Positions 1-64,000 of a DNA stretch of 64,000 nt are shown here, in pieces. The notes under the pieces are model-generated. The model had not been told where the DNA came from, did not search any database, and was given only the letters and a program-made list of their open reading frames with translations. The translations under genes and the position numbers were made by a program. Within the stretch, counting starts at the first letter, position 1. Each line of letters begins with the position of its first letter. The DNA comes from an uncultured Erysipelotrichaceae bacterium. Its GTDB lineage: Bacteria; Bacillota_I; Bacilli_A; Erysipelotrichales; Erysipelotrichaceae. The stretch spans positions 1 through 64,000 of the forward strand of contig CANOSP010000005.1 of NCBI GenBank assembly GCA_947569705.1, in the 5' to 3' direction.

Positions 1-164
1 GGAAATGACACGCTCTTTTCAAGCATGTTTCATTGATTGAATATTGATTCATTACGCCCTCGTTTGACTTTTTGGAATTCATTACAATCCATATCGAATT
101 TCCTCTGCCTTTTGAAATTCTATGATTATCCAAAATCTCTTAAGTACTGCTTTTCTTGACAGCT

Positions 165-1394
165 TTAAACCTCATCACTGGGAAGCGGAAAACGCTTTGT
201 CAACGCCATAACTTCCTCATGTACCTTTTGAATATTTTCCTCACTCGGATTTTTTAATACTGATGCGATCCATAATCCGACTTGTTCAAATTCTGCTTCT
301 TTAAAGCCGCGTGTTGTCATAGCTGCACTGCCTAAACGAATGCCGCTGGTGACAAAAGGCTTTTCCGGATCATGCGGAATCGTATTTTTATTACAAGTGA
401 TCCCCGCTTCATCTAAATATTTTTCTGCCTGTTTACCGCTCATGCCGATAGATCCTTTAATATCTACCAAGCACAAATGATTGTCGGTGCCGCCGCTGAC
501 AATGCGGAAGCCTTGCTTTTTCAATGTATCACTCAAAATTGCACAGTTTTCAATAACCTGTTTTTGATAATCCTTAAACTCCGGCTGCAGCGCTTCGTGA
601 AAGCACACTGCCTTCGCCGCAATAATGTGCATCAGCGGTCCGCCCTGAATGCCCGGGAAGATTTTTTTATCCAACAGCTGTGCATATTTCTCTTTACATA
701 AAATTAAGCCGCCGCGCGGTCCGCGTAATGTTTTATGGGTTGTTGTGGTCACAAAGTCGCAATAAGGAACCGGACTGGGATGAAGACCGGCTGCCACAAG
801 ACCTGCGATATGTGCCATATCTACCATCAGATAAGCGCCTACCTCATCGGCAATTTCTCTGAATTTCGCAAAGTCGATGATTCGCGGATATGCACTTGCG
901 CCGGCAACAATCAGTTTCGGTTTACAAGCAAGTGCCTTTTGACGCACATCCTCATAATCAATAGTTTCATCATCCTTGCGCACCTCATAATCCACAAAAT
1001 GATAAATTGTCCCGCTGAAATTTAACGGATGTCCGTGAGTCAGATGTCCGCCTGAGGTTAAATTCATTCCCAGTACCGTATCTTGCGGCTCCAACAGTGC
1101 CATATATACTCCCATATTTGCTTGTGAACCGGAATGCGGCTGTACATTCGCATGTTCCGCCGAGAAAAGCTCCTTGGCACGATCTCGGGCAATATCCTCA
1201 ATTACATCGACATGGATACAGCCGCCGTAATAACGCTTATTCGGATACCCCTCTGCATATTTATTCGTTAAGATACTGCCGGCTGCTTCTAGTACATCCT
1301 TTGATACATAATTCTCCGAAGCGATCAGCTCAATATTATACAGCTGACGCTCATGTTCCTGCTTAATTGCTTGTTCTATTAATTGATCTTTCAC
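165..1394 (-). CDS. glyA: Serine hydroxymethyltransferase
   Basis: PLP enzyme that interconverts serine and glycine while loading tetrahydrofolate with a one-carbon unit in the cytosol. The 409-residue length is normal for bacterial GlyA. The PLP-lysine motif [14 protein letters not shown] is intact, as are the N-terminal IASENYVS and the [15 protein letters not shown] substrate-site segment. The start is GTG preceded by a purine-rich stretch (GAAAGTGAG); the nearby ATG is out of frame. It appears monocistronic. The 164 bases downstream, to the window edge, show no recognisable gene. Confident by family signature. Confidence 0.97.
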
Positions 1395-1569
1395 ATTAAC
1401 AACTCACTTTCTGTTATTATCATACCATATTTCAATCGTTTTCTTCGCATAAATTGCATACTTTTATCATTTATTATTAAAATGTTCATTTATTTCATGA
1501 TGCTTATATTAGCTGAAAGAAAATGAATCAATCTTTTTTAATTACTAAAGTCATCTTAACCGACACTTT

Positions 1570-2934
1570 TTATGCCGTAAGTGCATCATCACTGATAATT
1601 GTGCTGTTCAGCCATCCGCCGCGCTGATACATCCATTGTGCCGCTATGCACTCCATTAGGTTGCTTAAAATCATCGCTGTCCATATTCCTGTGATTCCCC
1701 AATCTGTCACACGTTCAAACAAGAGAATTAACGGTATACGGAATACCCATAAGCGCAGTATTCCGAGAATAAATGTATATTTTGTATGTCCGGCGCCGTT
1801 GAATACACCGCACAATACGGAATACCAGCACATAAAGACACTGCTTACGGTCGCAAAGATCACGAATTCTTTTGCATAGGCGACAAGTTCAACTCCCCCG
1901 TCCGGCACAAACAAGTAAATCAACGGCTGTACAAATAACAGTGTCAGAATTCCCAATGAGCCGCTGAATGCCTCTGCGAGCATCCATGTAGTTCGATAAC
2001 ATTCCTTGCATCGCTGCGGCTGCCTGCTTCCCAAGCTGTGAGCGACGATTGTCGAGGATGCGGCGCTGAATGACGCAATCGGTATACCCGCTAAATTAAC
2101 GATTTTATTTCCCACACCATATGCGGACATAGCAATCGCCCCATAGGATACAATATACGTATTTAACATAACAAAACCTAAGCTTTCTAAAAACTGTCCG
2201 CCGGAAGCCGGTATACAAACACGGAAGATCAGTTTTAAATCTTCCTTGTGAAAACGAAAAGAACGCAGCTGCATATGAATCTGTCCTTTATTGTGAAGCA
2301 GTTGATAAACAATCAGCGGAATAACAAGCCACTTAGATACTGCCGTTGCCAACGCAGCTCCGAATACATTCATATGAAAACCAAAAATAAACAAAGGATC
2401 CAATAACAGATTCGCTGCCGATGCCAACACATTGACCTTTACTCCCAGCTTGCTGTTTCCTTCGCTTTGGCAAATTGCCATATAGACATTCAGAATCAAT
2501 AATCCGATATAATCAAAGGAAATTCCGTATAGATAAAGCTTGCTGTCTTGATATAATTCTGCCGGTGTGGCGATTAAGTGTAAAATAGCTTGAGTGCCGA
2601 TCAATGTTCCTATGCTTAAAACTGCGCCGATCATGATTGCTACGTAAAGAAGTGTAGTCGCAAAACGACTTGCCTCTTGCGGCTTCTGTTCCCCAAGCCT
2701 TGTCCCGATCAATGCAACAGCGGCAGCTGATAAACCGCCGGCTAATGACTGTGCACACCATAAAACCGGACCGATCAACGATACCGATCCTACCTGCAAT
2801 TCACCGAGCTGTCCGACCCAAAAGGTATCGACAATATTATATAAAGAATTGATTAAATTTAAAAAGAATAACGGAAGTGCCAAGCGAAACAACGTCTGTA
2901 TGACGCTTCCTTCATGAGCGGATTTTTGATTCAT
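1570..2934 (-). CDS. MATE family multidrug efflux transporter
   Basis: Integral membrane drug/cation antiporter of the MATE (NorM/DinF-like) superfamily, about 454 residues with twelve hydrophobic segments in two halves. The first half opens with the family-typical LFRLALPLFFLNLINSLYNIVDTFWVG. A GTG ATG AGA ATG string allows several starts; the ATG at 2934-2932 is chosen because GGGAGTGAT sits at proper spacing before it. The start lies 40 bases after the deoC stop on the same strand, so the two may be co-transcribed. Substrate cannot be told. It is one of three MATE genes in the window. Confidence 0.92.
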   Translation of the reverse strand: MNQKSAHEGSVIQTLFRLALPLFFLNLINSLYNIVDTFWVGQLGELQVGSVSLIGPVLWCAQSLAGGLSAAAVALIGTRLGEQKPQEASRFATTLLYVAIMIGAVLSIGTLIGTQAILHLIATPAELYQDSKLYLYGISFDYIGLLILNVYMAICQSEGNSKLGVKVNVLASAANLLLDPLFIFGFHMNVFGAALATAVSKWLVIPLIVYQLLHNKGQIHMQLRSFRFHKEDLKLIFRVCIPASGGQFLESLGFVMLNTYIVSYGAIAMSAYGVGNKIVNLAGIPIASFSAASSTIVAHSLGSRQPQRCKECYRTTWMLAEAFSGSLGILTLLFVQPLIYLFVPDGGVELVAYAKEFVIFATVSSVFMCWYSVLCGVFNGAGHTKYTFILGILRLWVFRIPLILLFERVTDWGITGIWTAMILSNLMECIAAQWMYQRGGWLNSTIISDDALTA

Positions 2935-2973
2935 TCTCATCACTCCCTAATCTTCATCCATGTATCTTAAGTT

Positions 2974-3618
2974 TTATTTCTGTGAAATCAGTGCAACTCC
3001 TTTACTTGTACCGATCCGATCTGCCCCTGCTTGGATCATTGTCATCATATCCTCATAGGTAGATATTCCGCCTGCCGCTTTTACCTTGCAGCGAGACTTT
3101 ACCGCTTCTTTCATAAGCAAAACATCGGCTTTGGTCGCTCCCGCTGTTGAAAATCCGGTTGATGTTTTCACGAAATCTGCTTTGGTGTCTGCACATATTT
3201 CACAACCTCGGACAATTTCCGCTTTACTCAATAAGCATGTTTCCAGTATCACCTTTACACATGCCCCCTGTGCCGCTTCGATCACTGCTTCAATGTCGCT
3301 TTGTACCGCAGCGTCATCCCCTGCCTTCAACGCTCCGATATTTATTACCATATCAAGTTCATCGGCACCGTCAAGCACTGCCTGTCTTGCCTCAAACGCC
3401 TTTGCCTTTGTACTCATCGCCCCGAGCGGAAATCCCACCACGGTACAAACCTTTACATCACTGTTTTTTAACAGCTTCTTGCAGGTTTCCACCCAATAGC
3501 TGTTTACACAAACACTCGCAAAATCATAAGTGATTGCCTCTTCACATAACACTTTGATCTGTTCCTCGCTCGCATCTGCCTTTAACAGCGTATGGTCGAT
3601 ATACTTGTTTATTTTCAT
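2974..3618 (-). CDS. deoC: Deoxyribose-phosphate aldolase
   Basis: Class I (Schiff-base) aldolase that cleaves 2-deoxyribose-5-phosphate to glyceraldehyde-3-phosphate and acetaldehyde in deoxynucleoside catabolism. 214 residues, normal length. Visible signatures are the N-terminal IDHTLLKADAS, VCTVVGFPLGAMSTKAK, the catalytic-lysine motif FVKTSTGF and VKAAGGI. The ribosome site GGAGTGAG precedes the ATG. The neighbouring MATE gene follows by 40 bases; no other deo genes are adjacent. Confidence 0.97.
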   Translation of the reverse strand: MKINKYIDHTLLKADASEEQIKVLCEEAITYDFASVCVNSYWVETCKKLLKNSDVKVCTVVGFPLGAMSTKAKAFEARQAVLDGADELDMVINIGALKAGDDAAVQSDIEAVIEAAQGACVKVILETCLLSKAEIVRGCEICADTKADFVKTSTGFSTAGATKADVLLMKEAVKSRCKVKAAGGISTYEDMMTMIQAGADRIGTSKGVALISQK

Positions 3619-3718
3619 ATCCTCACTCCGTTCTGTCTGCTTTTCAGCTTTATATATTTTAATAAATACTAGTCATGTTTTACACGGCATATCCGCAAAC
3701 CGTTCATTTATCTTTTCA

Positions 3719-4702
3719 TCAATTGCCTTCGTTTTGTTTTTGCGAAATCACCTGTCTTCGATAGGCACGCAAATAAGGATGGCGAAACGCACCGCGGCAT
3801 GAAAAGTATAAAATCAAAAAGCGCATCACTTCAATAATAACAAACAAGAACTTTACCGATGAAGCGATGGTCGGATCTTGAAATAATTCAAAATAGCTTT
3901 CATAGCTCATAATCATACGAAGTATTTCACCGCAGGCTGAGACCAAAATAAAATACGGACTCCACATATTACCCAAATACATGCCGATCACCGGTATGCT
4001 CCATACCATCACCGAGAATAAGCATTCGGAAAACAGTAAGTATTGTAATACTAATATCGCATCACTGTATTCAGGAAGCTTAGAACTTAGGATTCCCAAC
4101 AGTAAAAAGATCGATAATACACTGATATAAAGGCACAAGCCCAAACGTAAAGCACAGCGTTTTAAGAGCATTCTGCTTTTTTCCTCAGCCTTGGAATAGA
4201 TCACCGGATCACTTTCCGCAACTTGTTCCATCTGTGCCAATTCATCATCGAACAAGTCATCAACATTCCAAATGGAGCGAATTGTTTTTGAAAACATTAA
4301 GCGAATTCCGCCGTAAATAAGCATTGCGCATTTTAATACAAATAAGACTTGAAATATATATCGAAATGTTTTCGGTTCCCAATCGACTTGGAATAATGCC
4401 GGCACTTCTCGATATAAATATGCGGATAAAAGCAGAAACAGCCAGTAACACCATCTTCCCAGCTTATTGTATTTCCACATCATTCTCAGCGGAATTCCCC
4501 ACATCACCAATGTAAGTCCGCAATAGGCTATATCTTTTGAAAGATAGGTGGAAGCATCCGACATTCTTGTCAGTACATATATATTCAAGGCACTGTATAA
4601 AAGCAAGCCGATAAACAGCATCAATGTTAAAAATCGCAGATCCTGTTTTCCCTGTCTTTGTCTTTTACGATAGCGTTTTCGACGTGCTTCTTCACTTTGC
4701 AT
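3719..4702 (-). CDS. Polytopic membrane protein of unknown function
   Basis: I do not recognise the family. About 327 residues: a very basic cytosolic N-terminus rich in Arg/Lys, followed by roughly eight hydrophobic helices and a short basic tail (RAYRRQVISQKQNEGN). The acidic segment FDDELAQMEQVAESD near the middle is the only long hydrophilic stretch. The start is the ATG with GAGGTGAA seven bases upstream, not the GTG codon before it. It lies downstream of the ABC pair but a terminator separates them, so it is probably independently transcribed. Confidence 0.75.
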   Translation of the reverse strand: MQSEEARRKRYRKRQRQGKQDLRFLTLMLFIGLLLYSALNIYVLTRMSDASTYLSKDIAYCGLTLVMWGIPLRMMWKYNKLGRWCYWLFLLLSAYLYREVPALFQVDWEPKTFRYIFQVLFVLKCAMLIYGGIRLMFSKTIRSIWNVDDLFDDELAQMEQVAESDPVIYSKAEEKSRMLLKRCALRLGLCLYISVLSIFLLLGILSSKLPEYSDAILVLQYLLFSECLFSVMVWSIPVIGMYLGNMWSPYFILVSACGEILRMIMSYESYFELFQDPTIASSVKFLFVIIEVMRFLILYFSCRGAFRHPYLRAYRRQVISQKQNEGN

Positions 4703-4742
4703 CACTTCACCTCATTCTTGTACATTATAGCCGAAATAAACA

Positions 4743-4771
4743 AAGATTACCAGTCTGTGAACGGTAATCCT
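4743..4771 (-). terminator. Rho-independent terminator after the ABC pair
   Basis: GATTACC and GGTAATC arms (4745-4751 and 4763-4769) form a 7-bp stem with an 11-base loop, followed on the minus strand by a T-rich tail (TTTGTTT). It sits just past the stop of the downstream ABC gene. Confidence 0.7.
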
Positions 4772-4811
4772 TGAAATATCATGAAGCATTTTATTTTATT
4801 TTTTCGTTTAC

Positions 4812-6599
4812 TTATGAATGATAATCTTTATTTTCTTTTAATGTTAAAGCCAGTGTCTGCTTGCTTAATTTACCTGCATGCTTTTTCACACAGCCAATGT
4901 ATAAAAACATACAACAACAGCAGTACAGTACATACTGATATGCATAATCAGGCGGATATATCCATACACTGCACAAAAGCACTGTTAAGCATAACAATGT
5001 GATTTTCATCATCGCCTTTGCTTTATTTCCCACATAAAGCTTTTGAAGATCTTGTTGCTTTACATCACATGATAACAATATCATCAATGAACCGCAGTGG
5101 TATCTCCAATCTCTTTTACAGCTTTCAATCATAAAAGTAAATTGAAAAAGAAGCAACATAAACAGCAGTATCATGAAATAAGGTAAATATACAGAAGTTT
5201 TTTCTTTTTGTTTTATCCATTGACTGATTTCACTGTTATAAACATTCGCACCTTTTCGCTGACTCAATTCCTCATAAATCGCTGTTAGGGATTTTCCTTC
5301 AGATGTCAGCTCATAGAAACGCGATTTTTTATAAGCCTCTTCATCCAACATCTTTCCGCCGGCAAGCTTTTGATTGTGCATTCTTTGATCCAAAGCAGTC
5401 TTATCGTAATAAAGCTGGATCGCATCGCCTGCATCCTGTTCCCAAACAATTCCTTGGATAACAAAATCAATACCTACATGTAAACCGTCAGTCTTCAGTT
5501 TCAGATTGATCTGTTTTCCGATTACATCTCGATCATTTGTTAAGTTAAACAGTTCACAATAAAGAGGAACGGCATTTTGATTTAGAATGATGCCCTTTTC
5601 CTGAAATGCTCGTTCACCTTCAATTGAAAACTGTTGTAATGCTTCGGTCGCAGGAATAATTTTAGCCTCAATAATTTGTCCCTGATAATCAATATCCATA
5701 AAGGATACAATTTTTTGTATATGAACACCTTCAACAGCACTCAGTCCCGCTTCATAGCGAACATAGATGCGATCACGATTGGCAATGTTTTCATAGGAAT
5801 GCTTTACAAATATTCTGGCATACAGACAATAAAAGCCGAAGACAAGCAACATGCAGAGGAAGATCACGGCAATTTGTCGCTGTGTTTTTTTATGGATAAT
5901 CCGTTTTCCGCAGTTAATAACAGCACCAACATGATAAGCTTGTTCTGTTTCCGTATTGTCAATCGCTTTATGATTCCCTGTATTCTTTTGTGCAGGTTCG
6001 GCTGTTAAGTTCCCCTGTGCAAGATGCAGCTTATGATATTGAGGGTTTTGTAACAGCTGTTGGTTATGTGTTACCATCAGAACAATTTTATCCTTTGCCA
6101 ACTCTGTGATCAAGGACATCACTTCATTGATGTTTTGCTCATCTAATGCTTCGGTAGGTTCATCACAGAAATAAATATCTGCATTCGCTAATACGGCACG
6201 GGCAATACTGATTCGCTGTTTTTGTCCCTGTGAGCATTCATCGGGATAATGCCGTAACAGTTCTTGCAGCCCTAAGCTTTGAATCAGCACTTCTGCCTTT
6301 TCCTGTTGAAAAGGATCATCCGGATGAACGGTCTGATACAGCATAATATTCTCTTGTACATTTAATTCGGGAATCAACTCAAAATTTTGAAACATGCAGA
6401 ATGTTCGCATTCCTTCTTTCACTGTAACAGTTCCGCCGTCTGCCGTATCATAGCCTGATAAAATATTCAACAGCGTAGTTTTACCGCAGCCGCTTTTCCC
6501 GTAAAGTAAATACAGACCGGGCTCCTGAAACTGATAACTTATTTGATCAAATAAGACTCTATCACCGAATTGTTTTTTTAAATGATGGAATTCCAGCAT
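4812..6599 (-). CDS. ABC transporter, ATPase fused to a membrane domain (second of pair)
   Basis: About 595 residues. The N-terminal ABC ATPase carries Walker A GKSGCGKTTLL, signature CSQGQKQRISIARAV and Walker B IYFCDEPTEALD. Then follows one membrane helix (about residues 230-255), a long extracytoplasmic region, and three C-terminal helices including a Cys-rich one (YCCCCMFLYIGCV). This is a MacB-like arrangement with domains reversed into one chain. The chosen ATG has AGAGGTGA before it; longer reading runs into the upstream gene. It starts 5 bases after the upstream homologue's stop, so the two are co-transcribed and probably form a heterodimer. Substrate is unknown; peptide export or peptide-stress response is plausible. 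Confidence 0.85.
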   Translation of the reverse strand: MLEFHHLKKQFGDRVLFDQISYQFQEPGLYLLYGKSGCGKTTLLNILSGYDTADGGTVTVKEGMRTFCMFQNFELIPELNVQENIMLYQTVHPDDPFQQEKAEVLIQSLGLQELLRHYPDECSQGQKQRISIARAVLANADIYFCDEPTEALDEQNINEVMSLITELAKDKIVLMVTHNQQLLQNPQYHKLHLAQGNLTAEPAQKNTGNHKAIDNTETEQAYHVGAVINCGKRIIHKKTQRQIAVIFLCMLLVFGFYCLYARIFVKHSYENIANRDRIYVRYEAGLSAVEGVHIQKIVSFMDIDYQGQIIEAKIIPATEALQQFSIEGERAFQEKGIILNQNAVPLYCELFNLTNDRDVIGKQINLKLKTDGLHVGIDFVIQGIVWEQDAGDAIQLYYDKTALDQRMHNQKLAGGKMLDEEAYKKSRFYELTSEGKSLTAIYEELSQRKGANVYNSEISQWIKQKEKTSVYLPYFMILLFMLLLFQFTFMIESCKRDWRYHCGSLMILLSCDVKQQDLQKLYVGNKAKAMMKITLLCLTVLLCSVWIYPPDYAYQYVLYCCCCMFLYIGCVKKHAGKLSKQTLALTLKENKDYHS

Positions 6600-6604
6600 C
6601 GTTT

Positions 6605-8593
6605 TCACCTCTTTTTCCGATACAGAAAAGCAATCGCATTCATAAACAGAATATAACAAACGCTGACTGATAAAAGACAGATATTGAAAACCTCAGAGTC
6701 ATACGATAACAACTCTCTGTGCAGTAACTGCTCACCGGCAATGTTAATTCCGGCTATCAAATAAGGGAGAATTAATAAGCAGGCAATCACGGCAATGCTT
6801 ATCGTTATGAAATTTGATAAGCTGTCATAAAAATATAGTCGATAACCGTAACGATGCAATATATTTAATTCTTTCTTATATTGTTTTCCGTAATAAAAGG
6901 ACATATATACAATACCGAACAGTGATGAAGCGATTACTAAGCAACTGATAAATATCACAAGGTGTTTATTTACTTCACTGCTTTGAAGATTTTCATTTAA
7001 CAACTCTTTATTTAAGTCAAAGGCTTGAAAACTGCCGTATTTTAGATCAATTTTTTCATTCATAAAATTACTGAATTCTTCCGGATCTGTATCAGGCTGT
7101 AACAAAAATCTTGCTTCATTATAAATCATCTTATCTTCTCGGTATTTATATTGTTGTGCAAATGCTTTTCCTAACACGCTATCCGCAAAAAATACACGTC
7201 GTTCATATTTATTGGAAAAAGCTGTGATACCGGTAATTTTCACCGGGTATGTCACATTTGCGAGTTCGGGTATATGAGCTTCGGCTTGCCCCAGTTCAAG
7301 ATTTAATGTTTTTCCTATCAGTGCTTTTCGGTCACTGAAAATTCGTTTTTCACACAGATAGTCTGCCAACTCAGCACCGATTACTGCTTCGTGATCTTTT
7401 TGGGGATAGGTTCCTTCCGATAACGGTAATCCGTCTTGTTGAAGAAGCTGATAACCGCGCACCCATGTATCAGAATCACTGAGCTGCCAATTCGATGTTT
7501 CTAAATCGGTTAAAAACAAAAATGATGTATACGGCACCAACGGCACATTTTGATAGATTGTTTTTGTCAACTCTGCATCATTGTTATAGTATTCATTTCC
7601 GTAAAGCCAATGAAAATGGGCATCCCATTGAATTGCATAAGCTACAATGTCTGTTTGTTTGGTGAGTGCCGCATCCAGTATTTCTTGCTTAGTAACTATA
7701 TCACTGTATTCATATTTTGTTTGATCATAAAATTTATCATATACTTTGGTGTGAGGAATCAGCTGTACTTCATTGCGGCTGTATATCCAATTTTCTTTCC
7801 GCATTGCTTCATGGTTCATTCCCACATAGTAGTAAATACTGTAGACTGAGATAAGAATACAGCATATAAATAACAGATTACAGAGCATGGTAGATAAATG
7901 TGCTTTATGTAAAAGCACGCTTGCTTTCAGATAGTCTTTGATCGTTTTATGCGGCAAATGATGCTCTTCATTTATTAAAGCTTGGTTTTGTACTTTCTTC
8001 CCTGCTTTTTCTATCGATAAACGGCGATTGGACAAATGCAGAATGGTATCGGCATATTCTGATAATAACGGATAATCATGAGATGTTATAATCACCGTAA
8101 TCTGTTTACTCACTTCTTTTAACATTTCGCATACCAGCTTTGCGTTGTCATAATCTAAGGAAGCTGTCGGTTCATCGCACAGCAGCACCTGCGGTTGATT
8201 TAACAATGAGCGAATAATTTGCACACGCCGTTTTTCTCCGTTCGACAGGTATTTAATCTTTTTATCGCTTAACTGCGATAATTGAAAATACTCCATGTAT
8301 TCATTCATTTGTTTATGATGAGGACATGTTACGGTAAGATTCTGTCGAACCGATAAGTTTTCAATCAATGTGATTTCTTGTGTAATATATTCAAGCTTTG
8401 CTTTGATAATAATGTTGCCTCGATAATCTTTATCCAAGCCTGTCATCATTTGAAATAAGGTCGTTTTACCCGATCCGCTCATTCCGTATAACAGAATTAA
8501 GCCTTCATATTCAAGATGAAAATTCAAATCGTGGAACACTTCCGTATCCACATCTTTGTTGTGATATATTTTATGAATATGAGATAAGTTCAT
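6605..8593 (-). CDS. ABC transporter, ATPase fused to FtsX-like permease (first of pair)
   Basis: 662 residues. The ATPase domain (about 1-205) shows Walker A YGMSGSGKTTLF, signature LSNGEKRRVQIIRSL and Walker B VLLCDEPTASLD. A helix near 235-258 is followed by a large extracytoplasmic domain (about 260-540) and three C-terminal helices, as in MacB-type (type VII) exporters with the permease fused after the ATPase. The N-terminal domain resembles LolD/FtsE-type ATPases. It pairs with the downstream gene. Both have ordinary catalytic motifs, so both are probably active. Substrate cannot be deduced. Confidence 0.87.
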   Translation of the reverse strand: MNLSHIHKIYHNKDVDTEVFHDLNFHLEYEGLILLYGMSGSGKTTLFQMMTGLDKDYRGNIIIKAKLEYITQEITLIENLSVRQNLTVTCPHHKQMNEYMEYFQLSQLSDKKIKYLSNGEKRRVQIIRSLLNQPQVLLCDEPTASLDYDNAKLVCEMLKEVSKQITVIITSHDYPLLSEYADTILHLSNRRLSIEKAGKKVQNQALINEEHHLPHKTIKDYLKASVLLHKAHLSTMLCNLLFICCILISVYSIYYYVGMNHEAMRKENWIYSRNEVQLIPHTKVYDKFYDQTKYEYSDIVTKQEILDAALTKQTDIVAYAIQWDAHFHWLYGNEYYNNDAELTKTIYQNVPLVPYTSFLFLTDLETSNWQLSDSDTWVRGYQLLQQDGLPLSEGTYPQKDHEAVIGAELADYLCEKRIFSDRKALIGKTLNLELGQAEAHIPELANVTYPVKITGITAFSNKYERRVFFADSVLGKAFAQQYKYREDKMIYNEARFLLQPDTDPEEFSNFMNEKIDLKYGSFQAFDLNKELLNENLQSSEVNKHLVIFISCLVIASSLFGIVYMSFYYGKQYKKELNILHRYGYRLYFYDSLSNFITISIAVIACLLILPYLIAGINIAGEQLLHRELLSYDSEVFNICLLSVSVCYILFMNAIAFLYRKKR

Positions 8594-8959
8594 AACAATC
8601 CTTCTTTCGTCGCTTTATGTTGTGCGGCTGTGGATGCAGCACAACCGGTAATAAGCTTTATGTTCTTTTAATCTGATGTTTTATTTATTATCATACCTGA
8701 AGCATTCACTTTTTTTATATACGCTGTTCTGCCATCTTATTTAATAAACCTATGATAACACATTCTTTGATTTCTATCATTATGTACTCATCAATTTTTA
8801 TTATAAAATCGTTATTGAAGTTTTTATTATTTACCTTACCGCTTATTTATATTTTTATCAGCGTAATGAATGATCGCAATTAAAAAAATGCAGTAGTGTC
8901 AACATCATCTACTGCATGATTGTGTATGAATATTGTTTTATAAAATCATTGATATTGGG
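8594..8959. other. Intergenic region with ABC-operon leader and a terminator
   Basis: AT-rich leader of the ABC pair. No coding sequence is supported. A short minus-strand stretch near 8600-8660 reads as a Cys/Ala/Ser/Thr-rich peptide tail, but it has no start codon. The left end contains the terminator of the gene at 8960. Confidence 0.5.
8882..8923 (-). terminator. Rho-independent terminator
   Basis: ATGCAGTAG and CTACTGCAT form a perfect 9-bp stem with a run of T on the minus strand, directly downstream of the manganese-catalase-like gene. Confidence 0.85.
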
Positions 8960-9634
8960 CTATTTATTAGGATCATGAAGACTTTCTAACTGTGAAGGAT
9001 TAATAAATTCAGGATTAGGTTTATCAAAATAATTGCCTGAATTATAAGAGAACGCATTCTCAGAATCATATCCTAAACCGAAATCCTTAATTTCATTCGG
9101 TTCCGTGCATGTATTTAAGATCCCCTTTAACAGCTTCACATTTTCTTTTTTGCCCTCAATAATATAATTAAACACTTGATGCGCTCCTTGATCATTGACC
9201 TTAGCACACAGTTCCTGATAGATTCGAATCTGACGTTCTTCATCTTCTAAATGAAACATTGTGGCTGCGGTAATATCATTATTCACATGTTCCTGTTCCA
9301 TCGGTTTGATCGGATCTTTTTCCTGTAACGGCGGAATCATTTCATGTGCCGGTGTATCATCATTATCTTCATCATAATAACGATCATCACTGCCGTGCAT
9401 CAAATGTAACAGTTTAGCCAGTAATTCCATGTGAGTAATTTCCTTTACCCCCATCTGCATATACATAAAACGAAAATCATCATTATTGATCATAAAGCTG
9501 TCACGTATATATGCCATCGCACTCATTAAGCCTAACCGTGTTCCTTGAAATTCACGATCGAGCAGTAAATAGCTTTTAAAATCAGGGCGTTCTATCGTTA
9601 CCGAAATCGGCAGATCCTTTTCATATGTTATCAT
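8960..9634 (-). CDS. Manganese-catalase/CotJC-like ferritin-fold protein
   Basis: About 224 residues from the ATG preceded by AGGAGTGAT at ideal spacing. A 36-residue upstream extension exists but has no ribosome site. The opening MITYEKDLPISV and the helices around LLDREFQGTRLGLMSAMAYI and MGVKEITHMELLAKLLH match the Mn-catalase/CotJC family, with metal-ligand candidates E28, E65 and H68. In the second helix pair the usual Glu-x-x-His is not evident (IIEGKKENVK is found instead), so catalase activity is uncertain. The C-terminal tail is Asn/Pro-rich. Likely role is peroxide detoxification or a structural/coat protein. Confidence 0.82.
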   Translation of the reverse strand: MITYEKDLPISVTIERPDFKSYLLLDREFQGTRLGLMSAMAYIRDSFMINNDDFRFMYMQMGVKEITHMELLAKLLHLMHGSDDRYYDEDNDDTPAHEMIPPLQEKDPIKPMEQEHVNNDITAATMFHLEDEERQIRIYQELCAKVNDQGAHQVFNYIIEGKKENVKLLKGILNTCTEPNEIKDFGLGYDSENAFSYNSGNYFDKPNPEFINPSQLESLHDPNK

Positions 9635-9850
9635 TGTATCACTCCTGCTTAAAGTATGGCTTTGTATAAGAGGCATTATACATGATTCATTATGAATTAC
9701 AGATCGGTTAAAGAGTTTTCTCATTAAGTTATTCTCACTCATAAAAAAGCATGGCGCTTTATCTTATGAAATGTTATAATAAAAAGCAGATCATAAAGCA
9801 TGATTGATTGTATAAATTGAACAACTGTATGAAAACGAAAGGAAATCATT

Positions 9851-10252
9851 ATGAAGAATATTACGATTGGTATTACACATAGTGAAACAACACTGGTAAC
9901 TGAAGCAATGTCGGCAAAAGAAGTAGGATCGGGTGAAGTCGCAGTCTATGCTACACCGATGATGATTGCGCTGATGGAAAACACGGCTTCAACATTATTA
10001 AAACCTTTGCTTGATGATGGAGAAACAAGTGTCGGTACAATGATTTCTACCACACATGAAGCAGCTACTCCGTGCGGTATAACGGTAAGCGCAAAAGCAG
10101 AAATCACAAAAGTAGAAGGACGCAAAATTACCTTTGAAATCATCGCATCGGACGAAACAGGAACAATCGGCACCGCTATCCACGAACGTGTTGTTGTCCA
10201 AAAAGAGAAGTTTGAATCAAAAGCACTGGCAAAACGAAACAGCTCCTTGTAA
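9851..10252 (+). CDS. Fluoroacetyl-CoA-thioesterase-like hotdog protein
   Basis: 133 residues, a single hotdog domain of the FlK-like thioesterase family. The catalytic triad of FlK (Thr42, Glu50, His76) has a same-spaced counterpart: T35 (YATPMM), E43 (ALMENTAS) and H69 (STTHEAATP). Such enzymes hydrolyse small acyl-CoAs; the natural substrate here is unknown, and these genes are common in Bacillota that do not meet fluoroacetate. AAAGGAAATCATT precedes the ATG. It is a single-gene unit ending in a terminator. Confidence 0.88.
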   Translation: MKNITIGITHSETTLVTEAMSAKEVGSGEVAVYATPMMIALMENTASTLLKPLLDDGETSVGTMISTTHEAATPCGITVSAKAEITKVEGRKITFEIIASDETGTIGTAIHERVVVQKEKFESKALAKRNSSL

Positions 10253-10270
10253 ACAAGCAGCTGTTTTTTT
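10237..10270 (+). terminator. Rho-independent terminator
   Basis: AAACAGCT and AGCTGTTT arms followed by a run of eight T. It overlaps the stop codon of the hotdog thioesterase gene. Confidence 0.85.
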
Positions 10271-10594
10271 TGATGAATGCTTGAGCTTACTTTGGTCGAC
10301 TTGTATAACACTCATAATCAAAAAGCTTGCTGATGGCTGTTACTTTAGATATAAACAGATAATTAATGATCATAATGAAATTAATATATGAAAATGAGAT
10401 GTTTTTGGCAGGTGACAGGCTTAAAACATCTTTTTGTAAACTTCGACAGAAGTTTGTATTATCCGGAAGAGGAAATCGACTTTTTAATAAAGATCATTTA
10501 ATGAACGACTTCGTAAAGATTCGAATCGAAATATCGATAGTTTTTGTTTGCGTAAGCGATGATTCAATGAAATCAAAAAAATTTCATAAATTTT

Positions 10595-10623
10595 TTGTAA
10601 TTTCTCTTTTCGGCGTGTATAAC
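10595..10623 (+). promoter_or_regulatory. Sigma-A promoter for the Rpn nuclease gene
   Basis: TTGTAA (10595-10600), 17-base spacer, TATAAC (10618-10623). The rest of the 430-base gap 10253-10670 shows no supported gene. Confidence 0.6.
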
Positions 10624-10682
10624 AAAAGTAGCGGCTTTTTAAAAGCTGAAGTATAGACAAGCGAAAGGAGATGACAAAGTCT

Positions 10683-11684
10683 ATGAATACAAGCACAGAA
10701 CTCGTCGATACGATTGATCATAATCAAAACACTATCACTTATGACGAATACTGTAAAAAAATTTTATGCAATAAGCAAATATTGGCACGAATTATCAAAG
10801 AGTGTGTAACGGAATTTCATGATATTCCGTTAGCTGAGATTCCTGCATACATCGAAAGCGATCCGACAACGAATATAAATATTGATAAAGCTACTGATAA
10901 AATCAATGGCATGAATACTGAGGATCAATCTGTTTCCGGTGCCAAGATTATCTTTGATATTTTAGTAGGAATCAAACTGCCTTATTCACAAGAAGCGGAA
11001 AGCATTGGCTTAATATTGAACATAGAAGCACAGGCAAACAGTAATACACATTATCCATTATTAAATCGTGCTGTATATTATTGTAGCAGGTTACTCGCAA
11101 GACAAAAGAATCGCTCTGACGGATTCCAACATTCTGATTTTCAGAATCTAAAAAAGGTTTATTCGATATGGATCGTGATGAATTCAAAGAAAGCAACAGA
11201 GGGCGTAATGAACCAATACAAAATCACGGAAGAATGCTTGAAAAGGACATATTATTTCCCTAAAGAGACTTATGATAAACTGGCAATCATTATGATTTAT
11301 CCAAACAGTAAATATGATATCAATGATGATACATACAGTCTAATGGAGATGTTGCATCTCTTGTTCAAATCAAAGATGCCGGCAGAAGAGAAAAAGTGCC
11401 AACTGGAAGAAAACTATGGTATAATGATGACAAATAAAACAGAAGCGGAGGTTGAAGGTATGTGTAACTTATCACAAGTCCATGTGGAAGAAGGGCGTAA
11501 AGAAGGGCGCAAAGAAGGATTAGCAGAAGGACTGATAAAGGGGATGGCAAGCAATATTATCACCATAATGAAAAAAACAAACCAAACAGTGACAGAGGCG
11601 ATGGACTTGTTAGACATTGATGAATCACTTCGACCTGAAATAAGTAAATTTATTAATACGCAAAGCAATGAGAACGAGTTTTAA
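10683..11684 (+). CDS. Rpn/PD-(D/E)XK nuclease family protein
   Basis: About 333 residues from the ATG ten bases after AAGGAGATG; the earlier ATG overlaps that ribosome site. The core around AKIIFDILVGIK...GLILNIEAQ is the PD-(D/E)xK strand pair seen in Rpn recombination-promoting nucleases and the PDDEXK_2 transposase-like family. The C-terminal EEGRKEGRKEGLAEGLIKG is the family's typical charged repeat, followed by a short helix pair. Such proteins occur in many copies in Erysipelotrichales and act as horizontally spread DNA nucleases. It lies at the edge of the accessory region. Confidence 0.85.
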   Translation: MNTSTELVDTIDHNQNTITYDEYCKKILCNKQILARIIKECVTEFHDIPLAEIPAYIESDPTTNINIDKATDKINGMNTEDQSVSGAKIIFDILVGIKLPYSQEAESIGLILNIEAQANSNTHYPLLNRAVYYCSRLLARQKNRSDGFQHSDFQNLKKVYSIWIVMNSKKATEGVMNQYKITEECLKRTYYFPKETYDKLAIIMIYPNSKYDINDDTYSLMEMLHLLFKSKMPAEEKKCQLEENYGIMMTNKTEAEVEGMCNLSQVHVEEGRKEGRKEGLAEGLIKGMASNIITIMKKTNQTVTEAMDLLDIDESLRPEISKFINTQSNENEF

Positions 11685-11697
11685 GGCTCGTTTTTCT
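11673..11697 (+). terminator. Rho-independent terminator
   Basis: AACGAG/CTCGTT stem followed by TTTTTCTTTT, overlapping the end of the Rpn gene. Confidence 0.75.
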
Positions 11698-11864
11698 TTT
11701 GCAAAAGCGATGATCTAATGAAAATAGTGCGTTTTTTTATTTGATTTGTTTCACTGAGGTCGGTAAAACCCATGCGGTTTATTTTTAACAGTACATCTTG
11801 TACGCAATCGTTTGATAACATCCGGTATTCTTTTTAATCGTTCACAATCTTAATGAAAAAAACT

Positions 11865-11902
11865 CGTTATTTTGCGTTTACAACGTATTATAACGAGTTG
11901 AA
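11865..11902 (-). terminator. Orphan terminator-like inverted repeat
   Basis: AACTCGTTAT and ATAACGAGTT form a perfect 10-bp stem; on the minus strand it is followed by seven T. No coding sequence is seen between this and the terminator at 12178, so it may end a small RNA or mark decayed DNA. The rest of 11698-12177 shows only an AT-rich inverted repeat (ATATTGTATA...TATACAATAT, about 12003-12041). Confidence 0.5.
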
Positions 11903-11910
11903 TGAATCAT

Positions 11911-11931
11911 AAATTATTTGTTTTTCATGTG
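11911..11931. other. Possible distal attachment site (lysS 3'-end-like sequence)
   Basis: Matches 18 of 21 bases with the lysS 3' end at 20236-20256. On the minus strand it encodes HMKNK and stop, like lysS; the two mismatches inside codons are synonymous third-position changes (AAG/AAA). Short, so chance cannot be excluded. Confidence 0.35.
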
Positions 11932-12173
11932 CTGTTAGATTTATATATTACATATTTATACAAACAGGATTTTAGATAAATGAAACAGAAAATAGTCACT
12001 GCATATTGTATAGAATTTTCAAATGGTTTTATACAATATTCTAAGTTACCATTTCACAATTCATCTAAATTCTAAATAGCGTATATCACTCTGTGTATAC
12101 TATTTTTTTGATTCATCAATAACTATGTTCCAAGAATTCAAACCTCTATATGTAGCAGGTCTACCTCATTTTG

Positions 12174-12203
12174 AAAACACATCAAGAAATATATCTTGAT
12201 GTG
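12174..12203 (-). terminator. Terminator of the bacteriocin-like unit
   Basis: CACATCAAG/CTTGATGTG, a perfect 9-bp stem with an 8-base loop, followed on the minus strand by TTTTC, 30 bases after the small membrane protein gene. Confidence 0.8.
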
Positions 12204-12233
12204 CTTAATTGTCTTAGTGCCATTGAATTAGGC

Positions 12234-12440
12234 TTATTTTAGTAAAGAAGGGATAATTAAATAATTTCCAACAAACATTAATACAGTAATCAGAATAAAT
12301 AAAGTTAAGGCAAATGTTTTAATTTTATTCTTATAGCTTTCTTGATCGAATTCTTTTCTATCAGATTTCTTTAATATTTTACTGTAAATGAAAGTTAAAA
12401 CAACAGTAGTAATTACAGCAATTAAGAGTATTACTATCAT
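12234..12440 (-). CDS. Small two-helix membrane protein, immunity-protein candidate
   Basis: 68 residues from an ATG that overlaps the upstream stop as ATGA, the hallmark of translational coupling. A 76-residue reading from an earlier ATG is also possible. Two hydrophobic helices (about 2-22 and 46-66) flank a highly charged cytosolic-type loop (KKSDRKEFDQESYKNKIK). Size, topology and tight coupling to a secreted protein gene are typical of bacteriocin immunity proteins. No family is recognised, so the role is inferred from context only. Confidence 0.7.
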   Translation of the reverse strand: MIVILLIAVITTVVLTFIYSKILKKSDRKEFDQESYKNKIKTFALTLFILITVLMFVGNYLIIPSLLK

Positions 12441-13144
12441 ACATTGAATTCTCTTTGTGACCAAACTGAGAACGCTGTTGTAAATTTATTAATATCTGTA
12501 ACTGTTCCACAATTGCCATCACTATTATTAGAGCGTATTGCTGCTGCTAACGTTCCAGCATACCATGAATTCCAACCAGCTCCTAAGCCTATACCTGCTG
12601 CAATTGCAGTTCCAATACCTGGAAGAAATGCTGATATTCCTCCACTAGAACCAGCAACTAATGCCCAATTACGTGATAATTCATCTAGTTTTGTTGCTGA
12701 TTTCTCCGAATTAGTTTTATTATTATAGAATCGGTCATAATTCCATCCAGATGACGTTCCGTTTTTACCACAGTAAGTTCCACGGACACTACAAGTATTT
12801 TCGCCCACTGATTTATATTCTAAATTAGCAGTTTCAATTAAATGAATAGCAGTATCAGCAAAAACATCCTTTGTATAATTTGTATTAAAATACTCATTAA
12901 AAGTATTAAAATCAAAGTCAGAATCGTTCACGACTTTAATTACTTCTGCTTTATCAAAAACGTATTTATTTCCTTTGATATCTAATACCTCATCAATCTC
13001 CTTTTGTAATTCATTAAATTCTTCGATGATTTTTTCTCTTGACGGTTTTGCTCCTTCATTAGCATTGACTGGCGTAAGAGTTGTTGCTAATAATGCAACT
13101 GCAATACAAATACTTAATGATTTTAATAATTTCTTAAATTTCAT
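12437..13144 (-). CDS. Secreted bacteriocin-like protein with Gly/Ala-rich hydrophobic C-terminus
   Basis: 235 residues. A classical signal peptide (basic KFKKLLK, hydrophobic core, cleavage after TPVNA near residue 28) precedes a charged region (about 30-115). The C-terminal part has Cys118, Cys125 and Cys212 and a long Gly/Ala-rich amphipathic-hydrophobic stretch (about 160-204: SSGGISAFLPGIGTAIAAG, then IGLGAGWNSWYAGTLAAAI). This resembles pore-forming bacteriocins or toxins in composition, but I do not recognise a named family. Ribosome site AGGAGGAAAG. It is coupled to an immunity-like gene and lies just past the agr locus, so it is a likely agr output. Alternative: a secreted structural protein. 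Confidence 0.75.
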   Translation of the reverse strand: MKFKKLLKSLSICIAVALLATTLTPVNANEGAKPSREKIIEEFNELQKEIDEVLDIKGNKYVFDKAEVIKVVNDSDFDFNTFNEYFNTNYTKDVFADTAIHLIETANLEYKSVGENTCSVRGTYCGKNGTSSGWNYDRFYNNKTNSEKSATKLDELSRNWALVAGSSGGISAFLPGIGTAIAAGIGLGAGWNSWYAGTLAAAIRSNNSDGNCGTVTDINKFTTAFSVWSQREFNV

Positions 13145-13196
13145 AAACTTTCCTCCTGTTAATAATTCATGACACTATGCTCTTCTTTACGTCTCC

Positions 13197-13224
13197 ATAA
13201 TACCAAGCTTAACACCTTAATCAA
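13197..13224 (-). promoter_or_regulatory. Promoter of the bacteriocin-like gene
   Basis: On the minus strand TTGATT (13219-13224), 16-base spacer, TATTAT (13197-13202), about 50 bases before the ATG. The stretch between 13225 and 13476 has no gene; its left part holds hairpins of the decayed IS end (CCAGT...ACTGG near 13392-13415). Confidence 0.55.
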
Positions 13225-13476
13225 AAAGAAATGATTATTTCAGACTTTTGAATGATTTATATAGAAAAACACTTTCTGTATTTTTTAATATTCTTACATC
13301 TTAATAGAATGATTTATGGCCATTAGTATTATTTAAAATCTGAACCACCATTAAAACGGGTAGTTTGATCTTAGCCTATAAGGCTCTATTACCAGTCAGC
13401 GTCTCAAGGCACTGGCTTCCACTTTGTTCAAGTTACTAATACTTTTACTTCTTTTGCTATTCCTGAAGGAGTCCTC

Positions 13477-13821
13477 TTACCAATAGCTTTGACCCTTAAA
13501 AGGGTATTCATATTCCTTTAAACTTAATTTATCCTGCACAATATCTGCTTTTTCCTGCTCTCGGATATATTTTTGCAATTGCTGCTTCATTCAATCCCAC
13601 TGTACTCATATAATATCCTTCTACCCAAAAAGCTCTGTTGCCAAACTTTACTTTAAATTTGCATGTTTATCAAACATCATCAAGACTGCTTTTCCTTTCA
13701 GATACCCCATAAAGAAGCTTACGCTATATTTAAGAGGAAGCGCCAGTAACAGGTGTACATGGTCTGGCATCATGTGTCCTTTTATCATTTCTTTTCCCTT
13801 GTATTTACATAATGACTTAAT
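13477..13821 (-). pseudogene. IS200/IS605-type TnpA transposase remnant
   Basis: Translation in pieces gives GHMMPDHVHLLLALPLKYSV, then FFMGYLKGKAVLMMFDKHAN, then FGNRAFWVEGYYMSTVGLNE and KLSLKEYEYPFKGQSYW-stop, an unmistakable Y1 transposase of the IS200 family with its HUH motif (DHVHLL). The N-terminal part is missing and there are two frameshifts, one base lost after NLK and one gained after AAIAK, so it is dead. Hairpins at 13370-13415 look like the former subterminal stem-loop. It separates agrD from the bacteriocin-like gene, so it inserted into, or came with, the island. Confidence 0.88.
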
Positions 13822-13828
13822 TATATAT

Positions 13829-13849
13829 AAAAAGCCTCATTAAGAGGCA
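13829..13849 (-). terminator. Terminator after agrD
   Basis: GCCTC TTAAT GAGGC followed by TTTTTATAT on the minus strand, 70 bases past the agrD stop. It would end the agr transcript before the IS remnant. Confidence 0.8.
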
Positions 13850-13916
13850 TTAAATCAAGATACTATTAATATAAAAAGAACTTATCATATTTACATTTGT
13901 GACATTTTCAACCAAA

Positions 13917-14015
13917 CTAATCTTCATAACGTTTCGGTGTATAAAAGTCCCATAAAGAATATGTATCTGTTAAACTAGCAATCTTTAACATAAATTGACC
14001 AAAGAAATTTAACAT
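13917..14015 (-). CDS. agrD: AgrD-like cyclic-peptide pheromone precursor
   Basis: 32 residues. The ribosome site AAGGAGG lies seven bases before the ATG. It has the AgrD layout: a short amphipathic N-terminal helix (MLNFFGQFMLKIASL), a central segment TDTYSLWDFYT that would form the autoinducing peptide, and a charged C-terminal tail after a proline (PKRYED). There is no cysteine; Ser20 is the only good candidate for ring closure, so the pheromone would be a lactone as in S. intermedius AIP or E. faecalis GBAP. A five-residue ring Ser-Leu-Trp-Asp-Phe is likely but the cleavage points are uncertain. It is the last gene of the agr set on the same strand. Confidence 0.82.
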   Translation of the reverse strand: MLNFFGQFMLKIASLTDTYSLWDFYTPKRYED

Positions 14016-14041
14016 ATGTTTCCCTCCTTATCAATATTTAA

Positions 14042-14077
14042 ATCATATCATAGTTTACTAGTAATGTTACTAACATT
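14042..14077 (-). promoter_or_regulatory. agrD promoter region with perfect palindromic operator
   Basis: AATGTTACTAACATT (14063-14077) is a perfect 7-1-7 palindrome with ATGT/ACAT ends, and an overlapping imperfect one is CTAGTAATGTTACTAA (14058-14073). On the minus strand it covers the spacer/-35 zone in front of TATGAT (14047-14052), with no good -35 hexamer, so a regulator should act here. The PadR-like protein encoded immediately upstream is the first candidate; AgrA is the other. Confidence 0.6.
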
Positions 14078-14199
14078 GACTATAACGTATTGTTTATTGA
14101 TTATTTTGCGTTTTTACATTGTTATTCATAAATAAGCTATGTTGTATTTATTGGATTGACAATCAACTTCTGTACATGACTAAGAAAACTTAGTTAGTC

Positions 14200-14529
14200 T
14201 TATTTGTTATCTTCAATTATGTTATTTAATGTAGTTAAATAATCTTTTCTTCGTTTTATTTCTCTATACAAAATTTCCAATCCATAATCTGTAATATGAA
14301 TATATTTCTGTTTGCCGATTTTCCTTATTTCATCAACAAACCCATAATTTTTTAAATTTTTAATAATTTGATATATAGTCGAATTAGATAGGATAAATTT
14401 ATTTTTTGTTTGTATCTGTATCTCTTTTATAATTTCTTTCCCTGATAAATCACAAATACTAATAATTGTTAATGCTAATAAACTTTCATCCGTTAATTTC
14501 TGATTTGAATATGTTTTTTGTCTTGGCAC
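14200..14529 (-). CDS. PadR-like winged-helix transcriptional regulator
   Basis: 109 residues: winged-helix DNA-binding protein with PadR features, namely SGKEIIKEIQ, the recognition-helix region NSTIYQIIKNLKNYGFVDE, the wing KIGKQKYIHITDYGLEIL, and a short C-terminal helix for dimerisation. GTG start with AAAGGAG seven bases upstream; it overlaps the end of agrB by 37 bases, so the two are translated from one message. Its placement between agrB and agrD is unlike classical agr loci and suggests it tunes agrD or the output genes. Confidence 0.85.
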   Translation of the reverse strand: MPRQKTYSNQKLTDESLLALTIISICDLSGKEIIKEIQIQTKNKFILSNSTIYQIIKNLKNYGFVDEIRKIGKQKYIHITDYGLEILYREIKRRKDYLTTLNNIIEDNK

Positions 14530-15023
14530 AGTATTTCTCCTTTATCAAAAACCAATACGATTAGTAATGTGCATAAAATTAATGAATTTTTTAATAATAA
14601 GCTAACAAAAAAGTATAATATAAAAAATTTATTTTCTACCACATATACCTTTTTCCCCCTATAATGATATATTAATTTAACAAAAGACAGAAGCATCAAA
14701 ATTATAAGAATTATATATTCAGATACATAATTTTGAACTATAAGTATAAATAAATATGTTGCGTTCGATAATATAAAACATTGGGAAAAAGTTTTTGCAT
14801 GAAAGCCATTTGAGAATGATCTTAAATGACAAAACACAAAACAAAACAAGGCAGTTTCAATAAAATTATCTATCATTATTCCTATTATAAGAATAGAACT
14901 AAAAGTAATTATATGTGTTATAAATACTTCAATTCCAAATCTTACATCGTTTACATCTCTTTCTTCTATTGCCCCTTTTTTAAGCAGAGCTCTTGCACAA
15001 AATTTTGAAATACCTGTTAGCAT
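14493..15023 (-). CDS. agrB: AgrB-like pheromone-processing membrane endopeptidase
   Basis: 176 residues with about six hydrophobic segments. The AgrB catalytic pair is visible as H75 and C82 in SNGFHAKTFSQC, with the same seven-residue spacing as His77/Cys84 of S. aureus AgrB. It would cleave the AgrD tail and close the ring. The N-terminal amphipathic part (SKFCARALLKKGAIEERD) is also family-like. It lies 93 bases after agrC on the same strand and overlaps the PadR-like gene downstream. Confidence 0.93.
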   Translation of the reverse strand: MLTGISKFCARALLKKGAIEERDVNDVRFGIEVFITHIITFSSILIIGIMIDNFIETALFCFVFCHLRSFSNGFHAKTFSQCFILSNATYLFILIVQNYVSEYIILIILMLLSFVKLIYHYRGKKVYVVENKFFILYFFVSLLLKNSLILCTLLIVLVFDKGEILCQDKKHIQIRN

Positions 15024-15116
15024 AATATCAACCTCAATTTAGACAAATTACTGTTAAAATATAAAACTAATATCGGATAAAAACAGCTTCAAAGACTAAA
15101 AAGGAATAATGAATGA

Positions 15117-16400
15117 CTAAATAAACAAAAAAATTTCAAGAGTAAAAACATTATTTGTAAAATTATAATTCAAATCACCATTATATTTTTTTGCGACTTG
15201 TATCATATTTTTCATCCCAATATTATGGAAACTTTTATCTTTCTTATTTGTAATTAGTTCATTATTTTTATTCATCTTGATATTCTTTGCTTTATTAACT
15301 ATTTTAAAATATAAAATAGTCTTTTGTTGCTTAATTTCAATAAAAATCTTTCTATCATCTTTTTTGAGTTTTTTAACTGCTTCTATAGCATTATCTAATG
15401 AGTTACCTAATAATATGCTTAAATCAATATCAGATACTTTAATATTACCTATATCTATTGCTATTTCAAATTTGATATCTTGATTTTTTGTAACTTTATT
15501 GTTTAATAAAGCATTCAAAATCAGATTATCTGAATATTGACTTTTCTTTAATGATGAATTACTTGAGAGATTACTTAAATAAAGAATCGCTTCTTCTATT
15601 TTCCCTGCTTCTAATAAAAAACTCAAAGATATAAAATGGTTTTTCATATCATGTTTAATCTTTATAATTTCAGCATTCTGTTCGGCAGACTTTAAATAAT
15701 ATTTTTGTTTAATTTCCTTAAGATATAGCTCATGTTTATATTCTGCATTTTCCATTTTAGTGTTTATATAAGAAACAACAAGTTTAAATAAACAAGTTAT
15801 CATAATTACAATTGAAATCATTAATAATACAATATCAGTTATTAATAATTCATTATCTCTTCTCATAACAACATCATAAAGACTAATTAATAATGATAAA
15901 CATGATATAAAGAAAAATATAAGATAACTTGATTCAAATAAAGATACATTAACCGTCTTGTTCTTTTTCTTACCATATATAATAAGTATTATATACATAA
16001 TTAATCTAGATAACAAAACATATATAATTCTTTGAATAGAACTTGTAAGAAGAAAATACTCTATATTGCTGAATGTCACAAGTGATATAATAGATAAGAA
16101 AAACATTGTGAGTAAGCCATAAATTGTGTAAAAAACAAAGACAAACGGTATTAAAACCTTCCTGTTTTTATCCTCGTAAAGAATATCTATGAAAATATAT
16201 AAAACAAAGAAGTTCAGTAAATAATTTATAGAAGAATCGATTGATGAAATAATCATAATAAACAGACCTGCTAGAAGAAAAATAAAGGTCTTTAAAAGTG
16301 GAGATCTTTTACATTCAAAATTAATGCTGCAAAGTTTATCCAGCAATAAAACATCTATTAAGCAAAAAAGATATTCAAAAAAAACGCTCATTGTCTCCAT
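15117..16400 (-). CDS. agrC: AgrC-like sensor histidine kinase
   Basis: 427 residues: an N-terminal sensor of about six membrane helices (1-210), a coiled linker, then the HPK10-type kinase with phosphoacceptor His about residue 250 (IIKIKHDMKNHF), N-box LGNSLDNAIEA (about 335) and a reduced G-box region NIGMKNMIQVAKKYNG (about 395), as in AgrC. It should bind the exported cyclic peptide and phosphorylate AgrA. Its ATG is one base after the agrA stop, so the genes are coupled. Confidence 0.93.
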   Translation of the reverse strand: METMSVFFEYLFCLIDVLLLDKLCSINFECKRSPLLKTFIFLLAGLFIMIISSIDSSINYLLNFFVLYIFIDILYEDKNRKVLIPFVFVFYTIYGLLTMFFLSIISLVTFSNIEYFLLTSSIQRIIYVLLSRLIMYIILIIYGKKKNKTVNVSLFESSYLIFFFISCLSLLISLYDVVMRRDNELLITDIVLLMISIVIMITCLFKLVVSYINTKMENAEYKHELYLKEIKQKYYLKSAEQNAEIIKIKHDMKNHFISLSFLLEAGKIEEAILYLSNLSSNSSLKKSQYSDNLILNALLNNKVTKNQDIKFEIAIDIGNIKVSDIDLSILLGNSLDNAIEAVKKLKKDDRKIFIEIKQQKTILYFKIVNKAKNIKMNKNNELITNKKDKSFHNIGMKNMIQVAKKYNGDLNYNFTNNVFTLEIFLFI

Positions 16401-16401
16401 A

Positions 16402-17106
16402 CTAATCTTTTACCTTTATCATTAAAAATCTTTTATATTTATCTGCAAATCTTTTAACTTTGCCTTTAGGGATAAAAATGCATTCATCATTTTCTAGTTC
16501 AATAACACCGTTTACAATGTTCCTTATTTTATTCATATTTACGATATATTTACTTCCTACGAAAGAAAAATTATCGTTTAATTCAGTTATTAGCTTTTTC
16601 ATGCTTGTGTAATACACCTGAATTTCTTCGTCTGTTTTCATATAAATACGTCTATTATCAATATAGAAGTAAACTATTTCTTCTGCTTTATAAGTCATAA
16701 ATCCATTTTCTGTTTTTAAATTGAATAAAGATTTTTCTAATAATATTTTCAATATTGATTTAAGAACAATCGGTAATCTATAAGTACATTCATCTTTAGT
16801 TATATAATTAAAAACATTCAAGCCAAAAGAATCCTTCATATAACGCTCATAAGAAGTAATAAAAACTATTATACATTTGGGATATTTATCATAAATCATT
16901 TTTGATAGCTCTATGCCATTCTCTAAACCAATCTCTATGTCCAAAATTGCTAAATCATATGATATATCATGTCTAAAAAAATCTGTTATATTTGAGACTG
17001 AAGTAATCTTATATTCTATCTCTACATTTACCAATTCAGTGTTTATTATTTTTATAATCATCTCGCGAATAACATCTTCATCATCTATTACAGCTATTTG
17101 AAACAT
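16402..17106 (-). CDS. agrA: AgrA-like LytTR response regulator
   Basis: 234 residues from the ATG eight bases after GGAGG; an upstream TTG reading is not supported. The receiver domain (1-120) has acidic residues D8/D9, phosphoacceptor D56 (LAILDIEIG) and the conserved T and K (FITSYERY, YITKDEC). The LytTR DNA-binding domain follows (about 135-232: TYKAEEIVYFYIDNRRIYM, GSKYIVNMNKIRNI). It is first in the agr operon here, the reverse of the staphylococcal order. Confidence 0.93.
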   Translation of the reverse strand: MFQIAVIDDEDVIREMIIKIINTELVNVEIEYKITSVSNITDFFRHDISYDLAILDIEIGLENGIELSKMIYDKYPKCIIVFITSYERYMKDSFGLNVFNYITKDECTYRLPIVLKSILKILLEKSLFNLKTENGFMTYKAEEIVYFYIDNRRIYMKTDEEIQVYYTSMKKLITELNDNFSFVGSKYIVNMNKIRNIVNGVIELENDECIFIPKGKVKRFADKYKRFLMIKVKD

Positions 17107-17142
17107 AAAATCTTCCTCCAAAATACATTCATTCCATTAAAC

Positions 17143-17171
17143 ATTATAATATTATTTTTATTGAAAATCAA
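17143..17171 (-). promoter_or_regulatory. Sigma-A promoter of the agr operon
   Basis: On the minus strand TTGATT (17166-17171), 17-base spacer, TATAAT (17143-17148), 37 bases before the agrA ATG. Confidence 0.75.
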
Positions 17172-17250
17172 TTTGTAATATTTTTCAAAGTTATTTTATT
17201 TCGTTTATATTTTCGCAATTTCTTACGAATTTAGTGATAAAATAAGGAAC

Positions 17251-17999
17251 TGTGACAACTAGGCAAAAAGTCTAGGTCGCAGCCTTTTTCTATTTGTCAG
17301 GCAAAACAATTATGTAAAAGTCGATAAAACCTGCTGAAACAAGGGATTATGAAAAAATGCCAATTATTTGTTATTACCATTTTATAATACTGGCACTGTT
17401 ATGTTTTATAAGTTTTCCACATTATCTCAATTCATTTTTATCATATCTTGATATGCATATGCTTCAAATTTGGTGCCGTCAATATATAAGATATCTTTGC
17501 ATATATAGATACGATTCATAATGCAGAGATTCAATTTTTTCAAAAGTTCCTCGATACTCATGCTTAGTTCTTCATTGATGAATCGCTCAAATGTTTTATA
17601 GCTTGGTCGTCCACTGTTGAGAAGACTCTGAAATCTAACATCATATCTGCATTCTTTCTAGATTACGCAGGGAAATCAGTTTTCCATGTATCGCGAGTGA
17701 AAGAAGCAGAGCAGAAAATAAAGTCTGTCTGTCATATCCGTCACTTCTGGTTCTCTTGAAATTGATAAAATCACTTAATTTAATTCCTCCACAATTTCAA
17801 TAATTGTATAGAAGATATCGTCCTTGGCAATGATATTAAAATTTCCTGGAATTTGTAGTAGCATATAGGACTGAAGCGTTATAATTTCCTTGGTTAATTT
17901 GAGTACTTTTCATACCTAAATTATACCAAAAAATACGCCCCTTCTCTCTATTGAGATTGGACGTATTTTTTATCTTTTGGAGCCTGTTTAGTTGTCACA
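17251..17999 (-). mobile_element. Decayed IS1182-like insertion sequence remnant
   Basis: TGTGACAACTA at 17251-17261 and its exact complement TAGTTGTCACA at 17989-17999 form terminal inverted repeats. Between them, minus-strand fragments such as LSDFINFKRTRSDGYDRQTLF and LLSLAIHGKLISLRNLE read as the N-terminal part of an IS1182/DUF772-type transposase, broken by many stops and frameshifts. At about 750 bp it is half the usual size, so most of the transposase is deleted. It lies directly upstream of the agr promoter. Confidence 0.75.
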
Positions 18000-18092
18000 A
18001 CCCCTTTTTATACTCCACCTGCCAATTTCTGTTTTTGGAGGTATGTTGGGGGTAAATCTCGTTATCCCCTTATACTCCATTGTTCATTATAA

Positions 18093-18149
18093 CCTTTATT
18101 TATCGTGTTATTTGAATGTATGCAGATTACTTGTTCTTCACGTGAGGGA
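18093..18149. repeat. Direct repeat of the lysS 3' end (att-like), distal copy
   Basis: 57 bases matching 20205-20261 at about 50 positions with no gaps. It covers the last codons of lysS (PHVKNK-stop here, PHMKNK-stop in lysS) and 25 identical bases beyond. Two copies of a CCCC-TTATACTCC-type motif lie just to the left (18000-18015 and 18067-18079), as arm-type integrase sites do. Confidence 0.75.
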
Positions 18150-18291
18150 TCACAAAAACTTTTTTACCGGAAGCTTTCTGTTTATTGAGACAATGAATTT
18201 AAGAATAAACAGAGACTTAAACCTTGATAAATAATTTACTTTGCATAAACGGCACAAGCAACTGATTTTATTATGAATAAAAAAGTCGTTA

Positions 18292-19722
18292 TTACTTTAT
18301 TTTTAAATCAGTGCGTACTCTTACTTTTTTTAAAGATAACATAATGATGACCGGAGCAAGCCCTATTAGTATAATAATTAATGTATTATGATGATTGTTC
18401 GTCTGTTCACCGGTGTTTTTAATGACATTTTTTTCATTAACTCGGTTTTCGTTACTGTTGTTACTGATTTCTTGATTACTTGACGCATCTTGATTCATAC
18501 CCTTAGTTATTAAAACAGGTGATAATTGATCAGCACTAAATGTTACCGAAATACAGCCTTTGTCATCTGCTGAATATGATCCGATACTTAACCATTCTCC
18601 ATTATGATAAGTCCATACATCAACCTTACTCGATTTTGTGAGTTCTGTGTCAAAAACCCAAGTACCTGCACCCGCTTCTCCTGATGGTACTTCCCAAACA
18701 CCTAATACATCTTCACATGGAATAGTTGATTGTGCTTCCTTCGACAATAACTCTTCTATTGTGCTTCGTTTAGGCATACCGATAGTTACTTTAGCATTAA
18801 CCGTTTGAATGCCATTATCAGCATCGTCTATTTTAAATTTAATCTGATAAGTTCCTGCTTTTGACGTATCAATCATATCCATCAGATTATCTAAATAAAT
18901 AGATGAAGTGAAACCAATGCCCGGAAGCATTCCAAGCGGGTGATTATTATCATCGATATCATATACAAATAAATCAGCTCTTTGTTTAGTTAAATCTGTC
19001 CCAACAGGGAACACAAAATCATTTTCTTCATTCCATATCGGCTTTAATGTATATATCCATTGATGAAATTCAACCACAAGTTCTGTTGTAAATCCGTTAT
19101 ATGAAACAGAATATTTTTTTACTCCACGCTCAGAACTGTCAAAATTCAGAATATCTTTTTCTTTCAATTCTGCTCTATAAATGGTATTTCCTAAATCATC
19201 AAGTATATCAATTTCACCGGAATGAAATTTACTTCCTATTGAGAGCATACTTATTCCTTTAGAATCCTTAAAACCTGCACAGGCTTTAATTGAATTTGGT
19301 TTACCGAGATTTTTCATATCGACGTTTTCAATAAATTCAATTTCTACTGTACTTTGCCAAACTCCAAAACTTAAATTAAAAGATTTCTTGCCTTTACTAC
19401 TGCTGTCAAAGTTATCAAGCATATCTCCTGTCAACAGAATAAGTCCTTGCGTATAGCGATTGTTTTCATCTTCAATACGAATATATCCAATTTGCTTTTC
19501 TGAAGATGTACCGACAGCAACAGGATAAGTGTAAAAGGAAATATCACTTGGAGTAAGCCTATCTAATTCCTTTTTATCCCAAATTAACTCTTGAGGGATT
19601 TCTCCTTTCACTGATTCGGTAAATAACTCTTCGTCATTCCCATTTGCATAAGCTGGTAAAACAATTGATGTCATCATATATATAAATGACATCACAAAAC
19701 ATAAAATCTTCTTTAATTTCAT
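18292..19722 (-). CDS. Surface-anchored protein with degenerate LPXTG-like sorting signal
   Basis: 476 residues: signal peptide (basic KLKK, hydrophobic core, cleavage near PAYAN), three or four beta-rich repeats of about 100 residues with recurring SERGVKKYSVSYNGFTTELVVEF/SSKGKKSFNLSFGVWQST patterns, an Asn/Ser-rich linker, then IKNTGEQTN, one hydrophobic helix and a basic tail. The NTG-E segment resembles an LPXTG sortase site lacking Leu-Pro. Strong ribosome site AGGAGGAAAG. It lies between the two lysS 3'-end repeats with a divergent XRE gene, so it is probably cargo of a small integrated element. Ligand is unknown. Confidence 0.78.
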   Translation of the reverse strand: MKLKKILCFVMSFIYMMTSIVLPAYANGNDEELFTESVKGEIPQELIWDKKELDRLTPSDISFYTYPVAVGTSSEKQIGYIRIEDENNRYTQGLILLTGDMLDNFDSSSKGKKSFNLSFGVWQSTVEIEFIENVDMKNLGKPNSIKACAGFKDSKGISMLSIGSKFHSGEIDILDDLGNTIYRAELKEKDILNFDSSERGVKKYSVSYNGFTTELVVEFHQWIYTLKPIWNEENDFVFPVGTDLTKQRADLFVYDIDDNNHPLGMLPGIGFTSSIYLDNLMDMIDTSKAGTYQIKFKIDDADNGIQTVNAKVTIGMPKRSTIEELLSKEAQSTIPCEDVLGVWEVPSGEAGAGTWVFDTELTKSSKVDVWTYHNGEWLSIGSYSADDKGCISVTFSADQLSPVLITKGMNQDASSNQEISNNSNENRVNEKNVIKNTGEQTNNHHNTLIIILIGLAPVIIMLSLKKVRVRTDLKIK

Positions 19723-19788
19723 ATTCTTTCCTCCTGATTTTTTTATCTTTTACCCTATCATGAGGCAGGGATAAAGATATCACAATCA

Positions 19789-19817
19789 ATTATACTCAAT
19801 ATATTAAGTATAGTCAA
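19789..19817 (-). promoter_or_regulatory. Near-consensus promoter with overlapping operator
   Basis: Minus strand TTGACT (19812-19817), 17 bases, TATAAT (19789-19794). The spacer is filled by the dyad TATACT-N10-AGTATA (19791-19812), and TATTAAGTA recurs 20 bases on. The divergent XRE protein is the likely repressor. Confidence 0.75.
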
Positions 19818-19868
19818 CTTATTAAGTAGGTTAAAATATAACTGTCCTTACTTCTCAGGAGGTGTTTT

Positions 19869-20081
19869 ATGATTTCTTATACACCCTTTTATCAAACATT
19901 ATATCAACAAGACAGAACAGAGTATGATTTAATATTTCATCACGGTATATCCGCCAATACGTTATACAGAATGAAACAAGGGAAACCTATTACAACAAAT
20001 ACTCTTGATACTTTATGCTTTGTTCTGGAATGCAATGTGTCAGATATTATTACTTATATTAAAGATGAAGATGAAAACTAA
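19869..20081 (+). CDS. XRE-family (Cro/CI-like) regulator
   Basis: 70 residues, a lone helix-turn-helix domain of the HTH_26/YozG type: the recognition region GISANTLYRMKQGKPITTNT followed by LDTLCFVLECNVSDIITYI. AGGAGGTGTTTT precedes the ATG. Divergent from the surface-protein gene with a shared 146-base control region, so it likely represses that promoter and itself. Confidence 0.88.
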   Translation: MISYTPFYQTLYQQDRTEYDLIFHHGISANTLYRMKQGKPITTNTLDTLCFVLECNVSDIITYIKDEDEN

Positions 20082-20083
20082 TG

Positions 20084-20120
20084 AAAAGAAGAAACTACAC
20101 TTTTGTGGTTTCTTCTTTTT
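20084..20120 (+). terminator. Rho-independent terminator
   Basis: AAAGAAGAAAC and GTTTCTTCTTT stem with T-run, just past the XRE gene. Confidence 0.85.
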
Positions 20121-20146
20121 ACTTTGGTCTCTGTCTTTTTTAGTAT

Positions 20147-20170
20147 TTGGGTGTAAATTGGGTGTATACA
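20147..20170. repeat. Tandem TTGGGTGTA motifs, integrase arm-site candidates
   Basis: TTTGGGTGTAAATTGGGTGTATA holds two direct copies of TTGGGTGTA 35 bases from the repeated lysS 3' end. Short direct repeats at this place are typical arm-binding sites of tyrosine integrases. Confidence 0.45.
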
Positions 20171-20204
20171 CCATAGTTATTTATGCTTTGTGATAGCAAG
20201 AATC

Positions 20205-22004
<1,800 letters not shown>

Positions 22005-22010
22005 GGTATG

Positions 22011-22039
22011 ATTATATCGTTTTCTGTTTCGCTTGTCAA
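22011..22039 (-). promoter_or_regulatory. Consensus sigma-A promoter of the T-box/lysS unit
   Basis: Minus strand TTGACA (22034-22039), 17 bases, TATAAT (22011-22016): a perfect match to consensus. Confidence 0.9.
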
Positions 22040-22153
22040 TATGAATGAAATAGGATCATTTATTCTTGAGGAACCTAATTGCCTTTCAATTTCAACTACA
22101 TTTTATATAAAACAAAAAAAATATGCAGCATTGCCGCATATCTCTTTTTTGCA

Positions 22154-22229
22154 TGGCGCCTCAAACAAGACTCGAACTTGTGACCTGCCGGTTAACAGCC
22201 GGATGCTCTACCGACTGAGCTATTGAGGC
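22154..22229 (-). tRNA. tRNA-Asn (GTT)
   Basis: 76 bases with encoded CCA. The acceptor stem is GCCTCAA/TTGAGGC, the D-arm AGCTCAGTCGGTAGAGC, the anticodon loop CTGTTAACC with anticodon GTT, and the T-arm contains GGTTCGAGTC-like bases (AGTTCGAGTCTT). Standalone tRNA gene. Confidence 0.97.
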
Positions 22230-22381
22230 ATCTCAAGTGCTTAAATATAATATCATATTCCGCAGATAGTTTCAACAACTTTTTGTGAATTTTTTCAAAA
22301 ATTCATTTTAGAGAGCGCCAATGACTACAAAATAAGCCCACTGCAATAAAATAAGCTTGAAAAACAGTCATGATTTCTTCC

Positions 22382-23026
22382 TTAATAATTCCGTTTACCC
22401 ATAATAATACTGCCCAAACGCACCATATTGCTGCCGCAGTGAAGCGCGGTTTGATAATCACCACTCATCCCCATGGATAAATAACGAATCACATCACTCC
22501 CATACTGCTCCTGCAGCGAAATAAAACACTGCTGCATCTGTTCAAAACAATTCGCTGTCGCTGTTTGATCATCACTCAGCGGACCGACACACATCAGACC
22601 CTGCAGTTTGATATGCGGAAAAGAAAAGCACTGCTTCGCAAACTCACGCACTTCAGAAAGCGGAATACCGAACTTATTCGCTTCCTGCGAGATGTTCACC
22701 TCAATTAAAATCGGCATTACAATATCACGCTTCGCACACTGTTTTTCTATTTCCTGCATCAAAGGCAAAGAATCAACGCTTTGAATCATAGATACAAGCG
22801 AAATAACATCCTTTACCTTATTACGCTGCAAATGACCGATCATATGCCACTCATATTGAGGATCATACTTTTCCTTTAACTCCTGCACTTTATTTTCACC
22901 GAAAATACGACAGCCGCATTGATAAGCTTCATCGATTTCTTGTTTACTGTGATGCTTACTTACCGTTATCAAAGTGACCTCATCCGGCAGTGAATTTATA
23001 ATCTCAATCGTTTTCTGTTGATTCAT
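22382..23026 (-). CDS. yggS: YggS-family PLP homeostasis protein
   Basis: About 214 residues, fold-type III PLP-binding protein (PLPBP/YggS) involved in vitamin B6 and amino-acid homeostasis. The PLP-lysine motif LITVSKHHS, the FGENKVQEL segment, WHMIGHLQRNKVK, and the C-terminal LSMGMSGDYQTALHCGSNMVRLGSIIMG are all present. The start is the ATG four bases after GGTGAT. Longer readings would place the TATAAT element of the promoter inside the gene. Confidence 0.95.
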   Translation of the reverse strand: MNQQKTIEIINSLPDEVTLITVSKHHSKQEIDEAYQCGCRIFGENKVQELKEKYDPQYEWHMIGHLQRNKVKDVISLVSMIQSVDSLPLMQEIEKQCAKRDIVMPILIEVNISQEANKFGIPLSEVREFAKQCFSFPHIKLQGLMCVGPLSDDQTATANCFEQMQQCFISLQEQYGSDVIRYLSMGMSGDYQTALHCGSNMVRLGSIIMGKRNY

Positions 23027-23042
23027 TCTCATCACCGAATGT

Positions 23043-23048
23043 ATTATA
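23043..23048 (-). promoter_or_regulatory. -10 element of the yggS promoter
   Basis: TATAAT lies 16 bases before the chosen yggS ATG, giving a leader of only about 10 bases. The -35 region is a poor T-rich match (TTTTGT). Confidence 0.5.
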
Positions 23049-23065
23049 ACACTGTTCATAAAAAA

Positions 23066-23106
23066 ACAAAAGAAGTCCCTGTTTTCTTTTGCCGACAGGG
23101 ACTTAA
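23066..23106 (-). terminator. Rho-independent terminator upstream of yggS
   Basis: AGTCCCTGT/ACAGGGACT, a perfect 9-bp stem, followed on the minus strand by CTTTTGTTTTTTT. It faces the decayed region 23110-23690. Confidence 0.8.
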
Positions 23107-23109
23107 TGA

Positions 23110-23695
23110 TTCAATTTTATATGTGTAGAAACAGATCACTGACAGCTGTTTGTCTCATCAGCTTTCCTCAGCTCCATGCTTCTTTTTTAATTTAAGATTT
23201 ACCTGACAGACCGCTTCTTTCTCAGGACACTCTTTACAATTATTTCCTTACTGATTACGTATGGTTCGCTATATCCTGATAGATCTGCCGTTATTTACCG
23301 TTTTGTATATCTTAAACATAGATTTTTCTTGAACTTTGAAGATTCAAGGATAACTCTCACAAGTTACCATTCCTGCAAGTCTTTGCTGTACCAAACACTT
23401 CAGGCATCACACTCCGGCTTTCACAAACCGTATGTTCCTGTTATGACAGATGCGATTGATTGATTTGCACTATTGAAATTATGATAGTTTTACGCTTCTC
23501 AATCAGCTGTATCTATCGCTCAATCGTTCCCATGTTCTCACCGCTCTCTTTTCTTTTTCCTTACACTTACATTATAATCAATTTCTGCGATTCGTAAAGC
23601 AGTGTGGCTTTTTCGGTTACTTCAGCGGCAAAATCAGTACAAACACGATCAATGCAAACAAAGAATGCTTAAAATCACTTATGTTTCCAATAAAA
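23110..23695 (-). other. Non-coding, apparently decayed DNA
   Basis: No intact frame. Minus-strand fragments include a Cys-rich piece (GNNCKECPEKEAVCQVNLKL, about 23165-23260) and, in a second frame, VCESRSVMPEVFGTAK (about 23375-23430), the latter vaguely like the end of an IS1182-type transposase. A TATAAT at about 23573 and a terminator at 23066 bracket it. Probably a dead gene or IS. Confidence 0.4.
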
Positions 23696-24997
23696 TTAAC
23701 CCTTTTGGAGCGTATCATTCATCATTAAATGAATGATCTCATGATCAGTCTCACGCATTCCGTCACGCGCAAGAACCGAAACAGCGTGAATGGTATTCTC
23801 TACTCCCTTCGCCACAATACCTTCACCGCCGTAAAATTGACTGTGGTGCTGATACATTTTCATTCCCAAAAGACCCGCTTCCACTGCCGAAGCAATTTTA
23901 GCCGCACAACTGGCTTTGGCACCGTCACAGATCATACCTGAATTAATCGCCAATGCATTAACGATCGTATGGGCGATTTCATCATAATTGCCGCCGTATA
24001 AATAACAGATTCCGGCTCCTGCTCCGACACCGGCACTTGTCGCTCCGCAATATGCACTGAGACAGCCAATTTCAGTTTTCAAATGAATAGTCACAAGATT
24101 AGACACGATCAAAGCGCGATACAGCTGTTCCTTAGAAGCTTTACATTCCTTCGCATATTCAATGACCGGTACACTGGCAGTAATGCCTTGATTACCGCTT
24201 CCGGAATTAATAACTACCGGTAATTCACATCCGTTCATTCTGGCATCAGATCCGGCTGCCGCATAAGCTTTGGCACGATTTTGCACACTGTTTCCGTAAG
24301 CTGCTATTAATATCTTGCCGATATTCGCACCGTAATTCCCATGCATTCCCGCTTCGGCAATCGCACTGTTATAAGCAATCTGACGATCCAGCACCGCTTT
24401 TACGGCAGATAGATCCGCTTGATCCGCAAATGCCACAATCTGTTCTACCGTTAATAACTTACGGTTTTTAGCTGCCTGTACCACTTGATCCTCGAACGGC
24501 TTTTCTAATAAAATTTGATCATTATAATGAATCGCTACAACATTTGTATGCTTGCCGATAATGCGGACATAGGCACTGTCTGATCCCGCATATGCTTTGA
24601 CTTGGATATCAAAAGGACAGTTTGCGTCAGATTCCTTCATGCTTATTTTCGTATTTGCCAAAAACCGATCGAGCTGATCAAACTCCTGCTCGTCGACATC
24701 AGCCAAAACCTCTAATTCTCTGTCCGCCTTTCCGTAACAGATACCGGCAGCCAAAGCAGCCTGAATTCCTTTTCTTGCGCCTGTGTGCGGCACTACAACA
24801 CTTTTCACGTTTTTAATAATATTTCCGCTGACAGTCAGTGAAATACGCTCGGGAAGCTGTTTCAGTGTTTGTCTGATAAGCGCACCGGCATACGCAATTG
24901 CTATCGGTTCGGTACACCCCATTGCGACAATTAATTCTTCCTGTAATATCGCTGAATATGTTTCTTTTAGCTTTTCATCCAATATCATGTAATCCAC
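23696..24997 (-). CDS. L-cysteine desulfidase / UPF0597 (YhaM/CdsB) family protein
   Basis: 433 residues. The N-terminal MGCTEPIAIAYAGAL and central GGNYDEIAHTIVNALAIN...GMICDGAKASCAAKIA match the UPF0597 family, related to the alpha subunit of iron-sulfur serine dehydratase. Members such as CdsB degrade cysteine to pyruvate, ammonia and sulfide; serine is an alternative substrate. Cys residues at GCTEP, SAYCGATS and GMICDGAKASC could bind an Fe-S cluster. GTG start, ATG three codons later equally possible. It follows an orphan LytTR gene by about 10 bases and is probably controlled by it. Confidence 0.9.
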   Translation of the reverse strand: MDYMILDEKLKETYSAILQEELIVAMGCTEPIAIAYAGALIRQTLKQLPERISLTVSGNIIKNVKSVVVPHTGARKGIQAALAAGICYGKADRELEVLADVDEQEFDQLDRFLANTKISMKESDANCPFDIQVKAYAGSDSAYVRIIGKHTNVVAIHYNDQILLEKPFEDQVVQAAKNRKLLTVEQIVAFADQADLSAVKAVLDRQIAYNSAIAEAGMHGNYGANIGKILIAAYGNSVQNRAKAYAAAGSDARMNGCELPVVINSGSGNQGITASVPVIEYAKECKASKEQLYRALIVSNLVTIHLKTEIGCLSAYCGATSAGVGAGAGICYLYGGNYDEIAHTIVNALAINSGMICDGAKASCAAKIASAVEAGLLGMKMYQHHSQFYGGEGIVAKGVENTIHAVSVLARDGMRETDHEIIHLMMNDTLQKG

Positions 24998-25006
24998 TCT
25001 TTCCTG

Positions 25007-25693
25007 TTATTTCGCTTTTACATACGCATGAAACCAATCAATGACAGCTTTCTTCCTTGCCCTTGCGATCGGTAGTTCTTCCTGATTGCTTAAAACCATT
25101 GCATCTTTAGTAATTTTAGCCACATGAGCAACATTGACTAAAAAACTGGCATGAATTCTTATAAAATCATAATTCATAAAAATAAGTTCTGCCTGCGCCA
25201 TTGTCTTGCGTTCTTGTAATATCCCTTTACGAGTATGATAGATCAGCTTTTTTTCACTTTTTTCAATATAATAAATATCCTGAATCTGTAACGGCACCAA
25301 AAGATTTGCATACGATAACAAATACTCCTTGCGCGATTGTAACAAGGACAGAAAATGCGCTTTAATCCGCTGCATTTCCGGTTTGATTTGCTTTCGATCA
25401 ATATAAATAATTCTTCCGTTAGACTGTAATTGCATCGCCGGCTTTAATGCGTCCATACAATAGATTACAATGCGTGCCGGTTGTGTTTCGATAAAGGACG
25501 CACTGATTCGCTGCGTATGAAATAATTCATTCATAATCAGACAATCAAACTTCTGCCGTTCATCTGCACGAGCAAACTCGGAAATCTTGGTAAAATGCAC
25601 AAATGTCCATTCCCACTCTCCCAGTATTTTCGCACATTCAAATATCATATCCTTGGCAGTCTGTTCTTTTTCTAAAATCGCAATTCGCAGCAT
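25007..25693 (-). CDS. LytTR-family regulator with degenerate receiver domain
   Basis: About 228 residues; ATG with GGGAG seven bases upstream. The N-terminal receiver-like domain lacks the phosphoacceptor: the position equivalent to Asp is Asn55 (FDCLIMNELF), and the N-terminal acidic pair is E-K-E. The C-terminal LytTR domain (about 120-225) is intact: VPLQIQDIYYIEKSEKKLIY, NYDFIRIHASFLVNVAHVAKI. No kinase gene is adjacent, so it probably works without phosphorylation, perhaps sensing a metabolite linked to the cysteine/serine enzyme gene downstream. Confidence 0.85.
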   Translation of the reverse strand: MLRIAILEKEQTAKDMIFECAKILGEWEWTFVHFTKISEFARADERQKFDCLIMNELFHTQRISASFIETQPARIVIYCMDALKPAMQLQSNGRIIYIDRKQIKPEMQRIKAHFLSLLQSRKEYLLSYANLLVPLQIQDIYYIEKSEKKLIYHTRKGILQERKTMAQAELIFMNYDFIRIHASFLVNVAHVAKITKDAMVLSNQEELPIARARKKAVIDWFHAYVKAK

Positions 25694-25876
25694 CAACCCA
25701 CTCCCTTGCTTCCTAAAGCAGTTTATCTTTATACAGCTTTTACTTTCTCTATGTTAGTTATAATTAAATTTTTCCTACTACATTATAACCTGTTTTCATT
25801 AAATTGGAAACAAAAGTTTAATGAATCAATGTTTAAATAATACGAGCCTTTTAAATTACTGAATAAGTGAAAAACG

Positions 25877-25912
25877 CAAAAAAAGATGACTCTGCCTCTG
25901 CATAAGTCATCT
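25877..25912 (-). terminator. Terminator of the opp operon
   Basis: AGATGACT/AGTCATCT stem and seven T on the minus strand, just past oppF. Confidence 0.88.
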
Positions 25913-25924
25913 GTGATTCATAAA

Positions 25925-26905
25925 TTATTTTAAATCATTAATTTCATCTACGAAATGGCATGCGACTTGATGTCCCGGTTTAACTTCACGTAATTCAGGA
26001 CGATCCTCACTGCACTTCGCTTTCGCATAGCGGCATCTTCCCGCAAACGGACATCCCTTAGGAACATCAATCGGACTCGGCACATCACCCTCTAAGATAA
26101 TGCGCTGTTTCTGTTTTTCCAAATCCGGATCAGGAATCGGAACCGCAGATAACAGTGCCTGTGAATACGGATGAAGGGCATTATTATAAACTTCATCACT
26201 ATCACCGATTTCCATAACATGACCTAAGTACATAACCGCGATACGATCGGAAATATAGCGAACAATATCCAAATCGTGAGCGATGAATAAATAGGTCAAA
26301 CCGAGCTTGCGCTGTAAATCGATCAACAGATTGATGATCTGTGACTGAATCGAAACATCAAGGGCTGAAATCGGTTCATCACACACAAGGAACTCCGGTT
26401 CAATTGCCAAAGCACGGGCAATACCGATACGCTGACGCTGACCGCCGGAAAATTCATGTGGGAAGCGGCTGGCATATTCTTTATTTAAACCAACCGTTTC
26501 CAATAATTCATCAACACGTTCCTTGCGTTTCTTTGCATCATACATCTTATGTATTTCCATACCCTCGGCAATGATGTCACCGACTGTCATACGCGGATTC
26601 AGGGAAGCATACGGATCTTGGAAGATCATTTGTGCAACCTTAGCGTATTTATAACGATCCTTCGCGGATTTAATGTGCAATGGTTCTCCTTTAATCAGGA
26701 TTTCGCCCTCTGAAGGCTGATAAACACCCATTACGACACGTCCCAGTGTTGATTTACCGCAGCCTGATTCACCGACCAAGCCAAGTGTTTCACCCTTTGC
26801 GATATCGAAGCTGACTTTATTTACCGCTCTTAATAAGCCGCCGGTTACTTTAAAGTTCTTTGATACTTCTCGTAAAGAGATATAGCTTCCTTTATTATTG
26901 CTCAT
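25925..26905 (-). CDS. oppF: Oligopeptide ABC transporter ATPase OppF
   Basis: About 326 residues. Walker A GESGCGKST, signature FSGGQRQRIGIARAL, Walker B FLVCDEPISALD, and the C-terminal oligopeptide-transporter Cys motif CPFAGRCRYAKAKC, which binds a [4Fe-4S] cluster in some members. ATG nine bases after AGGAGG, overlapping the 3' end of oppD. It powers peptide uptake with OppD. Confidence 0.95.
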   Translation of the reverse strand: MSNNKGSYISLREVSKNFKVTGGLLRAVNKVSFDIAKGETLGLVGESGCGKSTLGRVVMGVYQPSEGEILIKGEPLHIKSAKDRYKYAKVAQMIFQDPYASLNPRMTVGDIIAEGMEIHKMYDAKKRKERVDELLETVGLNKEYASRFPHEFSGGQRQRIGIARALAIEPEFLVCDEPISALDVSIQSQIINLLIDLQRKLGLTYLFIAHDLDIVRYISDRIAVMYLGHVMEIGDSDEVYNNALHPYSQALLSAVPIPDPDLEKQKQRIILEGDVPSPIDVPKGCPFAGRCRYAKAKCSEDRPELREVKPGHQVACHFVDEINDLK

Positions 26906-27908
26906 TATCAGCAACCTCCTTACGTTCGCTCGGACAATCCTTATGCAGCAGCCAGCATGCGGATGCGTGACCGTTACCTAATTCAAATACGGGCGGCTGC
27001 TTGCTTTTGCAGACCTTCATGCAGTGTTTACAGCGTGCCGCAAATGCACAGCCGATCGGCGGTGCAATCAAATCAGGAGGAGTACCCGGTATTGATGTTA
27101 GCCGTTCTGATTTGTTTGTGTCATGCTTCGGTAAACTGCTTAATAATGCACGTGTATACGGATGTGACGGATTGTTGAAAATATCGTTAGCTGTTCCTGT
27201 TTCGACAATCTTTCCGGCATACATGACCGCAATGCGATCTGCTAAGTTTGCCACAACTCCCAAGTCATGAGTAATCAATATAATTGCGGTATTCATTTCC
27301 TTGCGAATATCCGCCAGTAAATCAATAATCTGTGCCTGAATGGTAACATCCAGTGCAGTCGTCGGTTCATCAGCGATCAAAAGCTTCGGATTGCAGGACA
27401 ATGCCATTGCGATCATCGCACGCTGACGCATACCGCCGGAGAATTCATGCGGGTATTGCTTCGCACGCTCTTCGGCATTCGGAATCTGTACCTTTTTCAA
27501 CATTTCAATGGCGCGAGCTTCCGCTTCTTTTTTATCAAGCTTCTGATGATGAACAATCGCCTCAACGATCTGTTTTCCTACCTGCATCGTCGGGTTTAAT
27601 GAAGTCATCGGATCCTGAAAGATCATCGATACTTCCTTACCTCTGATTTTCATCATTTCCGCTTCATCTGCCGCAATGATGTCAATTCCGTTTAAAGTAA
27701 GCTTACCCGATTTAATCCGTGCCGGCGGCATCGGATTCAGTTTCATGATTGTTTGAGCCGTAACGCTCTTACCGCATCCCGATTCACCGACAACAGCCAG
27801 TACCTCACCCTCATCTACAGAATAAGATACACCTCGCACTGCCTGTACCTCACCGGCATAGGTATCAAAAGAAACATATAGATTTTCAATATTTAATACA
27901 TTTGCCAT
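26895..27908 (-). CDS. oppD: Oligopeptide ABC transporter ATPase OppD
   Basis: 337 residues. Walker A GESGCGKSVTA, signature FSGGMRQRAMIAMAL, Walker B LLIADEPTTALDVT, C-terminal Cys-rich oligopeptide domain (GCAFAARCKHCMKVC). GGAGG before the ATG. Overlaps oppF by 11 bases; starts four bases after the oppC stop. Confidence 0.96.
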   Translation of the reverse strand: MANVLNIENLYVSFDTYAGEVQAVRGVSYSVDEGEVLAVVGESGCGKSVTAQTIMKLNPMPPARIKSGKLTLNGIDIIAADEAEMMKIRGKEVSMIFQDPMTSLNPTMQVGKQIVEAIVHHQKLDKKEAEARAIEMLKKVQIPNAEERAKQYPHEFSGGMRQRAMIAMALSCNPKLLIADEPTTALDVTIQAQIIDLLADIRKEMNTAIILITHDLGVVANLADRIAVMYAGKIVETGTANDIFNNPSHPYTRALLSSLPKHDTNKSERLTSIPGTPPDLIAPPIGCAFAARCKHCMKVCKSKQPPVFELGNGHASACWLLHKDCPSERKEVADNEQ

Positions 27909-27911
27909 ATA

Positions 27912-28913
27912 CTACCTCCGTAATTTAGGATCAAAGGCATCACGCAGCTTATCACCGAGTAAGTTAAAGCCTAACATTGTCAAACTGATCAGAATTGCCG
28001 GCACCAACAACTGTTCCGGATAATAACGGAAATTGGTAATACCGTCATTCGCTAAGGTTCCCCAGCTTGCCTGCGGAAGCGGAACACCCAAACCGATGAA
28101 TGATAAGTAAGCTTCCGTAAAGATCGCACTCGGAATTGCCAATGTTAAATTGACAATAATAACAGACAAGGTGTTCGGTACTAAGTGACGAAGCAGTATT
28201 CTGCCGGTCCCCGCCCCCATTGTCAATGCCGAAATAACGAATTCCTGTTCCTTCAGCTGCATCACCTGTCCGCGCACCAAACGCGCCATGCCAACCCATC
28301 CGACTAATGTATAAGCAACAATAATCGTTGTGATGCTCGGTTTCATAATTGTCATTAACAAAATAACCACTAACAAATACGGAATACCGCTGACGATTTC
28401 GACGAATCGCATCATCAAATTATCAACCCATCCGCCGATAAAACCGGAGATACCACCGTAAATAATACCGATTACACAGTTAATTCCGACTGCCACAAAT
28501 GCGATTAACAAGGAAATACGTCCGCCGTACCAAAGTCTGGTCCAGCTGTCACGCCCCAAGTTATCCGTACCTAAGATATGAAGATTTCCGTTGACATCCT
28601 TAGACATCAAACCGAGATTGTGGGAATCACATATCTCAGACATCGTATATTGGGAAATCATCGGCATCACAATTGACATAAACAGGATAATACCCAAAAT
28701 AATCATTAATGTCAATGCGACTTTATCATGAAATAATCGACGGAGTGCGTCTTTGAAATAGCTGACACTTTCTCTTACGATCACATTACCCTTTTCTACA
28801 TCCTGACCGACCCATGTAAAATCATCAGCACTCAGTGCTTCATCGCAAGCGTATGCGACTTCAGTGAGGTTCTTTTCAGGAATATTTTGCACATTCTTTT
28901 TCTTTTTTCGCAT
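27912..28913 (-). CDS. oppC: Oligopeptide ABC transporter permease OppC
   Basis: 333 residues: long cytosolic N-terminus with a basic start, then about six membrane helices, with the LGTDNLGRDSWTRLWYGGR motif and the EAA loop (ALTMGAGTGRILLRHLVPNT). Part of the oppABCDF set; forms the channel with OppB. Confidence 0.96.
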   Translation of the reverse strand: MRKKKKNVQNIPEKNLTEVAYACDEALSADDFTWVGQDVEKGNVIVRESVSYFKDALRRLFHDKVALTLMIILGIILFMSIVMPMISQYTMSEICDSHNLGLMSKDVNGNLHILGTDNLGRDSWTRLWYGGRISLLIAFVAVGINCVIGIIYGGISGFIGGWVDNLMMRFVEIVSGIPYLLVVILLMTIMKPSITTIIVAYTLVGWVGMARLVRGQVMQLKEQEFVISALTMGAGTGRILLRHLVPNTLSVIIVNLTLAIPSAIFTEAYLSFIGLGVPLPQASWGTLANDGITNFRYYPEQLLVPAILISLTMLGFNLLGDKLRDAFDPKLRR

Positions 28914-28918
28914 AACAC

Positions 28919-29863
28919 CTACTCCTTACTGTCTGTTAATTTTACACGCGGATCAACGATACCGTAAGCAACATCCACCAGCAGCGTCATAATAATCAGG
29001 AACGCTCCGTAGAAGATTGTTGTACCGGAAATCATCATATAATCCAACTCTTTAATTGATGTAACGAAGAATTTACCCATGCCCGGAATGTTAAACACCT
29101 GTTCCACAACGAACGCTCCCGTTAAAATGGAAGCCGTAATCGGTCCTAATACCGTAATTACCGGCATAATAGCATTTCTTACTGCGTGTTTCCAAATGAT
29201 GCGTTTTTCTGACAAGCCTTTTGCCTTTGCGGTTTTGATATAATCAGAATTCAAAGCATCCAACATACTTGTACGCATTAAACGTGAAATCGTAGCCATG
29301 GAACTGAGTGCCAAGGCAAACGCCGGCAAGATCTTAGCCATTTCACCTTTCCATCCGGTGATCGGGAAGAAGACATGTCCTAATTTCAGGTTGACCTGTA
29401 ATGCCAAGAAATACTGCAGTAATGCCGCAACGATAAAGCTTGGAACCGAAACACCGATTACCGCAACGGTCATCGCAACGGTATCAGCGGCTTTGCCGCG
29501 TCGTATTGCCGCAACTGTTCCTAACAAAACACCGCCTAAAATCGATATAATTAACGACCTGATACCTAACTCAAAGGAAATCGGGAAGGACTCACCGATA
29601 ATGGTAGTAACCTCTCGACCGTATTTTGTGGATGTACCGAGATCTCCCTTAAAGACATTGCCGACATAAACAAGAAACTGCATCCACAACGGCTTATCCA
29701 AACCATAGCGGGCATACAGAGCAGCCTTAGTTTCCGGTGTCATTGCCTTATCTCGAGCAAACGGATCTCCCGGTGCAGCATGCATCATTAAGAACGTGAT
29801 GGCGATCAGTAGCAGCAAAGTTAACAATGCGTAGCAGACGCGCTTTATAATATACTTTAACAT
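28919..29863 (-). CDS. oppB: Oligopeptide ABC transporter permease OppB
   Basis: 314 residues with an N-terminal GDPFARDKAMTPE loop, about six helices and the EAA motif (YIKTAKAKGLSEKRIIWKHA). It lies 6 bases before oppC and 122 bases after oppA, across a strong hairpin. Confidence 0.96.
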   Translation of the reverse strand: MLKYIIKRVCYALLTLLLLIAITFLMMHAAPGDPFARDKAMTPETKAALYARYGLDKPLWMQFLVYVGNVFKGDLGTSTKYGREVTTIIGESFPISFELGIRSLIISILGGVLLGTVAAIRRGKAADTVAMTVAVIGVSVPSFIVAALLQYFLALQVNLKLGHVFFPITGWKGEMAKILPAFALALSSMATISRLMRTSMLDALNSDYIKTAKAKGLSEKRIIWKHAVRNAIMPVITVLGPITASILTGAFVVEQVFNIPGMGKFFVTSIKELDYMMISGTTIFYGAFLIIMTLLVDVAYGIVDPRVKLTDSKE

Positions 29864-29910
29864 TTATTCACATCCTTTTATTTTATACTCATTATTTTAT
29901 GATTTAACGA

Positions 29911-29943
29911 AATAAGGCTATAATGATTAGTTATAGCCTTATT
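29911..29943 (-). other. Hairpin between oppA and oppB
   Basis: AATAAGGCTATAA/TTATAGCCTTATT: a 13-bp perfect stem with a 7-base loop but no T-run. It likely protects the oppA message from 3' decay or partly ends transcription, raising the binding protein above the permeases. Confidence 0.75.
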
Positions 29944-29985
29944 GTTGCATATTCTTTTTTATAGAATATTAAGAGTCCTCATATG

Positions 29986-31638
29986 CTATTTAGTTTCTGC
30001 AAATCTAAGGTCCATATCTCTCAACGCAGAACGCTGTACGCCTGTCAATTTGTCAGAGCAAATGTAGTCACGAGAACGCCAGTAAGTTAAACCGATTGCT
30101 GCATCTTCCGCAAGAATCTTTTCAGCGTCTACTAACATCTGAGTACGTTTTTCAACATCTGCTTCCATATAAGCGTCTTGAACCAGTTTGTCGTATTCCG
30201 CATTAGAATATCCGCCGTGGTTGTTACCGCCGCCGGTCAACCACAAGTCAAGATAACTCATGGCATCATTGTAGTCCAAAGACCATCCTGCCCATATAAT
30301 ATCAAACTGTTTGTCGTTCATTCTCTGAATACGAGTTTTGAACGGAACCTGTTTAACTTCGAACTTAACGCCGAGGTTAGTCTTTAACTGCTCTTGTACA
30401 AACTCGTAAGTTGCCTTACCGGTATCACCTTCATCACCCAACAATTCAATTTTGAAGTCTGCAGGATTGATACCTTCTTCTTTTAAGCCTTCTTCTAATA
30501 ATTTCTTAGCTTCAGTGTAGTCACCGTTTGCACGTGCCCAAACATTTCCGACTGCTTTTGAGAACTCACCGTTATTTACAACCGGCGGAGTGAAAGAAGT
30601 CGCAATTTTGGATTCATTCAATACAACTGTATCAATGAATTTCTGAACATCAATACCCATAGTCAACGCTTTACGAACTTTTGCGTTGTTCAAGCCCGGT
30701 TTTGTTTGATTGAATTCCATATACCAAACACTACCATCATCATAGTTCAGAACATTCTTACCCTGACTGCGGTAATCTTTTGCCTGAGTACCGTTTAAAC
30801 CGATCATATCAATTGTACCGTTTTCAAACTCATTCAATGCAGTATTGGTATTGTCAATCATTTTGAAAGTAATTTCATTCAGTTTGATCGCATCTTTGTT
30901 CCAATATTTGTCATTCTTAGTAAGAACGATGTTATCTTCATGAGCCCAAGAAGTCATAACGAAAGGTCCGTTTGATAAATAATCAGCTGATTCTTTCGCA
31001 TAATTATCAATTCCGCCGTGCTCAGTATAGAATTTCTCGTTGATCGGCGCAAAGCTATAGAATGCGAAAGTACCCAAGATATAAGGATAAGGTCCGGTCA
31101 ATTTAACTTCAAATGTGAAGTCATCAATTACCTTGTAACCTACATTCTCATAAGCTTTCTTAGCTGCTTCGGATGCTGCAGCTTCTTTTGTTTTAGTCTG
31201 CTTCATCAATTCTTCTGCACCGTCAATCAATACAGCCCAAGTGCTTGCATAGCCTGCACCTAAGTGAGTTGTAAATAACTGATCCCATGCAAATTTGAAG
31301 TCATTTGCTGTAACCTGAGTACCGTCATTCCAGAAAGAATCTTCGCGCAAATGGAATGTATAAGTCAATTTATCGTCAGATACATCCCAGCTTTTCGCAA
31401 CACCCTCTACAGGATTGTCGTTACTGTCTAAAGTTGTTAAGCCTTCTACTGTATGACGCAATACGTTACCACTTGTTGAATCCGTATTCATAAATGAATT
31501 CATTTCAGGTGGTTCAGAAGCAAGGTTTACAACTACTTTGCCGTCAGATCCGTCACTGCCGGAACCGCCACAACCAGCTAACATTGTGAGCCCCAACAAT
31601 GATGACAAGGCAATTTTACCAAGTTGATTCATCTTCAT
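29986..31638 (-). CDS. oppA: Oligopeptide-binding lipoprotein OppA
   Basis: 550 residues of the SBP_bac_5 family. The lipobox LGLTMLAGCGG places Cys about residue 23 for lipid attachment. Typical features: LTYTFHLREDSFWNDGTQVTANDFKFAW, VRKALTMGIDVQKFI. ATG eight bases after AGGAGG. First gene of the opp operon; captures peptides outside the cell, including potentially pheromone peptides. Confidence 0.96.
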   Translation of the reverse strand: MKMNQLGKIALSSLLGLTMLAGCGGSGSDGSDGKVVVNLASEPPEMNSFMNTDSTSGNVLRHTVEGLTTLDSNDNPVEGVAKSWDVSDDKLTYTFHLREDSFWNDGTQVTANDFKFAWDQLFTTHLGAGYASTWAVLIDGAEELMKQTKTKEAAASEAAKKAYENVGYKVIDDFTFEVKLTGPYPYILGTFAFYSFAPINEKFYTEHGGIDNYAKESADYLSNGPFVMTSWAHEDNIVLTKNDKYWNKDAIKLNEITFKMIDNTNTALNEFENGTIDMIGLNGTQAKDYRSQGKNVLNYDDGSVWYMEFNQTKPGLNNAKVRKALTMGIDVQKFIDTVVLNESKIATSFTPPVVNNGEFSKAVGNVWARANGDYTEAKKLLEEGLKEEGINPADFKIELLGDEGDTGKATYEFVQEQLKTNLGVKFEVKQVPFKTRIQRMNDKQFDIIWAGWSLDYNDAMSYLDLWLTGGGNNHGGYSNAEYDKLVQDAYMEADVEKRTQMLVDAEKILAEDAAIGLTYWRSRDYICSDKLTGVQRSALRDMDLRFAETK

Positions 31639-31690
31639 TGTGAATTCCTCCTCTTTATTTTCACAATAAGCAATACGCTTATGTGTTCTT

Positions 31691-31719
31691 ATTTTATCAC
31701 TATTCTTTCACAAAGTCTA
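31691..31719 (-). promoter_or_regulatory. Promoter of the opp operon
   Basis: Minus strand TAGACT (31714-31719), 17 bases, TAAAAT (31691-31696). The remaining gap up to murA (31720-32402) has no supported gene. Confidence 0.55.
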
Positions 31720-32205
31720 CACATATTTTCATTTTTCATCACTTTCACTTTCGCACAGTTTCAACATAATGAATGTATTTTCACACAGTGCAAACATATT
31801 GAAAACCAAACTATCAAAAAAATGGTTTCGCCTTGAAAACATTTTAGCGGAAGTTGTTCATTAAGTAGGATAACACGCGTTGAATCAACTGTTTCTCCTT
31901 TGTTTAACTGTCTGCGATTCAAAATACTTTTTGAAAAAACTCGCTGATAACGAATGTAAATTTCTTTCAAAAGGTTCTTCAAGATCAATTATGCACATAG
32001 ATTATACACGTGTTTTTTTCTGCGCTCGACATCAAAAATTTTATCTTGCCGATCATGCTTATCCATTTACGATTTTTTTAACTTTTAAGTGAAATATTTT
32101 TACAATATATACAAATGATCATTATATATGAACATAACATCCTTCTTAACATTCTTCCGACATTCCCGGTTATGTTTATTAACATGCTTTTTATATAAAA
32201 AAGCA

Positions 32206-32274
32206 TAAAAAAAACACGACTGCCCTTCCTTCAGTACATATTCAATCTTGGTACTGTCAGCCGAACTGTCGTGT
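32206..32274 (-). terminator. Long terminator after murA
   Basis: Outer stem ACACGAC/GTCGTGT enclosing an inner CAGTAC/GTACTG pair, followed by eight T on the minus strand. Confidence 0.7.
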
Positions 32275-32402
32275 CAGCGTTATCTTATTCATATCAGCTT
32301 TTCATTTCAATACTGATTCCGTACATTTTACGTTTAATCAATAAAATATAATGATCCTGTGTCATACAAAGATCCCTTCAAGGTATCATAACAGCGCTTT
32401 GC

Positions 32403-33665
32403 TTATTCAATAACCTCACGCCATAGCTTTGCGCCCAAAGCATTTAATTTTCCGTCTAAATTATCATATCCGCGATCAATATGATAGATTTCATGTATTG
32501 TCGTGACGCCCTCTGCCAATAATCCGGCAATCACAAGGCAGGCACCGCAGCGCAAATCCGTTGCCACAACCTCACATCCTGTCAACGGTGTAGGACCGTT
32601 AATCATCGCACTGGGAGACATCACATTAATATTTGCCCCCATTTTGTTCAATTCATGGCAATGCTTAAAGCGTTCCTGATAAATCGTTTCAGTGACGATT
32701 GATTGACCATTTGCCTGGGTCAAAAGGGCCGTCAACGGTTGTTGAATATCCGTAGCGAATCCCGGATAAGGCAAGGTCTTGATGTCGGTTGCGTGAAGCT
32801 CATCTCGCCCCATCACCTTTACATAATCGATCCCGATTTCCATGCGAATGCCGATTTCATGCAACTTAGACAACAGCGATTCCAAATGTTGAGGAATGAT
32901 GTTCTCTACGGTCACATCATCAGCTGCCGCAGCTGCCAGCACAAGATAAGTCGCAGCTTCGATACGATCGGGGATAATCTCATGAAAACATCCGTTTAAA
33001 TAATCGACACCGTCAATAGTGATCACATTGGTGCCGACACCGCGGATCTTCGCACCCATCTTATTCAAAAGAGTTGCCACATCGATGATCTCCGGCTCCT
33101 TAGCGGCATTTTCAATCGTTGTTCTGCCTTTCGCATAAACAGCCGCCATCATAATATTAATGGTAGCGCCGACACTGGAAATATCCAAGAAAATTTTATT
33201 GCCTGTCAATTCCTTTGCATCAATAATATATGTGCCGTGTTCATAATGCACAGTCGCACCGAGGGCTTCAAACCCTTTCACATGCAAATCGATCGGTCTT
33301 GGTCCCAAATAGCACCCGCCGGGCATTTTCATTTCCACATGTCCGTACTTACCCAACAGCGCACCCATAAAATAATAAGAAGCGCGCAGCTTACCGACAG
33401 TATCGGAAACCATCGGCATATTCTTCATCTGCGAAGGATCAATAATCAGAATATCTTCACCTTTGCGGATCACTTCAATTCCAAGCTCCTTAAGCAGCAC
33501 TGATAAAGATCTCACATCTGATATATTGGGAACACCGCAAATCGTAACCGGACCGTGTGCTAAAATCGCTGCCGGAATTAATGCCACCGTCGCATTTTTA
33601 GAACCTGATACCCGCACAGTTCCGCTGAGTGAATGTCCTCCCTCAATTTTAATTACTTCTTCCAT
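32403..33665 (-). CDS. murA: UDP-N-acetylglucosamine 1-carboxyvinyltransferase
   Basis: 420 residues. First committed step of peptidoglycan synthesis: transfer of enolpyruvate from PEP to UDP-GlcNAc, fosfomycin target. The active-site Cys is C118 ([15 protein letters not shown]) and Lys23 is in GSKNATVAL. Strong ribosome site AAGGAGAAAC. Stands alone with its own terminator. Confidence 0.97.
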
Positions 33666-34144
33666 GTGCTGTTTCTCCTTCCAGTAATTATTCTATTAAC
33701 ACACCGCTCTGTCGGTGCGTATTTTTAAACATTTTAAGCGCTCAATCATAAAAATATTTGCTTATTCATTCTACGCTGAAATATGTTCATTGTCACTGTA
33801 CATTTGATTAAACAATAAAAATTCATGCACAGACACAAACAACACGGATACACCGCTTACTTTCTATTCATATGCAGATATATTATAAAGCATTTCTATT
33901 AATATAGCTATAAAAAAATAAATAAATGCCTTTCGCCCCTTTTTACTCATAAAATATACTATTCTAAAAATTCATTATGACTTCCTTCAAAATCATCATA
34001 TAAATACAATCTTGTCTTGTATTTCTTTCTGTTTCGATTATGCAAAAGGTTTTTCATATATTCTTAATCAAATGAATTTCACTTCGAGTTTTTTCACTTT
34101 CCTATATTTTACGTTTTTTCATTAGTAATCATGAAATATATTTG
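33666..34144. other. Non-coding gap between divergent murA and the DUF1846 gene
   Basis: AT-rich. I see no gene or RNA here, only the murA leader at one end and the region upstream of TATAAT (34147-34152, before the DUF1846 gene) at the other. Confidence 0.5.
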
Positions 34145-34178
34145 ATATAATAAATACGTTGTGAATAGGAGTGGTAAG

Positions 34179-35663
34179 ATGAAAAAAACTGCGTTTGATA
34201 ATGATTTATATTTAAAACTGCAATCAAAACATATCTTAGAGCGTATTTCTAAATTCGGAAATAAACTGTATTTAGAATTCGGCGGCAAGCTGTTCGACGA
34301 TAATCATGCCTCAAGGGTATTGCCGGGATTTCAGCCTGATTCTAAATTAAAAATGCTTTTAACATTAAAAGAACAAGTTGAAGTAATCATTGCCATCAGT
34401 GCCAATGATATTGAAAAAAACAAGGTTCGTAATGACTTAGGAATTACTTATGATGTAGAAGTGCTGCGTTTAATCGATGCTTATCGCAGTGTCGGTTTAT
34501 ATGTAGGAAGTGTCGTTTTAACACAATATGCGAATCAAACAGGTGCCGATTCCTTTAAGCATCATTTGGAAGCATTGGGAATCCCTGTGTACCTGCATTA
34601 TCCGATTGCCGGATATCCGAATAATGTGGAATTGATTGTTTCCGATGAAGGATATGGTAAAAATGATTATATTGAGACAAAAAAACCTTTGGTCGTAGTT
34701 ACGGCACCGGGACCGGGATCAGGCAAAATGGCAACCTGTCTGTCACAGTTATATCATGAACATAAACGCGGTATTAAAGCCGGCTATGCCAAATATGAAA
34801 CCTTTCCGATTTGGAATCTGCCGCTGAAGCATCCGGTCAATCTTGCTTATGAAGCAGCGACTGCGGATCTGAATGATATTAATATGATTGATCCCTTTCA
34901 TTTAGAAGCTTATAATAAAACAACCGTAAACTATAATCGTGATGTGGAAATCTTCCCGGTTTTAAATACTATGTTTGAACGCATCTTAGGAAAGAGCCCT
35001 TATAAATCTCCGACTGATATGGGTGTCAATATGGCAGGAAACTGCATTATCGATAATGATGCCGCAGTGAGAGCCAGTGAACAGGAAATTATTCGACGCT
35101 ATTATCACGCCAAGTGCGATGTAAAAAAAGGGTCGCTCGGCAATGAGGTTGTGGATAAAATTGAAATTATCATGGCACAGGCTAACATTACTACCGATGA
35201 TCGTGCCTGTGTGGCCGCCGCATTGACAAAGGCTGAAGAAACGACAGCTCCTGCGATGGCGATTGAATTAAATGACGGTCAGATCGTAACCGGAAAAACA
35301 AGTGCATTGTTAGGTGCGAGTGCCGCGGCATTATTAAATGCTTTAAAAGTTTTGGGTAATATCGATGATGAAATGCTGTTAATTTCACCGAATATCATTG
35401 AGCCGATTCAAAAGCTTAAGGTGAATCACTTAGGCAATAATAATCCACGCCTTCATACCGATGAGGTGCTGATCGCATTAAGTATTTCTGCGACCACCAA
35501 TGAAATTGCCCACACTGCATTAAAGCAGTTGGAGAAGCTGAGCGGGTGCGAAGCACACAGCAGTGTGATTTTATCGGAAGTCGATAAAAATGTCTTCCGT
35601 AAGCTGAATGTGAATCTTACTCAAGAAGCACAATATCAAACGAAAAAGCTGTATCATCATTAA
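34179..35663 (+). CDS. DUF1846 family protein
   Basis: About 494 residues from the ATG following AGGAGTGGTAAG; the reading six codons upstream is not needed. It contains the family-typical [56 protein letters not shown] (P-loop-like GPGSGKMAT), and [25 protein letters not shown]. The biochemical role of the family is unsettled. A TATAAT lies about 25 bases before the start. Monocistronic with its own terminator. Confidence 0.93.
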
Positions 35664-35704
35664 GCATAAGCTACTTATGACTGCCGCTTCATAAAACAGA
35701 AACA

Positions 35705-35736
35705 AGCACATTTCAACTGAGAGATGTGCTTTTATT
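35705..35736 (+). terminator. Terminator of the DUF1846 gene
   Basis: AGCACAT/ATGTGCT stem followed by TTTATTT. Confidence 0.8.
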
Positions 35737-35827
35737 TATCATTTAACAAGGCACGCTTGTAACAGCATCATTCATATTCATCTGCTTTTATCCGTTCAAT
35801 ACACTTTCATCATTGATAATTCCCACA

Positions 35828-35857
35828 CAAAAAGACTGCGAGATTTTCACAGTCCTT
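35828..35857 (-). terminator. Terminator of fba
   Basis: AAGGACTG/CAGTCTTT-type stem with T-run on the minus strand, 40 bases past fba. Confidence 0.75.
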
Positions 35858-35894
35858 ATTTATGAACTTGATAAAGAAATAATAAATATTTAGA

Positions 35895-36761
35895 TTATGC
35901 TTTGCCTGCAGAACCGAACTGTTCCATCATCGCAACAACTTTTGCCTGAATAGCATCTGCGCCCGGTTTTAACAGTTTACGTGGATCATAGCCTTTGCCT
36001 TCCTGATCCTTGCCTGCTTCGATATATTTGCGAGTCGCTGCCGCAAACTCTAATTGAAGCTCAGTGTTTACATTGATTTTAGATACACCCAAAGAAATTG
36101 CTTTTGCGATCTGATCTGCGGGAATACCTGAACCACCGTGTAATACTAACGGTTTTCCGTTCGTAATATTCTGAATTTCACCTAAACGATCAAAATTCAA
36201 ACCTTTCCAGTCTGTAGGATATTTACCGTGAATATTACCGATGCCCGCAGCTAAGAAATCTACACCTAAACCTGCGATTGTCTCGCATTCTTTCGGATCT
36301 GCCAATTCACCCATAGAAGTAACGCCGTCTTCTTCACCGCCGATGCCGCCTACTTCACATTCGATGGAGCAGCCCTTCGCATGTGCCAACGCGATCATCT
36401 CTTTTGATTTTTCAAGATTTTCTTCAAACGGATAATGAGAACCGTCAAACATTACAGAAGTGAATCCTGCTTCGATACATGCTTTTGCGCCGTCATAAGT
36501 ACCGTGATCCAAGTGCAGTGCAACAGGAACTGTAATTCCTAAGAAATCGTGAATTTCACGAACCATTGCCACTACATTTTTAAAACCGCACATGTATTTT
36601 CCGGCACCCTCGGATACACCTAACATAACCGGTGACTTTGCTTCTTCAGCTGCCAATAAAATAGCTTTGGTCCATTCCATATTGTTGATGTTGAATGCAC
36701 CGACTGCGTAATGGCCTGCATGTGCTTTGTTAATCATTTCAGTTGCAGATACTAATGCCAT
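35895..36761 (-). CDS. fba: Class II fructose-bisphosphate aldolase
   Basis: 288 residues. Zn-dependent cleavage of FBP to DHAP and G3P in glycolysis. Visible are the catalytic/metal region VPVALHLDHGTYDGAKACIEAG, SVMFDGSHYPFEEN, the ligand stretch LAAGIGNIHGKYP, and GGSGIPADQIAKAI. Ribosome site AAGGAGGG. Monocistronic. Confidence 0.97.
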   Translation of the reverse strand: MALVSATEMINKAHAGHYAVGAFNINNMEWTKAILLAAEEAKSPVMLGVSEGAGKYMCGFKNVVAMVREIHDFLGITVPVALHLDHGTYDGAKACIEAGFTSVMFDGSHYPFEENLEKSKEMIALAHAKGCSIECEVGGIGGEEDGVTSMGELADPKECETIAGLGVDFLAAGIGNIHGKYPTDWKGLNFDRLGEIQNITNGKPLVLHGGSGIPADQIAKAISLGVSKINVNTELQLEFAAATRKYIEAGKDQEGKGYDPRKLLKPGADAIQAKVVAMMEQFGSAGKA

Positions 36762-36949
36762 AAATATAACCCTCCTTGTCTTTACCTTATTATTTTACTT
36801 CATTTTTATCCTTTTGAAAAGATGAAAACGGCGGTTTTTAGCATTTTATTCTGATTATGATATGATATGCGGCTGTTTTAAGCAGCTTATCGCTCACAGA
36901 GTTGCTGTTTCATACGTATTATTCACAAAAATTACTGAAAACATAACAC

Positions 36950-38251
36950 TCAAAGTAAAGAATCGTCAAGCAAGAAATCAATGACATTGATGTTCAAAAT
37001 ACCGTTATCACTATACCAGCGCCGGTGTATATCACTACGGACAATGATTTTCGGAAATGAATCTTTTGTCAAAGAAAACGGTTTGTTTTCGATTACTGCC
37101 TTTTCCTCGCTCAAAAGTGCATATGCAGATTGAATATAGGTTTTCTTACCGCCGAAAGACGCTATAAAATCGATTTCTCTTGCGACCTTTTTCATTATCC
37201 CTTTTGCATTTTTTTCGTTTGAATACACAACCCCTACATCTACTGCGCAGTCTCTGATCACAAGTTCGTTATACAGAATATTTTCCATGATATGTGTCAT
37301 TTCCTGTTGGCGAAAACCGATTCTTGCATTTCTCAACCCGATATCTTCACAATAGTATTTATTAGGATAGTCAAAGTAACTCTTTCCTTTCACATCCCAT
37401 CTTTTACATTCGCTGAATAAAAATGCATCTGATAAATAGTCGATATATGCTTTTACTGTATTATGTGCTACAACATTATCACCAGATCGCTTTTGTTTTA
37501 AATTGATCGTATTGGTGATATTAGTCGGATTGGTAAGAGAACCGACAGAGGAACACAATAAGTCAAGAATCGAAGCTAATACATCTTCTCTTTTGATATT
37601 CTTACGCTCAATAATATCCCTTAGATAAACCTCTGAAACAAGTGACTGTAAATAATTCATTTTCGCCGCTTCATTAGGTCGAGATAAAATCAACGGCATT
37701 CCGCCGTAAAAGGCATAATCATCAAAGGCATCAGCTTTATCACCGCCCACCGCCGAATAGTATTCCGCAAAGCTTAACGGGTGAACACGAATTTCATCGC
37801 TGCGTCCGCGAAATTCCGTAAGAATATCCGTTGAAAGCATTTTGGAATAACTACCGGTAACATAGATATCAAGATTTGATAAGCTATTCAAATCATTTAA
37901 GGCATCATAAAAGGTAATTTTCTTTCCGTCGGGATTATACGGATTGTCAACCTCATCGGACATTTGAATTTCATCCACAAACAGATAAAATTGTCGGTTT
38001 TCGCCTTCTGCTTTTTTACGTACAAATTCAGTCAGTTCTAAAGGGTTACGATAACGAATATCACTCGTTAAATCAAGTGCCAGATCAATCATACAGTCAT
38101 CTGTCACTCCGGTAGATATCAAATAATCGCGAAACAGCTTTTTAAGCAGATAAGATTTTCCGCAGCGTCTGATTCCGGTAATCACCTTAATTTGTCCGTC
38201 CCACATAAAAGAAATCAGCTTATTCAAATAACGATTGCGTTTTATCTCCAT
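36950..38251 (-). CDS. AAA ATPase with DUF4143 domain
   Basis: 433 residues. N-terminal AAA_14 ATPase with Walker A GIRRCGKSYLLKKLF and Walker B QFYLFVDEIQM, sensor-like IYVTGSYSKML; the C-terminal DUF4143 part (about 205-430) is likely a nuclease-like or sensor domain. Such proteins are abundant in anaerobic Bacillota and often horizontally acquired; their role is unknown. AGAGGT before the ATG. No partner gene is adjacent. Confidence 0.92.
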   Translation of the reverse strand: MEIKRNRYLNKLISFMWDGQIKVITGIRRCGKSYLLKKLFRDYLISTGVTDDCMIDLALDLTSDIRYRNPLELTEFVRKKAEGENRQFYLFVDEIQMSDEVDNPYNPDGKKITFYDALNDLNSLSNLDIYVTGSYSKMLSTDILTEFRGRSDEIRVHPLSFAEYYSAVGGDKADAFDDYAFYGGMPLILSRPNEAAKMNYLQSLVSEVYLRDIIERKNIKREDVLASILDLLCSSVGSLTNPTNITNTINLKQKRSGDNVVAHNTVKAYIDYLSDAFLFSECKRWDVKGKSYFDYPNKYYCEDIGLRNARIGFRQQEMTHIMENILYNELVIRDCAVDVGVVYSNEKNAKGIMKKVAREIDFIASFGGKKTYIQSAYALLSEEKAVIENKPFSLTKDSFPKIIVRSDIHRRWYSDNGILNINVIDFLLDDSLL

Positions 38252-38372
38252 TACTAACCTCTATTGAAAACTTATGTCAATTATAGTGTTACTTTTCAAT
38301 GATCATTATACACCGCTTCATATAAAAATCAATATTTTTATTGAAATCTTAGTATAAAAATAGATAAAGTTT

Positions 38373-38591
38373 TCAATATACGATTGTTAATACCGTAAAA
38401 GCAAAGGCTAAGAAGTATAATATATTTAAGAGAAACTGCGCCGTTACGACATTATATCCCATTGAAAGAACTCTGATTAAAGGCTTTAGGAAACCAAATC
38501 TACCGGTATCAGTTTAAAGTAAATCGCACAAACCAAAACATTACTGCGACAACATACTCGGTGTCAAAAGCTTATCTGTTAATCGCTTTAT
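38373..38591 (-). pseudogene. Decayed tandem copy of the 84-residue membrane protein
   Basis: Minus-strand fragments RLTDKLLTPSM, VVTAQFLLNILYFLAFAFTVLTIVY align along the neighbouring intact gene (RKLAGKLLTPSM, VVDGYFFLHILYLMAFLFTVLTFISIYY). The start is ATA, a base is lost after TPSMLS, and stops follow. The rest of the 38252-38767 gap has no other gene. Confidence 0.8.
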
Positions 38592-38689
38592 ATTTCTCTC
38601 TTCTCTTAATAAAAAATTATCATGAAATACTTTCTATTGTGACGGCCTGTGGTTTTTTTCAGAATACAGAGTGATGGTAACATGTTAGA

Positions 38690-38726
38690 AAAGCAACGGT
38701 TTTTGCGTTTAACCGTTGCTTTTTAT
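38690..38726. terminator. Bidirectional-looking terminator
   Basis: AAGCAACGGTT/AACCGTTGCTT, an 11-bp perfect stem, with TTTTTATTT on the plus side and TTTTC on the minus side. Confidence 0.75.
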
Positions 38727-38767
38727 TTGTTATGCATTCACTATTATGATATTTATGCTTTATTATG

Positions 38768-39022
38768 TTACTTCTCATCATCACACTTCACAATATAATA
38801 GATACTGATGAAAGTTAAAACAGTAAACAAGAAAGCCATCAAATACAATATGTGTAAGAAAAAATATCCGTCTACAACACTGTTGCCGGTAGAAAGACCA
38901 TCTGTTAAACCTATCGGAGTTTCTAAATTCACCGGCATTAGTTTTAAATAAACTATCATGCACCAGCATATTACCGCCGATATCATACTCGGGGTCAATA
39001 GTTTACCTGCCAGTTTCCTCAT
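38768..39022 (-). CDS. Small membrane protein of unknown function
   Basis: 84 residues with two hydrophobic helices (about 12-32 and 52-76) joined by an extracytoplasmic-type loop (PVNLETPIGLTDGLSTGNSV). I do not recognise the family. Good ribosome site (GGAGTGAG). Its decayed tandem copy lies 180 bases downstream, so the gene was once duplicated. Confidence 0.75.
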   Translation of the reverse strand: MRKLAGKLLTPSMISAVICWCMIVYLKLMPVNLETPIGLTDGLSTGNSVVDGYFFLHILYLMAFLFTVLTFISIYYIVKCDDEK

Positions 39023-39112
39023 CCGCTCACTCCTTCTTCCATATAAGTCATCGCATTATCAACTGAAACAATTTATCTTTCACATGTATATAAAATCATT
39101 CGATATAGATAA

Positions 39113-40807
39113 CTACTGAATCAGTTTTGCGATTGCGTCCTGATATACCTTTGTCTTTGCTTTCGCATCTTGAATTGTCGTACCCTTGATGCAGTAATAG
39201 AATTTACATTTCGGTTCCGTACCGCTCGGACGAATTGCGATCCAACTGCCGTCATTCAAATAATATTTCAGAACATCGGATTTCGTAAAGCCGCACAATT
39301 CACTTTCCGCGCCGTTTTCCACTACACGACATTCCTTATAATCCTCAAAGCGAATTACTTCGGCATCAGCGATATTGCTTAACTGACTTGTACGTAAATC
39401 ACTTAAGATTTTTTGGATTTTAGCCGCTCCTTCAGCGCCCGCTAAAGTTAAAGAAGTCTGACTTTCTTCATAAGCGCCAAATTCATCATATAAACCGTTT
39501 AATACATCGACTAAAGTTTTCCCTTGTGCTTTATAGAAACAAGCTGCTTCTGCCAACATCAAGCAAGCCTGCGGCGCATCTTTATCACGCACAAACGGTT
39601 TAATCAAAGAACCATAGCTTTCTTCATATCCGAAAACGTATTGTTTTTCATTATTTACTTCATATTTCGCAACTTTTTCACCGATGAATTTAAAGCCGGT
39701 CAATGTCTTTTCTGTCTCAACACCGTATTTTGCGGCAATTTTTTCACCTAAATCACTGGTTACTACCGTATTGAACATCACCGGATGTTTTGGCATCATA
39801 CCTTTTGCCTGAAGCTGTGATAGGATATATTCGATTAAAATCGAGCCGCTTTGATTTCCGGTCAATAATACATATTCACCGTTATGCGCTACCCCGACTC
39901 CCATACGGTCCGCATCGGGATCACATACAAGAATAATATCCGCATTTTCTTTCTGCGCATATTTCAATGCCAGCTCATAAGCACCCTTTTCCTCAGGATT
40001 CGGTGTCGGTGTCATAGAGAAATCAGGATCCGGTGTGCATTGTTCTTCAACTGCCGTATACTGATAACCCAAACGATCATAGATTTCCTTTACCGGCACA
40101 TTTGCCGTACCGTGTTCGGGAGAGAATACGATCTTAACCGCTGTTTTATCTACATCGGGATTTAATTGAATGCTTAATACATTTTCATAATAGACTTCAT
40201 CAACCTCAGCACCGATAATTGTAATCAGCTTGCTTTGTTCCTCACTCGGATTTGCACAGATTGCCAATTCATCTTCAATCGCGTTGACCTTATCAATGAC
40301 CTGCTGCGCCAATACAGGCACCAGCTGGCAGCCTTTTTCATCATACAGCTTATAGCCGTTATATTCCTTCGGATTATGACTTGCCGTAATCATAATACCG
40401 CCGAAGCAGTTAAAATGACGAACCGCAAATGATAATTCCGGTGTCGGTCTTAAGGAATCAAATACATAGCTTTGAATTCCGAAGGTTGCCAACACTTTGG
40501 CACTGTCCATCGCGAATTCCTTTGACATATGACGATTATCATAACCGATCGCAATACCGCGTTTTTTTGCATCTTCGCCGTGTTCACATATATATTGTGC
40601 AAAGCCGACATTCGCCTTGCGGATCGTATGCAGATTAATGCGATTCGTTCCCGGTCCCAATAATCCTCTCATACCTGCAGTACCGAACGCAATCGTTGTA
40701 TAAAAACTATCTTTCTTTTCTGTTTCATCCATATCAGCCAAAACATCTTTATAGGACGGATCCAAGTTCGGATGATTCAGCCATCTTTCATAAGCTTCTT
40801 GTATCAT
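39113..40807 (-). CDS. pgcA: Phosphoglucomutase/phosphomannomutase (PgcA type)
   Basis: 564 residues. Interconverts glucose-1- and glucose-6-phosphate (or mannose phosphates). Active-site serine loop GIMITASHNPKEYNGYK, metal loop ILVCDPDADRMGVG, sugar-binding FGYEESYGSLI, phosphate-binding IAIRPSGTEPKCKFYY. The promoter overlaps a cre-like site, implying carbon catabolite control. Confidence 0.95.
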   Translation of the reverse strand: MIQEAYERWLNHPNLDPSYKDVLADMDETEKKDSFYTTIAFGTAGMRGLLGPGTNRINLHTIRKANVGFAQYICEHGEDAKKRGIAIGYDNRHMSKEFAMDSAKVLATFGIQSYVFDSLRPTPELSFAVRHFNCFGGIMITASHNPKEYNGYKLYDEKGCQLVPVLAQQVIDKVNAIEDELAICANPSEEQSKLITIIGAEVDEVYYENVLSIQLNPDVDKTAVKIVFSPEHGTANVPVKEIYDRLGYQYTAVEEQCTPDPDFSMTPTPNPEEKGAYELALKYAQKENADIILVCDPDADRMGVGVAHNGEYVLLTGNQSGSILIEYILSQLQAKGMMPKHPVMFNTVVTSDLGEKIAAKYGVETEKTLTGFKFIGEKVAKYEVNNEKQYVFGYEESYGSLIKPFVRDKDAPQACLMLAEAACFYKAQGKTLVDVLNGLYDEFGAYEESQTSLTLAGAEGAAKIQKILSDLRTSQLSNIADAEVIRFEDYKECRVVENGAESELCGFTKSDVLKYYLNDGSWIAIRPSGTEPKCKFYYCIKGTTIQDAKAKTKVYQDAIAKLIQ

Positions 40808-40839
40808 GTCTTTTCCTCCTGTATTCCTTATTCTTATTT

Positions 40840-40868
40840 ATTATACTATTTTGTTAGCGCTTTCGCAA
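40840..40868 (-). promoter_or_regulatory. pgm promoter with overlapping cre (CcpA) site
   Basis: Minus strand TTGCGA (40863-40868), 17 bases, TATAAT (40840-40845). CGAAAGCGCTAACA (40852-40865) matches the cre consensus TGWAARCGYTWNCW at 13 of 14 positions and covers the spacer and part of the -35. Confidence 0.75.
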
Positions 40869-41070
40869 TGCGGTAATGATAAAAAATCAGGTTGATGATT
40901 CACTGATGCCTCATAATCAATACAATTCTTTTTATGACATCGCCTTGCTTTCTTTACCGGATGTTTTTAATATTTGCCGATTCATTTAATAATATTAGAA
41001 TACAAGAGTAGAATATATTGAAAAAAGTACTTGTAATATGATATAGTATTTGAAACAGGAGGGATAAGAA

Positions 41071-41862
41071 ATGGGCATTTTCAGTAAAAAAGGATTATGC
41101 AGTATCTGCGGTAAAGAAAAAGGAAAAGAAATCTCAGACGGTTTTGTTTGTAAAGACTGTGAGCTTCGATGCGGCATGTTTATTACAAAGCTGGGAGATA
41201 ATAAATCTCTCGGACGTGTACAAGATTACACAAAATTGATTGAAAAAAATAAGGAATATTTAAAAATACAGGAAGAAAGAAAAGCAATTTTCAAACCGAA
41301 TAAAGAAATCGGCGGTATCATGTTCGTCGATGAAGAACACGGTTTATGGAGTTGGGGGTCCGGGATGTTTAAAAAGAAACCGGAAGGACCTATCTATCAT
41401 ATATATGAGATAGTTAGTTATTATATAGTTGAGGACGGCGATGTTATTTCCCGCGGCACTGTAAACAGCAGTCATGCCGCAGGCACCAAAATCGTTATTA
41501 ATCATGGTTCAAGCTCTAAGCAAAACTGTTCTCAGCTGGATTTATGTATCAACACAACTTTAATTCCGGTACCGGCAAGAATGCGCATGATTCAATCAAC
41601 CACCAAAACAAGCAGTTTAGTTTATCGCAATTCGCATCGCCAATTAAAAGATGCGGAAAACTTTTTAGCCGGAGTGAAATTACAGATATGTAATGAACAG
41701 CTTAAAAAAGTCAAAGTCACTGTCTCAACCAAAAGCGCTGAACAACCTAAGCAAGCCGATGATTCATTAGCTAAAATCAAACAGTTAAAGGAATTGCTTG
41801 ATATGGGTGCCATCACCGAGGAAGAATTCAATACGAAAAAGAAAGAGCTTTTGAATTTATAG
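41071..41862 (+). CDS. DUF4428 zinc-ribbon and SHOCT domain protein
   Basis: 263 residues. The N-terminal zinc ribbon (CSICGKEKGKE...CKDC) is the DUF4428 type; the middle is beta-rich; the C-terminal LAKIKQLKELLDMGAITEEEFNTKKKELL is a classic SHOCT (short C-terminal) domain. Function unknown; such proteins are frequent in Bacillota and phages. AGGAGGGATAAG precedes the ATG. Terminated at 41880. Confidence 0.88.
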   Translation: MGIFSKKGLCSICGKEKGKEISDGFVCKDCELRCGMFITKLGDNKSLGRVQDYTKLIEKNKEYLKIQEERKAIFKPNKEIGGIMFVDEEHGLWSWGSGMFKKKPEGPIYHIYEIVSYYIVEDGDVISRGTVNSSHAAGTKIVINHGSSSKQNCSQLDLCINTTLIPVPARMRMIQSTTKTSSLVYRNSHRQLKDAENFLAGVKLQICNEQLKKVKVTVSTKSAEQPKQADDSLAKIKQLKELLDMGAITEEEFNTKKKELLNL

Positions 41863-41879
41863 ACTAAGCCATCGATACG

Positions 41880-41905
41880 AGCCATCAATACGATGGCTTT
41901 TTTAG
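41880..41905 (+). terminator. Rho-independent terminator
   Basis: AGCCATC/GATGGCT stem and TTTTTT, directly after the SHOCT gene. The AGCCATC-ATACG unit occurs twice. Confidence 0.75.
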
Positions 41906-41957
41906 TCGCTGAATAATTATTGAAATAAATGAATCAATGTTTTCTGCTTAAACCGCA

Positions 41958-42006
41958 CAAAAAAAGAAGCTGTAGGCATCAGGTGTTCCCAATGCATTAC
42001 AACCTC
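41958..42006 (-). terminator. Terminator of ptsH
   Basis: GAGGTTGTA/TACAGCTTC stem (with G-T pairs) followed by TTTTTTT on the minus strand. Confidence 0.65.
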
Positions 42007-42013
42007 TCATTCA

Positions 42014-42280
42014 TTAACCGATAATTTTTTGTGCGCGTAATACTTCTTCAATCGCTGCGATTGCGGCATCCTCATCATCACCGTTACATGTAATAGTAAT
42101 TTCAGAATTCGTAGGGATACCTAAAGACATAACGCCCATGATTGATTTCATGTTTACTTCACGACCTTTAAACGCAACATTTACCTCGCATTTGAATTTG
42201 CTGGCAGCGTTTACCGCTACTGTCGCAGGACGTGCATGCAAACCAACCGGATCAATTACGGAAACTGTAATCTGTTTCAT
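42014..42280 (-). CDS. ptsH: Phosphocarrier protein HPr
   Basis: 88 residues. Carries phosphate from enzyme I to sugar-specific IIA proteins on His15 (GLHARPAT) and is regulated through Ser46 (VNMKSIMGVMSLG), the HPr kinase site used in CcpA control. No ptsI is adjacent, so ptsH stands alone. Confidence 0.97.
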   Translation of the reverse strand: MKQITVSVIDPVGLHARPATVAVNAASKFKCEVNVAFKGREVNMKSIMGVMSLGIPTNSEITITCNGDDEDAAIAAIEEVLRAQKIIG

Positions 42281-42320
42281 TTTTTATTCCTCCTATGTTC
42301 ACTAAGTTTTTACATCTATT

Positions 42321-42409
42321 ATTTTAAACCATTTTCATATCACTTACAATGCTTTATTGACTTTTTTTATAAGTTTTTTAGGTTTTGCAAGGAAATTGAA
42401 ACGGTTTCA
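42321..42409 (-). promoter_or_regulatory. ptsH promoter and cre-like palindrome
   Basis: Minus strand TTGTAA (42344-42349), 17 bases, TAAAAT (42321-42326). Upstream TGAAACGGTTTCA (42397-42409) is a near-perfect palindrome resembling cre but one base short. The rest of the gap to 42604 shows nothing else. Confidence 0.6.
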
Positions 42410-42604
42410 TTGGCAAAATCACGTTGAAATTCAAGTAATTTAAGATATAATAACGCTTTAGATATGATTCAGAAAGTGTAAAAACGTTGTTTTAACAAGT
42501 AAGCTAATGAAGTCCGTGACTCATGTCTGACAGAAATTAAGCAATTAAAAAATGCTTTTTTCATTTCGATCTTGTTTTTGTCTCATCAAATTCATGAAAC
42601 AAGA

Positions 42605-43054
42605 TTACTTGTTTTTACGCTCCCCTTGCATTTCACTGATAAATTCCTGCACATCATAAACAGGGATTTTATGCTCAATCAGCTTTTGCGCAAAGATGCC
42701 GTTTCCCGCAATCAAGCGACCGTCAAAATTGCCGCTGTATACGGTATGAACTCCGCAGGAAGGACTGCGTGATTGAAGAATTGCCGCATCTGTTTGAAAC
42801 TGTAAGGCGATTTCCGTCGCGCTGTGGGCACCTGCCAGAAATGCATCGCTGACATCTTCATGATCGGTATTGATAAAGCAACCGTTTTGTATTTCGACAC
42901 AGGCACGCGGCACCGGCAGCCCACCCAATACCTCGGGGCAGACACAACGAAATGTATGTTCCTTTAAATAGGCACTTAACTCTTTACAGGCATTACTGCC
43001 GCCGTTGTATTTGCATTTCGCTCCCATTAAACAAGCACTGACGATATATCTCAT
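42605..43054 (-). CDS. DUF523 family protein
   Basis: 149 residues. Conserved Cys motifs: IVSACLMGAKCKYNGGSN at the start, VCPEVLGGLPVPR and SRSPSCG. The family is widespread in Bacillota; metal or Fe-S binding is suspected but the role is unknown. Its ATG overlaps the stop of the upstream LRR gene (ATGA), so the two are translated together. Confidence 0.92.
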   Translation of the reverse strand: MRYIVSACLMGAKCKYNGGSNACKELSAYLKEHTFRCVCPEVLGGLPVPRACVEIQNGCFINTDHEDVSDAFLAGAHSATEIALQFQTDAAILQSRSPSCGVHTVYSGNFDGRLIAGNGIFAQKLIEHKIPVYDVQEFISEMQGERKNK

Positions 43055-43869
43055 GCGTCCTTCTCCTTTTCGTATTCATAAAGCGATGTTTCAAAATCTT
43101 CATCGGTCTGATAATGATAATCATCTTCTGTCAAAATCAGCTGTTCCACAAAAAAGAGTGTATCATACCATACATTTAAATCACCGTGCAGTTCATTGCC
43201 GCGAACATTCAAATAGCACAAATCTTCCATCGTTTGAAAGCCTCTGAGTGTATCGATATGATTATATTCTAAATTAATTCTTGTAAGCATCGGTAAGCGC
43301 AGTAATCCGATCACATTTTCAATATGGTTAAAACCGAGATCAACTTCACTTAACAATTCCATATGACGCATAAAATTCAAATCATTAATATCATTATGGT
43401 CTGCCACAAGCAGCTCTAAGTTTGTCAGCTCCGCAAGCGGCTCCATCGAAGCGATACGACAGCTGCTGGCTCTCAACAGTTTTAAGTTCGTTAAATGTGA
43501 TAACGGTGAAATATCTACAATCGGACAGTTACTGATGTCAAGCACCTCTAAATTGACACAGTCTCGAAGCGAGGTTATTTTAAAAAGCGGATTGTCGCAG
43601 ATTTTTAAACGGCGCAGCTGCGGCACAAAGCCAAGTCCCATCAAAGAGATCAGCGCATTGGAATGCACATCTAATTGTACCAATGCAGGAAAGAAACGAA
43701 GAAAGGAAAGATCGGTAATCTGAGTATTGGCAATCGTCAATTCCTTTACTTCCGCGAGTGCTTCATCACGTAGCTTTTTACCGAACATGCCGTTTCCGAA
43801 TTTTTCAAGTAAAAGCTCATACAGTTGAGGATCTTCTATTCCGTATGCATCATTTGTAATTACTCCCAC
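43051..43869 (-). CDS. Cytosolic leucine-rich repeat protein
   Basis: 272 residues with about nine 22-residue repeats of the L-x-x-L-x-L-x-x-N type (for example LVQLDVHSNALISL, LEVLDISNCPIVDISPL, LLVADHNDINDLNF). No signal peptide, so it is probably cytosolic. GTG start with AAAGGAG upstream. Partner unknown. Confidence 0.88.
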   Translation of the reverse strand: MGVITNDAYGIEDPQLYELLLEKFGNGMFGKKLRDEALAEVKELTIANTQITDLSFLRFFPALVQLDVHSNALISLMGLGFVPQLRRLKICDNPLFKITSLRDCVNLEVLDISNCPIVDISPLSHLTNLKLLRASSCRIASMEPLAELTNLELLVADHNDINDLNFMRHMELLSEVDLGFNHIENVIGLLRLPMLTRINLEYNHIDTLRGFQTMEDLCYLNVRGNELHGDLNVWYDTLFFVEQLILTEDDYHYQTDEDFETSLYEYEKEKDA

Positions 43870-44078
43870 ACGCCTTCTCCTTTCCCGATGTATAATTTGA
43901 TTCTTAACTTAATTATTGTGTCAATTCATTAGGAATGCACGTTGAAACCGTTATTAATTATAGCATGAAAAATTACGTTATCCTATATTTATCGATCGAA
44001 TAACTTATTCAATATGAGTATTATTCCGAGATAATAACGACTTATCCTATTTATATAAGTGCTTTTTACAATGACTTA

Positions 44079-44909
44079 TTAAAATTGATTATTCCTTTTT
44101 TCACATTTGATTTTTATCTCAGTGACATATTCACTGCGATGTAACAGCGACAATTCACTGATTCCCCGCTCATAAGCATATCCGCTTAAATGATAATGAT
44201 GCTGTTTCGTATAATCCAATATTTTTTCATAAAGCGATGATAATTCATCCCATGTTCCGATATGATAAGCATATAGATACAATCCTCGCTCACAAATACG
44301 CATATCGCTTTGAAGCGGCTGTTGTTCAATCACGGAATACAAGCCGTCATACTGTTGAAATTGTCTTTGCTTTATCTTTTCCATATCAATATAGCTTCCG
44401 CAACCAACCTTAAACGAATGATACTCCCATGCATGTCGCAAATGCTTCATTAATATGTTTGTTTTATCATTTATTGTTTTAAGTTCTGTACAATAGATAT
44501 ATTCTTCTTCAGCTTCTTTCACAATGATTTGATCTTGTTCAATTTCATGAATCAATCGCATATTAATTTGCTTATCGATTAAATAACGCTTTAAACATTC
44601 AAGATGTTGTATTATATCATCAATTTCCTTTAACTTACTGTCGGTTATTTGAAGCAGTTCATCAAGACACGGATCAGATAATTAATCTTTTATTTCATTG
44701 ATTGTCATTCCTAATTCCTTTAGTGCCAATATATATTCTAATTCACTGCTTTGCTCAATACTGTAATAACGATAACCGTTTGCTTTTTTTATCTTTGGTG
44801 AAAACAGGTGAATCTCATCATAATAATGCAGTGTTCGTTTATTGAGATGATGAAATTGTGCATACTCTTTTACGGTAAATAACACTTGATTATTGTTCTC
44901 TTTTTTCAT
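44079..44909 (-). pseudogene. MerR-family regulator interrupted by an in-frame stop
   Basis: The N-terminal HTH part (TVKEYAQFHHLNKRTLHYYD...GYRYYSIEQSSELEYILAL) and the C-terminal effector-binding part are in the same frame, separated only by a TAA at 44682-44684 after EIKD; the sequence continues as LSDPCLDELLQITDSKLKEI. It looks like one 276-codon gene broken by a single substitution. The truncated 75-residue product would lack the dimerisation helix. It is divergent from a MATE gene whose promoter has a MerR-type layout. Confidence 0.88.
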
Positions 44910-44934
44910 GATGATTATTCCCTTCTCTTTTTGC

Positions 44935-44965
44935 TTGACTTTACAGTTACTGTATAGTTTATGAT
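44935..44965 (+). promoter_or_regulatory. MerR-type promoter with 19-base spacer
   Basis: TTGACT (44935-44940), 19 bases, TATGAT (44960-44965). The spacer is centred on the dyad TACAGT-T-ACTGTA (44942-44954). An over-long spacer with a central palindrome is the hallmark of MerR-activated promoters. It drives the MATE gene. Confidence 0.85.
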
Positions 44966-45034
44966 AACACCGTAATCAGCTTCACGCAAGATTACAGAAA
45001 GGATTTTCTTAAGTTATTTAAGAAACGGTGAGTT

Positions 45035-46366
45035 ATGAAACAACATATGATTTATACGGAGAAAATTACTTTTCGACGCATTTTAGCCTTTACTTTTCCG
45101 ACAATTTTAATGATGCTGATCCAACAATCTTATGCGATGATTGACGGTATTTTTATCGCAAATCAACTCGGTGATGCGGCACTTTCTTCTCTCACATTGA
45201 TTTCACCCTATTTAAATTTCATTACCGCTGTCGCATCAATGCTGGCATCCGGAGGCAGTGCGGTCGTTATGAAAAAAATGGGCGAACAGAAAAAACAAGA
45301 AGCCGGAAATGATTTTTCTGCTTTGCTTGTATTATCTGTGTTGATCGGATTGGTATTATCGATCATTGTTTTACTGTTCTCTGCGGAACTGACAGCGGTG
45401 TTTCATGCAGAACCGATCGTAAGCAGCTATTGCCGATCGTATTTATTTGCTTATGCCTTTTTTATCATTCCGGGCTTGTTATTTTCAAGCTTACAGATAT
45501 ATACAATCGCATCCGGTAATTCTAAAAGAGCGATGTTTGCCGGTTTATTCGGCGGCATTTTCAACATCGTGTTTGATTATCTGTTAATTGTCGTGTTTGA
45601 TATGGGAATGAGCGGGGCAGCGATTGCCAGCGGATTCGGATTATTGATCCCTTGCATCATATTGGCAGTACCCTTCTTGCACAAAGATAACTTACTGCAT
45701 TTCACAAAACCGGTTTTTCGCAAGGCCGTTATTGTTAAAACAATGACGAACGGATGTTCCGAGTTCGCATCAAATTTAGTCAGCGGCATTGTAATGCTGT
45801 TATTTAATGCACAGATGATGCGCATTGCCGGAACCGAAGGAGTTGCCGCAGGAACGATCACATTTTATGTGTTTGGATTGATGAGTGCCTTTTATATGGG
45901 ATATATGTTCGGCGTTTCACCGTTGTTAAGTTATTTTTACGGAGAAGCCAAAGGCGAGAAATTAAAGCAGCTGAAACAGATCAGTTTGAGATTCATTTTC
46001 ACTGTCGGAGTTCTCACCACATTGCTTTCGGTTATCATGTCACATGTACTTGTCGGTATTTTTACTCAACCTGACAGTGCATCTTATCAATTAGCGCTTG
46101 TCGGCAATCGGATCTTTTCTTTCGCATTATTATTTGTCGGCTTTAATACATTTACCGGTATGTTTTTTACCGCATTATCAAACGGAAAAACTTCTGCCGT
46201 GATTGCCTTTTCGCGCTCTTTTGTCTTTTTAGTGATTATGATCTTACTGTTACCGATCATTTTCGGTATTATCGGCTTATGGCTGGCAGTGCCGCTTTCG
46301 GAATGTCTTGCTTTGGTTCTGTCTTTTTACTTGTTGAAAAAATATCAAAGCGTGTATCATTATTAA
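45035..46366 (+). CDS. MATE family efflux transporter
   Basis: 443 residues, twelve helices. The N-terminal ITFRRILAFTFPTILMMLIQQSYAMIDGIFIANQLG and the repeat opening of the second half are typical of MATE pumps of the MepA/DinF sort. It is transcribed from the MerR-type promoter next to the broken MerR gene, so its induction may be lost in this strain. Terminator at 46407. Confidence 0.93.
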   Translation: MKQHMIYTEKITFRRILAFTFPTILMMLIQQSYAMIDGIFIANQLGDAALSSLTLISPYLNFITAVASMLASGGSAVVMKKMGEQKKQEAGNDFSALLVLSVLIGLVLSIIVLLFSAELTAVFHAEPIVSSYCRSYLFAYAFFIIPGLLFSSLQIYTIASGNSKRAMFAGLFGGIFNIVFDYLLIVVFDMGMSGAAIASGFGLLIPCIILAVPFLHKDNLLHFTKPVFRKAVIVKTMTNGCSEFASNLVSGIVMLLFNAQMMRIAGTEGVAAGTITFYVFGLMSAFYMGYMFGVSPLLSYFYGEAKGEKLKQLKQISLRFIFTVGVLTTLLSVIMSHVLVGIFTQPDSASYQLALVGNRIFSFALLFVGFNTFTGMFFTALSNGKTSAVIAFSRSFVFLVIMILLLPIIFGIIGLWLAVPLSECLALVLSFYLLKKYQSVYHY

Positions 46367-46406
46367 GCTTTCTGCCGCTGACTTTTTGTATTGAAAATAA
46401 TGCAAT

Positions 46407-46443
46407 AAAAAAGGCGATACAGTCATTCTGAATTGCCTTTTTT
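46407..46443. terminator. Bidirectional terminator between convergent genes
   Basis: AAAAAAGGC...GCCTTTTTT stem lying between the MATE gene and the convergent yhfC. Confidence 0.75.
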
Positions 46444-46445
46444 CA

Positions 46446-47210
46446 TTAATAGCCTTCTTCTAATGCCTTTTCTCCTTCATTTTTACCAAGCTCAATCTGA
46501 TGATTCTCAGCCATCGCATGATAACGCTGAAGTATATAGATACAAGCGAGGATTGCGATGAGGATCATCGCTGCCGCATACATCCACAGATCTTGATTCG
46601 CTGCGTAAAAATGATAACGGATAAAGGTATATAACAGCTGTAAAGCTATAGTAATTACAAGGTGTTTGGTCGGCTGCTGTTTCGCAAAGCCGTTTACGAT
46701 GATTAAATACAAGGCGACATGGAAACAGACAGCGCTGATTTGTGCCGCTAGATCAATAAACATGACGGCAAGTGAGCGATGAAAAAATACTTCTGTTACT
46801 AACGCTCCCGTTTCATCACCGACTTGCAGGATCATCAGCTGAATCATATAGAATAAGACAAACTGAAACAGAATTTCACAAAAGGCATGTCCTGTCCCTG
46901 CACTGAATGCTCCGCTCCAACTCAACCTGTCGCTTAAGGTCCAACGCACAATCAGATAACGTGCCGCGCTTGCGGCTAATGCACTGAATGCACCGACAAA
47001 CACTGTCATCGCCGTGTGATCATTCACAGAAAGTTCACTCATCCCAAGCAACGGAAGCTGAAACAGCACTTGCGAAAAGAAGTATCCTAACCCGCCCGCA
47101 AATACAATACCGAAGCTGCCGGGAAAGCGGCGATGCAGCCATAGAATTGCTGTTACCATCATGACTAAAACACTCACAACAGTAACGGCAATGATAACCT
47201 CACTGTTCAT
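46446..47210 (-). CDS. YhfC-family intramembrane protein
   Basis: 254 residues with about seven helices. The central SAGTGHAFCEILFQF resembles the YhfC/CPBP-like motif (GxGHxxxE), suggesting an intramembrane metalloprotease-like fold. Its ATG shares one base with the ybjQ stop (TAATG), so the two are co-translated. Role is unknown. Confidence 0.8.
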   Translation of the reverse strand: MNSEVIIAVTVVSVLVMMVTAILWLHRRFPGSFGIVFAGGLGYFFSQVLFQLPLLGMSELSVNDHTAMTVFVGAFSALAASAARYLIVRWTLSDRLSWSGAFSAGTGHAFCEILFQFVLFYMIQLMILQVGDETGALVTEVFFHRSLAVMFIDLAAQISAVCFHVALYLIIVNGFAKQQPTKHLVITIALQLLYTFIRYHFYAANQDLWMYAAAMILIAILACIYILQRYHAMAENHQIELGKNEGEKALEEGY

Positions 47211-47521
47211 TATTTTAATTTAACAGCGGTTCCGTATGCAATTACTTCGGCAGCGCCTGCCATGATTGAACTGCTTGCGTAACGGAAGGAAACAATCGCA
47301 TCTGCACCGATTCCCTGTGCTTCCTCCACCATGCGTTTTGTCGCCAATGCTCTTGCTTCATCCATCATTTTAGTATAAGACTTTAACTCTCCGCCGACTA
47401 AAGTTTTGAAAGAGCTGCCGATGTCCTTTCCGATATTCTTTGATTGGATGGTACTGCCTTTCACCAACCCCAGTGTTTCATAATCCTTTCCTGCAATCAT
47501 TTCTGTAGTCACAATTAACAT
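47210..47521 (-). CDS. YbjQ/UPF0145 family protein
   Basis: 103 residues. Family signature: GLVKGSTIQSKNIGKDIGSSF and RMVEEAQGIGADAIVSFRYASS. It forms small beta-rich oligomers in relatives; function is unknown. It is translationally coupled to yhfC. Confidence 0.93.
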   Translation of the reverse strand: MLIVTTEMIAGKDYETLGLVKGSTIQSKNIGKDIGSSFKTLVGGELKSYTKMMDEARALATKRMVEEAQGIGADAIVSFRYASSSIMAGAAEVIAYGTAVKLK

Positions 47522-47638
47522 ATTCTCGTCCTCCTTTTTTACTTTTTAATTATAAGCTTTTTTCAGCAAATTGTGAAGTTCTGCTTTTCACTTTTCTATG
47601 ACTTGCGTCAGAACCTTCACTATCTATCTTATTCAAGC

Positions 47639-48391
47639 TTAGGCAATTTCTTTCACAAACAGAAAACGTGTCTCATCGGATTCTTCCGGCAGAAATTGCC
47701 ACTGATCAATCGAAAAGCATTTCAGCTGTTCCGGTGTATTGATTCGATGCTTCATAATGTATTCTGCCATATAGCCTCGTGCAGTTTTGGCATAGGTGGT
47801 AATCGTTTTACGGACACCGTTTTTTATGACTTGAAAATTAACGGTAATCATTCGCTCATTTTTGTTTAAATACGGGGTAATTGCCTGACTGTATTCTTTA
47901 CTGGCAAGGTTGATATACACTTGATCATCATTATCCTGCCGCAATGAGCGCATCAATGCATCACTCCAAAAAGAATACAGATTATCAATACGCTGAGATA
48001 AACCTTTTGCCTGCATTTCCAAACGATACGGATAAATACTGTCTAAAGGTCTCAGACAACCATATAATCCGGAAATAATCCGCAAATGCGCTTGTGCAAA
48101 TTGCACATTTTCCTTATCCCATGTATCCGTATGCATTGAATGAAATACTAAGCCGCTGTAGGTAAATAAGGCAGCTGTACCTGAAAGATCAAAACGCAGC
48201 TTTTGAAAGTAGGCTTGTGTCTGTAATGCCAACTTCGCATTTACATTCATAATATTCATAATCGCTTCATCATTATATGTTTTAATCAATTCTGCCAAGC
48301 ATTCGGCTTCCACACAAAATTGCGGCTGTGTCATCGGAAGATCGTATGTTCTCGGCTTCATATTCTTTGTCGGCGCTATAAATGTAATCAT
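47639..48391 (-). CDS. yaaA: YaaA-family (DUF328) peroxide-stress protein
   Basis: About 250 residues; the ATG with the better-spaced GAGGT gives MITFIAPTKNMK, the normal YaaA start. Family landmarks: the A-P-T/S-K-x-M opening, SGLYGCLRPLDSIYPYRLEM, INLASKEYSQAI. In E. coli YaaA limits iron and protects DNA under peroxide stress. Confidence 0.94.
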   Translation of the reverse strand: MITFIAPTKNMKPRTYDLPMTQPQFCVEAECLAELIKTYNDEAIMNIMNVNAKLALQTQAYFQKLRFDLSGTAALFTYSGLVFHSMHTDTWDKENVQFAQAHLRIISGLYGCLRPLDSIYPYRLEMQAKGLSQRIDNLYSFWSDALMRSLRQDNDDQVYINLASKEYSQAITPYLNKNERMITVNFQVIKNGVRKTITTYAKTARGYMAEYIMKHRINTPEQLKCFSIDQWQFLPEESDETRFLFVKEIA

Positions 48392-48566
48392 ATTCATACC
48401 TCATTTCTTGTGTATTGTATTATGGAAGAATAAGAAAGTCAATTCATTCACTTGTCTAAAGCTTTCCATTCTATCATGCGTGAACAATCTTACAAGAGAA
48501 AACTTCGTAAGCTTTTCGCCTATGCGAAACGAATTTCATACTAAACGAATTGTATCAAATAACAGA

Positions 48567-48605
48567 TAAAAGCCGTACAGCTTTTACTTACGGTACGACT
48601 TTTTA
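48567..48605. terminator. Terminator after the giant surface protein
   Basis: AGCCGTAC/GTACGACT stem (one G-T pair) with T-runs on both sides, just past the minus-strand gene ending at 48615. Confidence 0.7.
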
Positions 48606-48614
48606 ATATGCATT

Positions 48615-51600
48615 TTATTTCGTGCTTGCCTTATCTTTGTTTTTCTTATATAACAATACACACATAACACTCATGCCAAAGACACATGTAAAAATATAGT
48701 AATTTATTACTGTGTAATCTGCGGTGAGCGCACCGCCGATCGAATTTCCCGGGTAATAAACACCTTTTACATCGGTATCATTACCTGACTGATTAGGCTG
48801 TTCGGGTTTCGGATCATCCGGATTTGTCGGTTTACTCGGTTCATCGGGTTCATCCGGTGTATCGGGTTCCTTTGTCTCATCGAAAATCATCGTATCATAC
48901 GGTACATCACCGTTGACGTTTTTATTCGGTTTCCACTCGGTAATATCTTTAATGTTTTCATCAGGAGTACCGTCTCCGTCGGTGTCTACGTTAATATCGG
49001 GTTTGCCGTCCCCATCTCCGTCGATATTGGTATCAGGGATTCCGTCCCCATCAATATCGATATTAATATCCGGTTTCCCATCACCGTCAATATCAACATT
49101 GACATCCGGGCTGCCGTCTCCGTTAGTATCAACATTCAAATACGGTTTACATTCAATATCCGTATCATAGCTAAAGCCTTGGAATGTATAATCCTTTTTC
49201 GGCGTCCACGGCATATGAACGGTACCGATATTGATGCTCGGCGTCATTTGATCCTTTGCGATATTGAAATCTGCTTTCATGTCACCGTTCGTATCAATAT
49301 TGATATTCGGAATACCGTCATCATCCGTATCCACATTAATGACTGCTTTTACACTTGTTCCCGTACAGTATTCTTCAAGGATATTATTGTCAGGATCTGC
49401 CTTCACACACTTGGTTGGTTTCCAATCCGTTTTCTTTAACATCACTAAGTTAAGATCAGGCTTGCCGTCATGATCGGTATCGATATTCAAATCAGGCACA
49501 CCGTCTCCGTCACAGTCAATATTTAAATCAGGAATTTTATCGTTATTGCGATCGCCGTTAATGGTGATCCATTGATCAGGATTTTCAGGATCTTTCCACT
49601 TGATGTTTAAATCGGGACAACCGTCGCCGTCCGGATCATTGAAATCAGGTTTCCCATCGCCATCCACATCGACATCTATTTTCTTCAATTCTACTTCATG
49701 GCAGCTTTCGGCATTCGTATTACCGGCATTGTCAGTAGCTATTACGCATACTTTGTATTTTCCGGTTGTTTCACTGATTGTAATACTTGCCTTTTCTTTT
49801 GTGACTGTTAGTTTACCCTCTTTCATCAGTTCTTCACCTGATCGAGCAACTGTATCAAGCTTATATACCTTATAGCTGATTTCCTTGGTGCCGCTGACCT
49901 TTAAGTCATCTTTCGCATCACTTGTAGTAATCTCAAATGAAGTTCCCGGTTTGAAGAAGATGCCGCCGCTGATCTTATTAATAATATCCTGTAGCTTATT
50001 GTTTGTATCTTTTGCTTTAATCGCTTTAACCTTTGGCGATGTCTTATCGATCTTGATAATTTCTTGTTTCTCTTTTGTGATTGCGCCGCTGTCCTTTTTC
50101 ATCCAAAAGTCCTGCGCAGTTTCACCCTCTCTTGTAAAAGTGAGCTGTGCCGGATTCCACGTACTTTGATCAAAGGATAAATGAATATACTCTTGATGAT
50201 CACTGATGATGTTTACATCTTGATTCGTCCATTTGCCTGTGTAAGTTGTGCCTTTTCCATCATTGATTTCTAAATGATACCAATCATCTTCGATATTATC
50301 TTCCTTAATAGTAAGTGTTCCCTCTTTAAATGTAAAACTATAGTTTGGATAAGTCTTGTTTAACGTCGTGATGTCTCCCTTGATCGGATAGCTGCCTGCA
50401 TTACTGCTGGTCTTTGCGGTTGTGCTTAGCTTAATATCATTGGCTTGGATTACATCCTGTACACCGTTCCATGTGACTAATTGATTCTTAAAATCTTGAT
50501 AGGTTAAACTTGGATTTTGTTCTCCCTTATATTTCTCTTGATCATCGATTGTAATTTCAATTTCTTTCGGCAATACCTGTACATTAATGTTCTTACTTAA
50601 CGGTGTTTCTCCGTCTGCCGTTCTTGTCACCTTGATTGTAATATTCGTTTTCCCGCTGTATTTCAATGCATCAAACTCCGCACTGTTTCCGTTAATTGTT
50701 GGGTTTGAGATATATGTGGTATTATCTACTTCAAACTGATACTGTACATTCGTACTGCTTGAATCATCTTGAAGGCTACTGATGGTGAAGTGATCTCCGT
50801 ATACAATCTTTCCCATATTTGTAGTAGCCAAGATACTTTCATCGGGACTCATAATATGAAGCTTGCCGTCAGCTTCCGCTTTCTCATAGTTGCGATTTCC
50901 TGCTTTTACTACATGTAACGGTATATCTAAGCCTTCACTTCCGCTGTAATCATAATGAATTGTTTTTCCGTCATTTGTATATGCGATATTGTTAGTGATG
51001 CTTGTATCTACCGATATATAATAGCTTGTATCACTTACACTCGCTCCGCCCTCGTTGCTTGAAATATCCTGTTCATTGATAATCGGCGCTACCGATCCTT
51101 TTCCGTTCGCCACATAGGTAACTTCTTTAAAAGAAATTGTTTGACTTGCTTTGGTGATATTAATCGGTAATTCAATCGTTTTATCACTGTAGTTACCGCT
51201 CGGATCATGACTCGTCGCTTCGACAATCACTCTGCCGATCTGACTCGGTGAAATCGTCGCATTCAGAATTGTAACCAAACCACTCGCATCTACCGAGATC
51301 ACATCGGTAGGACTTCCTGCTTTCAGTTGATAACTTACGGTAGAACCAGTTGGATTCCCTGCGGTATATAATTGAAATGTTTTTGCCTTTTCGTATTGTT
51401 CCACATAAGCACTGTAAGCAGTACCGCTCTTCGGCAATTCATTTCCTGCATTGTCTGTATAAATGAAGTCTTGCGCTCCTGCCGTTACGGTAAAGGTTAA
51501 TTCCGCCTGTGCATCTCCCTGTCCTGCCGCACCTTTTTTCTCTGCGACGATCGTTACCGTTCCTACTCCGTGTATCGTTATCGCCCCGCTGTTTTCATTG

Positions 51601-54185
51601 ACTTCAATTACATTCGTTGAGCCATCCTCGATTTTATATTTCACAGGATTTGTATTTGTGCTGCCCTTGACTGTCGCAAACACCGTAATATTAGTATCTG
51701 TCGCTTTAGCACTCTTTGTCGTTATCGCTACATTGGAGCTGCTGTTCTCATAGAACTTCAAATCCTCTGCCGCTGCCATTCCGACATTGATTGTTACCGG
51801 TATTTCTTTCGTACTCCATTTATCACTCACTGTTACAGTAATCGTATAGCTTCCTACTGCCAAATTCGCTTTTGTGGTGATTACACCTGTGCTTGCATTT
51901 ACCGCAAAGAAGCTTCCGTCTCCATCAGTCTTTAATCCGTACGTATAGGTGAATCTACTGCCTGTTACATCATCCGGCGTTCCCGGTGATCCTTTGATTG
52001 TTCCTATCGTTCCGTTGATTTTAATATTAGGATCATTCGCACTAAAGGTCGGTGTACTGATATCACTTGAATTGGCATGAGGGGTTACACTGCCGTTTAC
52101 CTCTGCATAAACTACAATTTCTTTTTCTGCATAAGCTGAATTATAGTTATTGTTTCCGCTACTTGGATCATCATCTGCGGTTGCCCGTATTTTCACTTTT
52201 CCATAAGCACCGTTTCCTTTATAAGTTATCGCTCCTGTATCAGAATCAATATCAATCAGTCCAATATCACCGCCCACCTTTGAATACGTAATCTTTACAT
52301 CACTGTTGTTTGGTGTGGCTGTTGCGCTTTCATTCCAAACTGTAGCTGCATCTGTGATTGATTTCTTCGTTTGATTGGAATCATCAAATGCCACTGTTAA
52401 GTTTGTCTTTTCCACTGTGAATGAGGTACATACCTTAGAATCAGATGTTGCCGCAGTCGGATCACCGTTCGCATCTACAGCACTTACACAAAATTTATAA
52501 TCTCCTGCCTTCAATCCACCGTTCACTAAATCAGGTGCATTACTTTTGATTTTCACATTCAGTGAGGTACTGTTTGAAGCACCGCTTGAATTTAATCCAT
52601 CAATTTCGAAGTTTTGATACGTATTATCACCATTTGATGCTACTGAATAAGTAAGCGGCATTATACCTTGCGGATTAATCGTAACCTTGCCTACAGTTTG
52701 ACCTGCATTCACATTTTTACTGAATTCATAATCATTTCCTGCAGAAGCTCCGCTTTGCGGTGCCTTTGTATAAGTCAGCTTATGCGTCTTTACAATTTCT
52801 AATTCTTGATAGGCTGACAACGCTGATGATTCAGCCGGAGCCATGCTTGATTCGTTATAACCTTCATTCACCAATGCGATTTTATATTTTCCTTCATCAA
52901 TTCCTGACAAATCCAATTCGTATTTATCTGCACCGTTCGCTGTCGCAACCGGAATATAGTATGCCAATTCATTATTTTTAAAGAATAATGCAGAGACTGT
53001 ATTTACATCACCATCACTCGACCCTGCCGCCGCATTCGCATCAAGATAAATCGACGAATCTTTAACAGCCTTTGATATAGTTGTTGTATTCTTATTTTCA
53101 ATATCATTGAATATAATTGAATGAGCGCCTGTATCATCAAGCAGTCGAAGCTTTAATTTATCATAATCTGATGTAGCTGTATAAATGTTAGAATAACTGC
53201 CACTTAAATCAGGACTTGAATTTTTTACTTTCGCATACGTACTTCCTGACCCCATACCTGTTGCGAATACTACATCGTTTAAATCTAATTCCGCACTTAA
53301 TCGTAAACCACTTGTCGTATTGGAAGAACAAGCGGATTTAGTACATTTGGGAGCAGTATCATATATAACATTTCCTGCTGAAGAAAACACAAAAACTCTT
53401 AAATCGGCATTTATACTGAGATCGGATCCGGCTGATAAAGTTTCTCCTACAAAGTAGTCCTGAACAAACGCTAAATCATTATTAGATAAATGGTAACCTC
53501 CGGATACGTTTATCTTGGAAGATCCGGAAATAGATAATAAAGTAAAACGATCACCAATAAAAAAACTTTGCGGATTTAAAAGACCATAATGTAAAAACTC
53601 TTCATATTGTGTTGCTAATCCCGGCTGAGAATTTCTTTCATTATAAAGAAGTTGTAAATATTCGAAATTTCGATTTATCAGAATTTTTTTTGTTTTATTT
53701 GATATATTTGTGTTTACATTTCTTAATTCTGACGCTATAACAGAAGTAGGCTCACTTGTCAGATAATCCTCAACCATAGTATAGGTACCCACCATCTGAA
53801 CCGATGGATAAGAGGTGAAACTAGGCGTATTCGTATATACTTCATTTTGCATCGCAAACCATCCTGTGATATTAGGAACAGATGTATCTAATGAATAAAC
53901 TCCGCTACCATCGACCTGTGGTTGATACGTCTTATAGGTTTCCTTCAACAACAGAATAAAAGACATCGGATTACCGGATGCAGTATTAGAGCCTACATAT
54001 ACTTTATCACCTTTTACCATTGATCCTGGACCGCCGGGTCCTATCCCTTTTTCACCTAATTTCATTGTGACAGAACTGCCTACATTATAAGCAGATGCAG
54101 CATCTAAATTCATATTGCTGTAGACATAGCCTATCGAGCAGAATCCTATTAAAGTTACTAATACGATGATTAATCTTTTCCACAT
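48615..54185 (-). CDS. Giant surface protein with cadherin-like domains and Ca-binding repeats
   Basis: About 1,856 residues from the ATG after AAAGGA. A signal/anchor helix (KRLIIVLVTLIGFCSIGYVY), then a unique region (about 40-420), a long array of cadherin/Ig-like beta domains (about 420-1390), TSP3-like DxDGDGxPD repeats (about 1499-1745), a Pro/Asp-rich linker (PDTPDEPDEPSKP) and one C-terminal membrane helix with basic tail. There is no LPXTG motif, so it is anchored by the terminal helix. It likely binds Ca, matrix or cells. A sigma-factor gene lies next upstream. Confidence 0.88.
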   Translation of the reverse strand: MWKRLIIVLVTLIGFCSIGYVYSNMNLDAASAYNVGSSVTMKLGEKGIGPGGPGSMVKGDKVYVGSNTASGNPMSFILLLKETYKTYQPQVDGSGVYSLDTSVPNITGWFAMQNEVYTNTPSFTSYPSVQMVGTYTMVEDYLTSEPTSVIASELRNVNTNISNKTKKILINRNFEYLQLLYNERNSQPGLATQYEEFLHYGLLNPQSFFIGDRFTLLSISGSSKINVSGGYHLSNNDLAFVQDYFVGETLSAGSDLSINADLRVFVFSSAGNVIYDTAPKCTKSACSSNTTSGLRLSAELDLNDVVFATGMGSGSTYAKVKNSSPDLSGSYSNIYTATSDYDKLKLRLLDDTGAHSIIFNDIENKNTTTISKAVKDSSIYLDANAAAGSSDGDVNTVSALFFKNNELAYYIPVATANGADKYELDLSGIDEGKYKIALVNEGYNESSMAPAESSALSAYQELEIVKTHKLTYTKAPQSGASAGNDYEFSKNVNAGQTVGKVTINPQGIMPLTYSVASNGDNTYQNFEIDGLNSSGASNSTSLNVKIKSNAPDLVNGGLKAGDYKFCVSAVDANGDPTAATSDSKVCTSFTVEKTNLTVAFDDSNQTKKSITDAATVWNESATATPNNSDVKITYSKVGGDIGLIDIDSDTGAITYKGNGAYGKVKIRATADDDPSSGNNNYNSAYAEKEIVVYAEVNGSVTPHANSSDISTPTFSANDPNIKINGTIGTIKGSPGTPDDVTGSRFTYTYGLKTDGDGSFFAVNASTGVITTKANLAVGSYTITVTVSDKWSTKEIPVTINVGMAAAEDLKFYENSSSNVAITTKSAKATDTNITVFATVKGSTNTNPVKYKIEDGSTNVIEVNENSGAITIHGVGTVTIVAEKKGAAGQGDAQAELTFTVTAGAQDFIYTDNAGNELPKSGTAYSAYVEQYEKAKTFQLYTAGNPTGSTVSYQLKAGSPTDVISVDASGLVTILNATISPSQIGRVIVEATSHDPSGNYSDKTIELPINITKASQTISFKEVTYVANGKGSVAPIINEQDISSNEGGASVSDTSYYISVDTSITNNIAYTNDGKTIHYDYSGSEGLDIPLHVVKAGNRNYEKAEADGKLHIMSPDESILATTNMGKIVYGDHFTISSLQDDSSSTNVQYQFEVDNTTYISNPTINGNSAEFDALKYSGKTNITIKVTRTADGETPLSKNINVQVLPKEIEITIDDQEKYKGEQNPSLTYQDFKNQLVTWNGVQDVIQANDIKLSTTAKTSSNAGSYPIKGDITTLNKTYPNYSFTFKEGTLTIKEDNIEDDWYHLEINDGKGTTYTGKWTNQDVNIISDHQEYIHLSFDQSTWNPAQLTFTREGETAQDFWMKKDSGAITKEKQEIIKIDKTSPKVKAIKAKDTNNKLQDIINKISGGIFFKPGTSFEITTSDAKDDLKVSGTKEISYKVYKLDTVARSGEELMKEGKLTVTKEKASITISETTGKYKVCVIATDNAGNTNAESCHEVELKKIDVDVDGDGKPDFNDPDGDGCPDLNIKWKDPENPDQWITINGDRNNDKIPDLNIDCDGDGVPDLNIDTDHDGKPDLNLVMLKKTDWKPTKCVKADPDNNILEEYCTGTSVKAVINVDTDDDGIPNINIDTNGDMKADFNIAKDQMTPSINIGTVHMPWTPKKDYTFQGFSYDTDIECKPYLNVDTNGDGSPDVNVDIDGDGKPDINIDIDGDGIPDTNIDGDGDGKPDINVDTDGDGTPDENIKDITEWKPNKNVNGDVPYDTMIFDETKEPDTPDEPDEPSKPTNPDDPKPEQPNQSGNDTDVKGVYYPGNSIGGALTADYTVINYYIFTCVFGMSVMCVLLYKKNKDKASTK
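48950..49690 (-). repeat. Tandem DxDGDGxPDxN-coding repeats
   Basis: The DNA has many imperfect 12- to 36-base units such as CCGTCTCCGTCGGTATC. They encode runs of DVDGDGKPD, NIDTDHDGKPDLN, DIDGDGIPDTN; each is a Ca-binding loop of the thrombospondin type 3 or dockerin sort. Unit number may vary between strains. Confidence 0.85.
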
Positions 54186-54457
54186 ACAAATTTTTCCTTT
54201 CTTTTTGTCTACAAATGTAGACGTTATGAAACAGGTGTTTTTATATAAAAAATCAAAAGGTGCTTCATTTCGCAGCGACATTCATACACTTATGCGCTCC
54301 CCTTTTCAGAAAAAAGGTTCAAAAATATCAGAAAAAATTTTAATTTTTTTAACTTTCTTTATTTAAAATAATATTATCAGTATTTTTACGTAAAATCATC
54401 AAGTAAATTATGGAAATTAGATCATTTATTTATAATTCAGATATAAAATAAGCAAAA
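54186..54457 (-). promoter_or_regulatory. Leader of the giant surface-protein gene
   Basis: 272 bases, very AT-rich. It contains TGAACC followed about 20 bases later by GGGGAGCGC, faintly like an ECF-type -35; no strong sigma-A promoter is seen. Candidate target of the membrane-tethered sigma factor upstream. Confidence 0.3.
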
Positions 54458-54459
54458 AT

Positions 54460-54486
54460 AAAAGCTTATAAAAATAAGCCTTTAAA
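54460..54486 (-). terminator. Terminator of the sigma-factor gene
   Basis: AAGGCTTAT/ATAAGCTT stem followed by TTATTTTT on the minus strand, so the sigma gene and the surface-protein gene are separate transcripts. Confidence 0.7.
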
Positions 54487-54508
54487 ATAAAATATTTCTT
54501 TTCACAAA

Positions 54509-55537
54509 TTATTTATAAAGTCTACTTTCAAAAGCATCTGCCCACAGATCAGTTTTTAATTGCTCGTAATAGGCTCCGCCGTAGCGCTTTAATTCCTCGT
54601 ATAACGGTTGAATCAAACGAATTTCCGCATCTGCTTTTTGATTGATCATATCTTCACAACATGCCCAAGCAATTAATGTAAAATACGCATCCTGCGCATT
54701 ATCGATCACATCATCTCCGAGCTGTTTTTCAATAAATTCACGCTGTTGAACGATTGTTTCCTGCGAATCATTTCCAAAATGAAAATCGCTTAACATCACG
54801 GCACCTGTGATGATTACGGCAACTGCGGTAACACCCGCAATGATTTGAGTAAATGTAAAATGAAGCATCTGCCTCGGTGAAATCATTGCGGCAGGCTCTT
54901 TACAACATTCATAAAATTGTCTCGTCAACACACTTGCGACAAGCGCATCAAATTCACGAAAGGTTAAAGTGATTCCCTGTGCTTTCTCATATTCATCCAG
55001 TACTTGTTTTAAACAAGTTCTCCCGTAGGACAATCTGCTTTTTACCGTCCCGATCGGTATTTCCAGTATTTCCGCAATTTCTTTTACGCTGAACTGTTCC
55101 AAATAAAACAGTGTTATAATCGCAGCTTGAGAGGGCGGAAGTTTAGCTATCAATGATTCCAAAACTTCTTTATCACATTTAAAATGGGTCAACTGTTCCG
55201 GAGTAAACTCTATTCTTTCTTCCTGTATCGAATTGATCAGCGGTTCATCTTCAAAATCAATTGTGGTATGTTTATTTTTGCGAAAGATTTTCTTGCATTT
55301 AGAAAGAACGATTTTATAAAGCCATGCTTTAAAATAAGCATTCTCTTTTAATGTATGAATTGATCGATGTACTTCAATAAAGGTGTCCTGCACTGCATCT
55401 TTCGCATCTGCCTCATTGCGACACAGCTTGTTCGCAAAGAAATATGCCAGTTTATAAAATTCATTATATAATTGTTCAAAAGCACCTTCTTCATGTTTTT
55501 TTACTGCTTCAATTAATTTACAGGTTTCTTCTTTCAC
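54509..55537 (-). CDS. ECF-type sigma factor fused to a membrane/extracytoplasmic domain
   Basis: About 342 residues. Region 2 (KLAYFFANKLCRNEADAKDAVQDTFIEVHRSI) and region 4 (PPSQAAIITLFYLEQFSVKEIAEILEIPIGTVKSRLSYGR) are intact. A single helix (about 227-249) and a roughly 90-residue extracytoplasmic tail follow; such a tail normally belongs to an anti-sigma factor. The start is uncertain: GTG with proper spacing to AAGGG is chosen, TTG three codons earlier is possible. It probably senses the envelope and may drive the surface-protein gene downstream. Confidence 0.85.
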   Translation of the reverse strand: MKEETCKLIEAVKKHEEGAFEQLYNEFYKLAYFFANKLCRNEADAKDAVQDTFIEVHRSIHTLKENAYFKAWLYKIVLSKCKKIFRKNKHTTIDFEDEPLINSIQEERIEFTPEQLTHFKCDKEVLESLIAKLPPSQAAIITLFYLEQFSVKEIAEILEIPIGTVKSRLSYGRTCLKQVLDEYEKAQGITLTFREFDALVASVLTRQFYECCKEPAAMISPRQMLHFTFTQIIAGVTAVAVIITGAVMLSDFHFGNDSQETIVQQREFIEKQLGDDVIDNAQDAYFTLIAWACCEDMINQKADAEIRLIQPLYEELKRYGGAYYEQLKTDLWADAFESRLYK

Positions 55538-55560
55538 ATCAATCAATCCCTTCTTTTTTA

Positions 55561-55589
55561 ATCATATTGTTTATTTTTATCATTGTCAA
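55561..55589 (-). promoter_or_regulatory. Sigma-A promoter of the sigma-factor gene
   Basis: Minus strand TTGACA (55584-55589), 17 bases, TATGAT (55561-55566). Confidence 0.85.
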
Positions 55590-55707
55590 TATTTATTTTT
55601 CTTTTTTGTGTTTTTATTAACATTTATATATGAAGGAATAATTACAAAAGAAACAAAAAAAAAGCTTGATAACAATGTATCAAGGCTTTTCGCTTGTTTC
55701 ATAAGTC

Positions 55708-56577
55708 TTATGCCGAAAGTATTTCAATATCGTGTTCGCGAATAAGAATCATGTTTTCCCATTGAGCGCTCAGACTTCCGTCTTCACTGTAAGATGTCCA
55801 ACCGTTGTCCGCATCAATATATAAATGCCAGTCACCTGCATTGATCATCGGCTCAACCGTGATAATCATTCCCGGTGTTAAAACCATTCCGGTATTTTTA
55901 ATTCCTACATGCGATACAATCGGATCTTCGTGGAATTCCTTGCCTACTCCATGTCCTGCATAATCGCGTACTACGCTGTAGCCGTTTTTATGTGCATGTT
56001 CCACAATCGCAGCTCCGATATCGCCAACACATCCCCACGGTTTAATCGCTTTGATGCCGATCTCCATGCATTCTTTCGTCACTTCGACAAGACGCTTGGC
56101 TTCCTCACTGACATTGCCGATCATAAACATACGGCTGGCATCGGCATAATACCCGTGATAGATTGTGGATACATCTACGTTGACAATATCACCGTCCTGT
56201 AATATTACATTAGGATCGGGTATTCCGTGACACACCTCATCGTTCACACTTGTACAACAGCTTTTAGGAAATCCCTCATAGCCGAGCGGGGCGGGTATTG
56301 CGCCGTGTGAGACAGTGTATTCATAAACGAGTTTGTCAATATCTTCCGTACTCATACCGGTACGTATATGCCCGGCAACATAATCTAAGACACCGCTGTT
56401 TATTTGAGCGCTTTTTTTAATTTCAATAATTTCTTTTGGATTTTTGATCAATTCACGATGCGGCATATGATAGCCTTTTATTTTCATCATTTGGTATTTT
56501 TCATCGAATTTTTCATGACATTGCTTGTATTTCTTTCCGCTGCCGCACCAACACAGCGTATTGCGTTTCATTTCCAT
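55708..56577 (-). CDS. map: Methionine aminopeptidase with SEC-C zinc motif
   Basis: About 289 residues from the ATG following AGAGGA; a longer reading runs into a TATACT promoter element. The N-terminal SEC-C motif CWCGSGKKYKQCH (here at the N-terminus, as in Bacillota/cyanobacterial type 1c MetAPs) is followed by the pita-bread core with metal ligands D (NVDVSTIYHGYYAD), H (GHGVGKEFHEDP) and E (ITVEPMINAG...WENMILI). It removes initiator methionine. Confidence 0.96.
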   Translation of the reverse strand: MEMKRNTLCWCGSGKKYKQCHEKFDEKYQMMKIKGYHMPHRELIKNPKEIIEIKKSAQINSGVLDYVAGHIRTGMSTEDIDKLVYEYTVSHGAIPAPLGYEGFPKSCCTSVNDEVCHGIPDPNVILQDGDIVNVDVSTIYHGYYADASRMFMIGNVSEEAKRLVEVTKECMEIGIKAIKPWGCVGDIGAAIVEHAHKNGYSVVRDYAGHGVGKEFHEDPIVSHVGIKNTGMVLTPGMIITVEPMINAGDWHLYIDADNGWTSYSEDGSLSAQWENMILIREHDIEILSA

Positions 56578-56706
56578 TTCATATCCTCTCATTCTTTTGT
56601 ATAGTATAGCATGATTTTTATGATATTTCACGTAGATGATGGCAGTTTTTCATACAAAGGGACTGTTATTTTCATAAAAAATCCGTTATAATATTGGTTG
56701 AGTTAC

Positions 56707-56795
56707 GGAGACGTATCGAAGTGGCTGTAACGAGACTGATTCGAAATCAGTTGACGTGAAAGCGTCCGTGGGTTCGAATCCCACCGTCTCCGCCA
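56707..56795 (+). tRNA. tRNA-Ser (CGA)
   Basis: 89 bases with encoded CCA: acceptor GGAGACG/CGTCTCC, anticodon stem CTGAT-TCGAAATCAG with anticodon CGA, a long variable arm (TTGACGTGAAAGCGTC) and T-loop GGGTTCGAATCCC. Followed by a terminator. Confidence 0.96.
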
Positions 56796-56805
56796 AATCA
56801 CCAAC

Positions 56806-56832
56806 GAAGCCTTCCAATAAAGGCTTTTTGTT
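56806..56832 (+). terminator. Terminator of tRNA-Ser
   Basis: GAAGCCTT/AAAGGCTT stem followed by TTTTTG. Confidence 0.8.
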
Positions 56833-56950
56833 TGTCTTTATCGGAAGATACAGTAGATTATACGGAAATTTTGTGATAATTATAGTGTATATATATCAGC
56901 ATAAAATTTCCACCGTTAACACTTTTCAAATGCCTTAGAGTATAATAACA

Positions 56951-57040
56951 ATGACATTTCAATGATAAATCGCAAGATATTTTATGACTTTTCAATAATA
57001 AATCGCTGTATATTTTATGACATTTCAAATAAAAACAATA
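56951..57040. repeat. 33-base tandem repeat, about 2.5 copies
   Basis: Units begin at 56951, 56984 and 57017, each opening ATGACATTTCAA or ATGACTTTTCAA and containing TAAATCGC. They could be remains of IS21-type multiple terminal repeats or simple duplications. No gene is supported in 56833-57244. Confidence 0.65.
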
Positions 57041-57055
57041 AAACTGTAAAAAAAA

Positions 57056-57100
57056 CTGACGTGAAAGTGACCTTTGGTTTGAGTCACACTGCCTTTGCCA
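57056..57100 (+). pseudogene. Decayed copy of the tRNA-Ser 3' half
   Basis: CTGACGTGAAAGTGACC and the following bases match the tRNA-Ser 3' part (56751-56795) at 33 of 45 positions, ending in GCCA. It is followed, like the tRNA, by an AGCCTT...AAGGCTTTTTT terminator (57111-57134). Looks like an old attachment-site duplication. Confidence 0.7.
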
Positions 57101-57110
57101 TATTTTCATT

Positions 57111-57134
57111 GAGCCTTGAGAAAAGGCTTTTTTG
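57111..57134 (+). terminator. Duplicated tRNA-Ser-type terminator
   Basis: AGCCTT/AAGGCT stem with TTTTTT, similar to the terminator at 56806. Confidence 0.7.
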
Positions 57135-57244
57135 ATTAAAAGAAAAGCCTTTAATTTCATATTTTCCATACTACTCTTAAAGGCTGATATACAATATTTA
57201 CTTTTAAAAACAAAATTGCGTAACTTCTGTCAGATCCCTTCGAC

Positions 57245-59590
57245 CTATTCTCCGCTTAACAATGCTTTCGGAGTAATTCGCTTAATTCTCAGTGACATCA
57301 TACAAATAATCACAAAAGTGAAAATGATTAAGCCGACACCGAACACGATAATTAATCCGATCGGAATTTCAAACATGCATTTTACGATACCGACATTACT
57401 TAAAAACAAGGATGCCAACGGATTAATCAAATAGGAATTGATCATCAGACCGATCACACAGGAACAAATTACCACCGGCATAAAGCTCAACGCTGTTTGT
57501 AAAACGAGTTGACGTGTTGTAAAGCCCAATGCTTTCATAATTCCGTATTCATACTGTTTTTGATTCAACAAAGTACGAACAAGTAAATACAGCACCAATA
57601 ACACGATCAAACCGCCCAACAATACGATCGCAACTACAATGAAACTCATTAGCACAACATAGACACCGCTTGTGGCGTCAATCACCGCATCGATATTTAC
57701 CGATGCTTTCACATGTTCATGAAAAGTATTTCGCACATCTTCATTAAAAGCATCAATATCACTTCCCGGTTTTAAATTCAAATAATAGTTTGCCTCGGTA
57801 AGCTTCCCCATTCGCTCATAGCCTTGTCTTGTTAAAAAACAATCCTTACCTAAATTATTAGAAATCTGAGAATAACCGCTTACGATATAAGACGCCTCTT
57901 TGCCGTCAGTGCTGAAGGTAATTTCATCACCGATTTTAATCCCCTGATCCTTCGCATATTTAATCGCAACAGCGGTTTCGTTTTCATATCGAGGAAGTCT
58001 GCCTTCTACACAAACCATTTGATTATTCAGATCATTGAAATCATCGGTGATTGTGACTGCCAGTGATACACCGTTCACATGACGCAGTGATCCGGTATGA
58101 AACAAATAACTCTTTTCAATTCGCGGATCCTGTTGAAAATATTCTTGTAATTCAGCTTCCGTTTCCGTATCAACACCGATACTGGAATCCGCTGTCTCTC
58201 CGGCGATCATATCAATCATCGGCTGAATGTCTAAAATAACATTTTTCAACATCACGGCAGTAAACGCCGACACCAGTGTCAACATTACCGTCGTAATACA
58301 TACAATAATATTTTGTTTCGTCTGTCCTGCCGCTGCTTTTAAAGATAAACTCGGTAATAACGGTATGCGTGAATTTGAGAGCGGTACATGATTTTTACGG
58401 AAATTATGATTCGGAATACCTTGACGAAGCGCTCGAATTGCTTCATAGCGTTTTACACGATGTACGGATAAATACACAGCGATCACCACGATTGAGGTAA
58501 TAAAGGCAATCGTTGTTAAAAACGGCATCGGTAAAAAACGCATATGATAAGGAATGCCTGTTTGTGAAATCATCATTTCATTGACAGACGGAAACAGACT
58601 GTAGGTCAATAAGGCACCGATCGCACTGCTTAATACACTGAGCAACATCATTTGAAACATATATGCCAGAATAATCTGACGGCTTTGATAGCCGATTGCC
58701 TTTAGAATCCCAAGCTTTTTCATGTTTTCCTGAATATCCGTGATGACATTCGCAACGATCACAATCATCACAATTAACAATACAATAAATGCCATGGCAC
58801 TTAAGATTGCGGCGGCGATCATCTGTGAAATGTAACGAGAGGAAGAAATCAACTGATAAGAACTGGTGATCACGCGCAAATTCGGATATTGCTCGGATAA
58901 CAATTCATTCAATCGTGTTTCTACAACCTCTCCGGCTTGCTTATCATGTAAACGCACCGATACAAATGTCGATTCCGGCAGCTGCTCATATGCTTTTATT
59001 TCTTGATATAACTCACTGTCTAAAGCCATAAGGACCACTATACAGTTATGGGAACCGTTCATAATGTGATTCGTATACCCGGCAATCGGAAACGTAAGCG
59101 CCTGATCACCGATAATGACTTCAAAATCATTGCCGAGTTTTAAATTTTCATCATTCGCATAAAGCATCGGAATATAGATGCCTTCAACTCCTTGCTTTTT
59201 TTCAATCAATTCACTTGTTCCGATATTGCGTGAAAATGCCGTTTTTTCATCCATAAACATAAGATTCATACCGATGGTACCGCCGTTATATTGAAATGTC
59301 CCGAAAGTAAATAAACCATCGTCCATTCGATATTCACTGATATCGGGATCTTCTTTCAACGTTGTATCCAAGAACGCTCGCATCTTTGTATCATTACTGC
59401 TTATTGCCATCGTCACATGTTCACTGTGCAGTCTTTCATGTTGAGCATCGAAATTATTCTTATAATCGCCGGATAAAATCAGCCATATATTCATCATGCA
59501 GGCAGCTGTGATAATCAAGGTGATAATTACGATTGTCTGTTTTTTGCGTTTGCGGATATTGCTTGCCGCAAGCATTGCATATTTTCTCAT
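57245..59590 (-). CDS. ABC transporter permease (FtsX/MacB type)
   Basis: 781 residues. A first helix, a large extracytoplasmic domain, a first three-helix FtsX block (about 255-375), a second anchor helix and external domain, and a second three-helix block near the C-terminus, as in BceB/YxdM-like long permeases or duplicated MacB-type permeases. The ATG is one base after the ATPase stop. It likely exports or counters antimicrobial peptides or lipids. Confidence 0.92.
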   Translation of the reverse strand: MRKYAMLAASNIRKRKKQTIVIITLIITAACMMNIWLILSGDYKNNFDAQHERLHSEHVTMAISSNDTKMRAFLDTTLKEDPDISEYRMDDGLFTFGTFQYNGGTIGMNLMFMDEKTAFSRNIGTSELIEKKQGVEGIYIPMLYANDENLKLGNDFEVIIGDQALTFPIAGYTNHIMNGSHNCIVVLMALDSELYQEIKAYEQLPESTFVSVRLHDKQAGEVVETRLNELLSEQYPNLRVITSSYQLISSSRYISQMIAAAILSAMAFIVLLIVMIVIVANVITDIQENMKKLGILKAIGYQSRQIILAYMFQMMLLSVLSSAIGALLTYSLFPSVNEMMISQTGIPYHMRFLPMPFLTTIAFITSIVVIAVYLSVHRVKRYEAIRALRQGIPNHNFRKNHVPLSNSRIPLLPSLSLKAAAGQTKQNIIVCITTVMLTLVSAFTAVMLKNVILDIQPMIDMIAGETADSSIGVDTETEAELQEYFQQDPRIEKSYLFHTGSLRHVNGVSLAVTITDDFNDLNNQMVCVEGRLPRYENETAVAIKYAKDQGIKIGDEITFSTDGKEASYIVSGYSQISNNLGKDCFLTRQGYERMGKLTEANYYLNLKPGSDIDAFNEDVRNTFHEHVKASVNIDAVIDATSGVYVVLMSFIVVAIVLLGGLIVLLVLYLLVRTLLNQKQYEYGIMKALGFTTRQLVLQTALSFMPVVICSCVIGLMINSYLINPLASLFLSNVGIVKCMFEIPIGLIIVFGVGLIIFTFVIICMMSLRIKRITPKALLSGE

Positions 59591-59591
59591 A

Positions 59592-60347
59592 CTACCAGCC
59601 CATATCGTTTAGAAAGGCGGTAAGCTGTTTGCGGCGGCTTCCTGATTCTTCATAGTCACCGAGCTGACATTCACCCAAAACAATGCCGTCTTTCAGATAT
59701 AGAATTCGATTACCGCGTAATGCCGACTGAATATCATGAGTCACCATCACGATACTTTGTCCCTGTCGATGAAATTCACTTAATGTATCTAATACCTCGG
59801 TTCCGGTTTTGGAATTTAAGGCACCGGTCGGTTCATCCGCAAACAAAATCTGCGGGTGATTAATCAACGCTCTGACGATTCCGACACGCTGTGCTTCACC
59901 GCCGGAAATTTGTGTCGGAAATTTCGCCTGTGTTGTCTCATCGATCCCGACCGCTTCAAATAAGCTTTTCGCCTTTTTTATCAATGCCTTACGACCCTTT
60001 GTGACAAGCAAACCTGCCATCAATACATTATCCATTACGCTCATGGAATCCATTAAATAAATCTGTTGAAACACAAAGCCGTAATTCTTACGGCGAAATA
60101 CTGCCAGTTCATCGGCACTGTAATCACTGATACAATGATCCTGAAAATGAATTGTTCCGAGTGTCGGCGTATCCATACCGGACAATGCATATAAAAGCGT
60201 TGATTTTCCGGCTCCGCTCGCTCCCATAATAATTGTAAAGTCTCCTTGATACAGTTCTAAATCAATATTTTTTAATACGTGTTGAATCGTTCCTTTATTG
60301 GAAAATGATTTGCTTAGCTTTTCGGTTTGAATAATTACAGGTTTCAT
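59592..60347 (-). CDS. ABC transporter ATPase (MacB/LolD type)
   Basis: 251 residues. Walker A GASGAGKSTLLYAL, signature ISGGEAQRVGIVRAL, Walker B ILFADEPTGALNSKTG. AAAGGAGG before the ATG. Partner of the permease just downstream. Possibly controlled by the kinase/response regulator pair at the window end. Confidence 0.94.
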   Translation of the reverse strand: MKPVIIQTEKLSKSFSNKGTIQHVLKNIDLELYQGDFTIIMGASGAGKSTLLYALSGMDTPTLGTIHFQDHCISDYSADELAVFRRKNYGFVFQQIYLMDSMSVMDNVLMAGLLVTKGRKALIKKAKSLFEAVGIDETTQAKFPTQISGGEAQRVGIVRALINHPQILFADEPTGALNSKTGTEVLDTLSEFHRQGQSIVMVTHDIQSALRGNRILYLKDGIVLGECQLGDYEESGSRRKQLTAFLNDMGW

Positions 60348-60460
60348 AAAAGCCTCCTTTTTACACTTCTATTTTATTAAAATAAATATTAAATGGCTTT
60401 AGCAGTTTCTTAATTATTTCTTAAATTTGACAGTACAATATTTATCAGATAATGAAGCTG

Positions 60461-60985
60461 CTATAAAAGTTTATAGGTGCCTTTACCGAGTTTTTTAACT
60501 AATCCGTTTGCTTCATTTTGATTCATAATCCTTTGAAGCTGTCTTGAGCTGCAATGAAGATGAAAGGCTGCCTGCTCAATTCCCTTTAATGTTTGATTAA
60601 AACACTTATATTTCATATATGAGATCACTCGTTCATTAAGCGTAGTCGGAATTGTTTCTACATCTGTTATTGTTGCCATTTTAGCAGCCAAACTTTTACA
60701 AACAAGTGCTAAAAAATGATGATTTTTCAATAGTGCTTCTTTATGTTTTTCAATAGAAAACGATAAACATGTTACACTTTCAACAGCTTCCGCATAAATA
60801 TGATTACTTTTCGGATAAAAAAGATCCATCTCTCCGAGCAGGTATTCGTGTGTTCCCTTTGATAAGAAATAACAAGAGCCGTCATCTCTTATCAAATAGA
60901 TATTTACTGCACCTTGTTCTACAATTTGGAATAGGCTTTCCTCTTGAAAAGGCGAACTGATGAATTCACCCTTTTCATATTTCAT
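60461..60985 (-). CDS. Crp/Fnr-family transcription regulator
   Basis: 174 residues, somewhat short. Cyclic-nucleotide-binding-like beta barrel (LFQIVEQGAVNIYLIRDDGSCYFLSKG, LLGEMDLFY) and C-terminal HTH (GIEQAAFHLHCSSRQLQRIMNQNEANGLVKKLGKGTYKL). The N-terminal effector domain lacks Cys clusters, so it is not an Fe-S FNR. Divergent from the MATE gene, whose promoter carries a palindrome at the class II activation distance. Confidence 0.9.
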   Translation of the reverse strand: MKYEKGEFISSPFQEESLFQIVEQGAVNIYLIRDDGSCYFLSKGTHEYLLGEMDLFYPKSNHIYAEAVESVTCLSFSIEKHKEALLKNHHFLALVCKSLAAKMATITDVETIPTTLNERVISYMKYKCFNQTLKGIEQAAFHLHCSSRQLQRIMNQNEANGLVKKLGKGTYKLL

Positions 60986-61096
60986 TAAGTAAAAATCATG
61001 CCCGTTTTCTGAAGTATTTTACTGTATTCGCTTTTTTCAATATGCGCAGCGACAGTTTTTTTTATCATAAATTCTTTCCATAAGCTTTCTCCTACA

Positions 61097-61137
61097 AGAC
61101 ATATGTCTCGTTATTCTGTTCTATTTTACATTATAAT
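61097..61137 (+). promoter_or_regulatory. Crp/Fnr-type class II promoter of the MATE gene
   Basis: AGACATATGTCT (61097-61108) is a perfect 12-base palindrome; TATAAT is at 61132-61137 with no good -35. From a start seven bases past the -10, the palindrome centre lies at about -41.5, the class II Crp/Fnr position. Confidence 0.6.
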
Positions 61138-61165
61138 AAACTGCGATACAAGAGAGGAGCATCAT

Positions 61166-62526
61166 ATGACAAACGTATTTGAAGAAAAAATATTTCTAAA
61201 GCAATTATGAGTGTTGGCTTACCCACAATGCTCGGTCAGCTTACGACACTTATTTATAATATAGCCGATACTTTCTTTGTTTCATTGACAAAAGATGCGG
61301 CTATGATTGCCGCTGTTACGCTTTGTGCACCGATCTTATTGATAATCATGTCAATAGCCGGAATATTCGGAATGGGCGGAAGCAGTGTAATTGCCCGTTT
61401 ATTAGGAAAAGAAAAAAATGAAGAAGCGGGCAATACATTAAATTTTTGTGTTTATGCAATGGCGGCAGCCGGTATTTTAACCCTGCTTGCCGGTTTATTG
61501 TTATTGCGCCCTTTCGCCGTATTATCCGAAGCAGATGCTGAAAACATTGCTTATACTTGCAGTTATTTACAATGGATATTTTTGGGTGCTCCTTTTATTA
61601 TTTTAGCCAACGGCTTTGTCCATCTGTTTCGTTCCGTCGGATTAATAAAAGAAAGTACTGTCGGCTTAGTGCTGGGAAATGCAATTAACATGATCTTCGA
61701 TTATGTTTTTATCGCTGTTTTAGACTGGAAGACGGCAGGTGCCGCACTCGCTACCTCATTAGGATTCGCCTGTGCAACAATTTATTATCTGTTATGTATG
61801 CTGCACAAAAGAAGAAACGGAAATCAACTGCTGTCGTTGTCACCGAAACGATTTTCACTTGATAGAATAATGGTTCAAAGTGTGATCGGCATCGGCATTC
61901 CCGGAGCGCTGATCACCTTACTTATGAGTGTTTCTAATATTGTGCTTAACAATTATATCGGTATTTACGGTTCTGATGCGGTAGCTTCATATGGGATTGC
62001 TTATAAGTTGGATATGATTCCGATATTATTATCTGTCGGACTGTCGCAGGGTGTTGCCCCCTTGATAGGTTATTGCTACGGCGGAAATAATCGTAAAAGA
62101 ATGCATGATATAGTAAAAATTGCAATCTGGTACGGTATACTCATGGGACTTTTGTTTACCGCAGCCTTTATGCTTTGGGGAAAGCAATTTGTCGCGATTT
62201 TCCTGCAAGACGAACATTTAATTGATCAAGCCGGTTATTTCTTAAAAATACTCTGTCTGTCGGCGCCTTTACTGAGTGTGATTAATATGATGACAAGCTA
62301 TTTTCAAGCACTGGGAAAAGCAATGAAATCTTTGAGCGTTACTCTGCTCAGGAATGCTGTTTTATTTATTCCGGGAGTTATTCTTTTAAACCATTTTTGG
62401 AAATTAAACGGTGTGATTGCTGCACAGCCAGTTGTTGAAATATTATTAACAATCATCTGTATTTTTATGTATTTGTCGGAAACACGCAGATCCGCTTCGA
62501 TTGAAATGCACTGTAACTATCATTAA
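61166..62526 (+). pseudogene. MATE transporter with a frameshift near its start
   Basis: AGGAGCATCAT precedes an ATG giving MTNVFEEK, then frame loss: a run of six A (61185-61190) would need seven to read MTNVFEEKNISKAIMSVGLP. As sequenced, it stops after 14 codons at TGA, which overlaps an ATG (ATGA, 61207) that starts the intact 439-residue pump body (SVGLPTMLGQLTTLIYNIADTFFVS). So the pump may be broken, phase-variable, or made by reinitiation. The MATE body itself looks whole, with twelve helices. Confidence 0.82.
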
Positions 62527-62570
62527 ATGGAAGTAATTTTCAAAGCATAAGCAATGCATACCGCAAAATT

Positions 62571-63833
62571 CTAATCTCTGCTTAACATCAAATAAAGCTT
62601 TACCAAAAGACCTTGCTTCCCGTTTTCTACGACACATGCCCCCTGCATCATTTTCATTAAATAATCGGTGATATAAAGTCCCAAGCCTGCCCCTTCCATT
62701 GCCTCGGTATGTTTGCCTCTTACATATTTTTCTTTGATGTGCAGTATTTCCTGTTCACTGACACCACCGCCGAAATCCTCAATCGCTATGATCAAATATT
62801 GATCGGAAAGCGTGTGTGTGACAAGAATTTCTGTATCTGCGTATTTGTACGAATTGGCAAAAATATTATCAAACACCTGCTGCAAGCGCAATAAATCCGC
62901 ACAAACGACACACTCCGGCAGCGATGATAATTCCGCCTTGTGCCGATAATCGGCATTTTCCAACAGTTTGAAAATTTCACTGCTTTTACAATCAGTGACA
63001 GCTACTGATAATGCTTCTAATTCTTCTAATGATGAAGTAAATAAATCATTGACCAATCGATCAATCTGATCACTTTTCTGCATAATCTGATGATAGGTAG
63101 CTTTATTTTTTTCATTGTCGCTTAATGCCGCACCTACCTCTGATGCCGCTTTGATACTGGCTAACGGTGTTTTAATATCATGAGAAAGCTTCGCAATCAA
63201 CTCTTTTTTACTTTCATTGGCTTTCGCTTCGGCAATACGCGCCTGTTTGATCTCATAGCGCATTAGATCGAATGCTTCACTGAAAGCACCGAACGCATTC
63301 TTACGATCCATAGCCAGCGGTATATCTAAATCTCCGCAAGCCACTCGCTTCGCAAATGCCAGCATTTGTGAAAACGGCAAAATAATTGTTCGCTGTAAAT
63401 AACTAAAGTAAATTACCGCAATAATACTTTGAATGATTATCATGATCAATACAATGGAAACCATTGTCTGTAATTGCGTTTGATATTGTTGATTCAGGCG
63501 GTTTGAAATAATCAGCTTGCCCTGTACTTGATCTTCGATCTCAATGTCGAGAATCGTATCCTGATTGTGAATCGCTTCATTAATTGTGGTACTTACTGAA
63601 GAATCGCTTTGATAGCGAACATTGCCGTTCTGATCGATTACACTGTATTCTTGATTCGTACGATTCACATGATGATCTAAAGCATTCCAGTCGTTTTTCA
63701 CTTCCCAGAGGATTTCATTGACACTCACCGTATCGGTACTTAATTCGCTTCCTTGATCAAACAGCGTGACAAGACAAAAAATCTCGATCGTTAATACAAG
63801 CAAATACAGCCAGACAATTCCTTTGCTTTTCAT
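62571..63833 (-). CDS. Sensor histidine kinase
   Basis: 420 residues: two helices flanking an extracytoplasmic sensor (about 30-120), a HAMP-like segment, H-box KLSHDIKTPLASIKA (His about 217), N-box FDNIFANSYKYAD, G-boxes DFGGGVSEQE and GAGLGLYITDYLM. Its ATG overlaps the stop of the response-regulator gene (ATGA). Likely controls a transporter such as the nearby ABC exporter. Confidence 0.94.
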   Translation of the reverse strand: MKSKGIVWLYLLVLTIEIFCLVTLFDQGSELSTDTVSVNEILWEVKNDWNALDHHVNRTNQEYSVIDQNGNVRYQSDSSVSTTINEAIHNQDTILDIEIEDQVQGKLIISNRLNQQYQTQLQTMVSIVLIMIIIQSIIAVIYFSYLQRTIILPFSQMLAFAKRVACGDLDIPLAMDRKNAFGAFSEAFDLMRYEIKQARIAEAKANESKKELIAKLSHDIKTPLASIKAASEVGAALSDNEKNKATYHQIMQKSDQIDRLVNDLFTSSLEELEALSVAVTDCKSSEIFKLLENADYRHKAELSSLPECVVCADLLRLQQVFDNIFANSYKYADTEILVTHTLSDQYLIIAIEDFGGGVSEQEILHIKEKYVRGKHTEAMEGAGLGLYITDYLMKMMQGACVVENGKQGLLVKLYLMLSRD

Positions 63834-64000
63834 AAGCCGTCACCGCTGAACTGATAGCCTTCGCCCCATTTGGTTATGATATACTTCGGAGCGGACGGAT
63901 CCTTTTCAATCATTTGCCGCAGCTTGCGGATATGGACGTTTAAAGTTCCGTCTGTTGTATACTTATCTTTCCACACCTGTTCAAATAATTCCTGTTTGGT
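63830..64000 (-). CDS. OmpR-family response regulator, C-terminal end (cut by window)
   Basis: The last 56 residues of an OmpR/PhoB winged helix: LFEQVW, LNVHIRKLRQMIE, YIITKWGEGYQF. The start lies beyond the window. Overlaps the kinase gene by four bases (ATGA), showing a co-translated two-component system. Confidence 0.93.
   Translation of the reverse strand, partial: TKQELFEQVWKDKYTTDGTLNVHIRKLRQMIEKDPSAPKYIITKWGEGYQFSGDGL

Follow-up and report, generated by a model that had tools for sequence, protein, structure and literature searches.

The window, the whole 64-kb stretch of DNA analysed here, carries an agr locus in which a PadR-family gene lies between agrB and agrD, an unusual feature found in this strain and its sister strain only. 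The splitting of agrD from its usual operon by padR is more notable than the palindrome in front of agrD. The most likely reading, to which we assign a probability of about 0.55, is that agrD has a separate, ordinary promoter with an incidental dyad. An extended -10 promoter of its own would drive agrD directly behind the agrA-agrC-agrB-padR operon, read-through from this operon into agrD may occur in addition, and the 7-1-7 palindrome over the -35 hexamer would most likely be a chance dyad of AT-rich DNA and not a dedicated operator of PadR or AgrA. From the analyses described below, we infer both the activity of the agrD promoter and the absence of a bound regulator.

Gene order of the agr locus

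The locus is encoded on the minus strand in the order agrA-agrC-agrB-padR, followed by a gap of 184 bp and agrD. As expected of an agr locus, agrB, agrC, and a LytTR-type agrA were all present: agrA (16402..17121) encodes a response regulator with a LytTR DNA-binding domain (PF00072 and PF04397), agrC (15117..16400) a sensor histidine kinase of the GHKL type (PF14501, E = 1.7e-19), and agrB (14493..15023) the peptide-processing membrane protease (PF04647, E = 3.9e-20). The precursor, too, has a ring residue of the Cys/Ser/Thr kind and a Pro-containing tail and is encoded near agrB. However, the direct adjacency of agrB and agrD in one operon, which belongs to the same description, was not found, padR and the 184 bp intervening.

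The agrD gene (14015-13917, minus strand; MLNFFGQFMLKIASLTDTYSLWDFYTPKRYED) encodes a 32-aa precursor of a cyclic peptide, probably a lactone, with the motif S-x-W-x-F-Y-x-P, and AAGGAGG provides a good Shine-Dalgarno sequence. AgrD gave no match in Pfam; alignment with AgrD-like ORFs adjoining agrB in relatives indicated that Ser, Tyr, and Pro of this core are invariant. The quorum-sensing locus agrBDCA of Staphylococcus and Enterococcus Fsr share with this locus the AgrB protease, the AgrC GHKL kinase, the AgrA LytTR regulator, and a short AgrD precursor, and the lactone pheromone of Fsr (PMC5454873) has Ser at the ring position, as does AgrD here. In contrast to both systems, the order here is A-C-B-padR-gap-D, with agrD detached from agrB and a PadR-family gene between them.

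The padR gene (14529-14200, minus strand), which begins with GTG, overlaps the 3' end of agrB by 37 bp and is followed by agrD, as the earlier note on this DNA had stated. Its product matched the winged-helix domain PF03551 with 29 bits (E = 1.1e-6), narrowly above the Pfam gathering score of 27, and its closest relatives of solved structure were PadR proteins, albeit with weak E-values. A single-sequence structure prediction of the protein (pLDDT 47.5) was too poor for use. None of 24 loci of PadR relatives, drawn from about 800 genomes, had an agr gene within 1.5 kb, and among 20 larger agr loci of relatives padR occurred in the sister strain only. Searches of phage and plasmid collections with PadR and of viral contigs with AgrB gave no match. 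To judge from their titles, abstracts, and numbers of term hits, the papers retrieved on PadR and agr apparently report no such locus.

Between agrD and the gene of a bacteriocin-like protein, 13504-13870 is left over from an IS200-type element (Y1_Tnp, E = 5e-9); the sister strain lacks 13504-13745 and has 13746-13870 inverted. The bacteriocin-like gene (12437-13144) encodes a secreted glycine-rich protein of 235 aa that matched the EntV bacteriocin family below threshold only (E = 0.07), and the 76-aa membrane protein encoded after it (12234-12464) could be an immunity protein. Upstream of agrA, 17250-18000 contains transposase-like ORF remains with matching ends (GTGACAACTAGGC and TTTAGTTGTCAC), one fragment of which had no match in Pfam; with these remains on one side, the agr locus lies between likely mobile-element relics.

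The putative agrD promoter and its palindrome

By consensus match, a putative extended -10 promoter was recognized in front of agrD at 14042..14070 on the minus strand: GTAACA (14070-14065) as the -35, a 17-bp spacer, and TATGAT (14047-14042) as the -10 preceded by TGn (TGATATGAT). Promoter-like sites in the AT-rich agrD region were as common as in shuffled sequences (42 versus 42.5), so that this promoter is a candidate and not a proven one. In the gap between padR and agrD, no intrinsic terminator was detected, and read-through from agrACB-padR is therefore possible on top of transcription from the agrD promoter. On the other side, a hairpin with a T-run (13834..13848, minus strand) is the likely terminator 3' of agrD; it lies in the region of the IS200 relic and, because 13746-13870 is inverted, faces the opposite way in the sister strain.

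These data also bear on the possibility that agrD lacks its own promoter and is read entirely from the agrACB-padR transcript, the palindrome being neutral spacer. The common strand of padR and agrD, the lack of an intrinsic terminator between them, and the shuffle-level number of promoter-like sites are consistent with this explanation; however, the extended -10 is correctly placed before a good ribosome-binding site, and agrD forms a separate, terminator-closed unit in a related genus, so that we consider it unlikely.

The palindrome described in the earlier note was indeed exact: AATGTTACTAACATT at 14063-14077 (no strand) is a perfect 7-1-7 palindrome, which covers the putative -35 hexamer and 2 bp of the spacer, and its overlap with the promoter zone, also claimed there, was likewise confirmed. 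The sequence was nevertheless unremarkable in frequency. In the window, 16 palindromes with arms of at least 7 and a spacer of 0-1 were found, against 8-18 in ten shuffles; shuffling of the agrD-padR gap produced such a palindrome with P = 0.065, and with P = 0.21 when spacers up to 8 were allowed. Pattern searches of the genome revealed a single exact copy of AATGTTACTAACATT, namely this one, and 26 sites with up to two mismatches versus 32 for a reversed control pattern, that is, no excess of near copies. Thus, the search for further copies proposed in the earlier note found no exact one elsewhere, including before the bacteriocin-like gene, and the regions in front of agrA, of the bacteriocin-like gene, and of the Ig-like gene contained neither a similar block nor a copy of the palindrome.

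Two further dyads, neither assigned to a strand, overlap the palindrome: TAGTAA-N2-TTACTA at 14059..14072 and the perfect dyad TTACTAGTAA at 14055..14064 in the spacer between -35 and -10. The presence of three overlapping dyads inside 23 bp had P = 0.0065 in shuffles, and 3 of 347 tiles of the window reached the same score, which is a looser measure picked after the sequence had been seen. This cluster may speak against an incidental origin, since the three dyads cover exactly the place at which a repressor would bind, the -35 and the spacer (with the P value of 0.0065 being post hoc); so does the neighbouring regulator gene, which has no other obvious target. A 10-bp periodicity of TAGT/ACTA half-sites at the promoter was rejected (P = 0.052; 28 of 347 tiles equally extreme). 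A structured RNA leader was not indicated, as the folding energy of the gap was average (z = 0.18), and an Rfam search of the window returned tRNAs only.

The sister strain, bacterium c-19 (L014/L099), was the sole other genome found with the locus and is 98.7% identical across it. It retains padR, has an identical agrD, and shows no change in the -10 or in either overlapping dyad. At 14074, however, a base difference turns ACAT into ATAT in one arm; the strict ATGT/ACAT site is not kept. This is one of four differences in the 184 bp of the gap, and at about 2% divergence the comparison is no proof that the palindrome is neutral; for the same reason, the conservation of the two dyads says little. 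Apart from the sister strain, the 21-bp block TTAGTAACATTACTAGTAAAC, which overlaps the palindrome, had no match with up to two mismatches in 266 genomes of the family. Taken together, the chance-level frequency and the broken arm make the palindrome weak evidence for an operator.

The genes differed in the extent of protein change between the two strains. Amino-acid versus silent codon changes were 6 versus 2 in agrB, 4 versus 2 in padR, and 6 versus 3 in the bacteriocin-like gene, whereas they were 1 versus 4 in agrA and 3 versus 6 in agrC; that is, the first three showed more protein change than agrA and agrC, and agrD was identical. The padR changes include N49T, at the beginning of the likely recognition helix.

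Searches for PadR and AgrA operators

The most interesting alternative, which we regard as a tentative possibility, is that the PadR-like protein represses agrD through the dyad cluster on the -35, so that the supply of precursor would be gated apart from AgrB, AgrC, and AgrA. The position of padR directly before agrD, its translational embedding in the agr operon, and the coverage of the putative -35 and spacer by dyads are in line with this idea. The protein resembles the PadR repressors LmrR, LadR, and cdPadR1 in its small PadR domain, a winged helix of about 109 aa. The PadR box is an ATGT-N8-ACAT inverted repeat (PMC4517056), and the operator of cdPadR1 of C. difficile is TACT-N11/12-AGTA with relaxed spacing (PMC5050560). 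Neither form was present at the agrD promoter, and the sole ATGT-N8-ACAT of the window lies at 58227. TACT/AGTA half-sites of the cdPadR1 type (PMC5050560) do occur at 14056-14071, but those at 14056, 14060, and 14068 are adjacent or everted.

The earlier note had likened the ATGT/ACAT ends of the palindrome to PadR boxes with a shorter spacing. The spacing was counted correctly, ATGT-N5-ACAT at 14064 being the sole occurrence in the window, but the likeness did not hold: the spacing is 5 against the 8 of the PadR box, the N11/12 form of cdPadR1 differs as well, and ACAT is ATAT in the sister strain. Nor was a second site found before agrA or before the bacteriocin-like gene. Furthermore, the own promoters of 23 PadR relatives contained dyads clearly stronger than those of shuffles: their scores summed to 170.5, while the best of 60 shuffles reached 141. 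Dyads in the own promoters of the family's PadR proteins would suit such control; on the same scale, however, the agrD dyad was weaker and within the shuffle range (P = 0.41). TACTA/TAGTA was not enriched before the PadR relatives. PadR may still control agrD through the overlapping core of TTACTAGTAA and TAGTAA-N2-TTACTA, which is the same in the sister strain.

LytTR proteins use two 9-bp direct repeats, 11-13 bp apart, that lie upstream of the -35 (PMC6193735). Activation of agrD by AgrA from repeats overlapping the palindrome region would create a positive feedback like that of known agr loci, and AgrA does have an intact LytTR domain. Activated promoters usually have a poor -35, and so does agrD; individual half-sites, AATGTTAGT among them, agree with the broad LytTR consensus that was used for the scan. 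However, the best repeat pair at agrD did not exceed the level of shuffles (P = 0.8; with so broad a consensus, a site that has diverged may escape notice). The same was true before agrA (P = 0.23), and no site shared with agrD was found there. Activation by AgrA thus seems improbable to us.

Detached agrD genes in the family

A separate agrD unit was better supported than the palindrome as an operator. In four genomes (L082-L085) of another, related genus of the family, agrD is a single gene before agrA with its own terminator; a strong hairpin with a T-run closes it with z values of -4.1 to -5.2 in the three that were folded, and the fourth contains the same terminator sequence. In three further genomes of this related genus (L086-L088), agrD lies 69-100 bp 3' of agrB. 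These two arrangements indicate that a detached agrD recurs in the family, whereas in the same-genus genome G005, agrB and agrD overlap like in the usual agr loci. The L082-L088 loci share with the present one the order agrA-agrC-agrB, the AgrD core S-[LI]-W-x-F-Y-x-P, and an agrD detached or far from agrB; they differ in having neither padR nor such a palindrome. Before the single-gene agrD unit, at L083:3130-3331 and in L082, L084, and L085, a conserved dyad was observed amid strongly conserved blocks; its sequence is CTTGAC-N6-GTCAAG in L085, from which L082-L084 deviate little, and it could be a regulator site.

The comparison suggests that separate control of agrD probably can occur. The proposal in the earlier note that agrD is controlled apart from agrACB is accordingly upheld in part: a likely promoter of its own and the detached genes of relatives favour it, and possible read-through across a gap with no detected terminator tells against complete separation. 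In the Staphylococcus agr model, agrD is not controlled separately from the rest of the locus, and the stated departure from classical agr loci stands with respect to that model; it is not unique, since detached agrD genes occur elsewhere in the family.

As an extension of the PadR alternative, it is conceivable, though we doubt it, that a PadR-family protein captured in the agr operon represses the detached agrD via the promoter dyads, with an intracellular ligand or stress gating the signal. If so, the gating of signal production would not depend on the sensor or on the processing enzyme. The position of padR between agrB and agrD makes the locus suited to a direct test of separate control, which the palindrome alone does not establish. 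If the precursor were controlled apart from the processing and sensing machinery, the cell could mute its own signal yet keep listening.
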